Assembly: GCA_938009235.1 (NCBI GenBank)
Contig: CALLIK010000004.1
Span: 301,725-365,724, forward strand
Reading direction: 5' to 3'
DNA length: 64,000 bases
DNA from: an uncultured Caulobacterales bacterium
GTDB taxonomy: Bacteria; Pseudomonadota; Alphaproteobacteria; Caulobacterales; Maricaulaceae
Shown: one piece after another, positions 1 through 64,000 of the stretch
How the letters are laid out: each line of letters starts with the position of its first letter
Position numbering within the stretch: the first letter of the stretch is position 1
Program-made: the position numbers and the translations under genes
The notes under the pieces: generated by a model
What the model was told of the DNA's origin: nothing
Database searches by the model: none
What the model saw: the letters and a program-made list of their open reading frames with translations, nothing else

Positions 1-12
1 CCGTTTTTTTCA

Positions 13-1311
13 ATGCGGAAACTGGCATTATTCGGATGCGCATCTGTTGTAGCTCTGTATGTTGCAGGTTGCGGCGGCAATGGAAGTTCAGGTACGTCAA
101 CTGTAACCGCCAGTTCTAACAATGCGCCCGTCGTTAACTCTTCGTCGAGCGCATCTGTATTGGAGAATACAAGTTCAGCGTTTTATACGTTGAACGCCAA
201 TGATCCTGATGGTGATGACCTCTCTACAATTGAAGTTATTGCGTCGGGTGATGGAGCTTTCTTCATGATCAATGCTCAAAGTTTAGAAATCTCGCCTGCT
301 GCAATGTTTGACTATGAGCTACCGGGTGATGAGAACGGCGATAATATCTATGATCTTACCATTCGCTTGATTGATAGCCGTGGGGCTACGACTAGTTTTG
401 CGCTCTCAATCACGGTTGAAGACGTTGCAGATGATTCCTCATTTGGGCTTCAAGCTGGTTTGCCACCGTCAGGTAATTTTGACCTTTTAGATTGGAAGCT
501 CGACCTTCCGATTAATGATGATGGTGAGTTAGAGGGTGATAGCGCAACGATTGATGAAGATGATATGGCGTTGGGCTATGAACATCCGGACTATTTCTAC
601 ACTGGGGCGGATGGAGGATTGGTTATGCGGTCGCCGAGTCAAGGCGCGACGACGTCCGTAAATACACGTTATGCGCGGACTGAACTGCGCGAAATGCTAA
701 GACGGGGTGATCGTTCCATCAGTACGCGTGGATCAGACGATCTGCCGAACGGAAACAACTGGGCTTTTTCGTCGGCTCCAGACACCGCCTTAGCGGATGC
801 GGGTGGGGTTGATGGTGACCTAACCGTCACATTGGCAGTGAATGAAGTTACAACAACAGGTGAGGACTTTCAGATTGGGCGCTTGATCATTGGGCAAATT
901 CACGCCAAAGATGATGAGCCTATACGTTTATATTACCGTAAATTACCTGATAATCAGCGTGGAACAATCTATGCTGCTCACGAGATTAATGGTGGTGATG
1001 ATGTCTATTACGATATTATTGGCGGGCGATCTAACTCAGAAAATGACCCTGATGACGGCATCGTTCTTGGAGAAGTATTTACCTATAATATTAATGCGGT
1101 AGGTAACTCATTAGATGTAACAATTACAAAAAGTAATGGTGACATTTTTACAAGTAATATTGACATGACCAACAGCGGATATGACGTGGAAGATGATTTC
1201 ATGTATTTTAAAGTAGGTGTTTATCACGTCAATGATGAGGCTGATGAAGGGGAATTTGCGCAAGTGACTCTCTATCAAATAGAAAACAAACATGAAGGCT
1301 ACCCATTTTAG
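13..1311 (+). CDS. Lipoprotein with cadherin-like domain and C-terminal polysaccharide lyase family 7 (alginate lyase) domain
   Basis: Signal with lipobox-like LYVAGC; DPDGDDLS cadherin-like segment; PL7 motifs RTELREM, GQIH, YFKVGVY. Confidence 0.85.
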   Translation: MRKLALFGCASVVALYVAGCGGNGSSGTSTVTASSNNAPVVNSSSSASVLENTSSAFYTLNANDPDGDDLSTIEVIASGDGAFFMINAQSLEISPAAMFDYELPGDENGDNIYDLTIRLIDSRGATTSFALSITVEDVADDSSFGLQAGLPPSGNFDLLDWKLDLPINDDGELEGDSATIDEDDMALGYEHPDYFYTGADGGLVMRSPSQGATTSVNTRYARTELREMLRRGDRSISTRGSDDLPNGNNWAFSSAPDTALADAGGVDGDLTVTLAVNEVTTTGEDFQIGRLIIGQIHAKDDEPIRLYYRKLPDNQRGTIYAAHEINGGDDVYYDIIGGRSNSENDPDDGIVLGEVFTYNINAVGNSLDVTITKSNGDIFTSNIDMTNSGYDVEDDFMYFKVGVYHVNDEADEGEFAQVTLYQIENKHEGYPF

Positions 1312-1411
1312 AGGGTAGGCTGTCCGGTCAACATTAATGGCCTATATATACGCGAAGACCTTGAAAAAGGCGTGGCTCAATCCCTATCTATTAGGTGAGG
1401 GTTGTAATTAA

Positions 1412-2506
1412 TTGGAAAGTGGGAATATGACAGATCACGGATTAAAATTTGCAATGACGAGCGTCATGAGCGCAGTTTTGGTAACGGCGTTTTGCGCCAT
1501 TCCTTCTGTTGCAATGGCTGGTGATAAAGCCCCAGTTCCGGCCAGTGTATTTGATTTCTCTCAGTGGAATCTAACAATCCCTCTTGATAAAGACCGTAAT
1601 GGAAAAGCGGATGTCATTCCGTTGAAGAAGCTTAAAAAATACTCTCATCCAGATTTTTTCTACCTCGACGAAAATAATCATCTCGTTTTTGCCAGTCCCA
1701 ATAAGGCTGCTTCGACCAAAAACTCCAGCAATACGCGGAGTGAGTTGCGTCAAATGTTACGTGGTAAAAACACCGGCGTGAAAACGCATAGTGCGGCAAA
1801 TAATTTCGCGGTTCGTGCGCGAAAAGGGTCTGATAAATTTGCCTCTATTGGTGGACGCTTGGATGCGACTTTACATGTGGATCATGTCGCAACGCGCGCA
1901 GGTGATGGAAATGCAAAAGCGGCTTATTCCGTTGTGGTTGGTCAAATTCATGCTGTCAAATATGACAATACCACATCAGGGTTTGGATACGGTAATGAGC
2001 CAATTAAGATTTTTTATAAAAAATTTCCAGATCATGAAACAGGTTCCGTGTTTTGGAACTATGAGCGTAATTTGTCCAAAAAAGACTCTGACCGTAAAGA
2101 TATTTCGTTTCCAATATGGGGTAATACATGGGAAAATAAGGAAGACCCGGGCGCTGCGGGTATCGCACTAGGCGAGGACTTTAGCTACACAATTAACGTT
2201 CATGAAAACACTATGTACCTTACGTTCACAACTGCCGATCAAGCTACGGTCCAATATAAACGTAGTTTGGTTCATAACGTGGACGCGTCGGGCGTAGCGG
2301 ACCCACTTGATAACAAGTATAGTTATGGCGGTGACTCTATGTACTTTAAAGCGGGTGTATATAACCAGTGCAGCACCAAAAAAGGCGGCGGCTCTTGGTA
2401 TGCTGGGTGTCCAGGAACAGGTGACTGGGCCGTGGACAAGGCCAATGGCGATTATGCACAAGCCACATTCTCTAAAATTGAAGTTGGGGCTTCTACAGCG
2501 CCTTAG
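1412..2506 (+). CDS. Secreted polysaccharide lyase family 7 (alginate lyase)
   Basis: Signal peptide ending AMA; motifs RSELRQM, GQIH, YFKAGVYNQ. Confidence 0.87.
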   Translation: MESGNMTDHGLKFAMTSVMSAVLVTAFCAIPSVAMAGDKAPVPASVFDFSQWNLTIPLDKDRNGKADVIPLKKLKKYSHPDFFYLDENNHLVFASPNKAASTKNSSNTRSELRQMLRGKNTGVKTHSAANNFAVRARKGSDKFASIGGRLDATLHVDHVATRAGDGNAKAAYSVVVGQIHAVKYDNTTSGFGYGNEPIKIFYKKFPDHETGSVFWNYERNLSKKDSDRKDISFPIWGNTWENKEDPGAAGIALGEDFSYTINVHENTMYLTFTTADQATVQYKRSLVHNVDASGVADPLDNKYSYGGDSMYFKAGVYNQCSTKKGGGSWYAGCPGTGDWAVDKANGDYAQATFSKIEVGASTAP

Positions 2507-2513
2507 GTTTAAT

Positions 2514-2541
2514 ATCACGCCGGTTTTGAAGCAGGCGTGAT
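2514..2541 (+). terminator. Stem-loop, probable terminator after the PL7 gene
   Basis: ATCACGCC (2514-2521) pairs perfectly with GGCGTGAT (2534-2541), followed by AATTTCATTTT. Confidence 0.55.
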
Positions 2542-2585
2542 AATTTCATTTTATGAGCCAGTACTAAGTTTGGGATATATCTATC

Positions 2586-3197
2586 ATGTTTTTCCCGAAT
2601 AAGAGCATATTCGTACATATTCCCAAAACAGGCGGATCGAGCCTAGAGCATGCGATTACTTCGGAGTATTTGAAGGCCGAACCTAGAGCTAGATGGGATA
2701 GGATGGCTTATGATCACTTTACGATTCATGGCCATTTTAAAAAATCAACTTGGGGGAAGGAAGGGCACCCTCATAGTTATATTTCGGAATATGATGCCTA
2801 TCTCAATATTGATGATTACTTTAAATTCGTCATTCTAAGAAATCCATTCGATCAGCTCATCAGCCTCTATAATCAAATGCGGGCTTCGTCACATATACCT
2901 AGTTTAGATCACTTTGTTCTGGGTGATGAAGGTCTGACCATCGCTCGAGTTGACCACTATATAGATCAATATAAATACACCCACATAGATGGCGAGTTAC
3001 GCATCGATAAGGTGTTTGTTTTTGATCGCTATGCGGAGCCCCAAGACTTTGTTGAAGCGAATTTCGGTATAACGTTAGATAGAGAGAAACGGCTTTGGAA
3101 AACAGAGCATAGTGGAGAAACGCTTTCAGCCAAAGCTAAGCATCATTTTGAAAGTCTCTATCACCAATCGATTGAGCTCTATCATCAGTTTTTGTAG
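2586..3197 (+). CDS. Sulfotransferase family 2 domain protein
   Basis: N-terminal IFVHIPKTGGSSLEHAI (PAPS-binding motif) and VILRNPFDQLISLY. Confidence 0.75.
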   Translation: MFFPNKSIFVHIPKTGGSSLEHAITSEYLKAEPRARWDRMAYDHFTIHGHFKKSTWGKEGHPHSYISEYDAYLNIDDYFKFVILRNPFDQLISLYNQMRASSHIPSLDHFVLGDEGLTIARVDHYIDQYKYTHIDGELRIDKVFVFDRYAEPQDFVEANFGITLDREKRLWKTEHSGETLSAKAKHHFESLYHQSIELYHQFL

Positions 3198-3331
3198 GTT
3201 AAGTTGCTACCCTAAATTTGGGTTAGTTGTAAAAAATGTGAATTTATGTCGTGGTTGACCTTTTGATTTCACGTAAACACCAAGAGCGTTCGTGTGGCAT
3301 TTGTTACGTGTAATATTTCAAAACTAGGCAA

Positions 3332-4705
3332 GTGGCAATCATGGCAATTCAATCGCAAAATCCCGCTACAGGTGACATCGTAAAAGCCTTCACGCCCCAT
3401 ACGGATGATCAAGTTGATGGGATAATCTCTAAATCATATGCGGCGTTTAAAATTTTGCGTCTTTGGTCATTCGAAAAACGTGCGCTACATATGCGTAAGG
3501 CCGCACAAATTTTCCGAAACGAAGCAGATATACTCGGAGGGATTGCCACACTTGAAATGGGAAAAACCCTCAAGTCTGCAATTGCGGAGGTCAATAAAAG
3601 TGCCTTGGGGGCTGATTACTACGCGGATATGGCGGCCACGCATTTGGCAGATGATATAGTCGAAACGAATGCATCCAAAGCTTACCGTGCGTATCAACCT
3701 TTAGGCCCTGTTCTTGCCGTAATGCCTTGGAATTATCCGATTTGGCAGGTTGTTAGATTCGCGGCACCTGCTTTGATGGCGGGGAATACTGGATTGTTGA
3801 AACATGCGTCTAATGTCCCGCAATGCGCTCTCTATATAGAAGACGTTTTTAAGCGAGCAGGATTTCCCGATGGCGCGTTTCAAACACTGTTAATTGGTGG
3901 CTCTAAGGTTGAGAGAGTTCTACGCGATGATCGCGTTCGTGCGGCGACTTTAACAGGGTCAGAGCCTGCGGGCGCGTCTGTGGCGTCGATTTGTGGTCAG
4001 GAAATAAAGCCGACCGTTTTGGAATTGGGTGGTTCCGACGCCTTTATTATTATGCCTTCAGCGGATATCGAAAAAGCTGTCGCGGTGGGCACGATTGCTA
4101 GAACTCAGAATAATGGCCAGAGCTGCATTGCGGCCAAACGTTTCTTTATTCACGCTGATATTTATGACGATGTGAAGGCACGTATGAAGGTAGCCTTTGA
4201 AGCGATCAAGCTTGGTGATCCCATGGAGGCTGAAACTGACATGGGGCCATTGGTCAATGCGGATAGTCTCGAGGAAGTTTCCACTCAGGTCGAAAACGCC
4301 ATTGCCGATGGAGCTGTGCGCGTGACAGGCGGATTGAAGGTTGAGGGACAGGGTTATTTCTTTACGCCAGGTATTCTTGAAAATATCCCAGAAACCTCAA
4401 ACGCCTATCATGAAGAAATTTTTGGACCTGTTGCCTTGCTGTATAAGATTGGAAACCTAGAGGAAGCCATTGAAATTGCGAACGCCTCTCCCTTTGGTCT
4501 TGGGTCCTCGATTTGGACGACTGATGAAGTTGAGCAGCTAGTCGCTATTCGTGATTTGGAAGCAGGCGCAACTTTCGTGAATTCCATGACGAGTTCTGAT
4601 CCGAGGTTGCCATTTGGCGGCGTGAAGAAGTCTGGCTATGGCCGCGAACTGGCTGCAGAGGGCATAAGAGCGTTTTGCAATATCAAATCCGTGTCGATAG
4701 CTTAG
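3332..4705 (+). CDS. NAD(P)-dependent aldehyde dehydrogenase, succinate-semialdehyde dehydrogenase type
   Basis: MPWNYPIWQ, LTGSEPAG, LELGGSDAF, NNGQSCIAAKRF, EEIFGPV motifs. Confidence 0.85.
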   Translation: MAIMAIQSQNPATGDIVKAFTPHTDDQVDGIISKSYAAFKILRLWSFEKRALHMRKAAQIFRNEADILGGIATLEMGKTLKSAIAEVNKSALGADYYADMAATHLADDIVETNASKAYRAYQPLGPVLAVMPWNYPIWQVVRFAAPALMAGNTGLLKHASNVPQCALYIEDVFKRAGFPDGAFQTLLIGGSKVERVLRDDRVRAATLTGSEPAGASVASICGQEIKPTVLELGGSDAFIIMPSADIEKAVAVGTIARTQNNGQSCIAAKRFFIHADIYDDVKARMKVAFEAIKLGDPMEAETDMGPLVNADSLEEVSTQVENAIADGAVRVTGGLKVEGQGYFFTPGILENIPETSNAYHEEIFGPVALLYKIGNLEEAIEIANASPFGLGSSIWTTDEVEQLVAIRDLEAGATFVNSMTSSDPRLPFGGVKKSGYGRELAAEGIRAFCNIKSVSIA

Positions 4706-4771
4706 GCTTAACGATGGCTGATTTAGGGTGTTACGGCTTGTAACCTTTCCGTCAGTCTTTAGTCTTTACGA

Positions 4772-4921
4772 ATGCATGAGAAACCCGAGCCACCAAAACT
4801 TACACGCGAAGAGCGTTTAGCTGAACAATTACGCGCGAATCTTCGACGCCGAAAACAAGCGGTGCGGAAGGCAAAACAGACATCGCCCGACACATCATCT
4901 GACACGCCGCCTCAAGACTAA
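4772..4921 (+). CDS. Small conserved-type basic protein (49 aa) upstream of murA
   Basis: ORF below track cutoff: MHEKPEPPKLTREERLAEQLRANLRRRKQAVRKAKQTSPDTSSDTPPQD*; resembles small proteins of the form LTREERLAxxLRANLRRRK found in alphaproteobacteria. Confidence 0.6.
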   Translation: MHEKPEPPKLTREERLAEQLRANLRRRKQAVRKAKQTSPDTSSDTPPQD

Positions 4922-5028
4922 CGTAATTGAGCCTCTTTGTTGGCGAGGTGATGCCTTGAAATAGCCTGCTGCCCCGCATAACACGCGCAGATAACACCCG
5001 CTAATTATTAGGCGACGGATAGAACAGC

Positions 5029-6294
5029 ATGGATAAAATTGTCATAGAAGGTGGATATCCACTTAACGGCGAAATCAGCATTAGCGGGGCCAAAAACTCT
5101 GCGATTAAGCTCATGGCTGTATGCTTGCTGACGGATGAGCCTGTCACCCTAACCAATATGCCGAGATTACGCGATACGCGCTCTATGACGGGTCTACTGC
5201 GCCATCTAGGCGTTGAGGTTGATGAGGGCGATGCTGATGTGATGAAAATGCACGCGCCGAAATTGACAGGGCTTACCGCGCCCTATGACCTCGTGCGGAA
5301 AATGCGGGCTAGCTTCAATGTGCTAGGCCCATTGTTGGCGCGAGAACGCAAAGCGAAAGTATCACTACCTGGCGGCTGTGCCATCGGTGCGCGCCCTGTT
5401 GATCTACATTTGAAAGTGCTGGAAGCGCTCGGCGCGGATATTAAACTGGACGCGGGCTATGTGATTGCCTCAGCCAAAGACGGCTTAAAGGGCGGCGACA
5501 TTACATTCCCATTCGTAAGTGTTGGCGCGACGGAACACGCCATGTTGGCGGCAGTTCTTGCGGACGGCGAAACTGTGTTGAACAATGCTGCCAGAGAACC
5601 TGAAATAGCTGATCTTGCGAATTGCCTCAACGCTATGGGCGCGAAGATTATGGGCGCAGGGCGTTCTGAAGTCCGCATTCAAGGCGTAGAGCGTTTGTCT
5701 GGCGTTAAATATGCTGTTGTGCCTGACCGCATTGAGGCGGGTACATATGCTCTAACTGCCGCGACTGTTGGCGGGTCTGTTCGTTTAAAGAATGTTAGAG
5801 CCGATCACCTGGGCTCATTATGGCCATTGATCGCACAAGCTGGTGCCAAAGTTTCACTCGATGAAAACAGTGTTTTGATTGAACGCGGCGGTGGACGACC
5901 AAAACCTGTTGATGTGGACACAATGGCTTACCCTGGGTTCCCAACTGACCTTCAGGCGCAATTCATGGCCTTCATGTGCCTTGCGGATGGTGTGTCTATT
6001 ATTCGCGAGAACATCTTTGAAAACCGCTTCATGCATTGTCCTGAGCTTATTCGTATGGGCGCGGACATTACTGTGACAGGTCGTGAGGCGATTGTGCGCG
6101 GCGTGAAAGAATTCCGTGGCGCGCCCGTTATGGCGACCGACTTACGCGCCTCTGCAAGTTTGATAAATGCGGGATTGGCAGCACGCGGAGAAACACATAT
6201 CAGTCGCGTTTATCATTTAGATCGCGGCTTTGAGAATATTGAAGTCAAACTTCAGCAATGTGGCGCACGGATTTCGAGGCAAAAAGATGACTAA
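5029..6294 (+). CDS. murA: UDP-N-acetylglucosamine 1-carboxyvinyltransferase
   Basis: [54 protein letters not shown]. Confidence 0.97.
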
Positions 6295-6703
6295 GCTGAA
6301 ATTATTGGCGTCCGATACCTCTGATCTTGAAGTCATCGCGAGTGCGATTCAGGACGGTATTTTTCAAACGGATCAAACTAGATTTGATGCGAGTGCGCGT
6401 AGTCTTACATTCCGGTTATCGCGGTTTATGCATGAATCTGACAAATCGAACCGTATCGAATCTGGATTGCGTTTTGACGGTGTTATGAATGTCCGCAGTC
6501 AGGGCGTCGCGCGTGATAAACCCGATGCTTATGCGGTTGTTTTAGGGCTTGAGTTTGATGCAAAAGACTTACCTGGTGGAGAGCTAAACCTGACCCTTGC
6601 GGGGGGTGGCACAATACAAATTGATGTCGAAGCTATTGATATTACGCTCGCGGATATTGGTGAGCCGCGGTCTACGAAAAAAACGCCCTCGCATGACGGA
6701 TAA
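6287..6703 (+). CDS. DUF2948 family protein
   Basis: [24 protein letters not shown]...; overlaps the murA end; conserved position. Confidence 0.85.
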
Positions 6704-7181
6704 GGCAGACCATTACATAGCCGAGTTGCACATCGATGAAGATAGCTTGCCTGTCGCTTCGATTGAAATGCAACACGAACGACGCGTGGCTGTCTTTGAT
6801 CTCCTAGAGGAAAATACCTTCCGTCCATTGGACAGCGAACGGGGGCCGTATGTCCTTAATTTAAGTCTACAAGATGGCCGTCGTTTAGTGATGGATGTTA
6901 CTAGAACGAATGGCTCGATAATTGGGGCTTACAACGTGTCTCTCGTGCCATTTCGGCGTGTTATCAAAGATTATTTCATGATTTGCGAAAGCTATCACGA
7001 CGCTATTAGAACTGCGACTTCGGCTCAGATTGAGGCGATAGATATGGGACGTCGCGGGCTACATAATGAAGGCTCGCGCATGTTGACTGATTCTTTGCGG
7101 AATCAGGTTGAAATTGAATTTAATACCTCGCGCCGTTTATTTACGCTGATTTGCTCCCTTCATCGGCGGACGGTCCAATGA
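6693..7181 (+). CDS. UPF0262 family protein
   Basis: IDEDSLPVASIEMQHERRVAVFDLLEENTFRP; conserved gene order. Confidence 0.88.
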   Translation: MTDKADHYIAELHIDEDSLPVASIEMQHERRVAVFDLLEENTFRPLDSERGPYVLNLSLQDGRRLVMDVTRTNGSIIGAYNVSLVPFRRVIKDYFMICESYHDAIRTATSAQIEAIDMGRRGLHNEGSRMLTDSLRNQVEIEFNTSRRLFTLICSLHRRTVQ

Positions 7182-7594
7182 AAGTCCTTTTTATTTGCCA
7201 GCTGAATTCTGTGCGCTCACCCATGGCCGAAGGCCTGTTGAGGAAACGATTAGGCGAGCGTGTTGATGTTCAAAGCTGCGGGTTATCGCCGATTGAACCC
7301 AATGACTTTATGCTGACTGTTATGCGTGAGGTCGGCGTTGATATGTCCGAACACACACCTATTGGTTTAGCTGAGTTACAAGACGATGTTTTCGATCGCA
7401 TTATCGCATTTACAGCCTCGGCTCAGGCCTCTGCGCAGACCGCTTTTGAAGATACTGACATGGAAATTGAACTTTGGGCTGTGCCTGATCCGGGTGAGGG
7501 TTCGCTAGATGTTCGGGCTTTGCTCAATAATTATCGTGCGATCCGAACGAATATTGATGCGCGCATTGGGCGAGAGTTTCGAACAACCGCATAA
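7178..7594 (+). CDS. Low-molecular-weight protein tyrosine phosphatase / arsenate reductase-like protein
   Basis: VLFICQLNSVRSPMAEG (CX5R loop). Confidence 0.8.
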   Translation: MKVLFICQLNSVRSPMAEGLLRKRLGERVDVQSCGLSPIEPNDFMLTVMREVGVDMSEHTPIGLAELQDDVFDRIIAFTASAQASAQTAFEDTDMEIELWAVPDPGEGSLDVRALLNNYRAIRTNIDARIGREFRTTA

Positions 7595-7661
7595 AACCCT
7601 TTAAAACCACCGTAATCTACCTATATAGCGGCGTTATTAGGCGCCGAGAAAAGGATATAGT

Positions 7662-7880
7662 TTGGCTAAAGAAGAACTTTTGGAATTCGAGGGTGAAGTT
7701 GTTGAACTTCTACCTAATGCGACATTCCGCGTGAAACTCGTGAACGATCATGAGATCATTGCCCATACCGCTGGCCGCATGCGTAAAAACCGCATTCGTG
7801 TACTAGCTGGTGACCGTGTCACTGTTGAGATGACGCCATATGATTTGACCAAAGGTCGGATCACGTACCGCTTCAAATAG
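7662..7880 (+). CDS. infA: Translation initiation factor IF-1 (TTG start)
   Basis: [72 protein letters not shown]. Confidence 0.98.
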
Positions 7881-7891
7881 AATCGCTTGGG

Positions 7892-8458
7892 ATGAATCCC
7901 TTCATCCTGGCCAGCGCCAGTCCACGCCGACGTGATCTATTGAATCAAATCGGTTTACCGCCGGCGCAGATTATTCCTGCTGATATCAATGAAGACCCGA
8001 TAGACGGGGAGCTTCCGCGTGGTCATGCCTTACGGTTGGCCTGCGAGAAGGCCCAAAAGGTCTCTTCACTGCACGTTGGCGAGGTTGTTTTAGCCTCTGA
8101 TACCGTTGTGGGTGTCGGCCGCCGTATTCTTCCTAAGTCTGAAGACCGCGAAACAGCAGAGGCTTGTTTGCGTTTGCTGTCAGGCCGTAGCCACCGCGTC
8201 TTCACGGGTGTTGCGGTTATTGATGGTGCGGGCGTTATGCGCTCACGCGTGTCTGAAACGCGTTTGAAGATGAAACGTCTGACTGAAACTGAAATTTCTG
8301 AATATCTTGAAAGCGGTGAGTGGGATGGAAAAGCGGGCGGTTATGGCATTCAAGGCCGCGCTGGCGCGTTCATTCACGATCTCTCTGGATCCTACACCGG
8401 TGTCATGGGTTTACCCGTATATGAGACCCGAAACTTGTTATTGGCAGCCTGTACATGA
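7892..8458 (+). CDS. maf: Maf family nucleoside triphosphate pyrophosphatase
   Basis: ILASASPRRRDLL; ASDTVVG; GGYGIQGRAGAFI. Confidence 0.93.
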   Translation: MNPFILASASPRRRDLLNQIGLPPAQIIPADINEDPIDGELPRGHALRLACEKAQKVSSLHVGEVVLASDTVVGVGRRILPKSEDRETAEACLRLLSGRSHRVFTGVAVIDGAGVMRSRVSETRLKMKRLTETEISEYLESGEWDGKAGGYGIQGRAGAFIHDLSGSYTGVMGLPVYETRNLLLAACT

Positions 8459-9468
8459 AACGTAGAGCCGTAATCGAAGACGCCGTAGGCGAACATCGCG
8501 CGATTATTTATGAAGGACGGCGCATGGTCGAACTTCATATTGATCGACCTTGGCAAGATTTTCCACGCACGGGTGATCGCTATGTTGCGCGTGTGACGTC
8601 GGTTGATCCCTCCGTTGCGGGCGCTTGGGTTGAGCTGTCCAAGGACGGAACACCTGCGCTGCTTCCATTCGCTGCGCAACGGGACATGCCGAAGTTGACC
8701 GAAGGTCAACGCGTAGACGTCGCAGTGCTGCGGTCCCAGATCGGTAACAAAGGCGCGACAGTTCGGTTTACGGGCGAGACTGAGGCCGCGGTTGGTCGCA
8801 CCAAGCGTTTAACCTTGCGAGAGCGTATCGCAGAACGCTTTCCTGATATTACATTCGATGATGCGGCTGTGAACGCTGTAGAAGACGCCTGTGAAGTTTC
8901 GCTAGCCTTACCCGGTGGCGGGTCCATCACGATTGAACAAACACAAGCGTTGCTCGCGATTGATGTTGACAAAGGCGCTGCGATTTCAGCTGTGGCTGCG
9001 GCAACTGAGGCCGCCAAACTGATCGCTTCGCAACTTCGGTTGCGGGCACTTGGCGGCTTGATCATCATCGATTTTCCAAATTTGCGTCAGCCTAAGCAAA
9101 GAAAATTACTAGAGCGTACATTGGAAGATGTATTTGATGCAGATCCAAATATTGTGAAGTTCAATGGCCTCTCTCGTTTTGGGGTCATCGAAATGACGCG
9201 GGCGAAACCTGATTTGTCCTTGGATGAAATTCTAAATGATAAATTCGGACAGCCCACTGTTGCGACACACGCGATTCAGGCTTTGCGTCGTTTGACGCGC
9301 GAAGCGGCTGCGGCACCTGGGGCTAAGTTGGAATTATCTGTCCCTGCAAATGTTTTGACTTGGCTAAGTGACGCGCCCTTTGATTGGCGTGCCGATGTAG
9401 CGGACCGCATTGGGGAGCGTTTTACAGTCGTTGAAGGCAACTCGATTGATGTGAAAGCGGATAGATGA
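8455..9468 (+). CDS. Ribonuclease E/G family protein (short form)
   Basis: LLAIDVDKGAA; GGLIIIDFPNLRQPKQRK; GLSRFGVIEMTRAKP. Confidence 0.88.
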   Translation: MKRRAVIEDAVGEHRAIIYEGRRMVELHIDRPWQDFPRTGDRYVARVTSVDPSVAGAWVELSKDGTPALLPFAAQRDMPKLTEGQRVDVAVLRSQIGNKGATVRFTGETEAAVGRTKRLTLRERIAERFPDITFDDAAVNAVEDACEVSLALPGGGSITIEQTQALLAIDVDKGAAISAVAAATEAAKLIASQLRLRALGGLIIIDFPNLRQPKQRKLLERTLEDVFDADPNIVKFNGLSRFGVIEMTRAKPDLSLDEILNDKFGQPTVATHAIQALRRLTREAAAAPGAKLELSVPANVLTWLSDAPFDWRADVADRIGERFTVVEGNSIDVKADR

Positions 9469-9647
9469 GCGCCTGCAAATTTTGCAATAAGAAACCTGCG
9501 GCCGAGGGCTTTAAGCCCTTTTGTTCTGCGCGGTGTACGGACCTAGATTTAGGGCAGTGGCTCTCAGGCGGATACGCCATTCCAACGCAAGAACAGGGAC
9601 CAAGTGTCCCCGATGAATCAGACCCATACACGCCTGCGAATGACTAA
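9465..9647 (+). CDS. yacG: DNA gyrase inhibitor YacG
   Basis: CKFCNKKPAAEGFKPFCSARCTDLDLGQWLSGGYAIP zinc-binding motif. Confidence 0.93.
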   Translation: MSACKFCNKKPAAEGFKPFCSARCTDLDLGQWLSGGYAIPTQEQGPSVPDESDPYTPAND

Positions 9648-10447
9648 ATGAAGCTATCGAAAACCGATTTATCATCAATAAAATAAGCGTCTAACCCAAG
9701 GTTTTGATGTGCTTCATTTACGGCGGTCCTCGACACATACGAAAACGCCGAAACGCCGATGTCGTCTTTCTGATAATTATCTACCAGTTCACGTGTAACC
9801 ATATCAACGGGTACGCAAACGTTATTCACCAATGCGCGTATGTCGCCTGATAGGGCCCCATCTACAAACCACCCTGATCGCTCGCCATGAGCCAAGCGTC
9901 TGTCGGGTCGTTTAATCTCTCCATCTCGCGACTCGTGGGCAATGTGATGTGATCGGATCATTGCATTGGGGTTTTTACACCAGTGAGACAATGTGAGTTC
10001 AGCATCCGGTAAGAGGTCTTTGATTGCGTAGAGCGTTTCAGGCAACCAACTGACCCAAACAATGCGGTCAACTATGCCATGTGTATGGGCGAGGGCGACG
10101 AGCATGTCTTCAAAGCCTGCGTCTTTCATATCCACTAAAAGGCGGGCTTGGCTTGGGTGATTAGCGGCGGCTGAGAACAAGGCGTCAGCCGTCGGCATAT
10201 ACCCAAACTTGCCGCCCATCTTATCTCTATCTTTGGCCAGTATATCGCAAATTTGGTGTTGCTGGCCTTTAGAATCTGTCGTGGCTTCATCATGATAAAT
10301 CAGAGGCGTTCCACATCGGGTGACGCGAATATCAAATTCAACTTGCTCTACACCAAAATCCAGAGCTTTGAGTAAGCCTTCCAGGGTGTTTTCATGCGGA
10401 GAAAAGCCGCGAAAACGGTGGGAGACAAGTTGTGATAGAGTAAGCAT
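9644..10447 (-). CDS. Glycerophosphodiester phosphodiesterase family protein
   Basis: SHRFRGFSPHENTLEGLLKALDFGVEQVEFDIRVTRCGTPLIYHD. Confidence 0.85.
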   Translation of the reverse strand: MLTLSQLVSHRFRGFSPHENTLEGLLKALDFGVEQVEFDIRVTRCGTPLIYHDEATTDSKGQQHQICDILAKDRDKMGGKFGYMPTADALFSAAANHPSQARLLVDMKDAGFEDMLVALAHTHGIVDRIVWVSWLPETLYAIKDLLPDAELTLSHWCKNPNAMIRSHHIAHESRDGEIKRPDRRLAHGERSGWFVDGALSGDIRALVNNVCVPVDMVTRELVDNYQKDDIGVSAFSYVSRTAVNEAHQNLGLDAYFIDDKSVFDSFI

Positions 10448-10471
10448 AGCAGTCGGAATACTCCAATTGCG

Positions 10472-10864
10472 CTAGAGGTCAAACCCACCCCAAAGCACAG
10501 TGTAGGCTTCGCATTGAATAACGACACTTTGATATTCAGATAGGTTAATGTCTGCTGGAATAATGTAACTCTGGGAGCCTTTATTTGACTTTAAGACTGA
10601 AATTCTGACCGCGCTTTGATCTACATCTTGCGCAGAGAGCGACGACAGAGGCACCTTGCTTAGGTAGACCTTCAGGTCAGGTCCGTTTTTTGTTTTAAAG
10701 TTCTCAGAGAAAACGAGGCGCGTTTCTCCGTCAATCTGCTCAACCTTGGCTGAACCCTGTATCGTGTAGCGCTTTTTGACAAAAGGCTTCTCCGATGGGT
10801 CTTGAGCTGAGCTAGTTAGCGGGACCATTAGAAGGCCGAGAATGATGGCGAAGTGTTTAAACAT
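10472..10864 (-). CDS. Secreted DM13 domain protein
   Basis: Signal peptide; GPDLKVYLS...VVIQCEAYTVLWGGFDL, typical DM13 ending. Confidence 0.7.
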   Translation of the reverse strand: MFKHFAIILGLLMVPLTSSAQDPSEKPFVKKRYTIQGSAKVEQIDGETRLVFSENFKTKNGPDLKVYLSKVPLSSLSAQDVDQSAVRISVLKSNKGSQSYIIPADINLSEYQSVVIQCEAYTVLWGGFDL

Positions 10865-11153
10865 AATATCAAATTACCGAGTTCTGCAGTGCTTGCAAGT
10901 CACAGCCGCGTGAGACCACAGTGTGCAAGTTATGAGTGGATCAACTATCGTATTTTCATATTCAATAATGATCAGTATTCAGAGCTTAGAAAATAGTACC
11001 TCTATCTTTCGCAGTATTAGAAACTGTTGTTTCCTCTAGCTTTGATTTGACCCAAATTGGAGGTAGTTTTCATCAACCGCCTCATGCAGGACGTATCTAT
11101 ACGATAGGTCTAGTTCGCTAGGCTATTACTATGGACGATTTCGGAGAAATATT

Positions 11154-12647
11154 ATGAAAACTATCGGTCATTTCGTTGATGGTAAACGCGTCGCAGGTAA
11201 ATCTGGACGCACAAAAGATATTTTCAACCCGAATACGGGCGCAGTGCAGGCCAAGGTCTCAATGGCGACAACAGCAGAGCTTGATGCGGCTGTGGCGTCT
11301 GCGGCTAAAGCTCAAGTCATTTGGGCTAAAACGAACCCGCAAAAACGCTCACGTGTTTTGTTTGCGTATAAACAGCTCGTCGAAGCGAATATGGATGACC
11401 TCGCGCATATGTTGTCATCAGAGCATGGCAAGGTTGTTGCGGATAGCCGCGGCGACGTCATGCGCGGTGTTGACGTTATAGAATTTGCCTGCGGTGTGCC
11501 GCATGCGCAAAAGGGCGAGCATACATATGGTGCAGGTCCAGAAATTGACGTGTACTCTCTGCGTAAGCCATTGGGCGTGGTTGCGGGCATTACCCCGTTT
11601 AACTTCCCCGCGATGATCCCAATGTGGATGTTCGGCATGGCGATTTCTACGGGCAATGCCTGTATCTTAAAGCCATCTGAAAAAGACCCAAGCGTGCCGA
11701 TGCGTTTGGTTGAGCTATTCGCGGAAGCAGGCGGACCTGTTGGTCTATTGCAGTGCATTAATGGCGACAAAGAAATCGTGGACGCGATTTGTGATCATGA
11801 GACGATCAAGGCTGTTAGCTTCGTTGGCTCATCCGATATCGCGCAATATGTATATGCGCGTGCGACTGCGAACGGCAAACGTGCGCAATGTATGGGCGGC
11901 GCGAAAAACCACGGCATAATCATGCCAGATGCCAATATGGACCAAGCTGTCAAAGATATCCTCGGCGCGGCCTATGGCTCTGCAGGCGAACGCTGTATGG
12001 CGCTGCCTGTTGTTGTCCCTGTGGGTGAAGGCACAGCGGAACGGTTCCTCGAGAAAATGTTACCGGCTATCGAGGCAATGAAAATTGGTGTCTCGGAAGA
12101 CCCTGAAGCGGATTATGGTCCAGTCGTTAGCGCCGTACACCGCGACTCGATCAATGCGAATGTCACCAAGGCTGTCAAAGAGGGCGCAACGCTCGTCGTG
12201 GATGGACGCGACTTTAGCCTCCAAGGCTATGAGGAAGGGTTCTTCGTTGGGCCAAGTCTCCTTGATCATGTCACGCCAGATATGGAAACCTATCAGGACG
12301 AAATTTTTGGGCCAGTGCTTCAGATCGTGCGCGCGGATACTTTCGAAGATGCGTTGAAGCTGCCCTCCGAACATCAATACGGAAATGGCGTTGCGATCTT
12401 TACGCAAAATGGCCGCGCCGCCCGTGAATTTGCAGACCGCGTCGAAGTCGGCATGGTCGGCATCAATGTGCCAATCCCTGTACCTGTGGCCTATCACTCA
12501 TTCGGCGGCTGGAAACGCTCGGCTTTTGGCGCGGCTAACCAATACGGGATGGAAGGGTTACGTTTCTACACCAAAGTGAAGACGATCACCCAGCGTTGGC
12601 CTGAAGGCGAAACAGACGACAGCGCCTTCATTATTCCGACGTTTTAA
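11154..12647 (+). CDS. mmsA: CoA-acylating methylmalonate-semialdehyde dehydrogenase
   Basis: GVVAGITPFNFPAMIPMWMFG; CMGGAKNHGIIMPDA; GERCMALPV; GINVPIPVPVAYHSFGGWKRS. Confidence 0.95.
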   Translation: MKTIGHFVDGKRVAGKSGRTKDIFNPNTGAVQAKVSMATTAELDAAVASAAKAQVIWAKTNPQKRSRVLFAYKQLVEANMDDLAHMLSSEHGKVVADSRGDVMRGVDVIEFACGVPHAQKGEHTYGAGPEIDVYSLRKPLGVVAGITPFNFPAMIPMWMFGMAISTGNACILKPSEKDPSVPMRLVELFAEAGGPVGLLQCINGDKEIVDAICDHETIKAVSFVGSSDIAQYVYARATANGKRAQCMGGAKNHGIIMPDANMDQAVKDILGAAYGSAGERCMALPVVVPVGEGTAERFLEKMLPAIEAMKIGVSEDPEADYGPVVSAVHRDSINANVTKAVKEGATLVVDGRDFSLQGYEEGFFVGPSLLDHVTPDMETYQDEIFGPVLQIVRADTFEDALKLPSEHQYGNGVAIFTQNGRAAREFADRVEVGMVGINVPIPVPVAYHSFGGWKRSAFGAANQYGMEGLRFYTKVKTITQRWPEGETDDSAFIIPTF

Positions 12648-12657
12648 GGGAATAGAA

Positions 12658-13134
12658 GTGGTGATATTTGAAAGCAAACGCGTGTTCTGTATTTCTAGCG
12701 TTATAATAGTTTTGCTTTCCACCTATTTATCCTCAGCTAATGCCTCGGTACAGCTGCTGTTAACTGAAGGACAATCGAGAATATTATTCTCGTGTACTTC
12801 AAGCACAGATGCCTTGGATGAGATTACTCCAAAAATGGACTGGGCGAAATTTTTAGAAAGAGACTTAGATCTAGTATCCGCAACTGGAAATTCGGCATAC
12901 TTAAACTACTTCGTAGATGGAGATGTCCAAAGAAGCCCTCTTTACGGAAGTTACGTTGATAGGATTATCGAGGAGAGTAATTGTAACGATGATACTTCAT
13001 TCGTTCTGATCGGTAAGGATGGACGCGTAAAATATCGTTGGCAAAATAACGTAGCCACCGAAGAGCTGTTTGAAATTATAGATGCGATGCCGATGAGGCA
13101 ATTTGAAATGATGCAAAAGATAGAAAACAAGTAA
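12658..13134 (+). CDS. Secreted DUF4174-like protein
   Basis: Signal peptide; C-terminal FVLIGKDGRVKYRWQNNVATEELFEIIDAMPMRQFEM. Confidence 0.55.
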   Translation: MVIFESKRVFCISSVIIVLLSTYLSSANASVQLLLTEGQSRILFSCTSSTDALDEITPKMDWAKFLERDLDLVSATGNSAYLNYFVDGDVQRSPLYGSYVDRIIEESNCNDDTSFVLIGKDGRVKYRWQNNVATEELFEIIDAMPMRQFEMMQKIENK

Positions 13135-14274
13135 ATGGATTTCTCACTCACCGAAGAACAAACCCTCATTCAGGATATGGCGAAGAATTTCGCTGCGACT
13201 GAGCTAGCGCCATATTCGTCTAAATGGGACGAAGAAAAGTTTCTTGACCGCGCTGTATTTGCCAAAGCCGCAGAGCTTGGATTTATGGGTATGTATAGCG
13301 GCGAAGAACATGGCGGAACGGCGCTCTCGCGTCTGGATTCTGCGGTTGTCTTTGAACAGCTCGCGGCAGGCGATGTGTCGCACACGGCGATGATGACCAT
13401 TCATAACATGGCAACGTGGATGGTGGATCGTTACGGCGAGGATGCGGTACGCGCGAAATATGTGCCGCGCCTGACGTCTGGTGAACTTATTGCGAGTTAT
13501 TGCCTCACAGAGCCGGGGGCAGGCTCAGATGCCGCGTCACTCTCAACCAAGGCAACACGTGACGGTGATGATTATATCCTCAACGGGACCAAAACCTTCA
13601 TCTCGGGCGCAGGGTGGTCAGATGTTTACGTGACGATGACGCGGACGTCTGATGATGGCGCAAAAGGTGTCTCCTGTTTCGTGATTGAAAAAGGCACAGC
13701 AGGATTATCATTCGGCGCGAATGAAAAAAAAATGGGCTGGAACGCACAGCCAACCGCTCAAGTCATTTTCGAAGATTGCCGCATCCCCGCCGAAAACCGC
13801 GTCGGACCCGAAGGCGATGGCTTCAAATTCGCCATGAGCGGACTTGACGGTGGCCGCATAAACATCGGCGCATGTTCACTGGGCGGCGCGCAAAAGGCGC
13901 TGGACGCATCATTGCAATATACCAAAGAACGCACGCAATTTGGAAAACCTATCTCTGGCTTTCAGAACACACAATTCATGCTCGCGGATATGGCAACAGA
14001 GCTCGAAGCCTCGCGCATGATGACCTATCGCGCGGCGGATATGCTCGATAAAAAGCTCCCGAATGCGGGCGCGGCTTGCGCGATGGCGAAACGCTTCACG
14101 ACGGATATGTGCAGCAAGATCGCCAATGACGCGCTGCAGCTTCACGGCGGATATGGCTATCTCTCCGAATATCAAATCGAACAGATCGTCAGAGATTTGC
14201 GCGTACATCAAATCCTAGAAGGCACTAACCAGATTATGCGCATGATTGTGTCACGATCTCTCCTAAGGCAGTAA
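13135..14274 (+). CDS. Acyl-CoA dehydrogenase (isobutyryl-CoA dehydrogenase type)
   Basis: YCLTEPGAGSDAASL; ALQLHGGYGYLSEYQIEQIVRDLRVHQILEGTNQIM; operon context. Confidence 0.92.
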   Translation: MDFSLTEEQTLIQDMAKNFAATELAPYSSKWDEEKFLDRAVFAKAAELGFMGMYSGEEHGGTALSRLDSAVVFEQLAAGDVSHTAMMTIHNMATWMVDRYGEDAVRAKYVPRLTSGELIASYCLTEPGAGSDAASLSTKATRDGDDYILNGTKTFISGAGWSDVYVTMTRTSDDGAKGVSCFVIEKGTAGLSFGANEKKMGWNAQPTAQVIFEDCRIPAENRVGPEGDGFKFAMSGLDGGRINIGACSLGGAQKALDASLQYTKERTQFGKPISGFQNTQFMLADMATELEASRMMTYRAADMLDKKLPNAGAACAMAKRFTTDMCSKIANDALQLHGGYGYLSEYQIEQIVRDLRVHQILEGTNQIMRMIVSRSLLRQ

Positions 14275-14275
14275 T

Positions 14276-15322
14276 ATGACCTCTGAAATTCAATCTCGCG
14301 TCATTGGCAACCTTGGCCACATTACGCTGAACCGTCCCAAAGCCCTTAACGCGCTGACCTTTGATATGTGCGAGGAAATTACGCGGCTTTTGGTGGCTTG
14401 GGAACATGACCCAAAGATTGGCGCAGTCCTCATTGACGGCGCAGGTGAGCGGGCTTTCTGTGCGGGCGGTGATGTTATCTTGCTGCATGATAGTGGCAAA
14501 GCGGGTGATGACCGCGCCGAGAATTTCTGGCGTATGGAATATGCGTTAAATGAGCTCATCCACCGCTATTCGAAACCCTATATTACGCTCATAGATGGCT
14601 TCGTTATGGGCGGCGGTGTTGGCCTGTCTGTGCATGGTCGTTTGCGCATTGCGGGCGACGCGACAATGTTCGCTATGCCAGAAACGGGTATCGGGTATTT
14701 CCCAGATGTTGGCGGCACATACTTCCTGCCACGTTTAGGCATGGACATAGGCCAGTGGCTCGGCCTTACAGGTGCGCGCCTTGATGCGGGGCAATCCTGC
14801 GCCGTTGGCGTTGCCAATGCCTTTGTGCCAAGCGCCCAGCATCCAGATTTAATTGAAGCCTTAGGCCGCGCGACATTAGACGGATCAGATTCCGCTGTGG
14901 CGAATGTGATCATGGGCTTTGTAACTGCGCCGCCTGCGAGTGCTGCCATACCAGATGCAGTAAAAGCATTTTCCGAGAAAACCGTACCCGCCATTTTGCG
15001 CGCGTTAGATACTGACGGCAGCGAGTGGGCGGCGAAGCAGGCAAAAACTATACGCCGTAAATCACCCCTCGCGATGTCTGTGACATTTGAAGCCATCCGC
15101 CGAGGTGCAAAGATGAATTTCAAAGAGGTCATGACGCAAGAGCTGGACCTTTCATTGGGTTTCCTCAAGACGCAAGATTTCTATGAAGGCATTCGTGCCC
15201 AATTGATTGACAAAGACCGTAACCCAAAATGGTCACATGAAGACGTTGGCGCCGTCACGGAAGCCCAAGTGCAGCGGGTCTTTCGCAAGACGGCTAAGCC
15301 TTCCCAGCAGTTTTTGAAATAG
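14276..15322 (+). CDS. Enoyl-CoA hydratase/isomerase family protein, 3-hydroxyisobutyryl-CoA hydrolase type
   Basis: LNRPKALNAL; AFCAGGDV; DGFVMGGGVGLSVHG; MPETGIGYFPDVGGTYFLPRL. Confidence 0.92.
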   Translation: MTSEIQSRVIGNLGHITLNRPKALNALTFDMCEEITRLLVAWEHDPKIGAVLIDGAGERAFCAGGDVILLHDSGKAGDDRAENFWRMEYALNELIHRYSKPYITLIDGFVMGGGVGLSVHGRLRIAGDATMFAMPETGIGYFPDVGGTYFLPRLGMDIGQWLGLTGARLDAGQSCAVGVANAFVPSAQHPDLIEALGRATLDGSDSAVANVIMGFVTAPPASAAIPDAVKAFSEKTVPAILRALDTDGSEWAAKQAKTIRRKSPLAMSVTFEAIRRGAKMNFKEVMTQELDLSLGFLKTQDFYEGIRAQLIDKDRNPKWSHEDVGAVTEAQVQRVFRKTAKPSQQFLK

Positions 15323-15330
15323 GTATTAGT

Positions 15331-16236
15331 ATGACCACGATCGCATTTATCGGATTAGGCAACATGGGCATCGGCATGGCGAGTAATCTCGCCAAAGCGG
15401 GCTCTGCTGCCAATATCACAGAGGTCAAGGCATTGGATTTGTCAAAGGCGGCAGTCTTGCGCGCCGTTGAGGCGGGGTGTGTCGAGGCCGCCAATTCCAA
15501 AGATGCCGTAAGCGCGGCAGATATCGTCATTACGATGTTACCTGCAGGAAAGCATGTTGAGTTGGTTTACGGCAGCGAAGACGGCGTCTTTGCACATGCT
15601 AAAAAAGACGCCTTATTTATCGACTGTTCCACGATAGATGTCGGAACAGCCCGCTCTGTTATAGCGCAGGCGAAAGACCTCGGGTTTGATATGATTGATG
15701 CGCCCGTATCTGGCGGCGTTGGTGGGGCGGCGGCCGGAACACTGACCTTTATGTGCGGCGGTAGCAAAGATGCCTTTAACCGAGCGAAACAAGTGCTTGA
15801 TATAATGGGGAGAAATATCTTTCATGCAGGTGATGCAGGGAACGGGCAGGTCGCCAAGGTTTGTAATAACATGCTCTTGGGTATCCATATGATAGGAACC
15901 TGCGAAGCTTTCAATTTGGCCGAAAAACTAGGACTGGATGCGCAGACGTTTTACGACATATCTTCAACGGCATCAGGACAAAACTGGTCAATGACAAGCT
16001 ATTGTCCAGCGCCCGGACCTGTACCAACTGCGCCTTCCAATAATGATTATGCGCCTGGGTTTTCTGCTGCGATGATGCTGAAGGATCTAAGGCTTGCTCA
16101 GGACGCGGCAAGTTCCGCGCGCGCAGCCACGCCATTAGGGACACAATCTGAGGCACTATATTCGCTCATGGAAGCTGCGGATAAGGATGATCTGGATTTC
16201 TCAGGCATCATGAAGCTGATTAATGGTAAGCTGTAA
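15331..16236 (+). CDS. mmsB: 3-hydroxyisobutyrate dehydrogenase
   Basis: IGLGNMGIGMASNLAKAG; DAPVSGGVGGAAAGTLTFMCGG; GNGQVAKVCNNMLL. Confidence 0.94.
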   Translation: MTTIAFIGLGNMGIGMASNLAKAGSAANITEVKALDLSKAAVLRAVEAGCVEAANSKDAVSAADIVITMLPAGKHVELVYGSEDGVFAHAKKDALFIDCSTIDVGTARSVIAQAKDLGFDMIDAPVSGGVGGAAAGTLTFMCGGSKDAFNRAKQVLDIMGRNIFHAGDAGNGQVAKVCNNMLLGIHMIGTCEAFNLAEKLGLDAQTFYDISSTASGQNWSMTSYCPAPGPVPTAPSNNDYAPGFSAAMMLKDLRLAQDAASSARAATPLGTQSEALYSLMEAADKDDLDFSGIMKLINGKL

Positions 16237-16352
16237 GCTGACTTATTAGGTTCGGTGTTGAGTATTTAAAGTGGTCTGGTAACGAATGATCCACGTTTAA
16301 ATTTATAATTTTATATTTATTATCAGTGTCTTACATATTTTTTCGGAGATAC

Positions 16353-16691
16353 ATCCGCACTTTCGAAACCTATGGCATGATGGACGGGTTCTTTCGGACA
16401 CGGGACAGGTAGGAGCTCATCTGCCGTATCGAAGGACGGTGGGGTTGATCGTATTTGGGTGAGACCAAATACGTGGGACTTTTTGGAGTGAGAGCCGATC
16501 GCCGTGTCTAATGGCATGACTTGCGAGGACAAACTGGCCGCTGCATCAAAAACCGTCGCCGCGTGGTTAGTGCAATTGAGCGTAAGCTCAAATGCACCGT
16601 GCATTGGTTAGCATTCAATGCATTTGGTATTCGCGTAAAAAAACTTTTCTACTTTGGTATTCCATCGTGAATATCACCACGCGGGCTGTCC
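16353..16691 (-). repeat. Copy A of an unnamed structured dispersed element; copy B is at 59143-59453 (+)
   Basis: Reverse complement shares with copy B a 32-nt identical block (16536-16567), tgtccgaaagaacccgtcca, atgccataggttt and other blocks, in the same order; carries stem-loops that covary with copy B. Confidence 0.85.
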
Positions 16692-16762
16692 TGCTTAATT
16701 TAGTCGTCACCAGATAGGCGATCAGCACTTTCGCCTGTGTGCCTATTAGTAAGAGCCACCCC

Positions 16763-17224
16763 TCACTCTGAATGTGATGAGATTGATCGCATTTTAGAAC
16801 TGATTTTCTTGATCATTCTAATCAGCTCAATACCTTCATCGCCTTCAAGGAAATTGGTGTCCATCGTGTCGTTCAAACGCGCCGCAACTGTTTCATAGGC
16901 TTTTTGACCGATGGGCGTGGTTTCTAGCGATAGTCGCCGTTTATCGGTTTCAGTCGGTGTTTTCTTGATGAGGCCAGAGTCTATCAATGAGCTTACCGCG
17001 CGGCTGACGATAGTCTTATCCATCGGCGTTATATTCGTGACGTCTGCAGCCGTTCGCCCGGGTTGATCGGCTACGGCGGCCAAGACGCGCCACTGGCTTA
17101 TATTTAGGCCCGCTTCTGCTTTTACAACACTGTGCGTATGGCGGCTAACTAGGTCCGCAAGAACGACAGCGTGGTATGGCCAGAAGTTATCAAGTTCGAT
17201 ATGTGATGGGTCTTTAGGTTCCAT
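16763..17224 (-). CDS. MarR family transcriptional regulator
   Basis: [63 protein letters not shown]. Confidence 0.9.
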
Positions 17225-17246
17225 ATTCTATTGTTACAAATAATGT

Positions 17247-17286
17247 GTTGCGATTGCAACTATAATGCGTTAGTTGTAATCGCAAC
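17247..17286. promoter_or_regulatory. Tandem MarR-type operator candidates between marR and hppD
   Basis: GTTGCGATTGCAAC (17247-17260) and GTTGTAATCGCAAC (17273-17286), each a GTTG...CAAC palindrome, 26 bp apart; TTGTTACAA nearby at 17231-17239. Confidence 0.65.
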
Positions 17287-17305
17287 AAATAATCTGGAGC
17301 GCCCT

Positions 17306-18400
17306 ATGGCTGATCTTTTTGCAAACCCCGCTGGTTTAGACGGCTTCGAATTCATCGAGTTCTCGGCGCCAGAAAAAGGTGTCTTAGAACCTGTATTCGA
17401 AACAATGGGGTTTTCCAAAATTGCACGTCATCGTTCCAAGGATGTAGAGTTATGGCGTCAGGGCGGCATCAACCTCATTACGAATTACGAAGTCAACAGC
17501 CCCGCTTACTTCTTCGCACGTGAACATGGCCCAAGTGCCTGTGGCATGGGGTTCCGCGTCAAAGATGCGCGGAAGTCTTACTATCATTTGCTAGAGCAGG
17601 GCGCTGAACCTGTTGAGATGAAAACGGGTCCAATGGAGCTTTGCATTCCGGGTATTCGCGGGATTGGGAATTCAATCATCTATCTGATCGACCGCTACGA
17701 TACAGGTAAAAATGAGCTGTCTATCTATGATATTGATTTTGAATATCTTGACGGCGTTGACCGCAATCCAGAAGGATGTGGGTTCCAACTTATCGATCAC
17801 CTGACGCATAATGTGTATGGTGGACGCATGACCTATTGGGCTGATTACTACGAGAAGCTCTTTAATTTCCAAGAAATCCGCTACTTTGACATCAAGGGCG
17901 AATATACAGGTTTGACCTCAAAAGCCCTCACTGCACCAGATGGTAAAATTCGTATTCCGTTGAATGAAGAAGGTAAAAGTGGTGGCGGCCAGATTGAAGA
18001 ATTTCTGCGTGAATATAATGGTGAAGGTATTCAACATATTGCGCTGATTTGTGAAGACCTTGTTGCGTGTTGGGACCGCCTGAAAAAGAATGGCGTTCCA
18101 TTCATGACGGCTCCGCCAGAGACATATTATAAAATGCTCTCCGAACGTTTGCCTGATCACGGACGAGATGAAGCTGCGCTGAAGACACGTGGCATCTTGC
18201 TTGACGGCACGACGGAAGGCGATAGTCCAAGACTACTGTTGCAAATATTTGCTGAACCGCAAGTTGGGCCTGTCTTCTTTGAATTCATTCAACGTGTTGG
18301 CGATTACAAAGACGGATTTGGCGAAGGTAACTTTAAGGCCTTGTTTGAATCCATCGAACGCGATCAGGTTGAACGCGGCGTTTTAGACGTAGCTAAATAA
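17306..18400 (+). CDS. hppD: 4-hydroxyphenylpyruvate dioxygenase
   Basis: [72 protein letters not shown]-terminal [28 protein letters not shown]. Confidence 0.95.
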
Positions 18401-18437
18401 GGTCTTAGAATACGCATCAGAACATAGGAGCCTAGCC

Positions 18438-18983
18438 ATGCCGATTAAAACTGACGGATTTCATCATGTGGCTTATCGCTGCCGTGATGCCAAAGAGACG
18501 GTGGAGTTTTACCAGTCTCATCTGAATATGGATTTCCAACTCGCGATTGCCGAGGACCATGTCCCGAGTACAGGCGCGTATGATCCGTATATGCACATCT
18601 TCCTTGATGCGGGGAACAACAATGTACTGGCCTTCTTCGAACTGCCAGAGCAGCCCGATATGGACCGCGACCGTAATACGCCTGAATGGGTACAGCATAT
18701 CGCCCTGAGAGTGGGCAGCCTTGATGAACTCCTTGCCGCGAAAGAAAGCTTAGAGAGCGCAGGTCTGGAAGTCGTTGGACCCACGCATCATGGAATCTTT
18801 AAATCCATATACTTCTTTGACCCGAATGGGCATCGCCTAGAACTAGCGGCTAATATCCATACGCCCGAACAAATGGATAAGCTTCGCGCTGTTGCGCCAG
18901 ATATGCTGGCGGAGTGGTCAGAGACAAAGAAAGCCCCGCGCCACGCGGCTTGGCTTCACGAAAAAATCGAACAAGAGAGCTAG
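18438..18983 (+). CDS. VOC superfamily (glyoxalase/dioxygenase fold) protein
   Basis: HHVAYRCRDAKETVEFYQ; VQHIALRV; FFDPNGHRLELA (H/H/E metal ligand pattern). Confidence 0.85.
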   Translation: MPIKTDGFHHVAYRCRDAKETVEFYQSHLNMDFQLAIAEDHVPSTGAYDPYMHIFLDAGNNNVLAFFELPEQPDMDRDRNTPEWVQHIALRVGSLDELLAAKESLESAGLEVVGPTHHGIFKSIYFFDPNGHRLELAANIHTPEQMDKLRAVAPDMLAEWSETKKAPRHAAWLHEKIEQES

Positions 18984-18985
18984 AT

Positions 18986-20005
18986 ATGAAACTTGCATCC
19001 TTAAAAGACGGCCGCGACGGAAAACTTGTTGTTGTCTCGCGTGATCTTACAAAAGCCACTGATGTAACTGATATCGCACCAACGCTTCAAGCGGCTTTGG
19101 ATGAGTGGGATGTTGTGTCTCCACAATTGGCGGCGCGTTACGAATTACTCAATGCGAGCCAAGCTGAGAGTTTTGATTTTGATCAAGCGTCTTGCGAGTC
19201 TCCATTGCCTCGCGCCTATGCGTGGATGGACGGGTCCGCCTATCTCAACCACGTCGAGCTTGTCCGCAAAGCCCGCGGCGCAGAAGTCCCAGAAAGCTTC
19301 TATTCCGATCCACTGATGTATCAGGGCGGCTCAGATACATTTATTGGACCACGCGACGCGATTGTTGCGGCGGATGAGGCCTATGGCATCGATATGGAAG
19401 CCGAGATCACGGTTATCACGGATGATGTCCCGATGGGTGTTTCAGCAGATGATGCAGAAGATCACATAAAGCTCATCATGCTCGTCAATGATGTGTCATT
19501 GCGCGGCCTTATTCCGAATGAACTCCGTAAGGGCTTTGGCTTTGTGCAGGGTAAAGCGTCGAGCGCTTTTTCGCCCGTCGCTGTAACGCCTGACGAGCTT
19601 GGTGATCTGTGGCAGAGTACAACAATCGATCTGCCGCTTTTGGTCGATTACAATGGCGCGCCATTCGGTAAAGCGAATGTCAAAACAGATATGACTTTCA
19701 ACATGGCACAGCTTGTGGCGCATGCGGCCCATACGCGTGATTTATGCGCTGGGACGTTGATTGGATCAGGAACTGTTTCAAATAAATTTGAAGGCGGTGA
19801 GGGCAAGAAGATAGAAGACGGCGGTGTTGGCTATTCCTGTATTGCAGAAATTCGTATGATCGAGAAAATCCAAACGGGTGAATTTAAGACGCCCTTTATG
19901 CAATTTGGAGATACGGTTGGCATCGAGATGAATGACGCAGAAGGTAAATCTATATTTGGGCGCATTGAAAATGTGGTCGAAAAATATGACGGTCCGCACT
20001 CTTAA
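18986..20005 (+). CDS. Fumarylacetoacetate hydrolase family protein
   Basis: LMYQGGSDTFIGPRD; EAEITVITDDVPMG; LVNDVSLR; GTLIGSGTVSN; GDTVGIEM. Confidence 0.88.
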   Translation: MKLASLKDGRDGKLVVVSRDLTKATDVTDIAPTLQAALDEWDVVSPQLAARYELLNASQAESFDFDQASCESPLPRAYAWMDGSAYLNHVELVRKARGAEVPESFYSDPLMYQGGSDTFIGPRDAIVAADEAYGIDMEAEITVITDDVPMGVSADDAEDHIKLIMLVNDVSLRGLIPNELRKGFGFVQGKASSAFSPVAVTPDELGDLWQSTTIDLPLLVDYNGAPFGKANVKTDMTFNMAQLVAHAAHTRDLCAGTLIGSGTVSNKFEGGEGKKIEDGGVGYSCIAEIRMIEKIQTGEFKTPFMQFGDTVGIEMNDAEGKSIFGRIENVVEKYDGPHS

Positions 20006-20020
20006 TTGAGAGATTAGCTT

Positions 20021-20659
20021 ATGATGACCCTTCATGGATATTGGCGCAGTTCAGCGAGTTACCGCGTACGCATAGGTTTGGCCCTAAAGGGCGTGGCTGT
20101 GAAACATGTGGCCGTCAATCTTCGTGATGAATCTCAAAAGAGCAAAGACCATTTGGCCATAAACCCGCAAGGTTTTGTGCCTGTGTTGGAACTTGAAAAT
20201 GGAGCTGTTCTGACTCAATCATTAGCTATCTTAGAATATTTGGATGCGACGTACCCAGATCCTGCTTTGCTACCAATGGACCCACTATTGCGCAGCAGGG
20301 TTAAAGCCGCAGCCTTGACGATTGCAGCCGACATATCGCCTATTCAAAACCTCTCGGTCTTGAAATATATTCGCGCCCAGCATGATCAAGGTGATGCAGG
20401 GGTCACCCAATGGGCAGCCCATTGGATTGAAACGGGTTTTGTGACGTTAGAAAACATTGCGCAATCTCATAAGACAGACTTTTTCATGACGAATGCCCCC
20501 AGCCTGTTCGAATGCTGTCTCATACCTCAAATTTATAATGCCTGTAGATTCGGTGTCGATATCAATAGGTTTCCAAAACTAATGACTATTGATGCGAAGT
20601 GTCGAGAATTGCCTGCATTTATAGCTGCGGCCCCAGAAAATCAGGCAGACGTGATATGA
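20021..20659 (+). CDS. maiA: Maleylacetoacetate isomerase
   Basis: LHGYWRSSASYRVRIGLALKGV; NPQGFVPVLELENGAVLTQSLAILEYLDATYP; IQNLSVLKYI. Confidence 0.92.
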   Translation: MMTLHGYWRSSASYRVRIGLALKGVAVKHVAVNLRDESQKSKDHLAINPQGFVPVLELENGAVLTQSLAILEYLDATYPDPALLPMDPLLRSRVKAAALTIAADISPIQNLSVLKYIRAQHDQGDAGVTQWAAHWIETGFVTLENIAQSHKTDFFMTNAPSLFECCLIPQIYNACRFGVDINRFPKLMTIDAKCRELPAFIAAAPENQADVI

Positions 20660-20681
20660 TCTCTAAGGTTTAGGTGGGAAA

Positions 20682-20758
20682 TGGTGCCCGAACCCAGACT
20701 TGAACTGGGGACACACGGATTTTCAATCCGTTGCTCTACCAACTGAGCTATTCGGGCA
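20682..20758 (-). tRNA. tRNA-Phe (anticodon GAA), CCA encoded
   Basis: RC tgcccgaatagctcagttggtagagcaacggattgaaaatccgtgtgtccccagttcaagtctgggttcgggcacca; acceptor tgcccga/tcgggca; anticodon loop ttgaaaa. Confidence 0.96.
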
Positions 20759-20856
20759 TTCACATTGTGGCGGGTATATAGGCATCGGTTTTCGCTGTGT
20801 CCACACCGTTTCTGGCTAAATCGCACCTGTTTTTGTTGTTTCATTTTCTTTGATTT

Positions 20857-20871
20857 TGAGAATTATTCGCA
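20857..20871. promoter_or_regulatory. Fur-box-like 7-1-7 palindrome upstream of feoA
   Basis: TGAGAAT-T-ATTCGCA, one mismatch from a perfect 7-1-7 palindrome. Confidence 0.5.
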
Positions 20872-20884
20872 GTAAGGGTTGGTA

Positions 20885-21139
20885 ATGACGAAACGGCTGA
20901 CAGATCTTGCTAAGAGCGAAACAGGTGTCATTCTGGATTTTGATGACTCTGATCCAGCCCTAAGCACTCGCTTGAGAGAAATTGGGTTTGCCGAGGGGGA
21001 TAATGTTACACCTCTGCACTTCGGGTTATTCGGAAAAAACCCAATGTCAGTGAGAGTCAATGGAGCGCAGATAGCTCTCCGGCGTGAGGACGCACAAGCC
21101 ATTTTATTAAAAGCCGTTAAGAGTGAGGCTTCAGCATGA
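20885..21139 (+). CDS. feoA: Ferrous iron transport protein A
   Basis: LSTRLREIGFAEGDNVTPLHFGLFGKNPMSVRVNGAQIALRREDAQAI; precedes feoB. Confidence 0.9.
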   Translation: MTKRLTDLAKSETGVILDFDDSDPALSTRLREIGFAEGDNVTPLHFGLFGKNPMSVRVNGAQIALRREDAQAILLKAVKSEASA

Positions 21140-22980
21140 GCGATGGACAGTCACTTCGCCTTGCGCTTCTTGGTGCGCCCAACTGCGGGAAGTCGTCACT
21201 TTTCAATGCGCTTACGGGCGGTAAGGCCAAAGTCGCAAATTACCCTGGTGTCACAGTAGAGTACCGTAAGGGCGATTTTACGCTCCCAAGTGGACAAGCC
21301 ATTGAATTATTGGACTTGCCGGGCGTTTATGGTGATTGTGGACACAGCATGGACGAGCGAGTCGCCCTAGATGCGGTTCGCGGAAATCTTGAGGGTGAAC
21401 GCGCGCCTGATGCCATCGTATTCATGATGGATGCCAGCCACATCAACACGCATTTGCACAATGTGCTTCAAGCCAAAAATCACGGACTGCCGATTATTCT
21501 CGTCTTGAACATGATGGATATGGCCGCGAGAGATGGCATTACGATTGATTTGCCTGCACTTGAGCGCGAGATAGGCATACCTGTTATTTCTTGTGTGGCG
21601 GTTCGTGGCTCTGGACGGTCCTTGCTTCTGGATTACTTGGAAGAATGGGGCGGAGATGTCAGTTTCGGCTCCGCTGCGACTCCTAAGGAAGAAAAGGGTG
21701 ATTTGAAAGCTCTGCAAGCTAAGGCGCGATCAATCACCAGTACGGCCGTCAGCCGCGTTCATCAGGCGGAAACCTTTTCTCAACGCATTGATAATTGGGT
21801 TTTGCATCCAATTATGGGTCTAGCGATTCTCTTCACAATTTTGTTCGTGATGTTCCAAGCCGTCTACACATGGTCGGGCCCAGCTATGGACTTAATTGAA
21901 ATGGCTATCGGCGGGCTGCAGCGCGGGGCTGCGGCAATTTTGCCTGACGGATTAATTACGTCGCTTGTAGTCGACGGTATTATTGCGGGTGTTGGGTCCG
22001 TTCTTATATTTTTACCGCAAATCATCATCCTCTTTGCCTTCATCCTCTTGTTAGAGGCCTCTGGATATATGGCGAGAGCAGCCTTCCTCGTGGACACATT
22101 AATGGCAAAGATTGGTTTAAACGGACGCGCCTTCATTCCGTTACTGTCTAGTTTCGCTTGCGCAATTCCAGGGATCATGTCGGCACGTACAATCGAGCAG
22201 GAGAGGGATCGTATTACAACGATACTCATTGCGCCTTTGATGACATGTGCGGCGCGTTGGCCTGTCTACTTCTTGATTATTGGTGCGTTCGTACCTGCCG
22301 AGAAGGTCGGGGTATTCTCACTGCAAGGTTTAGTCGCATTCGGCCTTATCCTCGTCGGAATTGTCTTCGCGCTTATTATGGCCGCGATTTTCAAACGTAC
22401 ACTGACGAAGGGCGAGTCATCTGGACTGTTGATAGAATTGCCAAGCTATAAAACCCCTGTTTTTAAGGATTATATTATTGGCCTCTGGGACCGCGGTATG
22501 ATTTTTGTGAACCGTGCAGGACGTATCATCCTTCCTGCGTCCATTTTGATTTGGGGGCTGATGAGCTTTCCCGCCAATGCGACAACAACAGCGCAAACTT
22601 GGGCAGGCAAGGTTGGGGGCCTTATTGAGCCTCTCTTGCGCCCAATCGGGTTCAATCTGGAAATTGCCATCTCTCTTATTCCGGCTATGGCAGCCCGTGA
22701 GGTAGCTGTTAGCTCACTAGCGACCATCTATTCAATCGGAGGCACAAACGCTGATGACACATTAAGGGATTTGATTGCGGCGAACTGGACGTTACCTACA
22801 GCCTTAGCTTTTCTGGCTTGGTTCGTCTTTGCGCCTCAATGTCTCTCGACATTTGCGATTATCCGTAAGGAAACGAACAGTTGGAAATGGCCATTATTTG
22901 CATTTGGTTATCTATTCGTACTTGCCTACATCGCTGCAGGCGTCACCTATCATGTGTCACTTGCGATGGGCCTGTCTTAA
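21136..22980 (+). CDS. feoB: Ferrous iron transport protein B
   Basis: GAPNCGKSSLFNALTGGKAKVANYPGVTVE; DLPGVYG; multiple TM segments. Confidence 0.97.
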   Translation: MSDGQSLRLALLGAPNCGKSSLFNALTGGKAKVANYPGVTVEYRKGDFTLPSGQAIELLDLPGVYGDCGHSMDERVALDAVRGNLEGERAPDAIVFMMDASHINTHLHNVLQAKNHGLPIILVLNMMDMAARDGITIDLPALEREIGIPVISCVAVRGSGRSLLLDYLEEWGGDVSFGSAATPKEEKGDLKALQAKARSITSTAVSRVHQAETFSQRIDNWVLHPIMGLAILFTILFVMFQAVYTWSGPAMDLIEMAIGGLQRGAAAILPDGLITSLVVDGIIAGVGSVLIFLPQIIILFAFILLLEASGYMARAAFLVDTLMAKIGLNGRAFIPLLSSFACAIPGIMSARTIEQERDRITTILIAPLMTCAARWPVYFLIIGAFVPAEKVGVFSLQGLVAFGLILVGIVFALIMAAIFKRTLTKGESSGLLIELPSYKTPVFKDYIIGLWDRGMIFVNRAGRIILPASILIWGLMSFPANATTTAQTWAGKVGGLIEPLLRPIGFNLEIAISLIPAMAAREVAVSSLATIYSIGGTNADDTLRDLIAANWTLPTALAFLAWFVFAPQCLSTFAIIRKETNSWKWPLFAFGYLFVLAYIAAGVTYHVSLAMGLS

Positions 22981-22984
22981 GCTT

Positions 22985-24196
22985 CTAGTCAATTTCAGGC
23001 AGAGTGACGGGGGAAGATTGAACATCTTGAACCTCAAAATCGTCAAGCATAGCTCCAGCTCGTTCAGGTAATGTTTCTGACGCTAATAGACGTTCAACAC
23101 GTCGTTTCGCGTCTTGCTTCAAATCCTCATAGAATAAATTCGAGGGCAGCGTTCTAAATTTCATACCGACTTTAATAGGTCGACGCAGGGCCTTGCTTCG
23201 AGGTGTGTCGACATAAAGCAAACCGTCTTGGCACTGGACGCCCGATTGTTTCGTAAGAGGTGCCGGTTTCATATCTGGATCCAACCCCTCAGCTGCAACG
23301 CCGCCAAGATGCAAACGAGAGGGTGCGTAGTCTTCAGATTCTGTCCATAGCAATGGATTAATACAAAGCGTGGTGCGGTTTGAAATCGCTTTATAGGCCT
23401 CGCCATTATGAACCATAGACTTTTCAGAGAACCGCTTTGCCATAACTTTGTCTTTGGAGGTGAAGCTACCAAAGGCGACAATGCATTGAGTTTGATCAGT
23501 GTTTTTGCATGGCGTTAAGTTGCTCAACGTACCTTCGAATAAATCTACAGGAAGCGGATGATCAATAACATAGGCAACCGCGAGACGTTGCTTGAGATCG
23601 CCCTGGAAAAAGTCAGATAGGAGGCGCTGAACATGGCTGGCACCTTGATTGTGTCCAACTAAAACAAGAGGTCTTTCTGGTGGTGATTGAGTCAAAAATC
23701 GATCAAATGCGCGCTTCACATCCTGATAGGCAAGGTCTTGCGCTTGCTGTGCGTCTTCTCGATTTGTCATAAAGGCGTATAAAGAGGCTTGTCGGTAGTA
23801 AGGCGCGAATAGGCGGCCCGCCTCGCCATAGGGCGACACATAGTTGGGCCTTACAATTCTCTTCAGTTTATTTTTTCGTTTGAGGTCATCAGACGGTAAA
23901 TTCCAATGAGCACCACCTCTATAGACGCTAGGGACAACAATAAATACGTCGCCTTTTGCTGTCAATGTAAATGGATCAACGCCAAGGTCTGGCTGCGCTA
24001 ACCAACTCTCGAGAGATGCGTAGTCTGGAGACGTGGGCGGAGTATAGGTTTGGAATGGTTGGCCTGGGTCTTGGATGGTTTGGAATATGTCATCTTGATA
24101 TGTATATGCCAAAGCGAGAATAGCGCCAAAGATACCAAAGACACCAAGGCACGCTCTGATCGCAGTTTTATATTTCGCGAAATTGACCTGCAACAT
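22985..24196 (-). CDS. DUF3089 domain (alpha/beta-hydrolase-like) protein
   Basis: VFIVVPSVYRGGAHWN; RLFAPYYRQASLYAF; LVLVGHNQGASHVQRLL. Confidence 0.8.
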   Translation of the reverse strand: MLQVNFAKYKTAIRACLGVFGIFGAILALAYTYQDDIFQTIQDPGQPFQTYTPPTSPDYASLESWLAQPDLGVDPFTLTAKGDVFIVVPSVYRGGAHWNLPSDDLKRKNKLKRIVRPNYVSPYGEAGRLFAPYYRQASLYAFMTNREDAQQAQDLAYQDVKRAFDRFLTQSPPERPLVLVGHNQGASHVQRLLSDFFQGDLKQRLAVAYVIDHPLPVDLFEGTLSNLTPCKNTDQTQCIVAFGSFTSKDKVMAKRFSEKSMVHNGEAYKAISNRTTLCINPLLWTESEDYAPSRLHLGGVAAEGLDPDMKPAPLTKQSGVQCQDGLLYVDTPRSKALRRPIKVGMKFRTLPSNLFYEDLKQDAKRRVERLLASETLPERAGAMLDDFEVQDVQSSPVTLPEID

Positions 24197-24292
24197 ATGA
24201 GATTCCCTTTTTGGTCTTTAAGGTGGTCTAACGGATTGCAAGTGATAGCGGTAGCGCCCATGAGGCTCCGAACCAAAATTTAAGGAAATGGC

Positions 24293-25021
24293 ATGGACTC
24301 CCCTCAGGAGAAAAAACAAACTCAGAAAAGCTCGCGCCATATGGTTAGATTGCTTAAATGGGGACGGAACCGTTTTTTCACCGGCGTAATTATCGCGCTT
24401 CCAATTGTGGCCACCTTTTTGACCGTAAGTTGGATTGTTCAGAAAATTGATCAAAATGTGTTTAGGATTGTACCAACGCGTTTGAATCCTGAAACATATC
24501 TTGGCTTTGCGATTCCAGGTTTAGGTATCATCATATCGATCGTATTGCTTTTTCTCTTGGGTGTTGTTGCCTCAAATTTCATTGGCAAGTCTCTCATCAA
24601 GTCTGGAGAAAGTCTATTAGCGCGCGTTCCAGTCGTTAGCCCTGTTTACAATTCTTTGAAGCAAATTGTACAAACTGTTGCCGCGCAAAAAGATCGCGCC
24701 TTTCGGGATGTCTGTTTGATTGAATATCCAAAAAAAGACGTATGGGCGATAGGGTTCGTAACTGCGGACTTGGGCGGCCCCCCCAAAGATGCCTTAGGCG
24801 AGGATATGCTTTGTGTATTTGTCCCAACAACACCCAACCCGACATCTGGTTTTCTGCTGTTCCTCCACAAGGATAGTATCCGTATTCTGGATATGACACC
24901 AGAAGAGGGTGCTAAGATGATTATTTCAGGTGGTATGGTTTCAGGACCGCAAGATGAGGCTTTGGAAGCAGGAACCGGGAAGGCGTTGAAGTCAAACTCG
25001 CCAATGCCGTCGCTAAAATAA
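24293..25021 (+). CDS. DUF502 family membrane protein
   Basis: FFTGVIIALPIVATFLTVSWIVQKID; GLGIIISIVLLFLLGVVASNFIGK; FVPTTPNPTSGFLLF. Confidence 0.9.
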   Translation: MDSPQEKKQTQKSSRHMVRLLKWGRNRFFTGVIIALPIVATFLTVSWIVQKIDQNVFRIVPTRLNPETYLGFAIPGLGIIISIVLLFLLGVVASNFIGKSLIKSGESLLARVPVVSPVYNSLKQIVQTVAAQKDRAFRDVCLIEYPKKDVWAIGFVTADLGGPPKDALGEDMLCVFVPTTPNPTSGFLLFLHKDSIRILDMTPEEGAKMIISGGMVSGPQDEALEAGTGKALKSNSPMPSLK

Positions 25022-25039
25022 TAGGTAATTGAAGGCGTG

Positions 25040-27157
25040 TTAGCCGGCCCTCATCATGGCAATTCCATAGTCCTGCTCGAACAAATAGAGCAAATTGCGA
25101 GCGGCTAGTCCTCGCGGACTTGTTAGGCCTGGGTCCATTTGAACAAGAAGCCTCGCATCTTGTGTCGCAGTCTCCAAAAGGTCTTTGTGCTTATCTAAAT
25201 TAGCTAAAGTGAAACGAGGGACACCTGACTGCGCCGCGCCCAAAAGATCTCCTGATCCGCGCAATTCCCAATCCTTCTCAGCAATTAGAAAACCGTCTTC
25301 GGATTGCCGCATAATTTCTAAACGCGCTTTTCCATTCACTGAGAGGGGCGCTTGATAGAGCAATAAGCATGATGATTTTTTGTCTGATCGCCCAACACGC
25401 CCTCGTAATTGATGGAGTTGCGCTAAGCCAAACCGCTCCGCATGTTCAATAACAATAATCGTCGCGTTTGGCGCATCTACGCCGACTTCGATAACTGTTG
25501 TCGCGACGAGCACATCAAAGTCACCCGCTTTAAAACGCTTGCTCATGGATTCTTTGTCCGCCGCGGATAAGCGCCCATGCAGTAAGCCCACTCTATCGCC
25601 AAACATCGCGGTTAGCTGTCGATGCCTGTCTTCTACGGAGGACAGATTGATAAGTTCGCTATCTTCCACCAGAGGACAAACCCAATAGACCTGATTGCCG
25701 TCTTTGATTGAACGTCCAACGGCATCAATCACGCTATCAAGCCGCGCTAGAGGGAGAATGGCTGTTTCAATCGGAACGCGTCCTGCGGGTTTCTCGTCCA
25801 ATATAGAGACATCCAGATCACCGTAACTCGTCAAAGCTAACGTACGGGGAATGGGGGTCGCTGTCATGACCAACAGGTCTGTTGCCGTTCCTTTTTCAGT
25901 TAGTCTCAAGCGATCTCTCACGCCAAATCGATGCTGTTCATCAATGATCACGAGGCCTAAATTCTTAAACTGTGTTTTGTCTTGGAAGAGGGCGTGAGTT
26001 CCGACGATCACATCAATGTATCCTGCGACCATACCAGCTTCGAGCGCAGTGCGGGCTTTACCCTTATCACGCCCCGTGAGGCCTTCGACTGTCAGGCCTG
26101 CGGGGTCTAAAAATGTACGGAGGGTTTCTACATGTTGTCGGGCCAGAATTTCAGTGGGGGCCATGAGCGCCACTTGCACGCCTGCTTCTGCCGCATAAGC
26201 GCAGGCTAATGCCGCGACGAAAGTCTTGCCCGCACCAACGTCGCCCTGCAGCAATCGAGACATACGGTTCGGGGAGGCCATGTCAGTTTTGATTTCCTCA
26301 AATGCCCGCGCTTGAGCACCAGTGGGCGGGAAGGGGGCCGCGCCCAAAACGTCTTGAACATAGTCTCCTTTTGCGGACAAAGCTTGACCGCCTTGTCCAC
26401 GGTTTCGTTCGCGAACCAAGGCCATTGCCAACTGTTTGGCGAAGAGTTCGTCATAGGCAAGACGGCGTCTTGGCGGGCTGTCTTCTTTGATATCGACAGG
26501 GTGTTCAGGACGATGAAGCAGCGTTAGCGCATCACGGTAATCAGGCCAATCCTGCTGCGTTTGAAGCGCTGCATCGAGCCAATTCCCAAGATCTGGACCT
26601 TCTAAGACTTTCGTCAATGCACCATCAACCGCCTTACGCGCCATTTTTTGTCCTAGGCCTGCCGTCAGCGGGTAGAGTGTTTCCAACTCTGGTAAATCTT
26701 CTGCCTTCTCAGGTTCGACGACATAATCTGGATGGGTCATTTGCAATTCTGCATTATAGACTTCGCATTTTCCCGAAATGATACGGCGCGAACCTTCAGG
26801 CATTAACTTGAGCATGCTTTGCGGATAGGCCTTAAACCAAGTTAGTGTCATATCGCCTGTCTCGTCAAATACACGGATGCGATAAGGGCGGTTCTTTGCA
26901 TTGGGTGCAATATGGCTCCCGACGGTTACTTCAAAGGTCGCAATCTCTCCATCTCTTGCCCCTGCTATGGTTGGACGATGCGTACGATCAATTAAGTTAT
27001 TAGGCGGCGTCAGAACTAAATCACGCAGGCGCGGTCCCATTGCGCGTGTCAACGCGTCACCAACTTTCTCGCCGACACCCTTGAGCGTGGTTACATCGGA
27101 GAAGTACGTATTCAGGTCCGCAGGGCGAGACATAATAGATTTTGAGTCATGTGACAT
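25040..27157 (-). CDS. recG: ATP-dependent DNA helicase RecG
   Basis: LQGDVGAGKTFVAALA; IIDEQHRFGVRDR; MTATPIPRTLALTSYGDLDVS; QLRGRVGRSDKKSSCLLLY. Confidence 0.97.
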   Translation of the reverse strand: MSHDSKSIMSRPADLNTYFSDVTTLKGVGEKVGDALTRAMGPRLRDLVLTPPNNLIDRTHRPTIAGARDGEIATFEVTVGSHIAPNAKNRPYRIRVFDETGDMTLTWFKAYPQSMLKLMPEGSRRIISGKCEVYNAELQMTHPDYVVEPEKAEDLPELETLYPLTAGLGQKMARKAVDGALTKVLEGPDLGNWLDAALQTQQDWPDYRDALTLLHRPEHPVDIKEDSPPRRRLAYDELFAKQLAMALVRERNRGQGGQALSAKGDYVQDVLGAAPFPPTGAQARAFEEIKTDMASPNRMSRLLQGDVGAGKTFVAALACAYAAEAGVQVALMAPTEILARQHVETLRTFLDPAGLTVEGLTGRDKGKARTALEAGMVAGYIDVIVGTHALFQDKTQFKNLGLVIIDEQHRFGVRDRLRLTEKGTATDLLVMTATPIPRTLALTSYGDLDVSILDEKPAGRVPIETAILPLARLDSVIDAVGRSIKDGNQVYWVCPLVEDSELINLSSVEDRHRQLTAMFGDRVGLLHGRLSAADKESMSKRFKAGDFDVLVATTVIEVGVDAPNATIIVIEHAERFGLAQLHQLRGRVGRSDKKSSCLLLYQAPLSVNGKARLEIMRQSEDGFLIAEKDWELRGSGDLLGAAQSGVPRFTLANLDKHKDLLETATQDARLLVQMDPGLTSPRGLAARNLLYLFEQDYGIAMMRAG

Positions 27158-27228
27158 ATCCCCCTATCTGTAACTTTCACAGCGTCTACACAAGTGACAC
27201 GGTCAAACGAAACCGTTATGGCACGTGC

Positions 27229-27507
27229 ATGATTGAACCGATTGATACAACCGACATGGCCGTACGTAAGAAGCGTCTTTTGTATCGCTCTAATTATCGC
27301 GGCTTTAAAGAGGCTGATATGATATTGGGTGGTTTCGCCAAAGCCAATATGGATACAATGAGCGATGCAGACATCGTCACATTCGAGCAGCTTTTAGAGG
27401 CCAAAGATCACGATATTTACGGTTGGATTTCGGGTACACTTCCTGTGCCGACCATTCATGATACGCCACTCTTGCAACGCCTTCGTGCGTTCAAGCCATC
27501 CGTTTAG
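27229..27507 (+). CDS. sdhE: Succinate dehydrogenase assembly factor 2 (SdhE family)
   Basis: RKKRLLYRSNYRGFKEADMILGGFAKANMDTMSDADIVTFEQLLEAKDHDIYGWISG. Confidence 0.9.
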   Translation: MIEPIDTTDMAVRKKRLLYRSNYRGFKEADMILGGFAKANMDTMSDADIVTFEQLLEAKDHDIYGWISGTLPVPTIHDTPLLQRLRAFKPSV

Positions 27508-27513
27508 TACATT

Positions 27514-30500
27514 ATGCAAATCCAACTCTCCCGATATATTGGGCCTGAGCAGAAACTTGTCGCCTCGGGCTTACCCGAAGGTGCAGATGCTCTGGCCTTT
27601 ACAAAGGCTGTACGCCGCGAAAAGAAGCCGACTTTATTCTTAGCCCGAGACGACACGCGTGCAGCTGCGTTTCAAGCGGCGTGTCGGTTTTTTGCATCTG
27701 ATATTCCCGTCTTGTCGCTGCCGGCTTGGGATTGTCTTCCCTATGATAGGGTGTCACCGAGCCGAACTTTGGCCGCGCGCCGTGCTGGGGCCCTCTTTTT
27801 TCTGACGACGTTAGATCAATCAAAGCCATATATTATCGTTAGCACCATTGGTGCCGCTATGCAGAAGGTTCCACCTCGGTCTATCATTTCTGACGCGGGG
27901 CTTGCTGCTAAAGTTGGCGAAGACATGCGGCGCGAACGGATTGAACGTTACCTTACGAATAATGGTTACTCGCGTGCGAGTACGGTTGTTGAGGCGGGCG
28001 ATTTTGCCGTTCGTGGTGGGTTGATAGACATTTTTCCTCCGACTGAGAAAAACCCACTTAGGCTTGATTTCTTTGGTGATGAAATCGAATCTATTCGCGA
28101 GTTCGATATTGATAGTCAGCGCACAACAGCCGCACGTTCAGAGCTAACACTCGCGCCTGTTTCCGAAGTTTTCATGACGGAACAGTCGATCAGTAATTTT
28201 AGACGGAATTACATCGCGGCCTTTGGCGGCGGTGTCAGCCGTGATCCTATCTATGCTGCCGTCGTGGAAGGCATTCGCCCCCAAGGGATCGAGCATTACA
28301 TGCCTTTATTCTATGAGCATGTTGAAACGGTCTTTGATTACCTTGGCCCGAATACGTTGATTGGGATGGATGGGCTTTTACAAGAGGCTAAACGCGAACG
28401 CATCGATCTGATCGAAGACTTTTATACGTCACGTCAAGAACACGCAGAAGCGCGCGATACGGGTAGTGGCGATCCCTCAAAAACGGCAGGATTATACCGT
28501 CCGCTTGAAGTGGAGCGTCTGTATCTCAACCCTACGCAGTGGGACACTCAACTGGCGACGCAACGGTCGAGGCAACACACGCCTTTCGAAAGCCCTATCG
28601 AAGGCGTGATTGATTTTGGCGGTCGTCCTTCACGTAACTTCTCTGTGGAGCGCCGCACCGAAGGCGTAAATGTTTTCGAATCTGTCGCCGGTTACATAAA
28701 AGAGCTGCGTGATGATAAGCGCCGCATTTGGATTGGGTGTTGGACCGATGGATCTCGTGAGCGCCTTGTCAGCGTATTCGAAGATCAAGATCTCATTGTC
28801 CCTAAGGTCAACTCTCAAGCGGCCCTAGATAGTAAACCTGGCGATGTTCGTGCTGTAATCCTACCCATTGAAAACGGGTTTACACTTGGAAAACTCACTG
28901 TTCTGTCTGAACAAGATGTTCTCGGTGATCGTTTGATCAATCGAGGCCGAAAGCGCAAAGCCAAGAACTTCATTGCAGAAGCCGCTTCGCTAACTCCCGG
29001 TGATCTGATTGTGCATATTGACCACGGTTTAGGTCGGTATCTGGGGTTGAAAACGTTACAAGTTTCGGATGCGCCACATGATTGTTTGGAACTTGAATAT
29101 GCAGGGCAAGCGAAGCTTTATCTGCCTGTAGAGAACATCGAACTTCTCTCCCGTTATGGCAGCGCGAGCGAGGGTACAGTCTTGGACCGCCTTGGTAGCG
29201 CGGCATGGCAGGCGCGTAAGTCTAAAGCTAAGGGTAGGTTACGTGATCTAGCGGCTGGCCTTATAAAAATAGCGGCCAAGCGCGCTATGCGCAAGACTGA
29301 TCCAATCACGCCTGATGAATCGACCTATAATGAATTTGCGGCTCGTTTTCCGTACGCGGAGACTGATGATCAACTGAACTCTATTGATGATGTCTACAAA
29401 GATCTTGCAAGCGGGCGTCCAATGGATCGATTGATTTGCGGGGATGTCGGCTTTGGGAAAACAGAGATCGCCTTGCGTGCCGCTTTTGCTGTCGCGATGT
29501 CAGGACAGCAGGTCGCGATCGTCGCGCCAACTACAATCCTATCTCGTCAGCATTTTAAAACATTCAAAGACCGGTTTAGGGGTTGGCCTGTTGTCGTCAG
29601 GCAGTTGTCTCGGCTCGTGTCTACGAAGGATGCGAAAATCGCGAAAGACGATTTGGCAAACGGCCGATGCGAAATTATTATTGGAACCCATGCGCTGCTA
29701 GCGAAAACTATAAAGTTCTCAGACTTAGGCTTGGTTATTGTTGATGAAGAACAACGTTTTGGTGTTCAGCACAAAGAGCGTTTGAAGTCTTTGAGTGCCG
29801 ACGTTCATGTCTTAACTTTGACCGCGACGCCAATTCCTCGGACCCTTCAGATGGCCTTGTCTGGGATTAGAGAGCTATCTCTCATCGCTACGCCGCCTGT
29901 GGACCGTCTTGCTATACGCACATATGTGACGCCTTGGGATGAGGTTTCACTTCGTAAGGCCTTGCTACGTGAAAAGTACCGCGGCGGTCAGTCCTATTTC
30001 ATTGTGCCTAGAATTGCCGATATTCCGAGGATTGAAGAGTTCATGCGCAATGCTGTGCCTGAGGTTAAATATATAATTGCACACGGTCAAATGTCCGCGG
30101 GTGCTCTCGAAGATATCATGACAGCCTTTTATGATGGCGAATATGACGTTCTGATTTCAACCTCAATTATTGAGAGCGGAATTGATATCCCGTCGGCAAA
30201 CACCATGATCATCTATAGGGCTGATCGATTTGGCCTAGCGCAGCTCTATCAAATGCGAGGGCGAGTTGGGCGGTCTAAGGTTCGGGCTTATGCTTATCTT
30301 ACGATGCCTGAAGCCCAAATTGCGACTCAAGGCGCTCTCAAGAGACTTAAAATATTGCAGTCTCTGGATACGTTAGGCGCTGGCTTTACGCTCGCTAGTC
30401 ATGATCTAGATATGCGAGGTGGCGGCAATCCGTTGGGTGAAGAGCAATCTGGACACATTAAAGATCTCGGTGTTGAGCTTTATCAGCATATGCTTGAGGA

Positions 30501-30990
30501 GGCGGTTGCTGAGCTTAAGGATGATGAGGATTCCGTTAGGGACGAAAGCTGGACGCCGCAGGTAAATGTTGGCGTGGCAATCTTAATCCCAGAAGTTTAC
30601 ATCCCTGACCTTAATTTACGTCTCGCGACATATCGTAGGATTTCAGAGATATCGGACGATACTGAGGCCAATGCACTTGCTGCAGAGTTGATTGACCGTT
30701 TTGGTCCAATACCACAAGAAGTGGATCATTTGCTAAAAGTTATGAAAATCAAAAGGTTGTGCCGTAAGGCTCATGTGGCAAAGGTCGATGCAGGGCCAAA
30801 GGGCGTGGTTATGCATATGAGGCATGATGATATTAAAGATCCGTCCGTCATTATGAACGCCATTACGCAAAATAGTGGATGGCGTTTGCGGCCAGATCAG
30901 ACGATTTTGGTCATGGGGAATTTCAGTGAACCGAAGTTTCGTTTAAGAGGCAGCGAAAAAGCTGTCGCCGCCCTTATTCCACCAACGTAA
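27514..30990 (+). CDS. mfd: Transcription-repair coupling factor
   Basis: 1158 aa; LICGDVGFGKTEIALRAAF; VDEEQRFGVQHKERLK; TATPIPRTLQMALSGIRELSLI; MRGRVGRSKVRAYAYL. Confidence 0.97.
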   Translation: MQIQLSRYIGPEQKLVASGLPEGADALAFTKAVRREKKPTLFLARDDTRAAAFQAACRFFASDIPVLSLPAWDCLPYDRVSPSRTLAARRAGALFFLTTLDQSKPYIIVSTIGAAMQKVPPRSIISDAGLAAKVGEDMRRERIERYLTNNGYSRASTVVEAGDFAVRGGLIDIFPPTEKNPLRLDFFGDEIESIREFDIDSQRTTAARSELTLAPVSEVFMTEQSISNFRRNYIAAFGGGVSRDPIYAAVVEGIRPQGIEHYMPLFYEHVETVFDYLGPNTLIGMDGLLQEAKRERIDLIEDFYTSRQEHAEARDTGSGDPSKTAGLYRPLEVERLYLNPTQWDTQLATQRSRQHTPFESPIEGVIDFGGRPSRNFSVERRTEGVNVFESVAGYIKELRDDKRRIWIGCWTDGSRERLVSVFEDQDLIVPKVNSQAALDSKPGDVRAVILPIENGFTLGKLTVLSEQDVLGDRLINRGRKRKAKNFIAEAASLTPGDLIVHIDHGLGRYLGLKTLQVSDAPHDCLELEYAGQAKLYLPVENIELLSRYGSASEGTVLDRLGSAAWQARKSKAKGRLRDLAAGLIKIAAKRAMRKTDPITPDESTYNEFAARFPYAETDDQLNSIDDVYKDLASGRPMDRLICGDVGFGKTEIALRAAFAVAMSGQQVAIVAPTTILSRQHFKTFKDRFRGWPVVVRQLSRLVSTKDAKIAKDDLANGRCEIIIGTHALLAKTIKFSDLGLVIVDEEQRFGVQHKERLKSLSADVHVLTLTATPIPRTLQMALSGIRELSLIATPPVDRLAIRTYVTPWDEVSLRKALLREKYRGGQSYFIVPRIADIPRIEEFMRNAVPEVKYIIAHGQMSAGALEDIMTAFYDGEYDVLISTSIIESGIDIPSANTMIIYRADRFGLAQLYQMRGRVGRSKVRAYAYLTMPEAQIATQGALKRLKILQSLDTLGAGFTLASHDLDMRGGGNPLGEEQSGHIKDLGVELYQHMLEEAVAELKDDEDSVRDESWTPQVNVGVAILIPEVYIPDLNLRLATYRRISEISDDTEANALAAELIDRFGPIPQEVDHLLKVMKIKRLCRKAHVAKVDAGPKGVVMHMRHDDIKDPSVIMNAITQNSGWRLRPDQTILVMGNFSEPKFRLRGSEKAVAALIPPT

Positions 30991-31003
30991 TTTTTAAAGA
31001 ACC

Positions 31004-32392
31004 TTAATTTACCAAGGTCTTTATCTTCACATTCTCTATTAAATTTGACAAATGGTCTAGAGCAGCGCCTTCTCCAGAAGGAATTTCTAAGATTGTGCCC
31101 TGTGCACTGAAGGTGAGTGGACTGTTATATTCAGCCACGTTTTCATAACTTGAGCATTTGTTTAAACTATGGATACGATCAAGAATAATTTTAGCCTCTG
31201 TTCGATCTGTATTGTAGAATGACAAAACGAAGGTCTTTTCATCCCACCTGCAAACGACATCTTGCATCCGCACTAAGTTTGACAGCAATTTGGTCATCTG
31301 ATTGTATGCAGATGCAATAGCTTCTGCTTCAACATTGCCAACGCAATTTGGTGACAAACTAAGGCCGATCAAGGTTACTGGTGAATGTGAAATTGCCGCG
31401 TCTTTTAAAATACGTGGTAGATGTGCTATAAAGAATGATTGAGAAAATGCTGAACCTGACTCGTCTAGAGCAGCGTCGGTTGTCAGGCTAAGCATATCCA
31501 GTTTCAATTGTTCATGAACGCGGTGATAATTAGCCAGCTCAAGAATACGACCACTTATTTCATCGGGTTCCGCGTCTACAGTGATAATGTCGCGCGCGCC
31601 TCTCGAATAGGCGGTTTCATGATCCTGAAAGTTGTCTTTGTCGACTAAGAACAAAGTTGGTGTATGAAAAAGTTTTGAGTTTCTTCGCATGGCTTGTGCG
31701 ATGCTAAACGCAGGCTCACTTTGCTCTAGGGCATTCATAACTACCGCATCAAATGGATCACCGTGTAAGTAATCGAACGCAGAAAAACTTGTAAATGCCG
31801 CGACAACATCCACGCCTTTGTCTTGCAAGGCATTGATCATAATCATGAAGGCTGGAGAAGCTTTCCCGATAAACAATACGCGAAACCTTCTATCTGGTGT
31901 GATGTCACCAATTTCAGGTTTTTCACTGTAGAGTTCGTCCAATGTTGCTAAGCGCCGCGTGATTTCGCTTTCCATAACCCCTAAGCGAACCATCGCATTA
32001 ACGCGATTAGCAATTTGAGATGGGTGTACTGGGGAAAATAAAATTGAGTCAAATAGTTTTGAAGATTCTGCAGAAGGTCTAGCCATTGCACCAATCATAG
32101 GTACTGGATGCGGACTAAAGTGCGAGCGTATAACTTTAGCTAAATGTGGTCCTCGTTCTACAAAATCTGTCAAATGGCAGAGAACAGCATCAGGCGCCTG
32201 TTTAGGAATCGCGTTCAATGTTTTGCCGTCAAATAAGGCAAGCTGTACATCGAGGTTAAGTCGACGCAGGCTTGTTGCTACATCTCTGCTTTCAGTTGGA
32301 TGATCAGACACAATTAAAACACGTGTTTGACGTGGTTTAAATCGCTGCTCATTTAACGAATCAGATGGTAATTGCGTGGCTAGATTAGACAT
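31004..32392 (-). CDS. PopA-like protein: two degenerate receiver-like domains plus degenerate GGDEF with intact RxxD I-site
   Basis: TRVLIVSDHPTE and RFRVLFIGKASP receiver-like starts; RMQDVVCRWDEKTFVLSF aligns with canonical RxxDxxxRxGG(D/E)EF. Confidence 0.65.
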   Translation of the reverse strand: MSNLATQLPSDSLNEQRFKPRQTRVLIVSDHPTESRDVATSLRRLNLDVQLALFDGKTLNAIPKQAPDAVLCHLTDFVERGPHLAKVIRSHFSPHPVPMIGAMARPSAESSKLFDSILFSPVHPSQIANRVNAMVRLGVMESEITRRLATLDELYSEKPEIGDITPDRRFRVLFIGKASPAFMIMINALQDKGVDVVAAFTSFSAFDYLHGDPFDAVVMNALEQSEPAFSIAQAMRRNSKLFHTPTLFLVDKDNFQDHETAYSRGARDIITVDAEPDEISGRILELANYHRVHEQLKLDMLSLTTDAALDESGSAFSQSFFIAHLPRILKDAAISHSPVTLIGLSLSPNCVGNVEAEAIASAYNQMTKLLSNLVRMQDVVCRWDEKTFVLSFYNTDRTEAKIILDRIHSLNKCSSYENVAEYNSPLTFSAQGTILEIPSGEGAALDHLSNLIENVKIKTLVN

Positions 32393-32454
32393 ATCAGAAC
32401 TCTAATCAGGAAGTCCTACCAGCTTGTTAACTATAACCTTGTTTACGAAGAGGC

Positions 32455-34485
32455 TTACCAGCCGCAGGTTCTGCCTTTATTTTCTTCTTGAAGATAAGTC
32501 ATGACGGGGTCAAAATACTCAAGTATAGCTGATCCATCCATTTCACGTGTTCCGGTAAACGCTTCAAGAGCGTCAGGCCATGGCTTACTCGAACCCATTT
32601 CCATCATGGCATTGAATTTTCCACCAACATCCTTGTTCCCATAAACAGAACAACGATGGAGTGGGCCTTCAAAACCTGCTTGATCGCAGGCAGCTTTGTG
32701 GAACTGGAATTGTAAAATGTGGGCGAGAAAATAGCGCATATACGGTGTGTTACCTGGAATGTGGTATTTGGCGCCCGGATCGAATGCGTCTGACGGACGG
32801 TCTGATGGCGGCTTCAGGCCTTGGTATTTCTCTCGAAGTTCCCACCATCCAGAGTTATATTCTGAAGGCGAGTATGTACCATTGAAGACATTCCAGCGCC
32901 ACTGATCGACCATGAGACCGAACGGTAGAAATGCAACTTTGTCCATGGCTTGACGCATCAAAAGCGCGAGATCAGCATCGTCGCCCGGAACCTTGTCGGC
33001 ATCTAGTAATCCGATTTCGACTAAATATTCTGGTGTAATGGAGAGTGCAATCATGTCGCCAATGGCTTCGTGGAAGCCGTCATTTGCTCCGTCTTTGTAG
33101 AATATGGATTGGTCTTTATAGGCGCGCTGATAGAAATTGTGGCCCAACTCATGATGTACTGTCGAGAAGTCTTCGCCGTTTACTTTTGTACACATCTTGA
33201 TCCGAACATCTTCTTGATTGTCCAAATTCCAAGCAGAAGCATGACACGCCACTTCACGGTCTTTAGGTTTTGTGATGAGGGAACGTTTCCAGAAAGTTTC
33301 TGGAAGTTCTTCAAAGCCCAATGAAGTAAAAAATTGCTCGGCCATTTCGACCATTTTCTTTGCATCATATCCCGCATCAACCAACAACTCGGTTACATCG
33401 ACACCCTTGCCGCCGCCTTCTGGCGCGACGTCGTCGTAGATATTGCCCCAGCTCTGGCCCCACATGTTGCCAAGCAAGTCAGCGCGAATAGGCTCGTCCA
33501 ATGGAACAACCTCTTCGCCGTATTTCTCATTTAGTTCTGCGCGGACATAACAATGTAATTCGTCATAAAGCGGCTTTACTTGCCCCCAAAGGCGGTCTGT
33601 CTCTTTAGAAAAGTCTTCGGCATCCATGTCATAGCCTGAGCGCCAAAGATCGCCTGCGTCTTTAAACCCAAGTTCGGCTGAACCTTTATTTATGATTTTG
33701 ACCATCTCGGCGTAATCGCCCTTCATAGGCTTGGAGATTTCGCGCCAGCTCTCCCACGTTGCTTGTAGTAATTCAGGATCGTCGGATTCTGCGATGATAT
33801 CGGACGCTTGACCTAAATGAATCGTGCCATTGGGTGCTTCCTGATCCAAAGTTCCATCTTTCTTTTGAGGTCCATCACTGTCCGGGTCTGTATCCAAAAT
33901 CGCGATGATGCGTTTGTCTTTGACATCAATTTTGATTTTACCCTTGCTATATGCCCCATCAAGGTCTGACATAATCGTTGCGAGCTTCTTGGCCGCGTCC
34001 GCATCATCTGGGGCAGGGAAGTTTGATCCACGTAACATACCGTCGATTTTGCGTTTCATATCAGCTGGCAAAGCAAGGTCTTTGAAACGTTTTGCCTGAT
34101 TAGACATGCGCGTTGACATTGTCGCGCTTTCTTCACCGATACGAGCCTCTAAGGCAGCCGTATCTTCAGTAATGAAGTTGGCTTTGACCCAATAAACTTT
34201 GGCTGCGTGCGCAGAAAATTCGGATATTTCTTTTTCGGCAGATTCTAAAAACTCTTTCGCTTCTTGAACTGTTGGGGCTGAATCTTCAGCTCCTTTTTTA
34301 GACGCGGCCATTAGCTCTGATCCAGGACGTGTCGTAGATTCTGTCACAAGTGTTTCAACAGCCCCCATGTCGGGTTCAACAACCGTTTCAACCGAAGGTG
34401 CCTCAGCTCCAGAACATGCGGTCAAGAACAATGTTAGCGCGGTTAAAGCCGTCGCGCCGAGAAGTTTTGTTTTTGTCATGATCAA
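32455..34485 (-). CDS. M2 family metallopeptidase (ACE-like peptidyl-dipeptidase), lipoprotein
   Basis: FSTVHHELGHNFYQRAY (HEXXH), lipobox LTACSG. Confidence 0.92.
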   Translation of the reverse strand: MIMTKTKLLGATALTALTLFLTACSGAEAPSVETVVEPDMGAVETLVTESTTRPGSELMAASKKGAEDSAPTVQEAKEFLESAEKEISEFSAHAAKVYWVKANFITEDTAALEARIGEESATMSTRMSNQAKRFKDLALPADMKRKIDGMLRGSNFPAPDDADAAKKLATIMSDLDGAYSKGKIKIDVKDKRIIAILDTDPDSDGPQKKDGTLDQEAPNGTIHLGQASDIIAESDDPELLQATWESWREISKPMKGDYAEMVKIINKGSAELGFKDAGDLWRSGYDMDAEDFSKETDRLWGQVKPLYDELHCYVRAELNEKYGEEVVPLDEPIRADLLGNMWGQSWGNIYDDVAPEGGGKGVDVTELLVDAGYDAKKMVEMAEQFFTSLGFEELPETFWKRSLITKPKDREVACHASAWNLDNQEDVRIKMCTKVNGEDFSTVHHELGHNFYQRAYKDQSIFYKDGANDGFHEAIGDMIALSITPEYLVEIGLLDADKVPGDDADLALLMRQAMDKVAFLPFGLMVDQWRWNVFNGTYSPSEYNSGWWELREKYQGLKPPSDRPSDAFDPGAKYHIPGNTPYMRYFLAHILQFQFHKAACDQAGFEGPLHRCSVYGNKDVGGKFNAMMEMGSSKPWPDALEAFTGTREMDGSAILEYFDPVMTYLQEENKGRTCGW

Positions 34486-34676
34486 TGCCCTCGCGGAATT
34501 TTACTGAAATGACAGTAAAAAGGTGAAGCCAAACCGTTTACTGCAATCTTATCGTGTTGGCTTTGTCGTAGACACAGGGCAGGAACGGTTCAACACCTCA
34601 CCTGTAATACAAAGCTCCCTACGGACTGATTCTGTTGCTTTTTCCGTTATGTGAGACCGAAAGGACACAAATACGC

Positions 34677-35672
34677 ATGTCGAGACCAGGCCTTTTACTA
34701 GTAAACCTCGGGTCCCCCGATTCGCCAACACCAAGCGCTACGCGACGTTATCTTGCAGAGTTCCTGCATGATTACCGAGTGATAGACACTTCAAGATGGA
34801 TTTGGTGCCCGATCCTGCATGGTATAATTTTGACGACGCGACCCCGTAGGTCTGCGGCAGCTTACAAAACAGTTTGGAACGATTTAGACCAGTTTCCAGG
34901 TAATGAGGGCCCCTTAGTTCGTATTACGCGTGCTCAGGCTGAGGGCCTTCAAACACGTTTTGGGGAGGATGTTTATGTCGAGGTAGCTATGCGTTACGGC
35001 AATCCTTCAATTGGGTCTGCTCTGGACGCTCTGAAGGCAAAGGGATGTACGCGAATTGCGGTCTTGCCTGTCTATCCTCAATTTGCAGGTGCCACGACCG
35101 CGTCGGTTTATGACGGTGTTGCAATGGCGCTCGAAAAACGCATGGATGTTCCAGAATTGCGTTTTCTCCGTCAGTACTTTGATGACCCTCGATACATCTC
35201 AGCTCTAGCCAATAGTATGGATACTCATTTGGAGACTCTGGACTGGAAACCTGATGCTATCCTAACGTCCTACCATGGCTTACCTCAAAGCTACGTTGAT
35301 AAGGGTGACCCTTACCAATCAGAATGTTTGCAGACGACTGAGCTACTGAGGCAGCATATGGGGAAAACTGAGGGTGAGCTTTACGCGACATTCCAGTCTC
35401 GATTTGGCCCTAAGGCTTGGTTGCAACCCTATACAGACAAAACACTGGAGGCCCTGCCTAGCAAAGGTGTCAAAAAGGTTGCTGTGGTGATGCCTGGGTT
35501 TTCTGCAGACTGTTTGGAAACACTTGAAGAGATCGCAGTGGAAGCCAAAGAGAGTTTTTTAGAGCATGGCGGGACGCATTTTACGGCCATACCTTGCTTG
35601 AATGCAGACGTTGAGCATCTCGATTTCCTATTGGAACTCGCGAAAGAACGGCTTTTAAACGGTTGGCTTTAG
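34677..35672 (+). CDS. hemH: Ferrochelatase
   Basis: LLVNLGSPDSPTPSATRRYLAEFLHDYRVID; AMRYGNPSI; VLPVYPQFAGATTASVYD; SYHGLPQSYVDKGDPY. Confidence 0.96.
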   Translation: MSRPGLLLVNLGSPDSPTPSATRRYLAEFLHDYRVIDTSRWIWCPILHGIILTTRPRRSAAAYKTVWNDLDQFPGNEGPLVRITRAQAEGLQTRFGEDVYVEVAMRYGNPSIGSALDALKAKGCTRIAVLPVYPQFAGATTASVYDGVAMALEKRMDVPELRFLRQYFDDPRYISALANSMDTHLETLDWKPDAILTSYHGLPQSYVDKGDPYQSECLQTTELLRQHMGKTEGELYATFQSRFGPKAWLQPYTDKTLEALPSKGVKKVAVVMPGFSADCLETLEEIAVEAKESFLEHGGTHFTAIPCLNADVEHLDFLLELAKERLLNGWL

Positions 35673-36299
35673 CTGTTCAAAAATAGCCTCGATCGAGAGC
35701 GATGGATCGAGGATAACATCCGAACTGATCGTTGAGTCTGCCATCTCACCATATTGTTTGGCGCGAGATTTGAGAAGGTTTGGGTAACTGGAGAGTATAG
35801 CTTGATCCTGACTTTGATCAGGCTGGCATGTGTAGTGCCCATTCCATATCAAAGGTTTAGGACGAGCAAAATACTGTACTTTTAATCTCTCTACAGCTTC
35901 ATCAGACGCAGATATATGAACTATATACCAATTACTTAGTAGGCTTTCCTGAACTGATCTGTTTGTATAAATCACGCTTCCTGTTGTGTCTAAAACAGCG
36001 TTTCCACCGTTATATTTCACGGCTTCAGCAGTGGCTTTGCTTTCAAGCGCAATAGATTGAGCCTCGCGATCTGCGTAGCCTTCTGAGTAGGGTTGCCCTT
36101 GCCAAGCCGCGAAGTCGCTCATGCTGTCTTGACCGAGTTGTTCCCATATAATTTTATCAACTCCTATGAGTTCAAAGTCATATGCAGTGGCGAGACGTGT
36201 CCCAGTGTAACTCTTGCCGATATTAGACATACCAACAAAAGCAATCCTCAGCCGATTTTCAGCATAGCTTTGCTCGAATTCTGCACGTGTGAGTTTCAC
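35655..36299 (-). CDS. P-loop NTPase / shikimate-kinase-like protein (GTG start overlapping the thrC stop)
   Basis: LRIAFVGMSNIGKSYTGTRLATAYDFELIGVDKIIW Walker A; NAVLDTTGSVIY. Confidence 0.65.
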   Translation of the reverse strand: MKLTRAEFEQSYAENRLRIAFVGMSNIGKSYTGTRLATAYDFELIGVDKIIWEQLGQDSMSDFAAWQGQPYSEGYADREAQSIALESKATAEAVKYNGGNAVLDTTGSVIYTNRSVQESLLSNWYIVHISASDEAVERLKVQYFARPKPLIWNGHYTCQPDQSQDQAILSSYPNLLKSRAKQYGEMADSTISSDVILDPSLSIEAIFEQLKPTV

Positions 36300-37651
36300 T
36301 AAGTATGGGTCGCTAAGTAGTCTGAAAGCGAGTCTAACGTTGGCACCATAACATGCATACGTTTTGTCTTCTTCATCGCTATAGCTAGAGGCGCCGGAAG
36401 CGGGATTTCTGTGTGCAGGATACGCTCTACGCTGCCTGCGAATTTTGCGGGATGAGCCGTCCCAACTGTTATGCGCGTAAATGGCTCTGGGATGTCCGCT
36501 GCGAATTTCTCCATAGCCAAATGGCCCACTGCAGTATGAGGGCACATCACATAACCTGTTTCATTATGTATGCGGCGGATATGTCGTTCGGTTTCATCAT
36601 CCGTAAATGAAGCTCCCCAGCAAACATCTCTGATCATAGAAAAGTCATCATCATAAAGTGCTGCGACGCGAGGGAAGTTGTTAGGGCGGCCGATATCCAT
36701 CGCATTGGACAAGGTCGGCACGCTAGGGCGTGGTGTGTAGACACCTGTGCCTAAATACTCGACGAATGGATCATTGGCGTTGTTTCCGACAATAAAGCGA
36801 TCAATAGGCGCGCCCATTTTCTTCGCTATCAACCCACCGGTCAGGTTCCCCAAGTTTCCGGATGGTATAGAGTAAACGAGAGGGCGCCCAGGATAAGCGG
36901 CCTTGGCTTGAAGGGATGTCCAGAAATAATAGAAACTCTGCGGAATGACACGGCCAACATTTATAGAGTTGGCGCTCATAAGATTATGTTTTTTAGTTAA
37001 ACCTTTGTTTCCAAAGGCTTGTTTAACGAGGTGTTGGCAATCATCAAAGGTTCCATCAACGCAGATGGCCTTCACATTTGAATGTGCAGTTCCCATTGTT
37101 GTTAACTGCTGCTCTTGGACTTTACTTACGCCGCCTTTGGGGAACAAAATAACGACTTTAATACCCTTTTGATCCAAAAAAGCATCGCCAATTGCGCCGC
37201 CTGTATCGCCAGACGTAGCCACAAGTATGGTTCGTTTCTGTTTAGTCTCGCCCATGAGGTGGCTAGCTGCACGCCCCATAAAACGAGCTGCGAAGTCTTT
37301 GAACGCGAGGGTTGGGCCGTGAAAAAGCTCTAAAACAAAATCCTCGTCATCCGTGGCAAGTGCAGGGTCTAGAACATCTCCTGATAATGTTCGCATAGGG
37401 AGGGGGTAGTCATAGGCATCACGGCATAGCCCCGTTAAGTCTGAAGCTGAAAATCTATCATCTGTGAAATGCGTTGCCAGTTTCGCGGCACAGTCTGCAA
37501 AAGACATGGCACCCAATTCGGCAGTTTCCGCAGGTGTGAAGTGCGGTAATGTGTTTGGCATCCACAATCCACCGTCAGGCGCGAGGCTCGCTAAAAGCGC
37601 GTCACCAAAATTGGCTTCAACTGAGGGGTTTTTATGAGAGTGATAAATCAT
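36299..37651 (-). CDS. thrC: Threonine synthase
   Basis: LALPPDGGLW-like N-terminus; FHGPTLAFKDFAARFMG; ATSGDTGGAI; SIPSGNLGNLTGG. Confidence 0.96.
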   Translation of the reverse strand: MIYHSHKNPSVEANFGDALLASLAPDGGLWMPNTLPHFTPAETAELGAMSFADCAAKLATHFTDDRFSASDLTGLCRDAYDYPLPMRTLSGDVLDPALATDDEDFVLELFHGPTLAFKDFAARFMGRAASHLMGETKQKRTILVATSGDTGGAIGDAFLDQKGIKVVILFPKGGVSKVQEQQLTTMGTAHSNVKAICVDGTFDDCQHLVKQAFGNKGLTKKHNLMSANSINVGRVIPQSFYYFWTSLQAKAAYPGRPLVYSIPSGNLGNLTGGLIAKKMGAPIDRFIVGNNANDPFVEYLGTGVYTPRPSVPTLSNAMDIGRPNNFPRVAALYDDDFSMIRDVCWGASFTDDETERHIRRIHNETGYVMCPHTAVGHLAMEKFAADIPEPFTRITVGTAHPAKFAGSVERILHTEIPLPAPLAIAMKKTKRMHVMVPTLDSLSDYLATHT

Positions 37652-37690
37652 GCAAATTCTATTAGCTTAAAACGCGATTCACGCAACCAT

Positions 37691-38302
37691 TTAGCGTGAA
37701 CGAACTGCATGTGCGAGAATGTTCACCATTGTCGCGTGCGCTGCTGTTTGACCTGTGTTTCTAATTTTATGAGGTCGATCGGCTCTATACCGTAAGGTTT
37801 CCCCCGCAGGAACCGACCAAACCTCATCTTCTACAGACACTTCTAATACCCCTGTTAGAACGCTTAAGTTCTCTACAGAACCGATGGGGTGAGGTGAGCT
37901 TTCTAGTACACCGCCAGGTTTTGCCGTGAAATCATACCATTGGGCAAATTGCACCGTCTCAAGTGAACCAATGATTCTAAGCTCACAAAGTCCATCTTTA
38001 GACTGTAGTCGCGGCGTATCTTGGATTTTGGCATGTTGAACTAAGGCTGAATCGTTAGGTGCATCTGACATCATCGCCTCAACGCTAGTACCAAGGGCTT
38101 GCGATAAGCGAGAGAGTGTCGCCAAAGTCGGATTGGTTTCGTTCTTCTCAATTTGAGAGATCATAGACTTGGCCACACCAGAAAGTTCAGAGAGGTCGCC
38201 AAGTGACATCTTGTCGACGGTGCGAAGCCGTAATATGGTTTGTCCAAGCTTTTCCGAAAGGGCTTCGGTCTCTGGACAGGGAAGACGTTTCTGACGGGCC
38301 AT
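37691..38302 (-). CDS. XRE-family HTH regulator with C-terminal cupin domain
   Basis: LGQTILRLRTVDKMSLGDLSELSGVAKSMISQIEKNETNPTLATLSRLSQALG; cupin C-terminus. Confidence 0.88.
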   Translation of the reverse strand: MARQKRLPCPETEALSEKLGQTILRLRTVDKMSLGDLSELSGVAKSMISQIEKNETNPTLATLSRLSQALGTSVEAMMSDAPNDSALVQHAKIQDTPRLQSKDGLCELRIIGSLETVQFAQWYDFTAKPGGVLESSPHPIGSVENLSVLTGVLEVSVEDEVWSVPAGETLRYRADRPHKIRNTGQTAAHATMVNILAHAVRSR

Positions 38303-38337
38303 AAAGTTTTCGTGCGGTGCTAGATTTCTACTCTTCC

Positions 38338-38363
38338 GTTCTATATATAGAACAAGATTGTTC
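38338..38363. promoter_or_regulatory. Overlapping palindromes in the XRE-cupin / cysG divergent promoter region
   Basis: GTTCTATATATAGAAC (38338-38353, perfect) sharing GAAC with GAACAAGATTGTTC (38350-38363). Confidence 0.65.
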
Positions 38364-38403
38364 AATCAAGTGAACGCTTAACAAACATAATACTGAGACT
38401 CGC

Positions 38404-39780
38404 ATGCAATACCTGCCCATACATTTTGATACACGGGGTGCAAAGATCTTAGTTGTTGGTGGAGGTCCTGCCGCAGAAGCCAAGCTTCGTACACTTTTGA
38501 AAACAGAAGCCAACATTGTTGTCGTCGACACCGAAGTCGGTCCAGAGATTGCGCGTTGGGCCGAGCAGGGCCGCTTGGATTGGCAAAACCGTGATTATAA
38601 AGAGACTGATCTTGACGGTGCGGCTTTAGTCTATGCTGCAACTGAGGATGATGTTGTTAATGCGGTAATTGCCAAAACGGCGACTTCGCGACAAATACCC
38701 GTTAACGCGGCAGATCAAAAAGACGCTTGTAAATTCATCACGCCTGCACTTGTCGACCGCGCGCCCGTACTCGTATCCATCGGGACAGAGGGCACAAGCC
38801 CGGCTTTAGCGCGTGCGCTCAAGGCAGATTTGGAAACGCGTCTTCCGCCTGAAACGGGTGCATTTGCATTAAAAACAAAAACCTTACGCGACAAAGTAAA
38901 ACTACTCTTGCCTAGTTTGTCTGATCGTCAACGGTTTTGGGCACGTATTCTTGGCGGCAGAGACTTAAGTGCGCAGCTTCGTGTGTCTCCTGAAGCTTTA
39001 GAAGCCCAAGTCGAAGCCGAACTGAAGGAACAGGACCAAAGCGCAGGCAAAGTCCTTCTCGTAGGGGCAGGGCCTGGTAATCCAGACTATCTCACCACCG
39101 CAGCTCGCCGCGCTTTGCATGCTGCCGATGTCATCGTTTATGATCGGCTTGTCAGTGACAGCGTCTTAGAATTAGGGCGGCGTGAAGCTGAATATGTTTA
39201 TGTAGGAAAAACCCCTGGAGAGCCTTCAATTGGGCAACCCGCTATCAATGACATTTTAGTGGAAAAGGCCTTAGCGGGTTTTTCAGTCGTTCGCCTTAAA
39301 TCTGGCGACCCTCTTATATTCGGACGTGCCGATGAAGAAATTGAAGCCTTACAGGCCCATGACATTCCTGTTCAGATCATCCCTGGCATAACGTCGGCTG
39401 CGGCTGCGGCGGCTGCTATCAATGCGTCTCTTACAACTCGCGGCACAAACAAAGCGATCTCCCTTCTGACGGGGCACGATGCTAAAGGCTTTGCAGAGCA
39501 AGATTGGGTGTCTTTGGCTAGACCTGAAGGACGGGCGGCCGTTTATATGGGTGTTGGCGCAGCGCGCTTCATCCAAGGGCGATTGATGTTGCATGGCGCC
39601 GACGCAGATCGTCCTGTGACTGTTGTCGAAAACGCATCTCGCGAAAATCAAATTATTATATATACAACCCTACGCAATCTATCGGATGACATTGCAAATG
39701 CCGGAATTTCTGGCCCTGCCATTTTACTGATAGGCTACGCAGAACGTCTAAGTTCTTCCAAGGAGAGGCTCGCAGTATGA
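38404..39780 (+). CDS. cysG: Siroheme synthase (multifunctional CysG)
   Basis: LPIHFDTRGAKILVVGGGPAAEAKLRTLL; VLLVGAGPGNPDYLTTAARRALHAADVIVYDRLV; RLKSGDPLIFGRADEE. Confidence 0.95.
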   Translation: MQYLPIHFDTRGAKILVVGGGPAAEAKLRTLLKTEANIVVVDTEVGPEIARWAEQGRLDWQNRDYKETDLDGAALVYAATEDDVVNAVIAKTATSRQIPVNAADQKDACKFITPALVDRAPVLVSIGTEGTSPALARALKADLETRLPPETGAFALKTKTLRDKVKLLLPSLSDRQRFWARILGGRDLSAQLRVSPEALEAQVEAELKEQDQSAGKVLLVGAGPGNPDYLTTAARRALHAADVIVYDRLVSDSVLELGRREAEYVYVGKTPGEPSIGQPAINDILVEKALAGFSVVRLKSGDPLIFGRADEEIEALQAHDIPVQIIPGITSAAAAAAAINASLTTRGTNKAISLLTGHDAKGFAEQDWVSLARPEGRAAVYMGVGAARFIQGRLMLHGADADRPVTVVENASRENQIIIYTTLRNLSDDIANAGISGPAILLIGYAERLSSSKERLAV

Positions 39781-40088
39781 GCACGTTGAAACATAAGGGC
39801 AAAGGTCCGCAATCTATGACCGCGAATGAATTGCGCGATGGGTATAGTGTCTGGTTAGATGAGAACCTAGATTGGACACGTGATTTTAGCGCCGCTCTGC
39901 GGACTGAGGATCTGGACTTAATTGATCGTATGCAGCTGAAAGCTGACACTGATGAAAAAGCAAACATCGTCGTTGGTATCTACTTTATCGACATTGAAAC
40001 AGAATCTGGAATGCCCGTTCGATACCGTGAAAAATTTCGCGTGAATGGTCCATCATACGACACAGCAGATTTGCTGGAGGCTAAATAA
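39777..40088 (+). CDS. DUF2849 domain protein
   Basis: MTANELRDGYSVWLDENLDWTRDFSAA; fixed position between cysG and cysI. Confidence 0.8.
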   Translation: MSTLKHKGKGPQSMTANELRDGYSVWLDENLDWTRDFSAALRTEDLDLIDRMQLKADTDEKANIVVGIYFIDIETESGMPVRYREKFRVNGPSYDTADLLEAK

Positions 40089-41737
40089 TGTACCGCTATG
40101 ATGAATTTGATGCGCAGCTAGTCGCTGATCGTACACGCCAATTTAGAACGCAGGTAGAACGCCGCCTTGCTGGACGTTTAAGCGAAGCTGAATTTCGTCC
40201 ATTACGCTTGATGAATGGTCTCTATTTACAGCTACATGCCTATATGTTGCGTGTCGCTGTGCCTTATGGAACGTTGAATAGTGAGCAGTTCCGTATGCTT
40301 GCACATCTCGCAGAGAAATATGATCGCGGATATGGTCACATTACTACGCGTCAGAATATGCAGTTTAATTGGCCGAAACTACCAGATGTGCCTGACATGT
40401 TGGATGATCTCGCAAGTGTGCAAATGCACGCAATTCAAACGTCGGGTAACTGTATCCGAAATGTGACCTGTGACCCATATGCAGGTGCAACGGCGGAAGA
40501 GATCGAAGACCCGCGTCCAATGGCCGAGTTAATCCGTCAGTGGTCAACCCTGCATCCAGAATTTACATTTTTGCCGCGGAAATTCAAAATCGCCGTTACG
40601 GCCTCCGAAAAAGATCGCGCGCTGATCAAGGCGCATGATATTGGTATTCAGATCGTCAAGAATGATGACGGTGATGTTGGCTATAAAATCTTCGTCGGTG
40701 GCGGACTTGGCCGAACGCCTATCATTGGTCAGGTGTTACGGAACTACTTACCCAAAGGCGAATTGCTCGCTTATCTGACAGCCGCTTTGCGTGTTTATAA
40801 CCGCTATGGACGCCGCGATAATAAGTACAAAGCCCGCATTAAAATTCTTGTTCAAGAGACTGGAATTGAGACTTTCACTGAACAGGTCGAGGCTGAGTAT
40901 AAAACAATCGATATCAGCGATATTTCCGTATCGGATGCAGAGCGTGAGCGTATCACATCCTATTTCGCTGCACCTGATTTTGAGACTTTAAAGCATGATC
41001 CATCAGAGTTTACGAAAGCCCTAGAGGGTAATCGTGCATTCTCCCTTTGGGCCAAAAATAACGTCGCGGCGCATAAGGCGTCTGGATATGCCATCGTCAA
41101 CATTTCGCTAAAGCCGAAAGACTTGGCACCAGGTGATATTACAGCGACGCAAATGCGCGCTGTCTCTGATATGGCTGATACATATTCCTTCGGTGAGTTG
41201 CGCTCGACGCATCAACAGAACCTTGTTTTGCCGCATGTAAAACAATCGGACTTACCTGCATTGTTCGCAGAGCTAGAAGCGGCGGGCCTTGCGGCGGATA
41301 ATATCAACCTGATCTCAGACATCATCTGCTGTCCAGGCATGGATTTCTGCGCACTCGCAACAGCGCGGTCTATTCCTGTTAGCCAAGCGATTGCTGAGCG
41401 TTTCGCCGACCCTGAACGTCAGCGCACGATTGGTGAAATGCAGATCAAAATTTCTGGCTGTATCAATGCCTGTGGTCATCATCATGTTGGTCATATTGGC
41501 ATCCTCGGCTTGGAGAAAGCTGGCGTAGAATTCTACCAAGTCAAACTTGGCGGTGACGCATCTGAAGATGCCGCTATTGGTAAAGTCACTGGACCGGGAT
41601 TTTCTCAAGAAGAGTTAGTGGATGGAATCGAACGTATGGTCGATTTCTACCTAGAAACACGAGAAGGCAGCGAACGCTTCCTCGACACATATCGACGTAT
41701 CGGCATCACGCCGTTCAAAGAGGTGCTTTATGCCTAG
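40088..41737 (+). CDS. cysI: Nitrite/sulfite reductase (siroheme, 4Fe-4S)
   Basis: YDRGYGHITTRQNMQFNWPKL; QTSGNCIRNVTCDP; CCPGMDFCALATA; GCINACGHHHVGHIGI. Confidence 0.92.
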   Translation: MYRYDEFDAQLVADRTRQFRTQVERRLAGRLSEAEFRPLRLMNGLYLQLHAYMLRVAVPYGTLNSEQFRMLAHLAEKYDRGYGHITTRQNMQFNWPKLPDVPDMLDDLASVQMHAIQTSGNCIRNVTCDPYAGATAEEIEDPRPMAELIRQWSTLHPEFTFLPRKFKIAVTASEKDRALIKAHDIGIQIVKNDDGDVGYKIFVGGGLGRTPIIGQVLRNYLPKGELLAYLTAALRVYNRYGRRDNKYKARIKILVQETGIETFTEQVEAEYKTIDISDISVSDAERERITSYFAAPDFETLKHDPSEFTKALEGNRAFSLWAKNNVAAHKASGYAIVNISLKPKDLAPGDITATQMRAVSDMADTYSFGELRSTHQQNLVLPHVKQSDLPALFAELEAAGLAADNINLISDIICCPGMDFCALATARSIPVSQAIAERFADPERQRTIGEMQIKISGCINACGHHHVGHIGILGLEKAGVEFYQVKLGGDASEDAAIGKVTGPGFSQEELVDGIERMVDFYLETREGSERFLDTYRRIGITPFKEVLYA

Positions 41738-42914
41738 TCACACACTTATCCAAGACGGCCGTGCGCGTGATGCTGCACGCCTGATGGACCCGACGAGCCT
41801 TGACGGCTTGGAGGGGAACGAAACAATTGAAGTCCTTCATATTCCAAATGATACGGACCTCGAGGTGCTTGAGCCTTCGCTTGGTCGTATCGAAACTATT
41901 CTCATTGATTTCCCTGCCTATACAGATGGGCGTGGGTTTTCTCTTGCGCGTCAATTACGCAAGAAATTTGGATATGAGGGTCTCTTGATTGCCGATGGTC
42001 CATTGATCCCAGATCAACATTCATTTGCTTTGCAGTGCGGCTTTGATGCTGTGCGTATTGATGATGCGACATTGTCACGTCACACGATTGAGGATTGGCA
42101 CAGCGCGCTCGATGAATTCGATCTGACCTATCAGAGGGGTTACGCCGTTAAAGCGGGGCCTGCGACGTCAGTGTTTGATGCAAGAATGACGGCCCTAGAT
42201 AGCCGAAAGGCAGGTGACCCTTTTTTCGGCCACTCGGCGGAGTTGACGCTACGTAAGGCCATTAAAAAATTCAAAGGCGATATTGTGCTGGCGACATCTA
42301 TGGGTGTCGATTCAGCTGTTCTTTTGCACATGGTCTCACGTATTGATCCGAGCTTGCCTGTGATCTTCCTAGATACAGGAAAGCATTTTCGAGAAACCTT
42401 AGCCTATCGGGATGACCTCATCTCTAGTTTCGGTTTAACGGGTTTTCAGAATATCACACCAGACGCTGCTGCACTCGTATCAGAAGACCCTGATGGCGCT
42501 CTCAATTTAAGTGATCCAGATTCGTGTTGTGATCTGCGTAAGGTTCGCCCGCTGAATGGCGTTATCAATGGTTATGGCGCGCGTATTACAGGCCGTAAGC
42601 GGTATCAAACGCCAGAACGGGCAGACATGTCCATTCTGGAAGAGGGTGGCCCGCAAGCCAAAGTCAATCCGCTCGCCTATTGGACAGCAAAAGACGTGAG
42701 TGCCTATATGCGCCAACACGATCTACCGCCGCATCCTTTGCTGACGATTGGTTATCTCTCAATCGGCTGTCAGCCCTGCACAACGCGCGTCGCAGCAGGT
42801 GAAGACCCACGCGCAGGCCGTTGGCGCAACAGTGATAAAACTGAATGCGGCATTCATATGGTCGATGGGAAATGGGTGAGTACGGAAACGAAGGCGACGT
42901 TTGAGGCTTTTTAA
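41730..42914 (+). CDS. cysH: Fused DUF934 + phosphoadenylyl/adenylyl-sulfate reductase (Fe-S type)
   Basis: N-terminal DUF934 (IDFPAYTDGRGFSLARQLRKKFGYEGLLIADG) continuous with PAPS-reductase domain (SMGVDSAVLLHMV; SCCDLRKVRPL; GCQPCT; ECGIH). Confidence 0.88.
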   Translation: MPSHTLIQDGRARDAARLMDPTSLDGLEGNETIEVLHIPNDTDLEVLEPSLGRIETILIDFPAYTDGRGFSLARQLRKKFGYEGLLIADGPLIPDQHSFALQCGFDAVRIDDATLSRHTIEDWHSALDEFDLTYQRGYAVKAGPATSVFDARMTALDSRKAGDPFFGHSAELTLRKAIKKFKGDIVLATSMGVDSAVLLHMVSRIDPSLPVIFLDTGKHFRETLAYRDDLISSFGLTGFQNITPDAAALVSEDPDGALNLSDPDSCCDLRKVRPLNGVINGYGARITGRKRYQTPERADMSILEEGGPQAKVNPLAYWTAKDVSAYMRQHDLPPHPLLTIGYLSIGCQPCTTRVAAGEDPRAGRWRNSDKTECGIHMVDGKWVSTETKATFEAF

Positions 42915-42931
42915 CTACTTATAAGTTAGTA

Positions 42932-43231
42932 ATGTTTGTGTCTAAGAAATCACAGTTTTCTAATCCGTTAGAGTCAAAAAGTTGGAAGCATCGAGATAAT
43001 CGAGCCTGCGGAGCGTTCTACTATACGTTCCTCTTTCCATTAGCTTTGTTAGTTGCGCTCTTCGCATTACCGTCATTTGTCTTAGACAATGTATCAGGAC
43101 CAGTTCTTGCTATGACTTTTGTGATAGTAGCTGTCTTTGGAGCATTTGTTGGATGGAAATATCCAAAGCCGGCTCTTTATTTAAGAGATACAATAAGTGT
43201 TTTTTATGGCGATACTTATAGGTGGCATTAA
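42932..43231 (+). CDS. Small putative membrane protein (about 99 aa, two TM segments)
   Basis: YYTFLFPLALLVALFALPSFVL and VLAMTFVIVAVFGAFVGW hydrophobic segments. Confidence 0.5.
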   Translation: MFVSKKSQFSNPLESKSWKHRDNRACGAFYYTFLFPLALLVALFALPSFVLDNVSGPVLAMTFVIVAVFGAFVGWKYPKPALYLRDTISVFYGDTYRWH

Positions 43232-43818
43232 TGACGTCCCATCAACTCTGCAATAACCGCCTCTAACTTCACATCTTTCGCCGCCAATAAAACGAGCGTG
43301 TGATAGAATAGATCTGCCGCTTCACTCACCAATTTATCATCAGTTTCCGCAACTGCGGCGAGGGCGGTTTCTACGCCTTCTTCGCCAACCTTTTGCGCGG
43401 CGCGATGTAACGGTCCTTGCAAGAGTTGCGCTGTATATGAACTCTCAGGATCGGCAGTCTTCCGGCTTTCTATGAGCGTCTCTAGGTAGGATAAAAACCC
43501 AACCCCGTCTGCACCTTGATCCCCAAAGCAAGAGACTGTGCCTTCGTGGCATGTCGGGCCAGTCGGTCGCGCTTTGACCAATAAGGTGTCATTGTCACAA
43601 TCAATCGTCATATCGACGAGTTGAAGCATGTTTCCGCTCGTCTCGCCTTTGGTCCAAAGCGTTTCGCGTGAGCGGCTATAGAATGTAACGAGACCTTTCT
43701 CTTCGGTCTTCGACACAGCCTCTGCATTCATATAGCCAAGCATAAGAACTTGGAGCGTATCGGCGTGTTGAACGATAGCGGGGACTAATCCGTTGCCTTT
43801 TTCAAAATCAATTTTCAC
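43228..43818 (-). CDS. hisI: Bifunctional phosphoribosyl-AMP cyclohydrolase / phosphoribosyl-ATP diphosphatase
   Basis: [54 protein letters not shown]; hisIE fusion. Confidence 0.94.
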
Positions 43819-44582
43819 AATCTTACCTCTATGCCTGACGCCCGAAGGTCTGCTTTTAGATCAGGGATGGCGATCACTGATTTATGGAAGACGGATGCGG
43901 CCAATGCGCCGTCGACATTCGCCTGCTTGAAGACGTCTTCGAAATGTTCAGTTGCGCCTGCGCCGCCTGATGCTATCAGAGGAACTTTGCAGATTTGGCG
44001 AACCGCTTTTAACTGCTCGAGGTCGTAGCCTTTACGCACGCCATCTCTGTTCATGCAATTCAGAACAATCTCGCCCGCGCCGCGTTTGACAACGTCTTGT
44101 ACCCAATCGAGTGTCAGGCGACCTGTTTCGCGCATTTTATCTGGATCACCCGTGTGAGACTTAACGCGGTAGGTTTCACCGTCTGCAAAGGTATCAATGC
44201 CAACCACGATGCACTGAACACCATAAGCGTCGCTCAATTCATTGATGAGGTCAGGTCGCATGAGGGCGGGGGAGTTTATGCTGATTTTATCTGCCCCTGC
44301 TGCAAGGCGTGCCCCTGCGGCTTCGACGGTCTTGATACCGCCCGCGACACAAAATGGAATATCGAGCGCGCGACTGACTTTACCAACCCAATCAGGACTG
44401 ACAGTGCGGTCGTCAACGGAGGCCGTTATGTCGTAAAACACAAGCTCATCTGCACCTTCATCACGGTAGCGTAGCGCGAGGTCGAGTATATCGCCGACGT
44501 CTTCGTGGTTCTTAAACTGGACGCCTTTAACGACGCGACCATCGCGTACATCCAAGCAGGGTATGATCCGCCGCGTTAGCAC
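43815..44582 (-). CDS. hisF: Imidazole glycerol phosphate synthase subunit HisF
   Basis: [39 protein letters not shown]. Confidence 0.97.
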
Positions 44583-45301
44583 TGAATGGCCTCTGGTAAT
44601 GTGAATGCACCCTCATAAAGGGCCTTCCCAATAATAACTCCATAAGGGTCTATCGCTTTGAGATCCTGCACATGAGCAAGAGACCCAACGCCGCCAGAGG
44701 TGATCAATTCCAATGTCGGGAACTCAGTCTGAATCCGTTTATATAAGTCGATGTTCCCGCCGCCCTGCATCCCATCACGGCCAATGTCTGTTACGAGTAT
44801 CGTTTTTAAACCCGAACCTAAAAAGTCACCAATTACGCTCCAGAGTGTTTTATCTGACGTCTCTGTCCAGCCTTTCGTGGCCGGTCTAAATTCGCCGTCG
44901 TCGCCTTGGTTTACATCTAAAGCAATGCAGATGGATTCAGGACCAACTTCGCGTAACCAATGTTTGACCATTTGCGGGTTTGTGACCGCCAAAGATCCGA
45001 TAACTACACGATCCACGCCACCGTCCAATAATTTCTTTATCTGGGAAAGTTCACGTAAACCGCCACCCGTTTGGACTTTTATATTCGCGGAGCGAGCTAT
45101 TTTCAAAATAAGGTCTGACTGTTCAGTTCGTCCATTTTTTGCACCATCTAAGTCAACGATATGCATCCACTCTGCGCCTGCTGACGCATAGCCTTGCGCG
45201 ACCTCTATTGGATCGGCCTCATAGTTGGTACGTGCGTTGAAATCACCTTTCAGCAATCTAACGCATCCACCATCCATCAGGTCCATTGCTGGGAAGATCA
45301 T
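44576..45301 (-). CDS. hisA: Phosphoribosylformimino-5-aminoimidazole carboxamide ribotide isomerase
   Basis: [51 protein letters not shown]. Confidence 0.95.
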
Positions 45302-45897
45302 AATTTAATATCCAAGAAATTCTGAAGGATTTTTGCGCCAGTTTTCGAGCTACGCTCTGGATGAAACTGACATCCCCAAACATTTTCATTACGCGCAACC
45401 GCTGTAAATGGCGTGCCGTAAGTGGTTTGCGCTAACGTGTTCTCAGAAACCTTCGCAGCAAAAGAGTGAACGAAATAGGTATAATCACCGTCGTTCACAT
45501 CCGTCAGTAACGGATCAGCTTGAAGCGTTTTGAGCGTATTCCACCCCATGTGAGGCGTCGGTAATTCAGTTGTCTCTAGCGCAGTTATGGCCCCTGGTAT
45601 CAAGCCAAGTCCTTGAACGACTTCGCCGCCTTCGTCTAAGCTTTCAAATAGGAGCTGCATGCCCAAACATATCCCAATAACGGGTTGCTCTATAGCCTGC
45701 AAAACGGGTTTCAGGTTTTTAGCCATTATACTGCGCATAGCGAAAGGCGCTGACCCTACACCTGGTAAGACAACCCGATCAGCTTTTAATATGACCTCTG
45801 CCTCATCAGTGATAACAGGTTCAACGCCGAGACGTTCAAATGCGAACTGTACTGACGCTAGATTTGCGCAGCCTGTATCGACAATGACAAGGCTCAC
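45298..45897 (-). CDS. hisH: Imidazole glycerol phosphate synthase subunit HisH
   Basis: VIVDTGCANLASV; VLPGVGSAPFAM; IGICLGMQLLFE; FHPERSSKTG. Confidence 0.96.
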   Translation of the reverse strand: MSLVIVDTGCANLASVQFAFERLGVEPVITDEAEVILKADRVVLPGVGSAPFAMRSIMAKNLKPVLQAIEQPVIGICLGMQLLFESLDEGGEVVQGLGLIPGAITALETTELPTPHMGWNTLKTLQADPLLTDVNDGDYTYFVHSFAAKVSENTLAQTTYGTPFTAVARNENVWGCQFHPERSSKTGAKILQNFLDIKL

Positions 45898-47531
45898 AAT
45901 GAGCCTTTCGTCGAGGGTATATCACTACCAGATACGGCAAATGCAGGGCGCAATGCGCGACCAACGCCTTTGAAACACGCTTCTATCATGTGGTGGGAAT
46001 TGTCACCTTTAACATCAACATGTATCGCTGCGCCGAGCGTTTGCGCGAGGCTTTCAAAGAAATGCGGACACATCTCAACAGGGAAATCTCCAACATGGTC
46101 AGTTGGGAACTCACCACGGAAAACAACAGCAGGGCGACCAGAGAGGTCGATTGCGACTTGGGCCTGCGTTTCGTCCATCGGAATGACGTAGCCATATCGT
46201 CCGATACCCGCTTTATCTCCGAGTGCGGCTTTTAGAGCAGAGCCAAATGCGAGCGCGGTGTCTTCAACTGTGTGATGGGCATCAATGTGTAAATCACCCA
46301 CGCAAGACAATGTCAGTCCGAAATTACCATGTTTAGAAATTTGCTCTAACATGTGGTCATAAAACCCATTGCCCGTTTCAATTTTTGTTTGAGATGGATC
46401 ATCAAGGTTTACACGCACTGATATGTCAGTCTCATTGGTCTTCCTGAACATCTCACCAATACGGTCGAGTTGCTTTGGTGTGTCCATAACGCCAAAGGCC
46501 TGTAGCGCGATTAAGTTTTCCTCCGGGGAGCCAATTGAAATCCGCATACGCCCTGTTGTAGATCGATAATCACGAATTTTCACATTGAACTCACGAAGCT
46601 TAGCCACAAGCGCATCCTCGTCTTTGACTTTCAAGAGGAGGAAGTTTGCATCGGATGGATAAACTGTCTCAACGAACTTAGAGGCCTTTAAGCCTTCTGC
46701 TAGTTTAGAGCGCTCCACTAAGGTTTCAGCTAAACGCTGTGCATGTACTGGCATCGCAGACGGCGCGAGTGCATTCAGGATAGCGGCCTCAACAGGGCGC
46801 GCAATCGGGTAGGGCGGCAATACTTTGAGCAACAATTGGATGACGGCTTTATCCGCCAATAATGCACCGCCTCTAACACCCGCCATAGCATATGCTTTAG
46901 ACAGAGTTCGTAGCACGACGAGATTGCGAACAGTTCCAATTTGATCGGCCAAACTGTCTTTAGCTGCAAATTCAATATAGGCTTCGTCTACGACAATGAG
47001 TGTGTCCGTAAGGGCTGCGCACACGTCAAGAATGGCTTTGCGCGTTAGACTATTGCCAGTTGGATTATTCGGCGAGCAGAGAAACACCATTTTCACGACT
47101 GGGTTTTGCGCCGATGAAATGACTTTCGGGATATCCCAGTCGTAATTCGCGGTTAACGGGACTTCGACAATGCCTGCGCCCTGAATGTCTGCGCAGGTTT
47201 TGTAATATCCGAATGTAGGCGGACAGATTAGAATACTGTCTTCACCCGCTTCGCAAAATGCACGCAGTAGGCATTCAATACCTTCATCCGCACCGCGGCC
47301 CACCATGATCTGTGACGGTTCAACACCATAAAGACCTGATAGGCGAGAGGTTAGGTTTTGTGGTTGCTGCGCAGGGTAACGGTTTAATCCACCCGCACCG
47401 ACAACTGGCGGCGGTGCATAAGGGTTTTCATTCGCATCCAAATGCAAAGCATCCGTCGCTGCGCCACGCGCCGCATAGGGCGACATAGCGACAACAGCTT
47501 TACGCGCTATAGTCTCGGGCCAATGTGTCAT
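45894..47531 (-). CDS. Fused histidinol-phosphate aminotransferase (HisC) + imidazoleglycerol-phosphate dehydratase (HisB)
   Basis: Single 545-aa ORF: HisC domain (LDANENPYAPP; SPNNPTG; RTLSKAYAMAGVRGG) runs into IGPD domain (RKTNETDISVRVNLDD; GNGFYDHML; AHHTVEDTALAFGSAL; SHHMIEACFKGVGRALRPA). Confidence 0.93.
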   Translation of the reverse strand: MTHWPETIARKAVVAMSPYAARGAATDALHLDANENPYAPPPVVGAGGLNRYPAQQPQNLTSRLSGLYGVEPSQIMVGRGADEGIECLLRAFCEAGEDSILICPPTFGYYKTCADIQGAGIVEVPLTANYDWDIPKVISSAQNPVVKMVFLCSPNNPTGNSLTRKAILDVCAALTDTLIVVDEAYIEFAAKDSLADQIGTVRNLVVLRTLSKAYAMAGVRGGALLADKAVIQLLLKVLPPYPIARPVEAAILNALAPSAMPVHAQRLAETLVERSKLAEGLKASKFVETVYPSDANFLLLKVKDEDALVAKLREFNVKIRDYRSTTGRMRISIGSPEENLIALQAFGVMDTPKQLDRIGEMFRKTNETDISVRVNLDDPSQTKIETGNGFYDHMLEQISKHGNFGLTLSCVGDLHIDAHHTVEDTALAFGSALKAALGDKAGIGRYGYVIPMDETQAQVAIDLSGRPAVVFRGEFPTDHVGDFPVEMCPHFFESLAQTLGAAIHVDVKGDNSHHMIEACFKGVGRALRPAFAVSGSDIPSTKGSL

Positions 47532-48826
47532 TTAAGCGCCTCCAGACGCAAGGTGACGGCATTTTTATGCGCGTCTAAGCCTTCCATTTCAGCCAAGCGT
47601 TCCACGACAGGGCCAAGATTTTTTAGCCCTTTTTTCGTTAAGCGTTGAATTGAAATATATTTCAAAAAACTATCAAGCGTGATGCCAGAGTAAGCACGTG
47701 CGGCTCCATACGTTGGTAATGTGTGGTTCGTACCGCTCGCGTAATCACCAACACTTTCTGGAGTCCAAGGTCCAAGGAAAATTGATCCCGCATGACGAAT
47801 GTCTGCGACGTATGATGCGGGCTTACGTAGCTGAATAATCAAATGCTCGGGTGCGTAGCTATTGACGATGTCGATAACATCAGAGCGTTTGTCCGCAATA
47901 ATCATGCGTCCATAACTCAATGATGTTCGCGCGATTTCAGCCCGTGATAAATTCAAGAGCTGCTTTTCTATTTCGGCTTCGATAGCGTCCGCAACAGCAG
48001 ATGTCTCCGCAACACAGATAACTTGCGCAACCGTATCATGCTCGGCTTGACTCAGCAGGTCTGACGCTACGAAAGCTACATTAGCTGAGCTATCGGCTAA
48101 CACCATAGCTTCTGACGGCCCTGCAGGCATATCAATGGCTGGACCGCCTACCACTTGTGCTACAAGTGATTTAGCCGCTGCAACCCAAGCATTACCTGGG
48201 CCAAAAATTTTATCACATTTAGGAATCGTTTCAGTGCCGTAAGCGAGCGCACCAATCGCCTGAGCTCCGCCAACTGCAAACAAACGGCTCACTTTACAAC
48301 GATAAGCCGCAGCTAAGATCGTTTGGTTGACCTTACCATCTTTAGCGGGCGGCGTGATAACGATACGGTTCCTCACGCCTGCGACTTTGGCTGGTACAGA
48401 TAGCATCAAGAGTGTGGAAACGAGTGGCGCGGTGCCCCCGGGAACATAAAGGCCCGCGGTTTCAATCGGGCGAGTTTCGCGGCGACACACGACACCTGGT
48501 TCTGTTTCAACTTCGATAGGGGCAGGGATTTGCGCTTTATGAAATCGTTTAATGTTACGTCTCGCGCGATCAATGACGGATTTATCGGTTTCAGACAGCG
48601 CATTCCACGCCGCCTCTAACTCGGACATTGGAACTTCTAAGGCTTTAAGTTTAACCCCATCAAATTTCTCAGTGAGACGTAAAAGTGCATCATCTCCATG
48701 CGTTCGCACGTCAGTTAAAATAGCCGCTACATTACCGATCAAGTCCGCGTCTAATATCGCAGCCGGACGAGAGAGGGCGCTAACACGGTCTGCTGTGGCT
48801 AAATCTGTCCAGACGAAACGGCGCAT
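47528..48826 (-). CDS. hisD: Histidinol dehydrogenase
   Basis: GLYVPGGTAPLVSTLLMLSVPAKVAG; DMPAGPSEAMVLAD; LLSQAEHD; NHTLPTYGAAR. Confidence 0.97.
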   Translation of the reverse strand: MRRFVWTDLATADRVSALSRPAAILDADLIGNVAAILTDVRTHGDDALLRLTEKFDGVKLKALEVPMSELEAAWNALSETDKSVIDRARRNIKRFHKAQIPAPIEVETEPGVVCRRETRPIETAGLYVPGGTAPLVSTLLMLSVPAKVAGVRNRIVITPPAKDGKVNQTILAAAYRCKVSRLFAVGGAQAIGALAYGTETIPKCDKIFGPGNAWVAAAKSLVAQVVGGPAIDMPAGPSEAMVLADSSANVAFVASDLLSQAEHDTVAQVICVAETSAVADAIEAEIEKQLLNLSRAEIARTSLSYGRMIIADKRSDVIDIVNSYAPEHLIIQLRKPASYVADIRHAGSIFLGPWTPESVGDYASGTNHTLPTYGAARAYSGITLDSFLKYISIQRLTKKGLKNLGPVVERLAEMEGLDAHKNAVTLRLEALK

Positions 48827-49710
48827 TAGCCCATCATTTTTTCTATTGGCAGTACAAGAATGGCCCGAGCGCCTAAAGCTTTAAGGTCCTCTAAAGTTTC
48901 CCAAAAGACTTTTTCCGTACAGACGGCTTGGATTGCTACCAAATCATCTTGGCCTGCAAGCGGCATGATTGTTGGCGCATCAGACCCCGGAAGGATATCC
49001 GTAATTGCTTTTACGGCATTTTTAGGTGCGTTGAGCATAATGTACTTCGTTTCAGCGGACTTGAGAACGCCATCGATGCGGTTCATCAGCTTGTTTAGTA
49101 TGTCAGCCTTAGCGGGTGATAATTCACGACCCGATTGAATAAGCACAGCTTCGCTTTCCAAAATCGTCTCAAATGCCGTCAGTCCATTCGCCTCAAGTGT
49201 CGCACCAGAGGAGACTAAATCACAAATGCTCTCTGCGATTCCAATGGATGGCGCTAATTCGACAGCGCCTTTCATCTCGACAAGTGTGGCATTCAGGCCG
49301 TTCTCGGAGAGATAACGGGCTGTCACGCCTGGATAAGTCGTCGCGATTCGGGTTCCATTAAGATCAGACGGTGATTGCACTTTTCCTTTTTCACTGGCTG
49401 CGAGGCAGAGTTTACAGCGAGAAAAGCCGAGGCGCATGGTAATCTGAGCGTCGAGCGGAGACTTAGAAGATAGTTGTTCTTCAACCAAAACGTTCTCACC
49501 GACGATACCGATGTCGGAAGCGTTATTTCCCACAAATGAAGGTATGTCGTCATCTCTGACTAATAGAAGGTCTATCGGCATATTCTTTACACGCGCTAGC
49601 AAACCACCGCCGCGAATAGAAAACTTAAGCCCGCATTTCTTGAGAAGCGCGAAGCTGTCATCAGCAAGACGGCCTTTTTTCTGTAGGGAAATACGTAAAC
49701 GGTCAGTCAT
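48826..49710 (-). CDS. hisG: ATP phosphoribosyltransferase, long form with C-terminal regulatory domain
   Basis: LRISLQKKGRLADDSFALLKKCGL; ATTYPGVTARYLSENG; C-terminal NAPKNAVKAITDILPG...ILVLPIEKMM. Confidence 0.95.
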   Translation of the reverse strand: MTDRLRISLQKKGRLADDSFALLKKCGLKFSIRGGGLLARVKNMPIDLLLVRDDDIPSFVGNNASDIGIVGENVLVEEQLSSKSPLDAQITMRLGFSRCKLCLAASEKGKVQSPSDLNGTRIATTYPGVTARYLSENGLNATLVEMKGAVELAPSIGIAESICDLVSSGATLEANGLTAFETILESEAVLIQSGRELSPAKADILNKLMNRIDGVLKSAETKYIMLNAPKNAVKAITDILPGSDAPTIMPLAGQDDLVAIQAVCTEKVFWETLEDLKALGARAILVLPIEKMMG

Positions 49711-49994
49711 GAATCGTCTTTCTTGCCCAGAAGGGTTCGGTACCCACCATGTGGCTCATCACGTAGGAAGCGCGCTACGCGGCCTATTGTTGTTGTAGAT
49801 ACACCTGTGGCGGCCTGAATGTCTCGATAGGACTTTTCGCCTTCATCGAGAATTTGAGCAACGTGCCATCGTTCAGACAAAGCCCGTAGTTCTGCGGGTG
49901 TGCACAGATCCACAAGAAACGCACGAACGTCTTCTATGCGTGTTAAACTTGCGAGTGCGACATCTAGGTCGGAATATTTGGGTGCATCTGCCAT
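49707..49994 (-). CDS. TrpR-related (YerC/YecD family) DNA-binding protein, first gene of the his operon
   Basis: LCTPAELRALSERWHVAQILDEGEKSYRDIQAATGVSTTTIGRVARFL. Confidence 0.9.
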   Translation of the reverse strand: MADAPKYSDLDVALASLTRIEDVRAFLVDLCTPAELRALSERWHVAQILDEGEKSYRDIQAATGVSTTTIGRVARFLRDEPHGGYRTLLGKKDDS

Positions 49995-50013
49995 GTGTTA
50001 GCGAGCTAATACA
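49994..50013. promoter_or_regulatory. Candidate operator of the his operon
   Basis: TGTGTTAGCGAGCTAATACA: 20-bp near-perfect palindrome at the start codon of the TrpR-like gene; overlaps a candidate -10 (TATTAG) 16 nt downstream of TTGAGT on the minus strand. Confidence 0.6.
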
Positions 50014-50077
50014 CTGGCACAGTCGTAACTCAAGTCAAATTTTCATATAGTCGTTATGACTGAGTCTGAAAGGAAAG

Positions 50078-50167
50078 TGGCGGGCGGGGAGGGATTCGAA
50101 CCCCCGGTGGAGTTGCCCCCACGCCAGTTTTCAAGACTGGTGCATTCAACCGCTCTGCCACCCGCCC
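50078..50167 (-). tRNA. tRNA-Ser (anticodon TGA), CCA encoded
   Basis: RC gggcgggtggcagagcggttgaatgcaccagtcttgaaaactggcgtgggggcaactccaccgggggttcgaatccctccccgcccgcca; class II variable arm. Confidence 0.95.
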
Positions 50168-50398
50168 ACGGGTATCTCGGTCAATGAAGTGCGCCACTTA
50201 TGACGTAATGCGCAGATGATCAAGTGCTATTTCGTTAACCTGCTGATCACCTTAAATATTGTGCACATGTTAGGTCTGTTTCCGAACCGCCATTTAAGTC
50301 TACTCGTCTAGGTTACACAACATAGACGAGATCAATGCGATGTGTCCTGAGCATGACGTAATGGTAATTCGGCCTTCGGGGTAAGGTCAAATACAAAG

Positions 50399-51382
50399 GT
50401 GAATGTAATGGTGAATGTAAGACCAATAGTGATGATTATGACGACAGCCGTGCTGAGTCTTACAGTCACTGGCTGCGCTTCATCTAGTGTAAATAAAACG
50501 GTGAGAGCAGCGCCTATCACATACAAAGTGGGTGATGGGCCAACTAAGTATGCCTCGCTCTCTACACCGAGGTCACCAATGTCCAGCTCAGTGCCGGAGA
50601 GTTACATTCCTGCACAACCAATACCTCACAGCTATATACCAGCCCAACCGATGCCCATGACTACGCCTCAGCAACAAACTCAACAGTTTGATCAAGTCAG
50701 CGTTGATGCCGACCTCTATAAGCACCAACGTGTTGGTAAACGTTACACAATAATGGGTAAATCTTACACGCCAAAACACGAGCCAAGCTATGATATTACA
50801 GGCACGGCCTCTTGGTATGGTGACAAATTCCACGGAAAACCCACGGCGACGGGTGAAATTTACGATAAAAATGACCTCACGGCAGCGCACAAGACTCTGC
50901 CTCTCAATTCCATGCTTTTTGTGACCAACGTTGCGAATGGCAAAACACTCATGGTGCGTTTGAATGATAGAGGGCCTTTCGTGGGAGATCGAATTATTGA
51001 TCTTTCCCAAGCTTCCGCAGAAGCGTTAGGCATCACGGGTCTCGGCCAAGTACGCGTGCAATATGCAGGTCCAGCCGATCCAATGGCCGCCAATCGTGCC
51101 CGTGTTGCAGCACCCGTCGAAATAGCTCGACCTGTCGAAGAGTATGTTGAGGCGCCAGTTGTGCCTTACAGCTCACCTCAGCCGTATAATGAACCACAGC
51201 CTTACAGCGCGCCTCAACCTGCGCCAATCATACCTGTGATGCCGACGGCACCAAGGTCCTTCGAGAACAACACAGCTGAACCTGACGGCCAGGTTACCTT
51301 AACCATCAAAGGTCCGATACATGTCGCTAAGCATACCGGGACAAACTCTCAGTTAATTCGTGAGCGTCTTAACATGAAATAA
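50399..51382 (+). CDS. rlpA: Septal ring lytic transglycosylase RlpA family lipoprotein
   Basis: GTASWYGDKFHGKPTATGEIYDKNDLTAAHKTLPLNSMLFVTNVANGKTLMVRLNDRGPFVGDRIIDLSQASAEALG. Confidence 0.92.
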   Translation: MNVMVNVRPIVMIMTTAVLSLTVTGCASSSVNKTVRAAPITYKVGDGPTKYASLSTPRSPMSSSVPESYIPAQPIPHSYIPAQPMPMTTPQQQTQQFDQVSVDADLYKHQRVGKRYTIMGKSYTPKHEPSYDITGTASWYGDKFHGKPTATGEIYDKNDLTAAHKTLPLNSMLFVTNVANGKTLMVRLNDRGPFVGDRIIDLSQASAEALGITGLGQVRVQYAGPADPMAANRARVAAPVEIARPVEEYVEAPVVPYSSPQPYNEPQPYSAPQPAPIIPVMPTAPRSFENNTAEPDGQVTLTIKGPIHVAKHTGTNSQLIRERLNMK

Positions 51383-51436
51383 GGCAATAAACGCAGAGCT
51401 CTGCCTTGCGATTGCCATATCACCATGCGACGAAAT

Positions 51437-51465
51437 GGGCGTCCTTTTAGAGGGCACCCTTTTTT
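51437..51465 (+). terminator. Rho-independent terminator after rlpA
   Basis: GGGCGTCC-ttttaga-GGGCACCC hairpin (one mismatch) followed by TTTTTT. Confidence 0.75.
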
Positions 51466-51494
51466 GATTCGTATTACGATAGGTTTCGTCCGCT

Positions 51495-52631
51495 GTGTTC
51501 CGCTCCATTATTCTTATAAGTGCTTGCCTCTTACTCGCCGCTCCGGCCTTTGCTCAATCAGCTTTTCAAACTGAAGCGCCTCATGCTGTCATTATAGACG
51601 CTGAAACTGGCGAAGTGATGTTTGAGAAAGACGCACGTGATCCTATGGCACCTGCGTCAATGACAAAAATCATGACAGCCGATTTGGTTTTTGCGGCGTT
51701 AAAAGACGGCCGACTGTCACCTGAAACAGAATTCACAGTTAGTGAAGGCGCTTGGCGACGCGGCGGCGTTAAATCAGGTTCATCCACGATGTTCTTAAAA
51801 GTTGGGTCAAAAGCGAGTGTTGAAGACTTGTTGAAGGGCGTTATCATCCAGTCTGGTAATGATGCCTGCATTGTACTTGCTGAAGGCATGGCAGGATCAG
51901 AGACTGCGTTCGCGGATCAAATGACAGCCCGCGCGCATGAACTTGGCTTAAAAAGCGCAACATTCCGAAATGCGACTGGCTGGCCTCACGTTGAACATGA
52001 AATTAGCGCACTTGATTTGGCTAAACTCGCGCAGCAGCAAGTCATGACATATCCTGAATATTACTCTCTCTACTCGCAGCGAAGCTTTACTTGGAATGAC
52101 ATCAAGCAAAGCAACCGCAACCCACTACTCGGGCGGGTAACTGGCGCGGACGGCTTGAAAACAGGTCATACAGAAGCTTCTGGATATGGCCTTGTTGGAT
52201 CAGCCCTGCGAGGTGATGATCGTAGAATCATCGTTGTAAACGGCCTGACAAGTCAGTCTGAAAGACGTGATGTTGCCACGCGGTTGATGGAAGCCTCATT
52301 CTCTCAGTTCCGTGTTTATGACCTTCATGAAAAAGGCACTGAAATCGCGACTGCTGATGTTTATATGGGGAAAGCCGAGACTGTCCCTGTAGCATTGACT
52401 GAGAATATCCGTAAAGGCGTGGCAGTTGTGGACCGTAAAAAAATCTCATCCGAAGTCCGCTTTACAGCAGTGAAAGCCCCGATTTCCAAAGGTGATAAAG
52501 TCGCAGAGCTGTACGTCACCATCCCAGGCCGTCCAGTTGCGACATACGACCTCGTTGCGATGGAAGATGTTGAACGTAAAGGTCTGCTCTCAAGAGCTTG
52601 GACCGGGCTACTCGCTAAAATCAGGGGCTGA
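51495..52631 (+). CDS. D-alanyl-D-alanine carboxypeptidase (penicillin-binding protein 5/6 family)
   Basis: PASMTKIMTADLVF (SxxK); SGNDAC; KTGHTEASGYGLVGSA. Confidence 0.94.
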   Translation: MFRSIILISACLLLAAPAFAQSAFQTEAPHAVIIDAETGEVMFEKDARDPMAPASMTKIMTADLVFAALKDGRLSPETEFTVSEGAWRRGGVKSGSSTMFLKVGSKASVEDLLKGVIIQSGNDACIVLAEGMAGSETAFADQMTARAHELGLKSATFRNATGWPHVEHEISALDLAKLAQQQVMTYPEYYSLYSQRSFTWNDIKQSNRNPLLGRVTGADGLKTGHTEASGYGLVGSALRGDDRRIIVVNGLTSQSERRDVATRLMEASFSQFRVYDLHEKGTEIATADVYMGKAETVPVALTENIRKGVAVVDRKKISSEVRFTAVKAPISKGDKVAELYVTIPGRPVATYDLVAMEDVERKGLLSRAWTGLLAKIRG

Positions 52632-52633
52632 TT

Positions 52634-53284
52634 ATGGAACATGGAAAATTCATAACATTTGAGGGTGGCGAAGGCGCGGGCAAAACGACCCAAGCTAAAT
52701 TACTTGCTACTTCGTTAGAAAAAGCTGGCGTTGAAACGCTGCAAACACGTGAACCAGGCGGTACATTTGGCGCCGAGTCCATTCGCAACCTTGTCCTTGA
52801 AGGCACATCAGACCGATGGTCTGGAATGACCGAGTTACTCTTAATGTATGCAGCGCGTTTGGATCATGTTGAAAAACTAATCAAACCTGCCTTGGAACGC
52901 GGTGTCTGGGTTATTTCTGACCGCTTCGCCGATTCAAGCCTAGCCTATCAAGGCCACGCACGCGGACTAGGTTCAGACAGAGTGAAGGCCGTCCATGAAG
53001 TTGTTATGGGTGGATTTGAACCTGACCTCACTATCCTCTTCGATATGGACCCAGTCTTGGCACAGAAGAGAGTTGAAACTCGCGGAGAAAACCTGACACG
53101 ATTTGACGCAGAAAGCCTCGACTTCCATAAAACGTTACGATCAGCATTCCTCGAAATCGCAGACGAAAATCCAGACCGCGTTCACACCGTTGATGCAGAC
53201 GGCTCACGCGGCAATGTTCAAAACCGTATCCTATTCGCATTGACGAAAACATTCCCCGAGCTTGCAGGAAAACTGGGGGCTTAA
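52634..53284 (+). CDS. tmk: Thymidylate kinase
   Basis: FITFEGGEGAGKTTQAKLLA; TREPGGT; DRFADSSLAYQG. Confidence 0.96.
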   Translation: MEHGKFITFEGGEGAGKTTQAKLLATSLEKAGVETLQTREPGGTFGAESIRNLVLEGTSDRWSGMTELLLMYAARLDHVEKLIKPALERGVWVISDRFADSSLAYQGHARGLGSDRVKAVHEVVMGGFEPDLTILFDMDPVLAQKRVETRGENLTRFDAESLDFHKTLRSAFLEIADENPDRVHTVDADGSRGNVQNRILFALTKTFPELAGKLGA

Positions 53285-54349
53285 TTGCGAACGATCGAGA
53301 ATGCTGAGGCTTTACCAGAAGCAGATCGAGCCGACGGTTGTCCGCATCCAAGGGAAGTCTATTCTCTTTTAGGTCACGAAAATGCTGAGGCTCGATTTCT
53401 AAAAGCTATGCGGTCTGGCCGTATGCATCATGCTTGGTTACTGTCTGGGCCTAAGGGGATTGGCAAAGCAACGCTGGCATATCGCATGGCACGGAAATTA
53501 CTCGGCGGCGAATCGCTTCTTTCATCCTCACTGGATATCCCTCAGTCCGATGTTATCGCACAGCGCGTTGAAGCCCTTACGCATGGCAATTTATTCGTCC
53601 TTCGCCGGCCTTATGACACAAAGCTCAAACGGTTCAGGCAGGACATCCCGGTGGACCGTGTCCGCGAAGTTGCAGGCTTCTTTCAAGAAACGGCGGCAGA
53701 AACAGGTACTTGGCGCGTGTGCATCATTGATAGCGCAGATGAGCTGAACCGAAATTCTGAGAACGCCATTCTAAAGCTTCTCGAAGAACCCCCGTCTAAT
53801 ACATTGTTTATATTAGTGACGTCTGCGCCGGGCCGATTACTTCCGACAATACGATCAAGGTGCATGGCGCTAGAGTTACGGGCTGTCCCTGACACTCAAA
53901 TTGAAAGCTGGCTTTCCGATCATGGGACTGGCTCTCCTGATCTATTAAACGCGGCCGTGAAGCTCTCACGCGGCGCACCCGGTAAGGCGTTGGCCTTAGT
54001 TCAAAATGCAGACGTGGTGTTGCGGTCTCTATCGGATTACCTCAATTCGCTTGGAGCACCTGCGCTGAATGTCGACATGACCATTGCGAAACGTCTGGCA
54101 GAGAAACGCCATCAATTATCCCGAGGGCTTTTCTGGGATGGTTTGGATGACACCATTCATGCGCACGCATTATTCGCGGCAACGGGGCAATATGAAGGTC
54201 CATTTACACCTGCTAAAATCAAGCGATCTGCAAAAGTCTGGCAGGAAAATCATGCCCGCCTCAGAGATGTACGCCGCGCAGAAGCTGCGATAAATCTCGA
54301 TAAAACAGCCGCTATGTTTGAACTCCTATCGTCCATAAGGGCTGCCTAA
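53285..54349 (+). CDS. holB: DNA polymerase III subunit delta'
   Basis: AWLLSGPKGIGKATLAYRMAR; IIDSADELNRNSENAILKLLEEPPSNTLFILVTSAPGRLLPTIRSRC. Confidence 0.92.
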   Translation: MRTIENAEALPEADRADGCPHPREVYSLLGHENAEARFLKAMRSGRMHHAWLLSGPKGIGKATLAYRMARKLLGGESLLSSSLDIPQSDVIAQRVEALTHGNLFVLRRPYDTKLKRFRQDIPVDRVREVAGFFQETAAETGTWRVCIIDSADELNRNSENAILKLLEEPPSNTLFILVTSAPGRLLPTIRSRCMALELRAVPDTQIESWLSDHGTGSPDLLNAAVKLSRGAPGKALALVQNADVVLRSLSDYLNSLGAPALNVDMTIAKRLAEKRHQLSRGLFWDGLDDTIHAHALFAATGQYEGPFTPAKIKRSAKVWQENHARLRDVRRAEAAINLDKTAAMFELLSSIRAA

Positions 54350-55131
54350 TGATTGTTGATAGTCATGTAAATCTACACGGCGAGAAATTTGCCGAAGATC
54401 TCAATGAGACAATTTTGCGCGCTCGAGAGGCTGGCGTTGGGCCGATGCTCAACATTTGCTGTCATTTGAAAGACGCAGAAGCCGTTTTAAAGATCGCACA
54501 CATGGACCCAAATATATGGGCGACGGTCGGGACACACCCGCATGATGCCAAAGACAATCCAGACATCACGGCAGAGCGTATCACAGCGCTGACACATGAT
54601 CCAAAGATCGTTGGCATTGGCGAAACGGGGTTGGATTATCATTATGATTTTTCGCCACGCGACGTGCAAAAGGCCAATTTTCAAGCACATATCGAAGCCG
54701 TACAAGAGACGGGTCTTCCACTCGTTGTCCATACACGCGAAGCGGATGACGACATGTTGGATATGCTTCAGACAGCATTTGCCAAGAAACCTTTCACGGC
54801 CATAATGCATTGCTACACATCAGGGCAGCGTTTGGCGGATGCAGCCGCAGAGATGGGATTCTATTTTTCCGTTTCAGGCATCATGACATTCAAAAACGCG
54901 CATGAGGTTCGAGCCTGCATCAAGACTATGCCGAAGGACCGCATTATGCTGGAAACAGATTGTCCGTATCTTGCGCCCGTTCCATATCGAGGCCGTCGCA
55001 ATGAGCCTGCCTATGTCGTAGAAGTTTGTAAGGCGCTTTCAGACTTGTTTGAATGGACGCCCGAGGAGACCGCTCAAAAAACGACAGATGCGTTTTTCAA
55101 TCTCTTCACCAAAGCGAAGAGGCCGACATAA
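54349..55131 (+). CDS. TatD family DNase
   Basis: IVDSHVNLHGEKF; GTHPHDAK; GIGETGLDYHY; PLVVHTREADDDM; ETDCPYLAPVPYRGRRNEPAYV. Confidence 0.95.
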   Translation: MIVDSHVNLHGEKFAEDLNETILRAREAGVGPMLNICCHLKDAEAVLKIAHMDPNIWATVGTHPHDAKDNPDITAERITALTHDPKIVGIGETGLDYHYDFSPRDVQKANFQAHIEAVQETGLPLVVHTREADDDMLDMLQTAFAKKPFTAIMHCYTSGQRLADAAAEMGFYFSVSGIMTFKNAHEVRACIKTMPKDRIMLETDCPYLAPVPYRGRRNEPAYVVEVCKALSDLFEWTPEETAQKTTDAFFNLFTKAKRPT

Positions 55132-55949
55132 TGGGTTTGCGCGCAATCATATTGGGCTGCGGGTCTTCTGGCGGCGTACCTCGTATCGGTGGAGATTGGG
55201 GCGTTTGTGATCCCTCGGAGCCAAAGAACGCGCGTACACGCAGCTCAATTCTTGTTCAAAAATGGGAAGGTGCAGATGAACCTCACCCGAAGGCGTGCAC
55301 AAACATTCTGGTCGACACCGCTCCAGATTTGAGAGTTCAGCTGCTACGTGAAAAAATCAACCGCTTGGAAGCCGTGTTTTATACCCACGACCATGCTGAC
55401 CAATCACATGGGATCGATGATCTGCGCGCGGTTGCTTATCGTATGCGCGCGCAAATCCCGACTTATATGGATGCTTACACTAAACCGCAGGTTTTTCAGA
55501 AGTTTAACTACTGTTTCGAAATGCCTGAGGGACGTGTGCATCCGCCTATTTTAAAGCTTCAAGACTTAATCTCTAACGGCACTGTCGTAGATATTGACGG
55601 ACCAGGCGGCAAAATCAGCGTCGAAACCCTCGAAGTGAGCCACGGCCCAACGCCGTCTCTTGGGTTCATTTTCGACAAGCGCCTCGCATATAGTCCCGAC
55701 GTTTGGGGTATTGAAGACCATGTGATTGAGCGGCTTTACGGTATTGAATGTTGGATCGTCGATGCCTTGCGTTACAGCCAACATCCTACGCATGCACATG
55801 GCGATAAGACATTGTCATGGCTCGCGAGAGCCTGCGTAAAGTCAGCGGTTTTGACAAACCTCCATATTGATATGGACTACGAGACATTGAAGACGGAATT
55901 GCCTCCGATAGCCAAACCTGCATTTGATGGCATGAAAATTACGCTTTAG
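55131..55949 (+). CDS. MBL-fold metallo-hydrolase (PhnP-like)
   Basis: ILGCGSSGGVPRIGGDWGVCD; YTHDHADQSHGIDDLR; HPTHAHGD. Confidence 0.9.
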   Translation: MGLRAIILGCGSSGGVPRIGGDWGVCDPSEPKNARTRSSILVQKWEGADEPHPKACTNILVDTAPDLRVQLLREKINRLEAVFYTHDHADQSHGIDDLRAVAYRMRAQIPTYMDAYTKPQVFQKFNYCFEMPEGRVHPPILKLQDLISNGTVVDIDGPGGKISVETLEVSHGPTPSLGFIFDKRLAYSPDVWGIEDHVIERLYGIECWIVDALRYSQHPTHAHGDKTLSWLARACVKSAVLTNLHIDMDYETLKTELPPIAKPAFDGMKITL

Positions 55950-56529
55950 GCCGTACATCCCATGACTCCAAAACTGGGCCTTTGGGCGTGATGCCTATAA
56001 TCCCGTAAGAGCCTGTCCGAAGTTTCCGAGGGGCCTCCGCGCCGCCGTCAACGACATCCAATAAAAATCTAGCCACGCCATTCGATGTCACAATCAGTGT
56101 GTTCTCATGCGGTGAACACGATGCCAAACACGCTTGCCACGCCGTTCGTAAGTCTTGCGGATCAACGTGCCAGCCCTTAGGCGGAATGGCTTGCGTGTCC
56201 CACAGGTCCAATGCGGCTTGTCCTATACGCGCCACGACATCCGTTTCTGGACGGCCTTCATCTGGACCATAATCAATCTCAGTCAGGAACGTTGCGAGCG
56301 CATAAGCCTGCTCGCCCAAAATAGCCTCAGCCGTTTGGCGGGTCCGTTTAAGGTCTGAAGAATACGCCTCAGCAAATTTAATGCCTTTGAACGCTTCCGC
56401 GAGCTGCTTGGCTTGCGCTTGGCCTGACGTAGACAACGGCAGGTCTGTGCGGCCGCCAACGCGGCGTAACACATCGCCTTTATCAAATGTATTCCCGTGG
56501 CGGACGATATAGACGCGGCCATAATTCAT
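55939..56529 (-). CDS. Histidine phosphatase family protein
   Basis: VYIVRHGNTFDKGD; AYSSDLKRTRQTAEAIL. Confidence 0.9.
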   Translation of the reverse strand: MNYGRVYIVRHGNTFDKGDVLRRVGGRTDLPLSTSGQAQAKQLAEAFKGIKFAEAYSSDLKRTRQTAEAILGEQAYALATFLTEIDYGPDEGRPETDVVARIGQAALDLWDTQAIPPKGWHVDPQDLRTAWQACLASCSPHENTLIVTSNGVARFLLDVVDGGAEAPRKLRTGSYGIIGITPKGPVLESWDVRPKA

Positions 56530-57323
56530 AACAGAAACGGGTCGCCATTTTTAGCGATCAACGCTTCCGCGCGGGCGAGGTCTTGGGGCGTATCGATACC
56601 GGGCGAGGATATTTGCGCCGCGTCCACCTGAACAATCGCGACATACATGCCAGCCTCAATCGCCCGTAGTTGCTCTAGGCCTTCCAAGCTCTCGTAATGA
56701 CTTTGCGGGAGGGCGTTGAACCGCTCTAATGCCACGCGTTTAAATCCATAAAGCCCGACATGGCGCAGAACAGGGGACAGCGTATCCGCCTCTCGCAACT
56801 CTGCCTCTTTACGCATCGCGGGTATGATATTCTTCGAAAACCAAATCGCGCGACCTTCATTTTCAATAACCGTTGTACCAGAGAAGGGCGTCGTCAATTT
56901 CGTATCTCGAAGCGTATCTAAAGCCTCCCACGTCAACCGAATGGCGGGCGTCGCAATATCCGCGCCGCCATCTTTAAGCCGCGAAATAACCGCGTCGACA
57001 TGCGCAGGATCAGTAAAGGGCGCATCCCCTTGTAGGTTCACGATGATCTCTGCATCCGCGCGAAATTGCTGCGCTGCCGAGAGGGTACGGTCACTCCCAG
57101 AGGGTAAATCTGCATCCGTCATCACAACGGGTAGGTCGTAAGCCTCGCAATGGGCCGCAATATCGGCATGGTCTGTCGCGACAACAAAATCAGTCTCAGC
57201 CACACGGTCTGCGACTCGCGCTGTGCGCCGCAACATGCTCACGCCAGAAATTTCAGCGAGAGGTTTACCGGGAAACCGCTTTGAAGCCATGCGCGCAGGT
57301 ATGACGATGAGGGGCTTAGACAT
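56526..57323 (-). CDS. kdsB: 3-deoxy-manno-octulosonate cytidylyltransferase
   Basis: VIPARMASKRFPGKPLAEISG; VVATDHADI; NLQGDAPF; HVGLYGFKR. Confidence 0.95.
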   Translation of the reverse strand: MSKPLIVIPARMASKRFPGKPLAEISGVSMLRRTARVADRVAETDFVVATDHADIAAHCEAYDLPVVMTDADLPSGSDRTLSAAQQFRADAEIIVNLQGDAPFTDPAHVDAVISRLKDGGADIATPAIRLTWEALDTLRDTKLTTPFSGTTVIENEGRAIWFSKNIIPAMRKEAELREADTLSPVLRHVGLYGFKRVALERFNALPQSHYESLEGLEQLRAIEAGMYVAIVQVDAAQISSPGIDTPQDLARAEALIAKNGDPFLL

Positions 57324-58278
57324 AGCCAGAAGCCACGATGGTTTTTAGGTCAATCAAGCCGAGAATATTGTGTCCATCAAGCACAAAAGCATTGCCAATT
57401 TTACGCTCCATAAAGGCTGTCACGACGTCTTTCATTCGCATATCTGGCGATAGGGTGAAGGGGTCGTGGACCATAATATCGGTGGCCGTTTTCGTCATAA
57501 CATCTGGCCCTAATGCGCGGCGTAAATCTCCGTCTGTCACGATGCCTTTTAGCTGATTATTTTCGACAACCCCGACACAGCCTTTGCCGCCGCCCGTAAT
57601 GGCTATAATGACGTCAGACATTGCCGCATTGGACCCGATCAGCGGTATGTCTGTCGGTTGAGTTTTGAGGTATTCTGCGACACGTTGCAGCCCAAATCCG
57701 AGTTTACCCGCAGGATGTCTGCGTCCGAAATCTTCTGCCGTAAAGCCGCGCGCTTCCATTACGGCCACACACAGCGCATCACCCAAGGCCAATGTCAGCG
57801 TCGTTGACGTAGTAGGCGCCAATCGTTTCAAGCAGGCTTCGGGCTCGTCAGGTAGGATGAGGGCGAAGTCTACATTTTTGGCGAGAGTTGATTTGGATGC
57901 GCTTGTGATCGCAACCGTCTGATTTTCCAGTGATTTTGCATAATCAATGACACCATTTACCTCGGCGCTTTCACCGCTGTTGGACAATCCCAAAATGACC
58001 GTTCCAGGAATAATCATGCCTAAATCACCATGCGCGGCTTCAGATGGATGGATGAAAAATGACGGCGTACCTGTGGACGCGAAACTCGCGGCAATCTTAC
58101 GGCCGATGTGACCTGATTTTCCGATGCCAACCACGATGACATGTTGCTTGGCCGCTAGAATGAGCTCTACGGCGTCGCAGAAGGTTTTTCCGAGCGACTG
58201 CTCTAGGGCTTGCAAGCTCTCAGCTTCTCTTCGAATAACGTCGCGGCCAATGCTCAGGCTGTTTGAGGTGTCTGTCAT
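57316..58278 (-). CDS. kdsD: Arabinose-5-phosphate isomerase, KpsF/GutQ family
   Basis: SIS domain VVGIGKSGHIGRKIAASFASTGTPSFFIHPSEAAHGDLGMI; C-terminal CBS pair. Confidence 0.95.
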   Translation of the reverse strand: MTDTSNSLSIGRDVIRREAESLQALEQSLGKTFCDAVELILAAKQHVIVVGIGKSGHIGRKIAASFASTGTPSFFIHPSEAAHGDLGMIIPGTVILGLSNSGESAEVNGVIDYAKSLENQTVAITSASKSTLAKNVDFALILPDEPEACLKRLAPTTSTTLTLALGDALCVAVMEARGFTAEDFGRRHPAGKLGFGLQRVAEYLKTQPTDIPLIGSNAAMSDVIIAITGGGKGCVGVVENNQLKGIVTDGDLRRALGPDVMTKTATDIMVHDPFTLSPDMRMKDVVTAFMERKIGNAFVLDGHNILGLIDLKTIVASGYV

Positions 58279-58501
58279 AAATCCTGTTTAGCGCGAACCA
58301 CAAGCAGATGTCACGACATCACAGTCATGCAGATGGATTTCATTTCGTAAAATATGATTTTACGCGCTGTATCAGTGGCTTGATTGATACTGTTGAATGC
58401 AATGGGACTGGAATGGTATAGGCGTTATTTCTCATAATCATCATTATGCGATTTATGTATCAGACTACAAATAGATAGCTAAAGTGGTGAATAAGTGAAA
58501 T

Positions 58502-58894
58502 TTAACGTCCTTGAGAAGGACCTCCACCTCCACTCAAAAAAACAATAGGAGTGTCAAACCGTTTAAAAGTAATGGCTAACAACACCAACGAAGATACCAA
58601 CCCAAATCCAAAAGAAATCTCATATATCCCCTCGAATGGAATAAAGAGCCCCGCTGTTGATAAACAAATACAAGTGAATGCCCCAAGGAATGAGATCAAG
58701 ACGACATATGGAGAGTAACGGTCCGTGTCTGTGGCAAGATAATATGCACTAATAGACCCCGCTAAAGTCATTACCCCCAAAAGAAATGCGAAATACCCTC
58801 CCCAAGCGTAAAACTGTGGAAACAACCTTCCCAGAAGCACGATGGCGGATGCTGTAGACCATATAATGAATAAGTAGCCCAAAAAACTCTTCAT
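58502..58894 (-). CDS. Hypothetical four-TM membrane protein
   Basis: 130-aa ORF with four hydrophobic segments. Confidence 0.55.
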   Translation of the reverse strand: MKSFLGYLFIIWSTASAIVLLGRLFPQFYAWGGYFAFLLGVMTLAGSISAYYLATDTDRYSPYVVLISFLGAFTCICLSTAGLFIPFEGIYEISFGFGLVSSLVLLAITFKRFDTPIVFLSGGGGPSQGR

Positions 58895-59142
58895 TATATC
58901 CCCCAGTTTTTAAGGCTCTAATACTTCAGCTTTCAACAATGCAACTAACTTGAGGTAAAGAAGTGCTGTTTTAAGGCAATCACACACACCCTACTCTCAT
59001 TCACAAAGTCATTTAGGCATAAAATAACGCTCACAGCCCATCTAAGTGGCTGCCGAAATGCGATTACCTCCCAACACGGGTTGGGTAGTTGAATTTTCCA
59101 AGGAAAAATCAACAAGGCAGGCGGCAACCCGCCAATAAGATG

Positions 59143-59453
59143 GGACTGCCCGCGTGGTTGATACTCGCGACGGAGTACCGAATAGAATAGTTTTGTTTTA
59201 CGCAGGTATCATTGAACTGGGTTGTAAATCCAATTCACCACGCGGCGACGGTTTTTGATGCAGCGGCCCATGTGTCCCTACAGTTTGGCCATTAGACCTA
59301 GTAGTCGGCTCTCACTTCAAAAGGTCCGGCACAAACCGCGTTCTCACACGCGGTCGCTCAACCCCATCGTCCTCCGAACCGGCAAGCGAGGCCCCGCCTG
59401 TCCCATGTCCGAAAGAACCCGTCCACTATGCCATAGGTTTTGAATGCGGGGAT
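59143..59453 (+). repeat. Copy B of the unnamed structured dispersed element; copy A is at 16353-16691 (-)
   Basis: Same ordered blocks as copy A: 32-nt identity at 59237-59268, tgtccgaaagaacccgtcca, atgccataggttt; homologous stem-loops. Confidence 0.85.
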
Positions 59454-59519
59454 CATTCTCATGTAATTTATTCAAAACTGTTCGTATCGTTCTGAAATAT
59501 AATGATAATTAAATATAAG

Positions 59520-59542
59520 GCGTCCCGCTTAAACGCGGACGC
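59520..59542 (-). terminator. Stem-loop downstream of fghA, possible terminator
   Basis: gcgtcccgcttaaacgcggacgc hairpin with AT-rich flank on the fghA 3' side. Confidence 0.4.
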
Positions 59543-59558
59543 ATCTCATATGGGGGCT

Positions 59559-60407
59559 TTAATCGCGTAAACGTTCCGCGTGCCACGCAAGGTGATTTGC
59601 TATGAAACTGGAGATAAAATAGTAGCTGTGATCATAGCCTGCCTGCATCCGTAGCGTCAGCGGTTGATCACTGGCGTCGCATGTGTCCTTCAGGATGTGC
59701 GTCTTTAATTGCGCGTCTAAGAACTGATCCGCGCCGCCTTGGTCGACCAAAATATGCGGGTGTCTCGCCCCTGCTCTGATGAGCGCGCAAGCGTCATATT
59801 CGGCCCATGTGGATTGATCATCGCCGAGATAACCTGCGAGGGCTTTCTGGCCCCAAGGGACCTGTGTTGGGGCTACAACCGGCGAGAATGCGGATATGGC
59901 GCGATATTGGTCAGGATTGCGTAACCCAATCGTCAACGCGCCATGCCCGCCCATAGAGTGCCCCATGATGGATTGGTGGTTCATATCCGCACGCGGGATC
60001 GACGCGGCGATAAGGACGGGAAGCTCTGTCTCGATGTAATCGCGCATATGGTAGTGTTCCGCGAATGGAGCTTGCGTCGCGTTGACATAGAAGCCTGCGC
60101 CGAGGCCGAAATCATAGCTGCCGTCTGGATCGTCCGCCACGCCCTCGCCTCGCGGTGATGTATCTGGCGCGATGAAGATGAGCCCTAGCTCTGCGCAAGC
60201 CGCTCTGAACTCGCCCTTCTCTGTGACATTGTCGTGGGTGCAGGTTAGGCCAGAGAGATACCAGACTACGGGTAGCTTCGCGCCTGCCTCATGCGGCGGG
60301 ACAAAGACCGAAAACTCCATAGGGGTTTGGGTCGAGGTTGAGCTGTGGCGATAGACAGTCTGAACGCCGCCATGCGCATGAACCGTTGAGAGCGTCTCTA
60401 GGCTCAT
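59559..60407 (-). CDS. fghA: S-formylglutathione hydrolase
   Basis: [63 protein letters not shown]. Confidence 0.96.
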
Positions 60408-61552
60408 GGGAAGGTCACCACAGTCCGTATGCTCTCGCCCTTGTGCATGAGATCAAAAGCTTCGTTAATGTCGTCTAGCGCCAATTTGTGCGTGATCATC
60501 GAGTCGATTTCGATCTTTTTATCCATGTACCAATCCACAAATTTTGGCACGTCTGTGCGGCCCTTTACGCCGCCAAAGGCTGTGCCTTTCCAGACGCGCC
60601 CTGTCACGAGTTGGAACGGACGGGTTGAAATTTCTGCACCTGCGGGGGCTACGCCGATAATGACAGAGACGCCCCAACCACGGTGTGAACATTCGAGTGC
60701 GTCGCGCATGACTTGGACATTGCCCGTTGCGTCGAATGAGTAATCAACGCCGCCAAAGTGATCGGCTTCGGTTTTTGTAATTTCTATGATCGCGTCGACA
60801 ACCGTTTGCCCGTCTTTGAGAGCCTTCGGGTTGATGAAATGCGTCATGCCAAATTTTTCGGCCATTTCCTTTTTGGAGTCATTCAGGTCAACGCCAATTA
60901 TGACATCTGCGCCCGCCATGCGCAGGCCTTGGATAACGTTGAGGCCAATGCCGCCGAGGCCGAAGACAGCTGCCGTAGAACCGATTTCGACGCCTGCTGT
61001 ATTGATAACCGCGCCAATGCCCGTCGTGACACCGCAGCCGATGTAGCAAATGCTCTCGAACGGCGCGTCTTTACGAACTTTGGCGAGTGCGATTTCTGGC
61101 ATGACCGTGTGGTTGGCGAAGGTTGAGCAGCCCATATAGTGAAAGATAGGTGTACCATCCAACATCGAAAATCGTGTCGTGCCGTCGGGCATCAAGCCTT
61201 TACCTTGCGTGCCGCGAATGGCGGTGCAGAGGTTCGTTTTACCTGACAGGCACGCGTAACACTCGCGGCATTCTGGCGTGTAGAGTGGTATAACGTGATC
61301 GCCCGCTTTTAGGGTCGTGACGCCCTCGCCGACTTGTAACACAATACCTGCGCCTTCATGGCCCAGGATGGACGGGAACACACCTTCGGAGTCAGCGCCA
61401 GAGCGCGTATATTCATCCGTGTGGCAGACGCCTGTCGCTTTGATCTCAATCAGAACCTCGCCCGCTTTTGGGAGTTCCAAATTGACATCCATGACCTCAA
61501 GCGGTTTGCCCGCTTCGAGGGCGACGGCGGCTCTGGTTCGCATCGTTTTCAT
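60404..61552 (-). CDS. frmA: S-(hydroxymethyl)glutathione dehydrogenase / class III alcohol dehydrogenase
   Basis: [66 protein letters not shown]. Confidence 0.96.
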
Positions 61553-61584
61553 AATAGTCTCTATTCTAGTTTAGACAGTCAATC

Positions 61585-62556
61585 TTATGCGCCGTTTAGA
61601 GCGCGGTCCCAGATGTTTGGGTCGACATTACCGCCAGACAAAACAACAGCAACAGTTTCAACATCGTCAGGCAAGTTACCGGCCAATGTAGCCGCCATAG
61701 CCGCCGCGCCGCCTGGTTCTAATATGACGCCCAAATGTTCATGCGCTAACCGCATTGCGTTCAAGCATTCCTCATCGGTAACGGTGTAAACATCGCTCAA
61801 GGATTGGCTATTGATCGCCCATGTCAGCTCGCCCGGCATTTTGGCTTGTATGGCATCGCAAAGACTTGGCGGTGTGGATTTAAGCTTCAGGCGGGTCCCT
61901 GCCCGCAAGCTTTGTTGGTGGTCGTTATAGTTCGTTGGTTCCGCGCCATATATACGCGTGTTGGGAGACAACTCAGCAAGCGCCAGTGAAATTCCCGCGC
62001 ACATTCCGCCGCCGCCAAGGCAGGTAATCATGGCATCAAAGTTTGGCTCGGCCTCGGCTAGCTCTGCGCCAATCGTGCCTTGGCCGCCGATGATGAAGGG
62101 GTCATCGTAACTTGGGACGAGGACACGTCCGTCACGTTCCGCAATTTGAGCGGCAATCTCTTCGCGGCTTTCGGTCTGGCGATCATAACTGACGATTGTG
62201 CCGCCATCCGCTAGTACGCCATCAACTTTCACCTGCGGCGCGTCAGTTGGCATGACAATGACAGCATCAATGCCTAGCTCTTTGGCCGCGCAAGACACGC
62301 CCTGAGCGTGATTCCCAGACGAAAAGGCCACAACTCCCCTTGCTCGCTCATTGGCATCCATCACGGATAAGCGGTTAAAAGCGCCGCGATATTTGAATGC
62401 ATTTTTCTTCTGTTGGCATTCAGCTTTGAACCACAACTGCTTTCCAACCAATTTATCGAGCGCATCAGAGCGTAAGAGCGGTGTTTTGACGGCATGACCT
62501 TCTAAACGGACCACTGCGTCGGCAACGTCTTGATATGTTGGTACCTGCATCATCAT
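61585..62556 (-). CDS. Threonine/serine dehydratase family PLP enzyme
   Basis: KAECQQKKNAFKYRGAFNRL; FSSGNHAQGVSCAAKELG; TCLGGGGMCAGISLA; EPGGAAAMAA. Confidence 0.9.
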   Translation of the reverse strand: MMMQVPTYQDVADAVVRLEGHAVKTPLLRSDALDKLVGKQLWFKAECQQKKNAFKYRGAFNRLSVMDANERARGVVAFSSGNHAQGVSCAAKELGIDAVIVMPTDAPQVKVDGVLADGGTIVSYDRQTESREEIAAQIAERDGRVLVPSYDDPFIIGGQGTIGAELAEAEPNFDAMITCLGGGGMCAGISLALAELSPNTRIYGAEPTNYNDHQQSLRAGTRLKLKSTPPSLCDAIQAKMPGELTWAINSQSLSDVYTVTDEECLNAMRLAHEHLGVILEPGGAAAMAATLAGNLPDDVETVAVVLSGGNVDPNIWDRALNGA

Positions 62557-62637
62557 GGCTCCTTGTATTGACCCCTTCGGGGAATAGTGAAAATACTAAC
62601 TACAACAAGACTAAAAACCAACTTCGGGGAGACGCCA

Positions 62638-64000
62638 ATGCTAGGCCTCATGATGAAACACGAGCTTATGATCAGTGATTTGATCGAGCACGCAGCCACG
62701 GTTCACAAAGACCGCGAAATCTACACGCTCACGACAGAGATGACTGAGCATCGTTACACATGGTCTGAATGCGCGGTTCGTACGCGTAAACTGGCCAATG
62801 CCTTACTCGCAGCGGGTGTCAAAAAAGGTGATCGTGTCGCGACAATCGCGTGGAACAATTACCGCCATATCGAAATTTACTACGCTGTCAGTTCTATCGG
62901 AGCCGTTGTTCATACGATCAACCCACGCCTGAAGCCTGAGCAAATCGCATGGATGGTCAATCACGCCGAAGATAAATTCGTCATGTTTGACACAACGTTC
63001 GGCCCGATTATCGAAGGTGTTGGCGCGATGTGCCCAACCGTTGAAAAATGGATCTGCCTAACGGACGAAGCTGGAAAGCCAGACTATAAAACAGACGTCC
63101 AAGATTATGAGAGCTTCATTGCGGATCATTCTGATCAAATCACTTGGGAACGCTTTGACGAAAACACAGCCTGTACGCTGTGCTATACATCCGGAACAAC
63201 GGGCGACCCCAAGGGCGTTCTTTATTCTCATCGCTCAACCATTCTTCACGCTATGGCGGGCAGTTTTCAAGACGTTATCGGCGGCGGATCTAACGATACA
63301 ATCCTAGCTGTTGTTCCAATGTTCCATGTCTCCGCTTGGGGCCTCGTGTATTCAGCCGCAATGGTTGGCGCGAAACTCGTGATGCCAGGACCTGGATTAG
63401 ACGGGCCGAACCTCACAAAAATGATCAACCAAGAAAAAGTCACCCTCATGGCGGGTGTTCCAACGGTATGGCTTGGGATTTACAATCACGTCAAAGCGAC
63501 GAACCAAAGCCTGCCAACAGTCAAGAAGGCTCTCGTCGGCGGCTCTGCGCTACCTGAAAGCCTATTGCGGGCCTATGAGTTAGATCTTGGTATTCCGATG
63601 CAGCAGGGCTGGGGCATGACGGAAACCTCCCCGCTAGGCTCTACATATGCGCCTTATCCCGGTGATGATTTGTCCGATTATGATGCAACTGTAAAAGACA
63701 AGCTTTATGCAGGTCGCCGTATCTTTGGCGTCGACATGCGTATCGTCGATGATGAAGGCGTAATCCTTCCGCAAGACGGCGAAGCAACAGGTCATTTACA
63801 TGTGCGTGGCCCTTGGGTCGCCTCGGGTTACTTCAAAGGCGTTGGGTCTGACAGTTTCACAGATGACGGTTGGTTCGCAACTGGCGATGTCGCGGCCATT
63901 CATCCACGCGGATATATGGAAATCACTGACCGCTCGAAAGACGTAATCAAATCTGGTGGAGAATGGGTCAGCTCAATCGAAGTTGAAAACGCGGCTTGTG
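62638..64000 (+). CDS. AMP-binding fatty acid-CoA ligase (truncated by window end)
   Basis: [29 protein letters not shown]...; [60 protein letters not shown]; absent from track because no stop in window. Confidence 0.93.

Follow-up and report, generated by a model that had tools for sequence, protein, structure and literature searches.

The window analysed here is a 64,000-nucleotide stretch from the 2.79-Mb draft genome (G000) of an uncultured Caulobacterales bacterium, a relative of Litorimonas cladophorae, and it holds two copies of a dispersed element. Copy A occupies an intergenic region with a 3-hydroxyisobutyrate dehydrogenase-type gene on one side and a MarR gene, in convergent orientation, on the other. 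Copy B shares its strand with both of its neighbours, an esterase gene and a 130-aa gene whose family is unknown. The initial annotation had listed a series of sequence blocks common to these two regions, and all of them were recovered, in place and in the order described. A covariance scan of the whole window returned copy A at 16363-16498 (+) with 122 bits and copy B at 59305-59443 (-) with 151.5 bits, and no significant third copy. The conserved unit extends farther on either side than the bounds first assigned to it, to about 440-500 bp, and is laid out as a promoter-side module, an RNA core of ~280-360 nt, and a 3' module (Table 1).

Table 1. Features of the two element copies in the window, on the strand of the predicted RNA
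Feature	Coordinates	Strand	Basis or remark
Copy A, upstream AATGATCCACG motif, about -103 to -93	16285..16295	+	left edge of the repeated unit in many copies
Copy A, ATCCnCG(C)-type motif at -35	16353..16359	+	sequence, 64 copies
Copy A, putative extended -10 element: TG at 16373-16374, hexamer CATGAT at 16376-16381	16373..16381	+	
Copy A, RNA core, from predicted +1 (GUUCUUUC) to P1 3' strand	16388..16691	+	covariance hit, covariation
Copy A, P2 5' strand CUUUCGGAC, pairs with 16426-16435	16391..16399	+	covariation
Copy A, P2 3' strand	16426..16435	+	covariation
Copy A, P1 5' strand GGGACAG, pairs with CUGUCC at 16686-16691	16402..16408	+	
Copy A, hairpin-1 loop CUCA, kisses UGAG at 16460-16463	16416..16419	+	covariation
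Copy A, hairpin 2 with hexaloop GUGAGA	16452..16471	+	covariation
Copy A, long CCGCGUGGU...ACCACGCGG stem around internal hairpins	16559..16684	+	covariation
Copy A, 3' module (GUCGUCACC AGAU GGCGAU, then hairpin)	16692..16737	+	recurs in other copies; RNA 3' end undefined
Copy B, ATCCCCGC motif at -35	59446..59453	-	
Copy B, putative extended -10 element, TG + CATAGT	59425..59433	-	
Copy B, RNA core, predicted +1 at 59418, P1 3' strand ending near 59142	59142..59418	-	covariance hit
Copy B, 3' module with extra hairpins	59018..59141	-	RNA 3' end undefined

When copy B was used as a blastn query against its own genome, 53 matches were obtained, many with E < 1e-50. With pieces merged, finds of the flanking modules added, and partial copies at contig ends allowed for, the family amounts to ~45-50 dispersed copies per 2.79 Mb. 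Copies A and B do exist as the two diverged copies first reported, but they are merely the window's share of this set, and the inverted orientation in which they had been paired marks no special relation between them. Many contig ends of the draft (C6, C7, C8, C10, C11, C12, C13, C14, and C16) lie inside element copies, and the assembly breaks there because stretches are identical between copies.

The acting strand was read from 64 aligned copies. RNAalifold gave -135.4 kcal/mol for one strand and -92.9 kcal/mol for the strand that the initial annotation had implied. Predicted pairs on the former comprised 800 G-U against 69 A-C combinations, whereas the two were about equal on the latter (263 and 235). 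Among the helices chosen by covariation, individual G-U:A-C counts included 121:0, 90:0, 64:1, and 109:5; the exception to this excess was a very conserved outer stem, at 8:14. Together, the G-U excess and the RNAalifold difference place the acting strand at + for copy A and - for copy B, with predicted +1 positions at about 16388 and about 59418, respectively, and the promoter signature described below falls on the same strand. The RNA is thus assigned to the strand opposite to the one first implied.

Helices were sought by mutual information with average-product correction, which yielded clear helices, and 31 named pairs of the 5' half were scored in an alignment of 55 sequences. Across these pairs, 97.6% of cells were paired and 226 cells had both sides changed, with changes on both sides in 15 of the 31. 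The covariation score was 0.505 compared to 0.231 for shuffled alignments, none of 500 shuffles reached the observed value, and controls with a slid structure scored at most 0.16. By these compensatory base-pair changes beyond controls, the aligned copies identify the element as a folded RNA. Strong covariation among the 64 copies agrees with the nucleotide-level selection on a structured element that had been proposed. Much of what had been taken for free divergence between blocks comes from base-pair changes that compensate each other or from optional extensions of hairpins. A protein-coding reading was set aside: indels of many different lengths separate the copies, and their covariation follows base pairs, not a codon-type pattern.

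The core is closed by P1 (GGGACAG/CUGUCCC), which is paired in 86.8% of cells with few double-sided changes and little covariation, and whose GGAC/GUCC is kept in distant copies. P2, a 9-bp helix (CUUUCGGAC/GUCCGAGAG), is paired in 98.4% of cells (55 sequences) and is compensated in distant genera (CUUUCGCUC/GAGCGAGGG); because it crosses P1, the fold is a pseudoknot. Hairpin 2 carries an almost invariant GUGAGA hexaloop on a stem in which seven of seven pairs have changed on both sides. Its loop kisses that of hairpin 1, with 96.4% of cells paired and a C-G to G-C flip in 5 sequences, and in a second subfamily, as in other genera, pairs of the CGUUA/UAACG and CAUUG/UAAUG types take the place of this contact. 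With loops read out by hand, complementarity to the copy's own partner loop exceeded that in all 20,000 reshufflings. Within G000, copies L206, L207/L208, and L203-L205 have loop pairs that differ from the common one, yet in each the two partner loops match. Since different matched pairs coexist in one genome, the loop-loop contact is most likely intramolecular or made between identical molecules. Further covarying helices lie in the 3' half, among them the CCGCGUGG/CCACGCGG stem (97.0% paired, 5 pairs double-changed). An ACGGU/ACCGC helix suggested by folding reached 17% pairing in the register used and is not claimed.

Anchored on the RNA 5' end (GUUCUUUC), the 64 copies display an extended -10 signature, in which position -7 is T in 100%, position -11 is A in 95%, and positions -15/-14 read TG in 94-95%; in distant genera, TATATT is often present at -12 to -7. 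The signature falls where a sigma-70 promoter of the extended -10 type would have its elements if transcription started at the G of GUUC. An ATCCnCG motif, also seen in other genera, lies at the -35 position, its TCC falling at -34 to -32 in 92-97% of the 64 copies, and many copies have a second AATGATCC-like site ~60 bp farther upstream. These ATCCnCG sites, exemplified by the first two entries in Table 1, are possibly the target of an activator or of an alternative sigma factor. Some -10 hexamers are weak (CATGAT, CATAGT), no TTGACA-like -35 was found in the promoter region of the copies, and inspection by eye revealed no clear intrinsic terminator. Each copy carries a promoter-like sequence of its own on the RNA strand.

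When 84,980 named genomes were scanned for an exact pattern, the element turned up in Litorimonas cladophorae, in one Hellea MAG, and in MAGs of uncultured Caulobacterales, and in no others. The covariance-model search that the initial annotation had advised was conducted on the own genome and its relatives with R1, a model of the element's 5' half, and revealed family-wide occurrence: R1 matches 26 of 119 genomes of the same family, in 5 of 19 genera, and compensated pairing is maintained. Among 385 alphaproteobacterial genomes searched under stricter filters, which weak relatives may escape, R1 returned the own genome and one marginal 24-bit match. Within the genus, copy number ranges from 0 to about 50. 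The element is abundant in one species group, scarcer by R1 in G003 and G015, and undetected by R1 in G001, G006, G007, G014, and G017, and G011 was also without a blastn match. High-copy carriers and non-carriers form roughly separate, poorly supported groups in a single-gene tree.

The own genome also contains a second, strongly diverged subfamily (L203 at G000:C7:548016, L204 at C4:60166, and L205 at C2:222), which has the same promoter module but an RNA that begins GUCUUCUUUCAACGGGCGGUC; L204 has a long extra hairpin inside hairpin 1. Two further divergent copies (L207 at G000:C7:461378 and L208 at G000:C4:268226, with R1 scores of 71 and 63 bits) resemble the copies of other genera in their 5' half and local copies in their 3' part, which suggests mosaic assembly between subfamilies.

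To place the copies relative to one another across species, flanks of 24 copies from L. cladophorae (G013) were compared with those of 32 copies from G000. Thirteen of the 24 had a flank homologous to that of a G000 copy, on the same side and the same strand, where random placement would give about one by a rough estimate, and one short repeat match was the only discordance between flanks. Some positions are common to four or more species. Sequence identity is 0.77-0.79 within a genome versus 0.70 between genomes, and copies at orthologous positions are no closer than unrelated ones (for example, 0.676 compared to a mean of 0.689). Site-to-site linkage in the G000 copies falls from 0.24 to 0.05 with growing distance. 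The greater likeness within genomes than between orthologues, together with this decay of linkage, shows concerted evolution by recombination among copies. One L. cladophorae copy, L180 (G013:C3:330500-335600), combines the 5' flank of G000 copy L018 with the 3' flank of G000 copy L013; this is a rearrangement that broke at the element, an outcome to be expected should the copies mediate rearrangements as well.

Comparison with known RNA families, likewise advised at the outset, gave only two tRNAs and no match to the element when the window was scanned against Rfam at gathering thresholds. Permissive Rfam 15 scans of copies B, L139, and L061 returned chance-level matches only. OLE, ROOL, GOLLD, HEARO, group I and II introns, tmRNA, RNase P, 6S, and SRP RNAs were rejected as identities, as none gave an Rfam covariance match. 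A search of the literature on this bacterial family and noncoding RNA found nothing on the element.

From these data we consider it likely that every copy forms an independent gene, with its own extended -10 promoter, for a structured noncoding RNA that acts in trans. Transcription would begin at GUUCUUUC on the strand identified above, and the core with its 3' module would fold into a compact tertiary structure made of the closing stem P1, the P2 pseudoknot with P1, the kiss between hairpins 1 and 2, and a long branched 3' stem. The multiple copies would supply a high gene dosage and would be held at many orthologous intergenic sites and kept alike by gene conversion, in the manner of rRNA and tRNA genes. 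The compensated tertiary fold and invariant 5' end, without a guide-like segment or an orientation rule, make a role in trans the likeliest, and this would most plausibly be that of an abundant structural or regulatory RNA of the scaffold or RNP type, as for OLE, ROOL, and GOLLD; a scaffold-type role, considered by itself, is a tentative proposal. A guide RNA or the leader of one gene set is considered unlikely, there being no locus-tied variable segment and no orientation rule; the variable segments are alleles shared among copies.

The main rival is a non-autonomous selfish element, SINE-like or MITE-like, that has its own promoter and is moved in trans by a protein, the conserved fold being the feature that the mobilising machinery recognises. 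Dispersal and patchiness fit such an element: the copies are intergenic, mosaic, and found in all orientations, their number varies widely among congeners, 11 of the 24 L. cladophorae positions are not shared with G000 copies, and the copy A site is not conserved, the preceding gene being followed by something else in nine congeners. No clean empty site was recovered, since in non-carriers gene order is not preserved around copy A or the L016 locus. Candidate mobilisers were sought by domain, but Y1 transposase (PF01797, RAYT / IS200-IS605) and TnpB-type nuclease (PF07282) were each found in 0 of 18 congeners. RVT_1 was not found in the high-copy genomes G002, G005, G010, G012, and G013, several of which are incomplete assemblies, and an extinct or very distant reverse transcriptase is conceivable. 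Mobilisation by RAYT/IS200, TnpB, or reverse transcriptase is unsupported by these searches. Two adjacent reverse-transcriptase-domain reading frames do occur in G000 (L120/L121, G000:C3:33305-35210), with no correlation to the presence of the RNA family. The initial annotation had seen no terminal repeats or transposase, and here too neither terminal inverted repeats nor target-site duplications were noticed in the flanks listed, and no shared reading frame adjoins the copies there, as in an autonomous version. Phage, plasmid, and viral-contig sequences gave no match to the element. Old copies at orthologous positions are intact and compensated, which argues for selection or continual repair, and overall we regard a selfish element as unlikely.

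Copies lie in mixed orientation with respect to their neighbours (23, 17, 15, and 11 in four classes), and the neighbouring genes are ordinary and without a common theme, encoding a GTPase, carbamoyltransferase, AAA ATPase, integrase/recombinase, MarR regulator, and transporter. A cis-acting leader or riboswitch-like element controlling the 3'-side gene would account for the involvement of the 3' side in 12 of the 13 shared positions, compared to 7 for the 5' side, for the slight bias of 3'-side genes toward the element's own direction (44 of 72 loci), and for a possible start codon close behind the element in L045/L086. It is highly improbable, however, given that the 3'-side gene runs in the opposite direction at over a third of loci, that the neighbours share no pathway, and that the copies have their own promoter signature, with no coupled terminator or start-site-sequestering hairpin seen. 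The chance that the element instead acts as folded single-stranded DNA (attC-like, REP-like, or in replication or segregation) is close to negligible, for although a strand-specific fold is by itself compatible with RNA and single-stranded DNA alike, and the positions are dispersed, a promoter signature 7 nt upstream of a conserved 5' end has no obvious reason in a DNA hairpin, and no Y1/RAYT was found.

The reading of the copies as genes for a trans-acting RNA invites comparison with known systems. REP/BIME and RIME/ABC repeats are dispersed, intergenic, mosaic, and hairpin-rich, and the element shares all four properties, but it is far longer, has a pseudoknotted covarying fold and its own promoter signature, shows positional conservation, and is accompanied by no RAYT. 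HEARO/OMEGA RNAs of IscB and reRNAs of TnpB are structured, sometimes stand-alone, and multicopy. The element differs from these in having no Rfam match, HEARO included, in the absence of PF07282 from all 18 congeners, and in the invariance of its predicted 5' end (GUUCUUUC), which leaves no room for a 5' guide. OLE, ROOL, and GOLLD, which come closest in kind, are ornate bacterial RNAs with kissing loops whose function is poorly understood (PMC12286853). The element is like them in being long and highly structured, with pseudoknots and kissing loops; unlike them, it has a core of about 300 nt rather than ~600-800 nt and occurs in many dispersed chromosomal copies with no phage or tRNA-island link seen. 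rRNA and tRNA genes are multicopy RNA genes under concerted evolution (PMC5745555, PMC4981973), and the element resembles them in its many structured genes, syntenic positions, and homogenisation within a genome. It has no sequence or fold relation to them and is restricted to one bacterial family, and since it is undetected in some members it is not essential in general.

We rate the element as categorically new as an RNA class, although its transcription is a prediction and structured RNAs whose function is unknown are already a recognised kind. Our judgement leans slightly toward a broader reading, in which it represents a new superfamily of pseudoknotted kissing-loop RNAs in the Litorimonas/Hellea family, with several subfamilies that coexist and share a promoter type, amplification to ~50 genes in some species, evolution as a recombining pool within the genome, and a new biochemical role. 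In that case bacteria would have an equivalent of multigene structural RNA families. Only a small number of large structured RNAs without a known function exist in bacteria, and one that combined ~50 genes per genome with an elaborate tertiary fold, promoter signatures on all copies, and concerted evolution would form a major overlooked part of the transcriptome in a marine bacterial family. Litorimonas cladophorae KCTC 23968 is a cultured carrier, in which expression, structure, and partners are directly testable.

A further observation concerns the GUGAG sequence. A third such motif (GGCUGUGAGCG) recurs in many 3' modules, for example that of copy B (59018-59141), and adds to the hexaloop GUGAGA and the conserved GGAGUGAGAGCCGAC.
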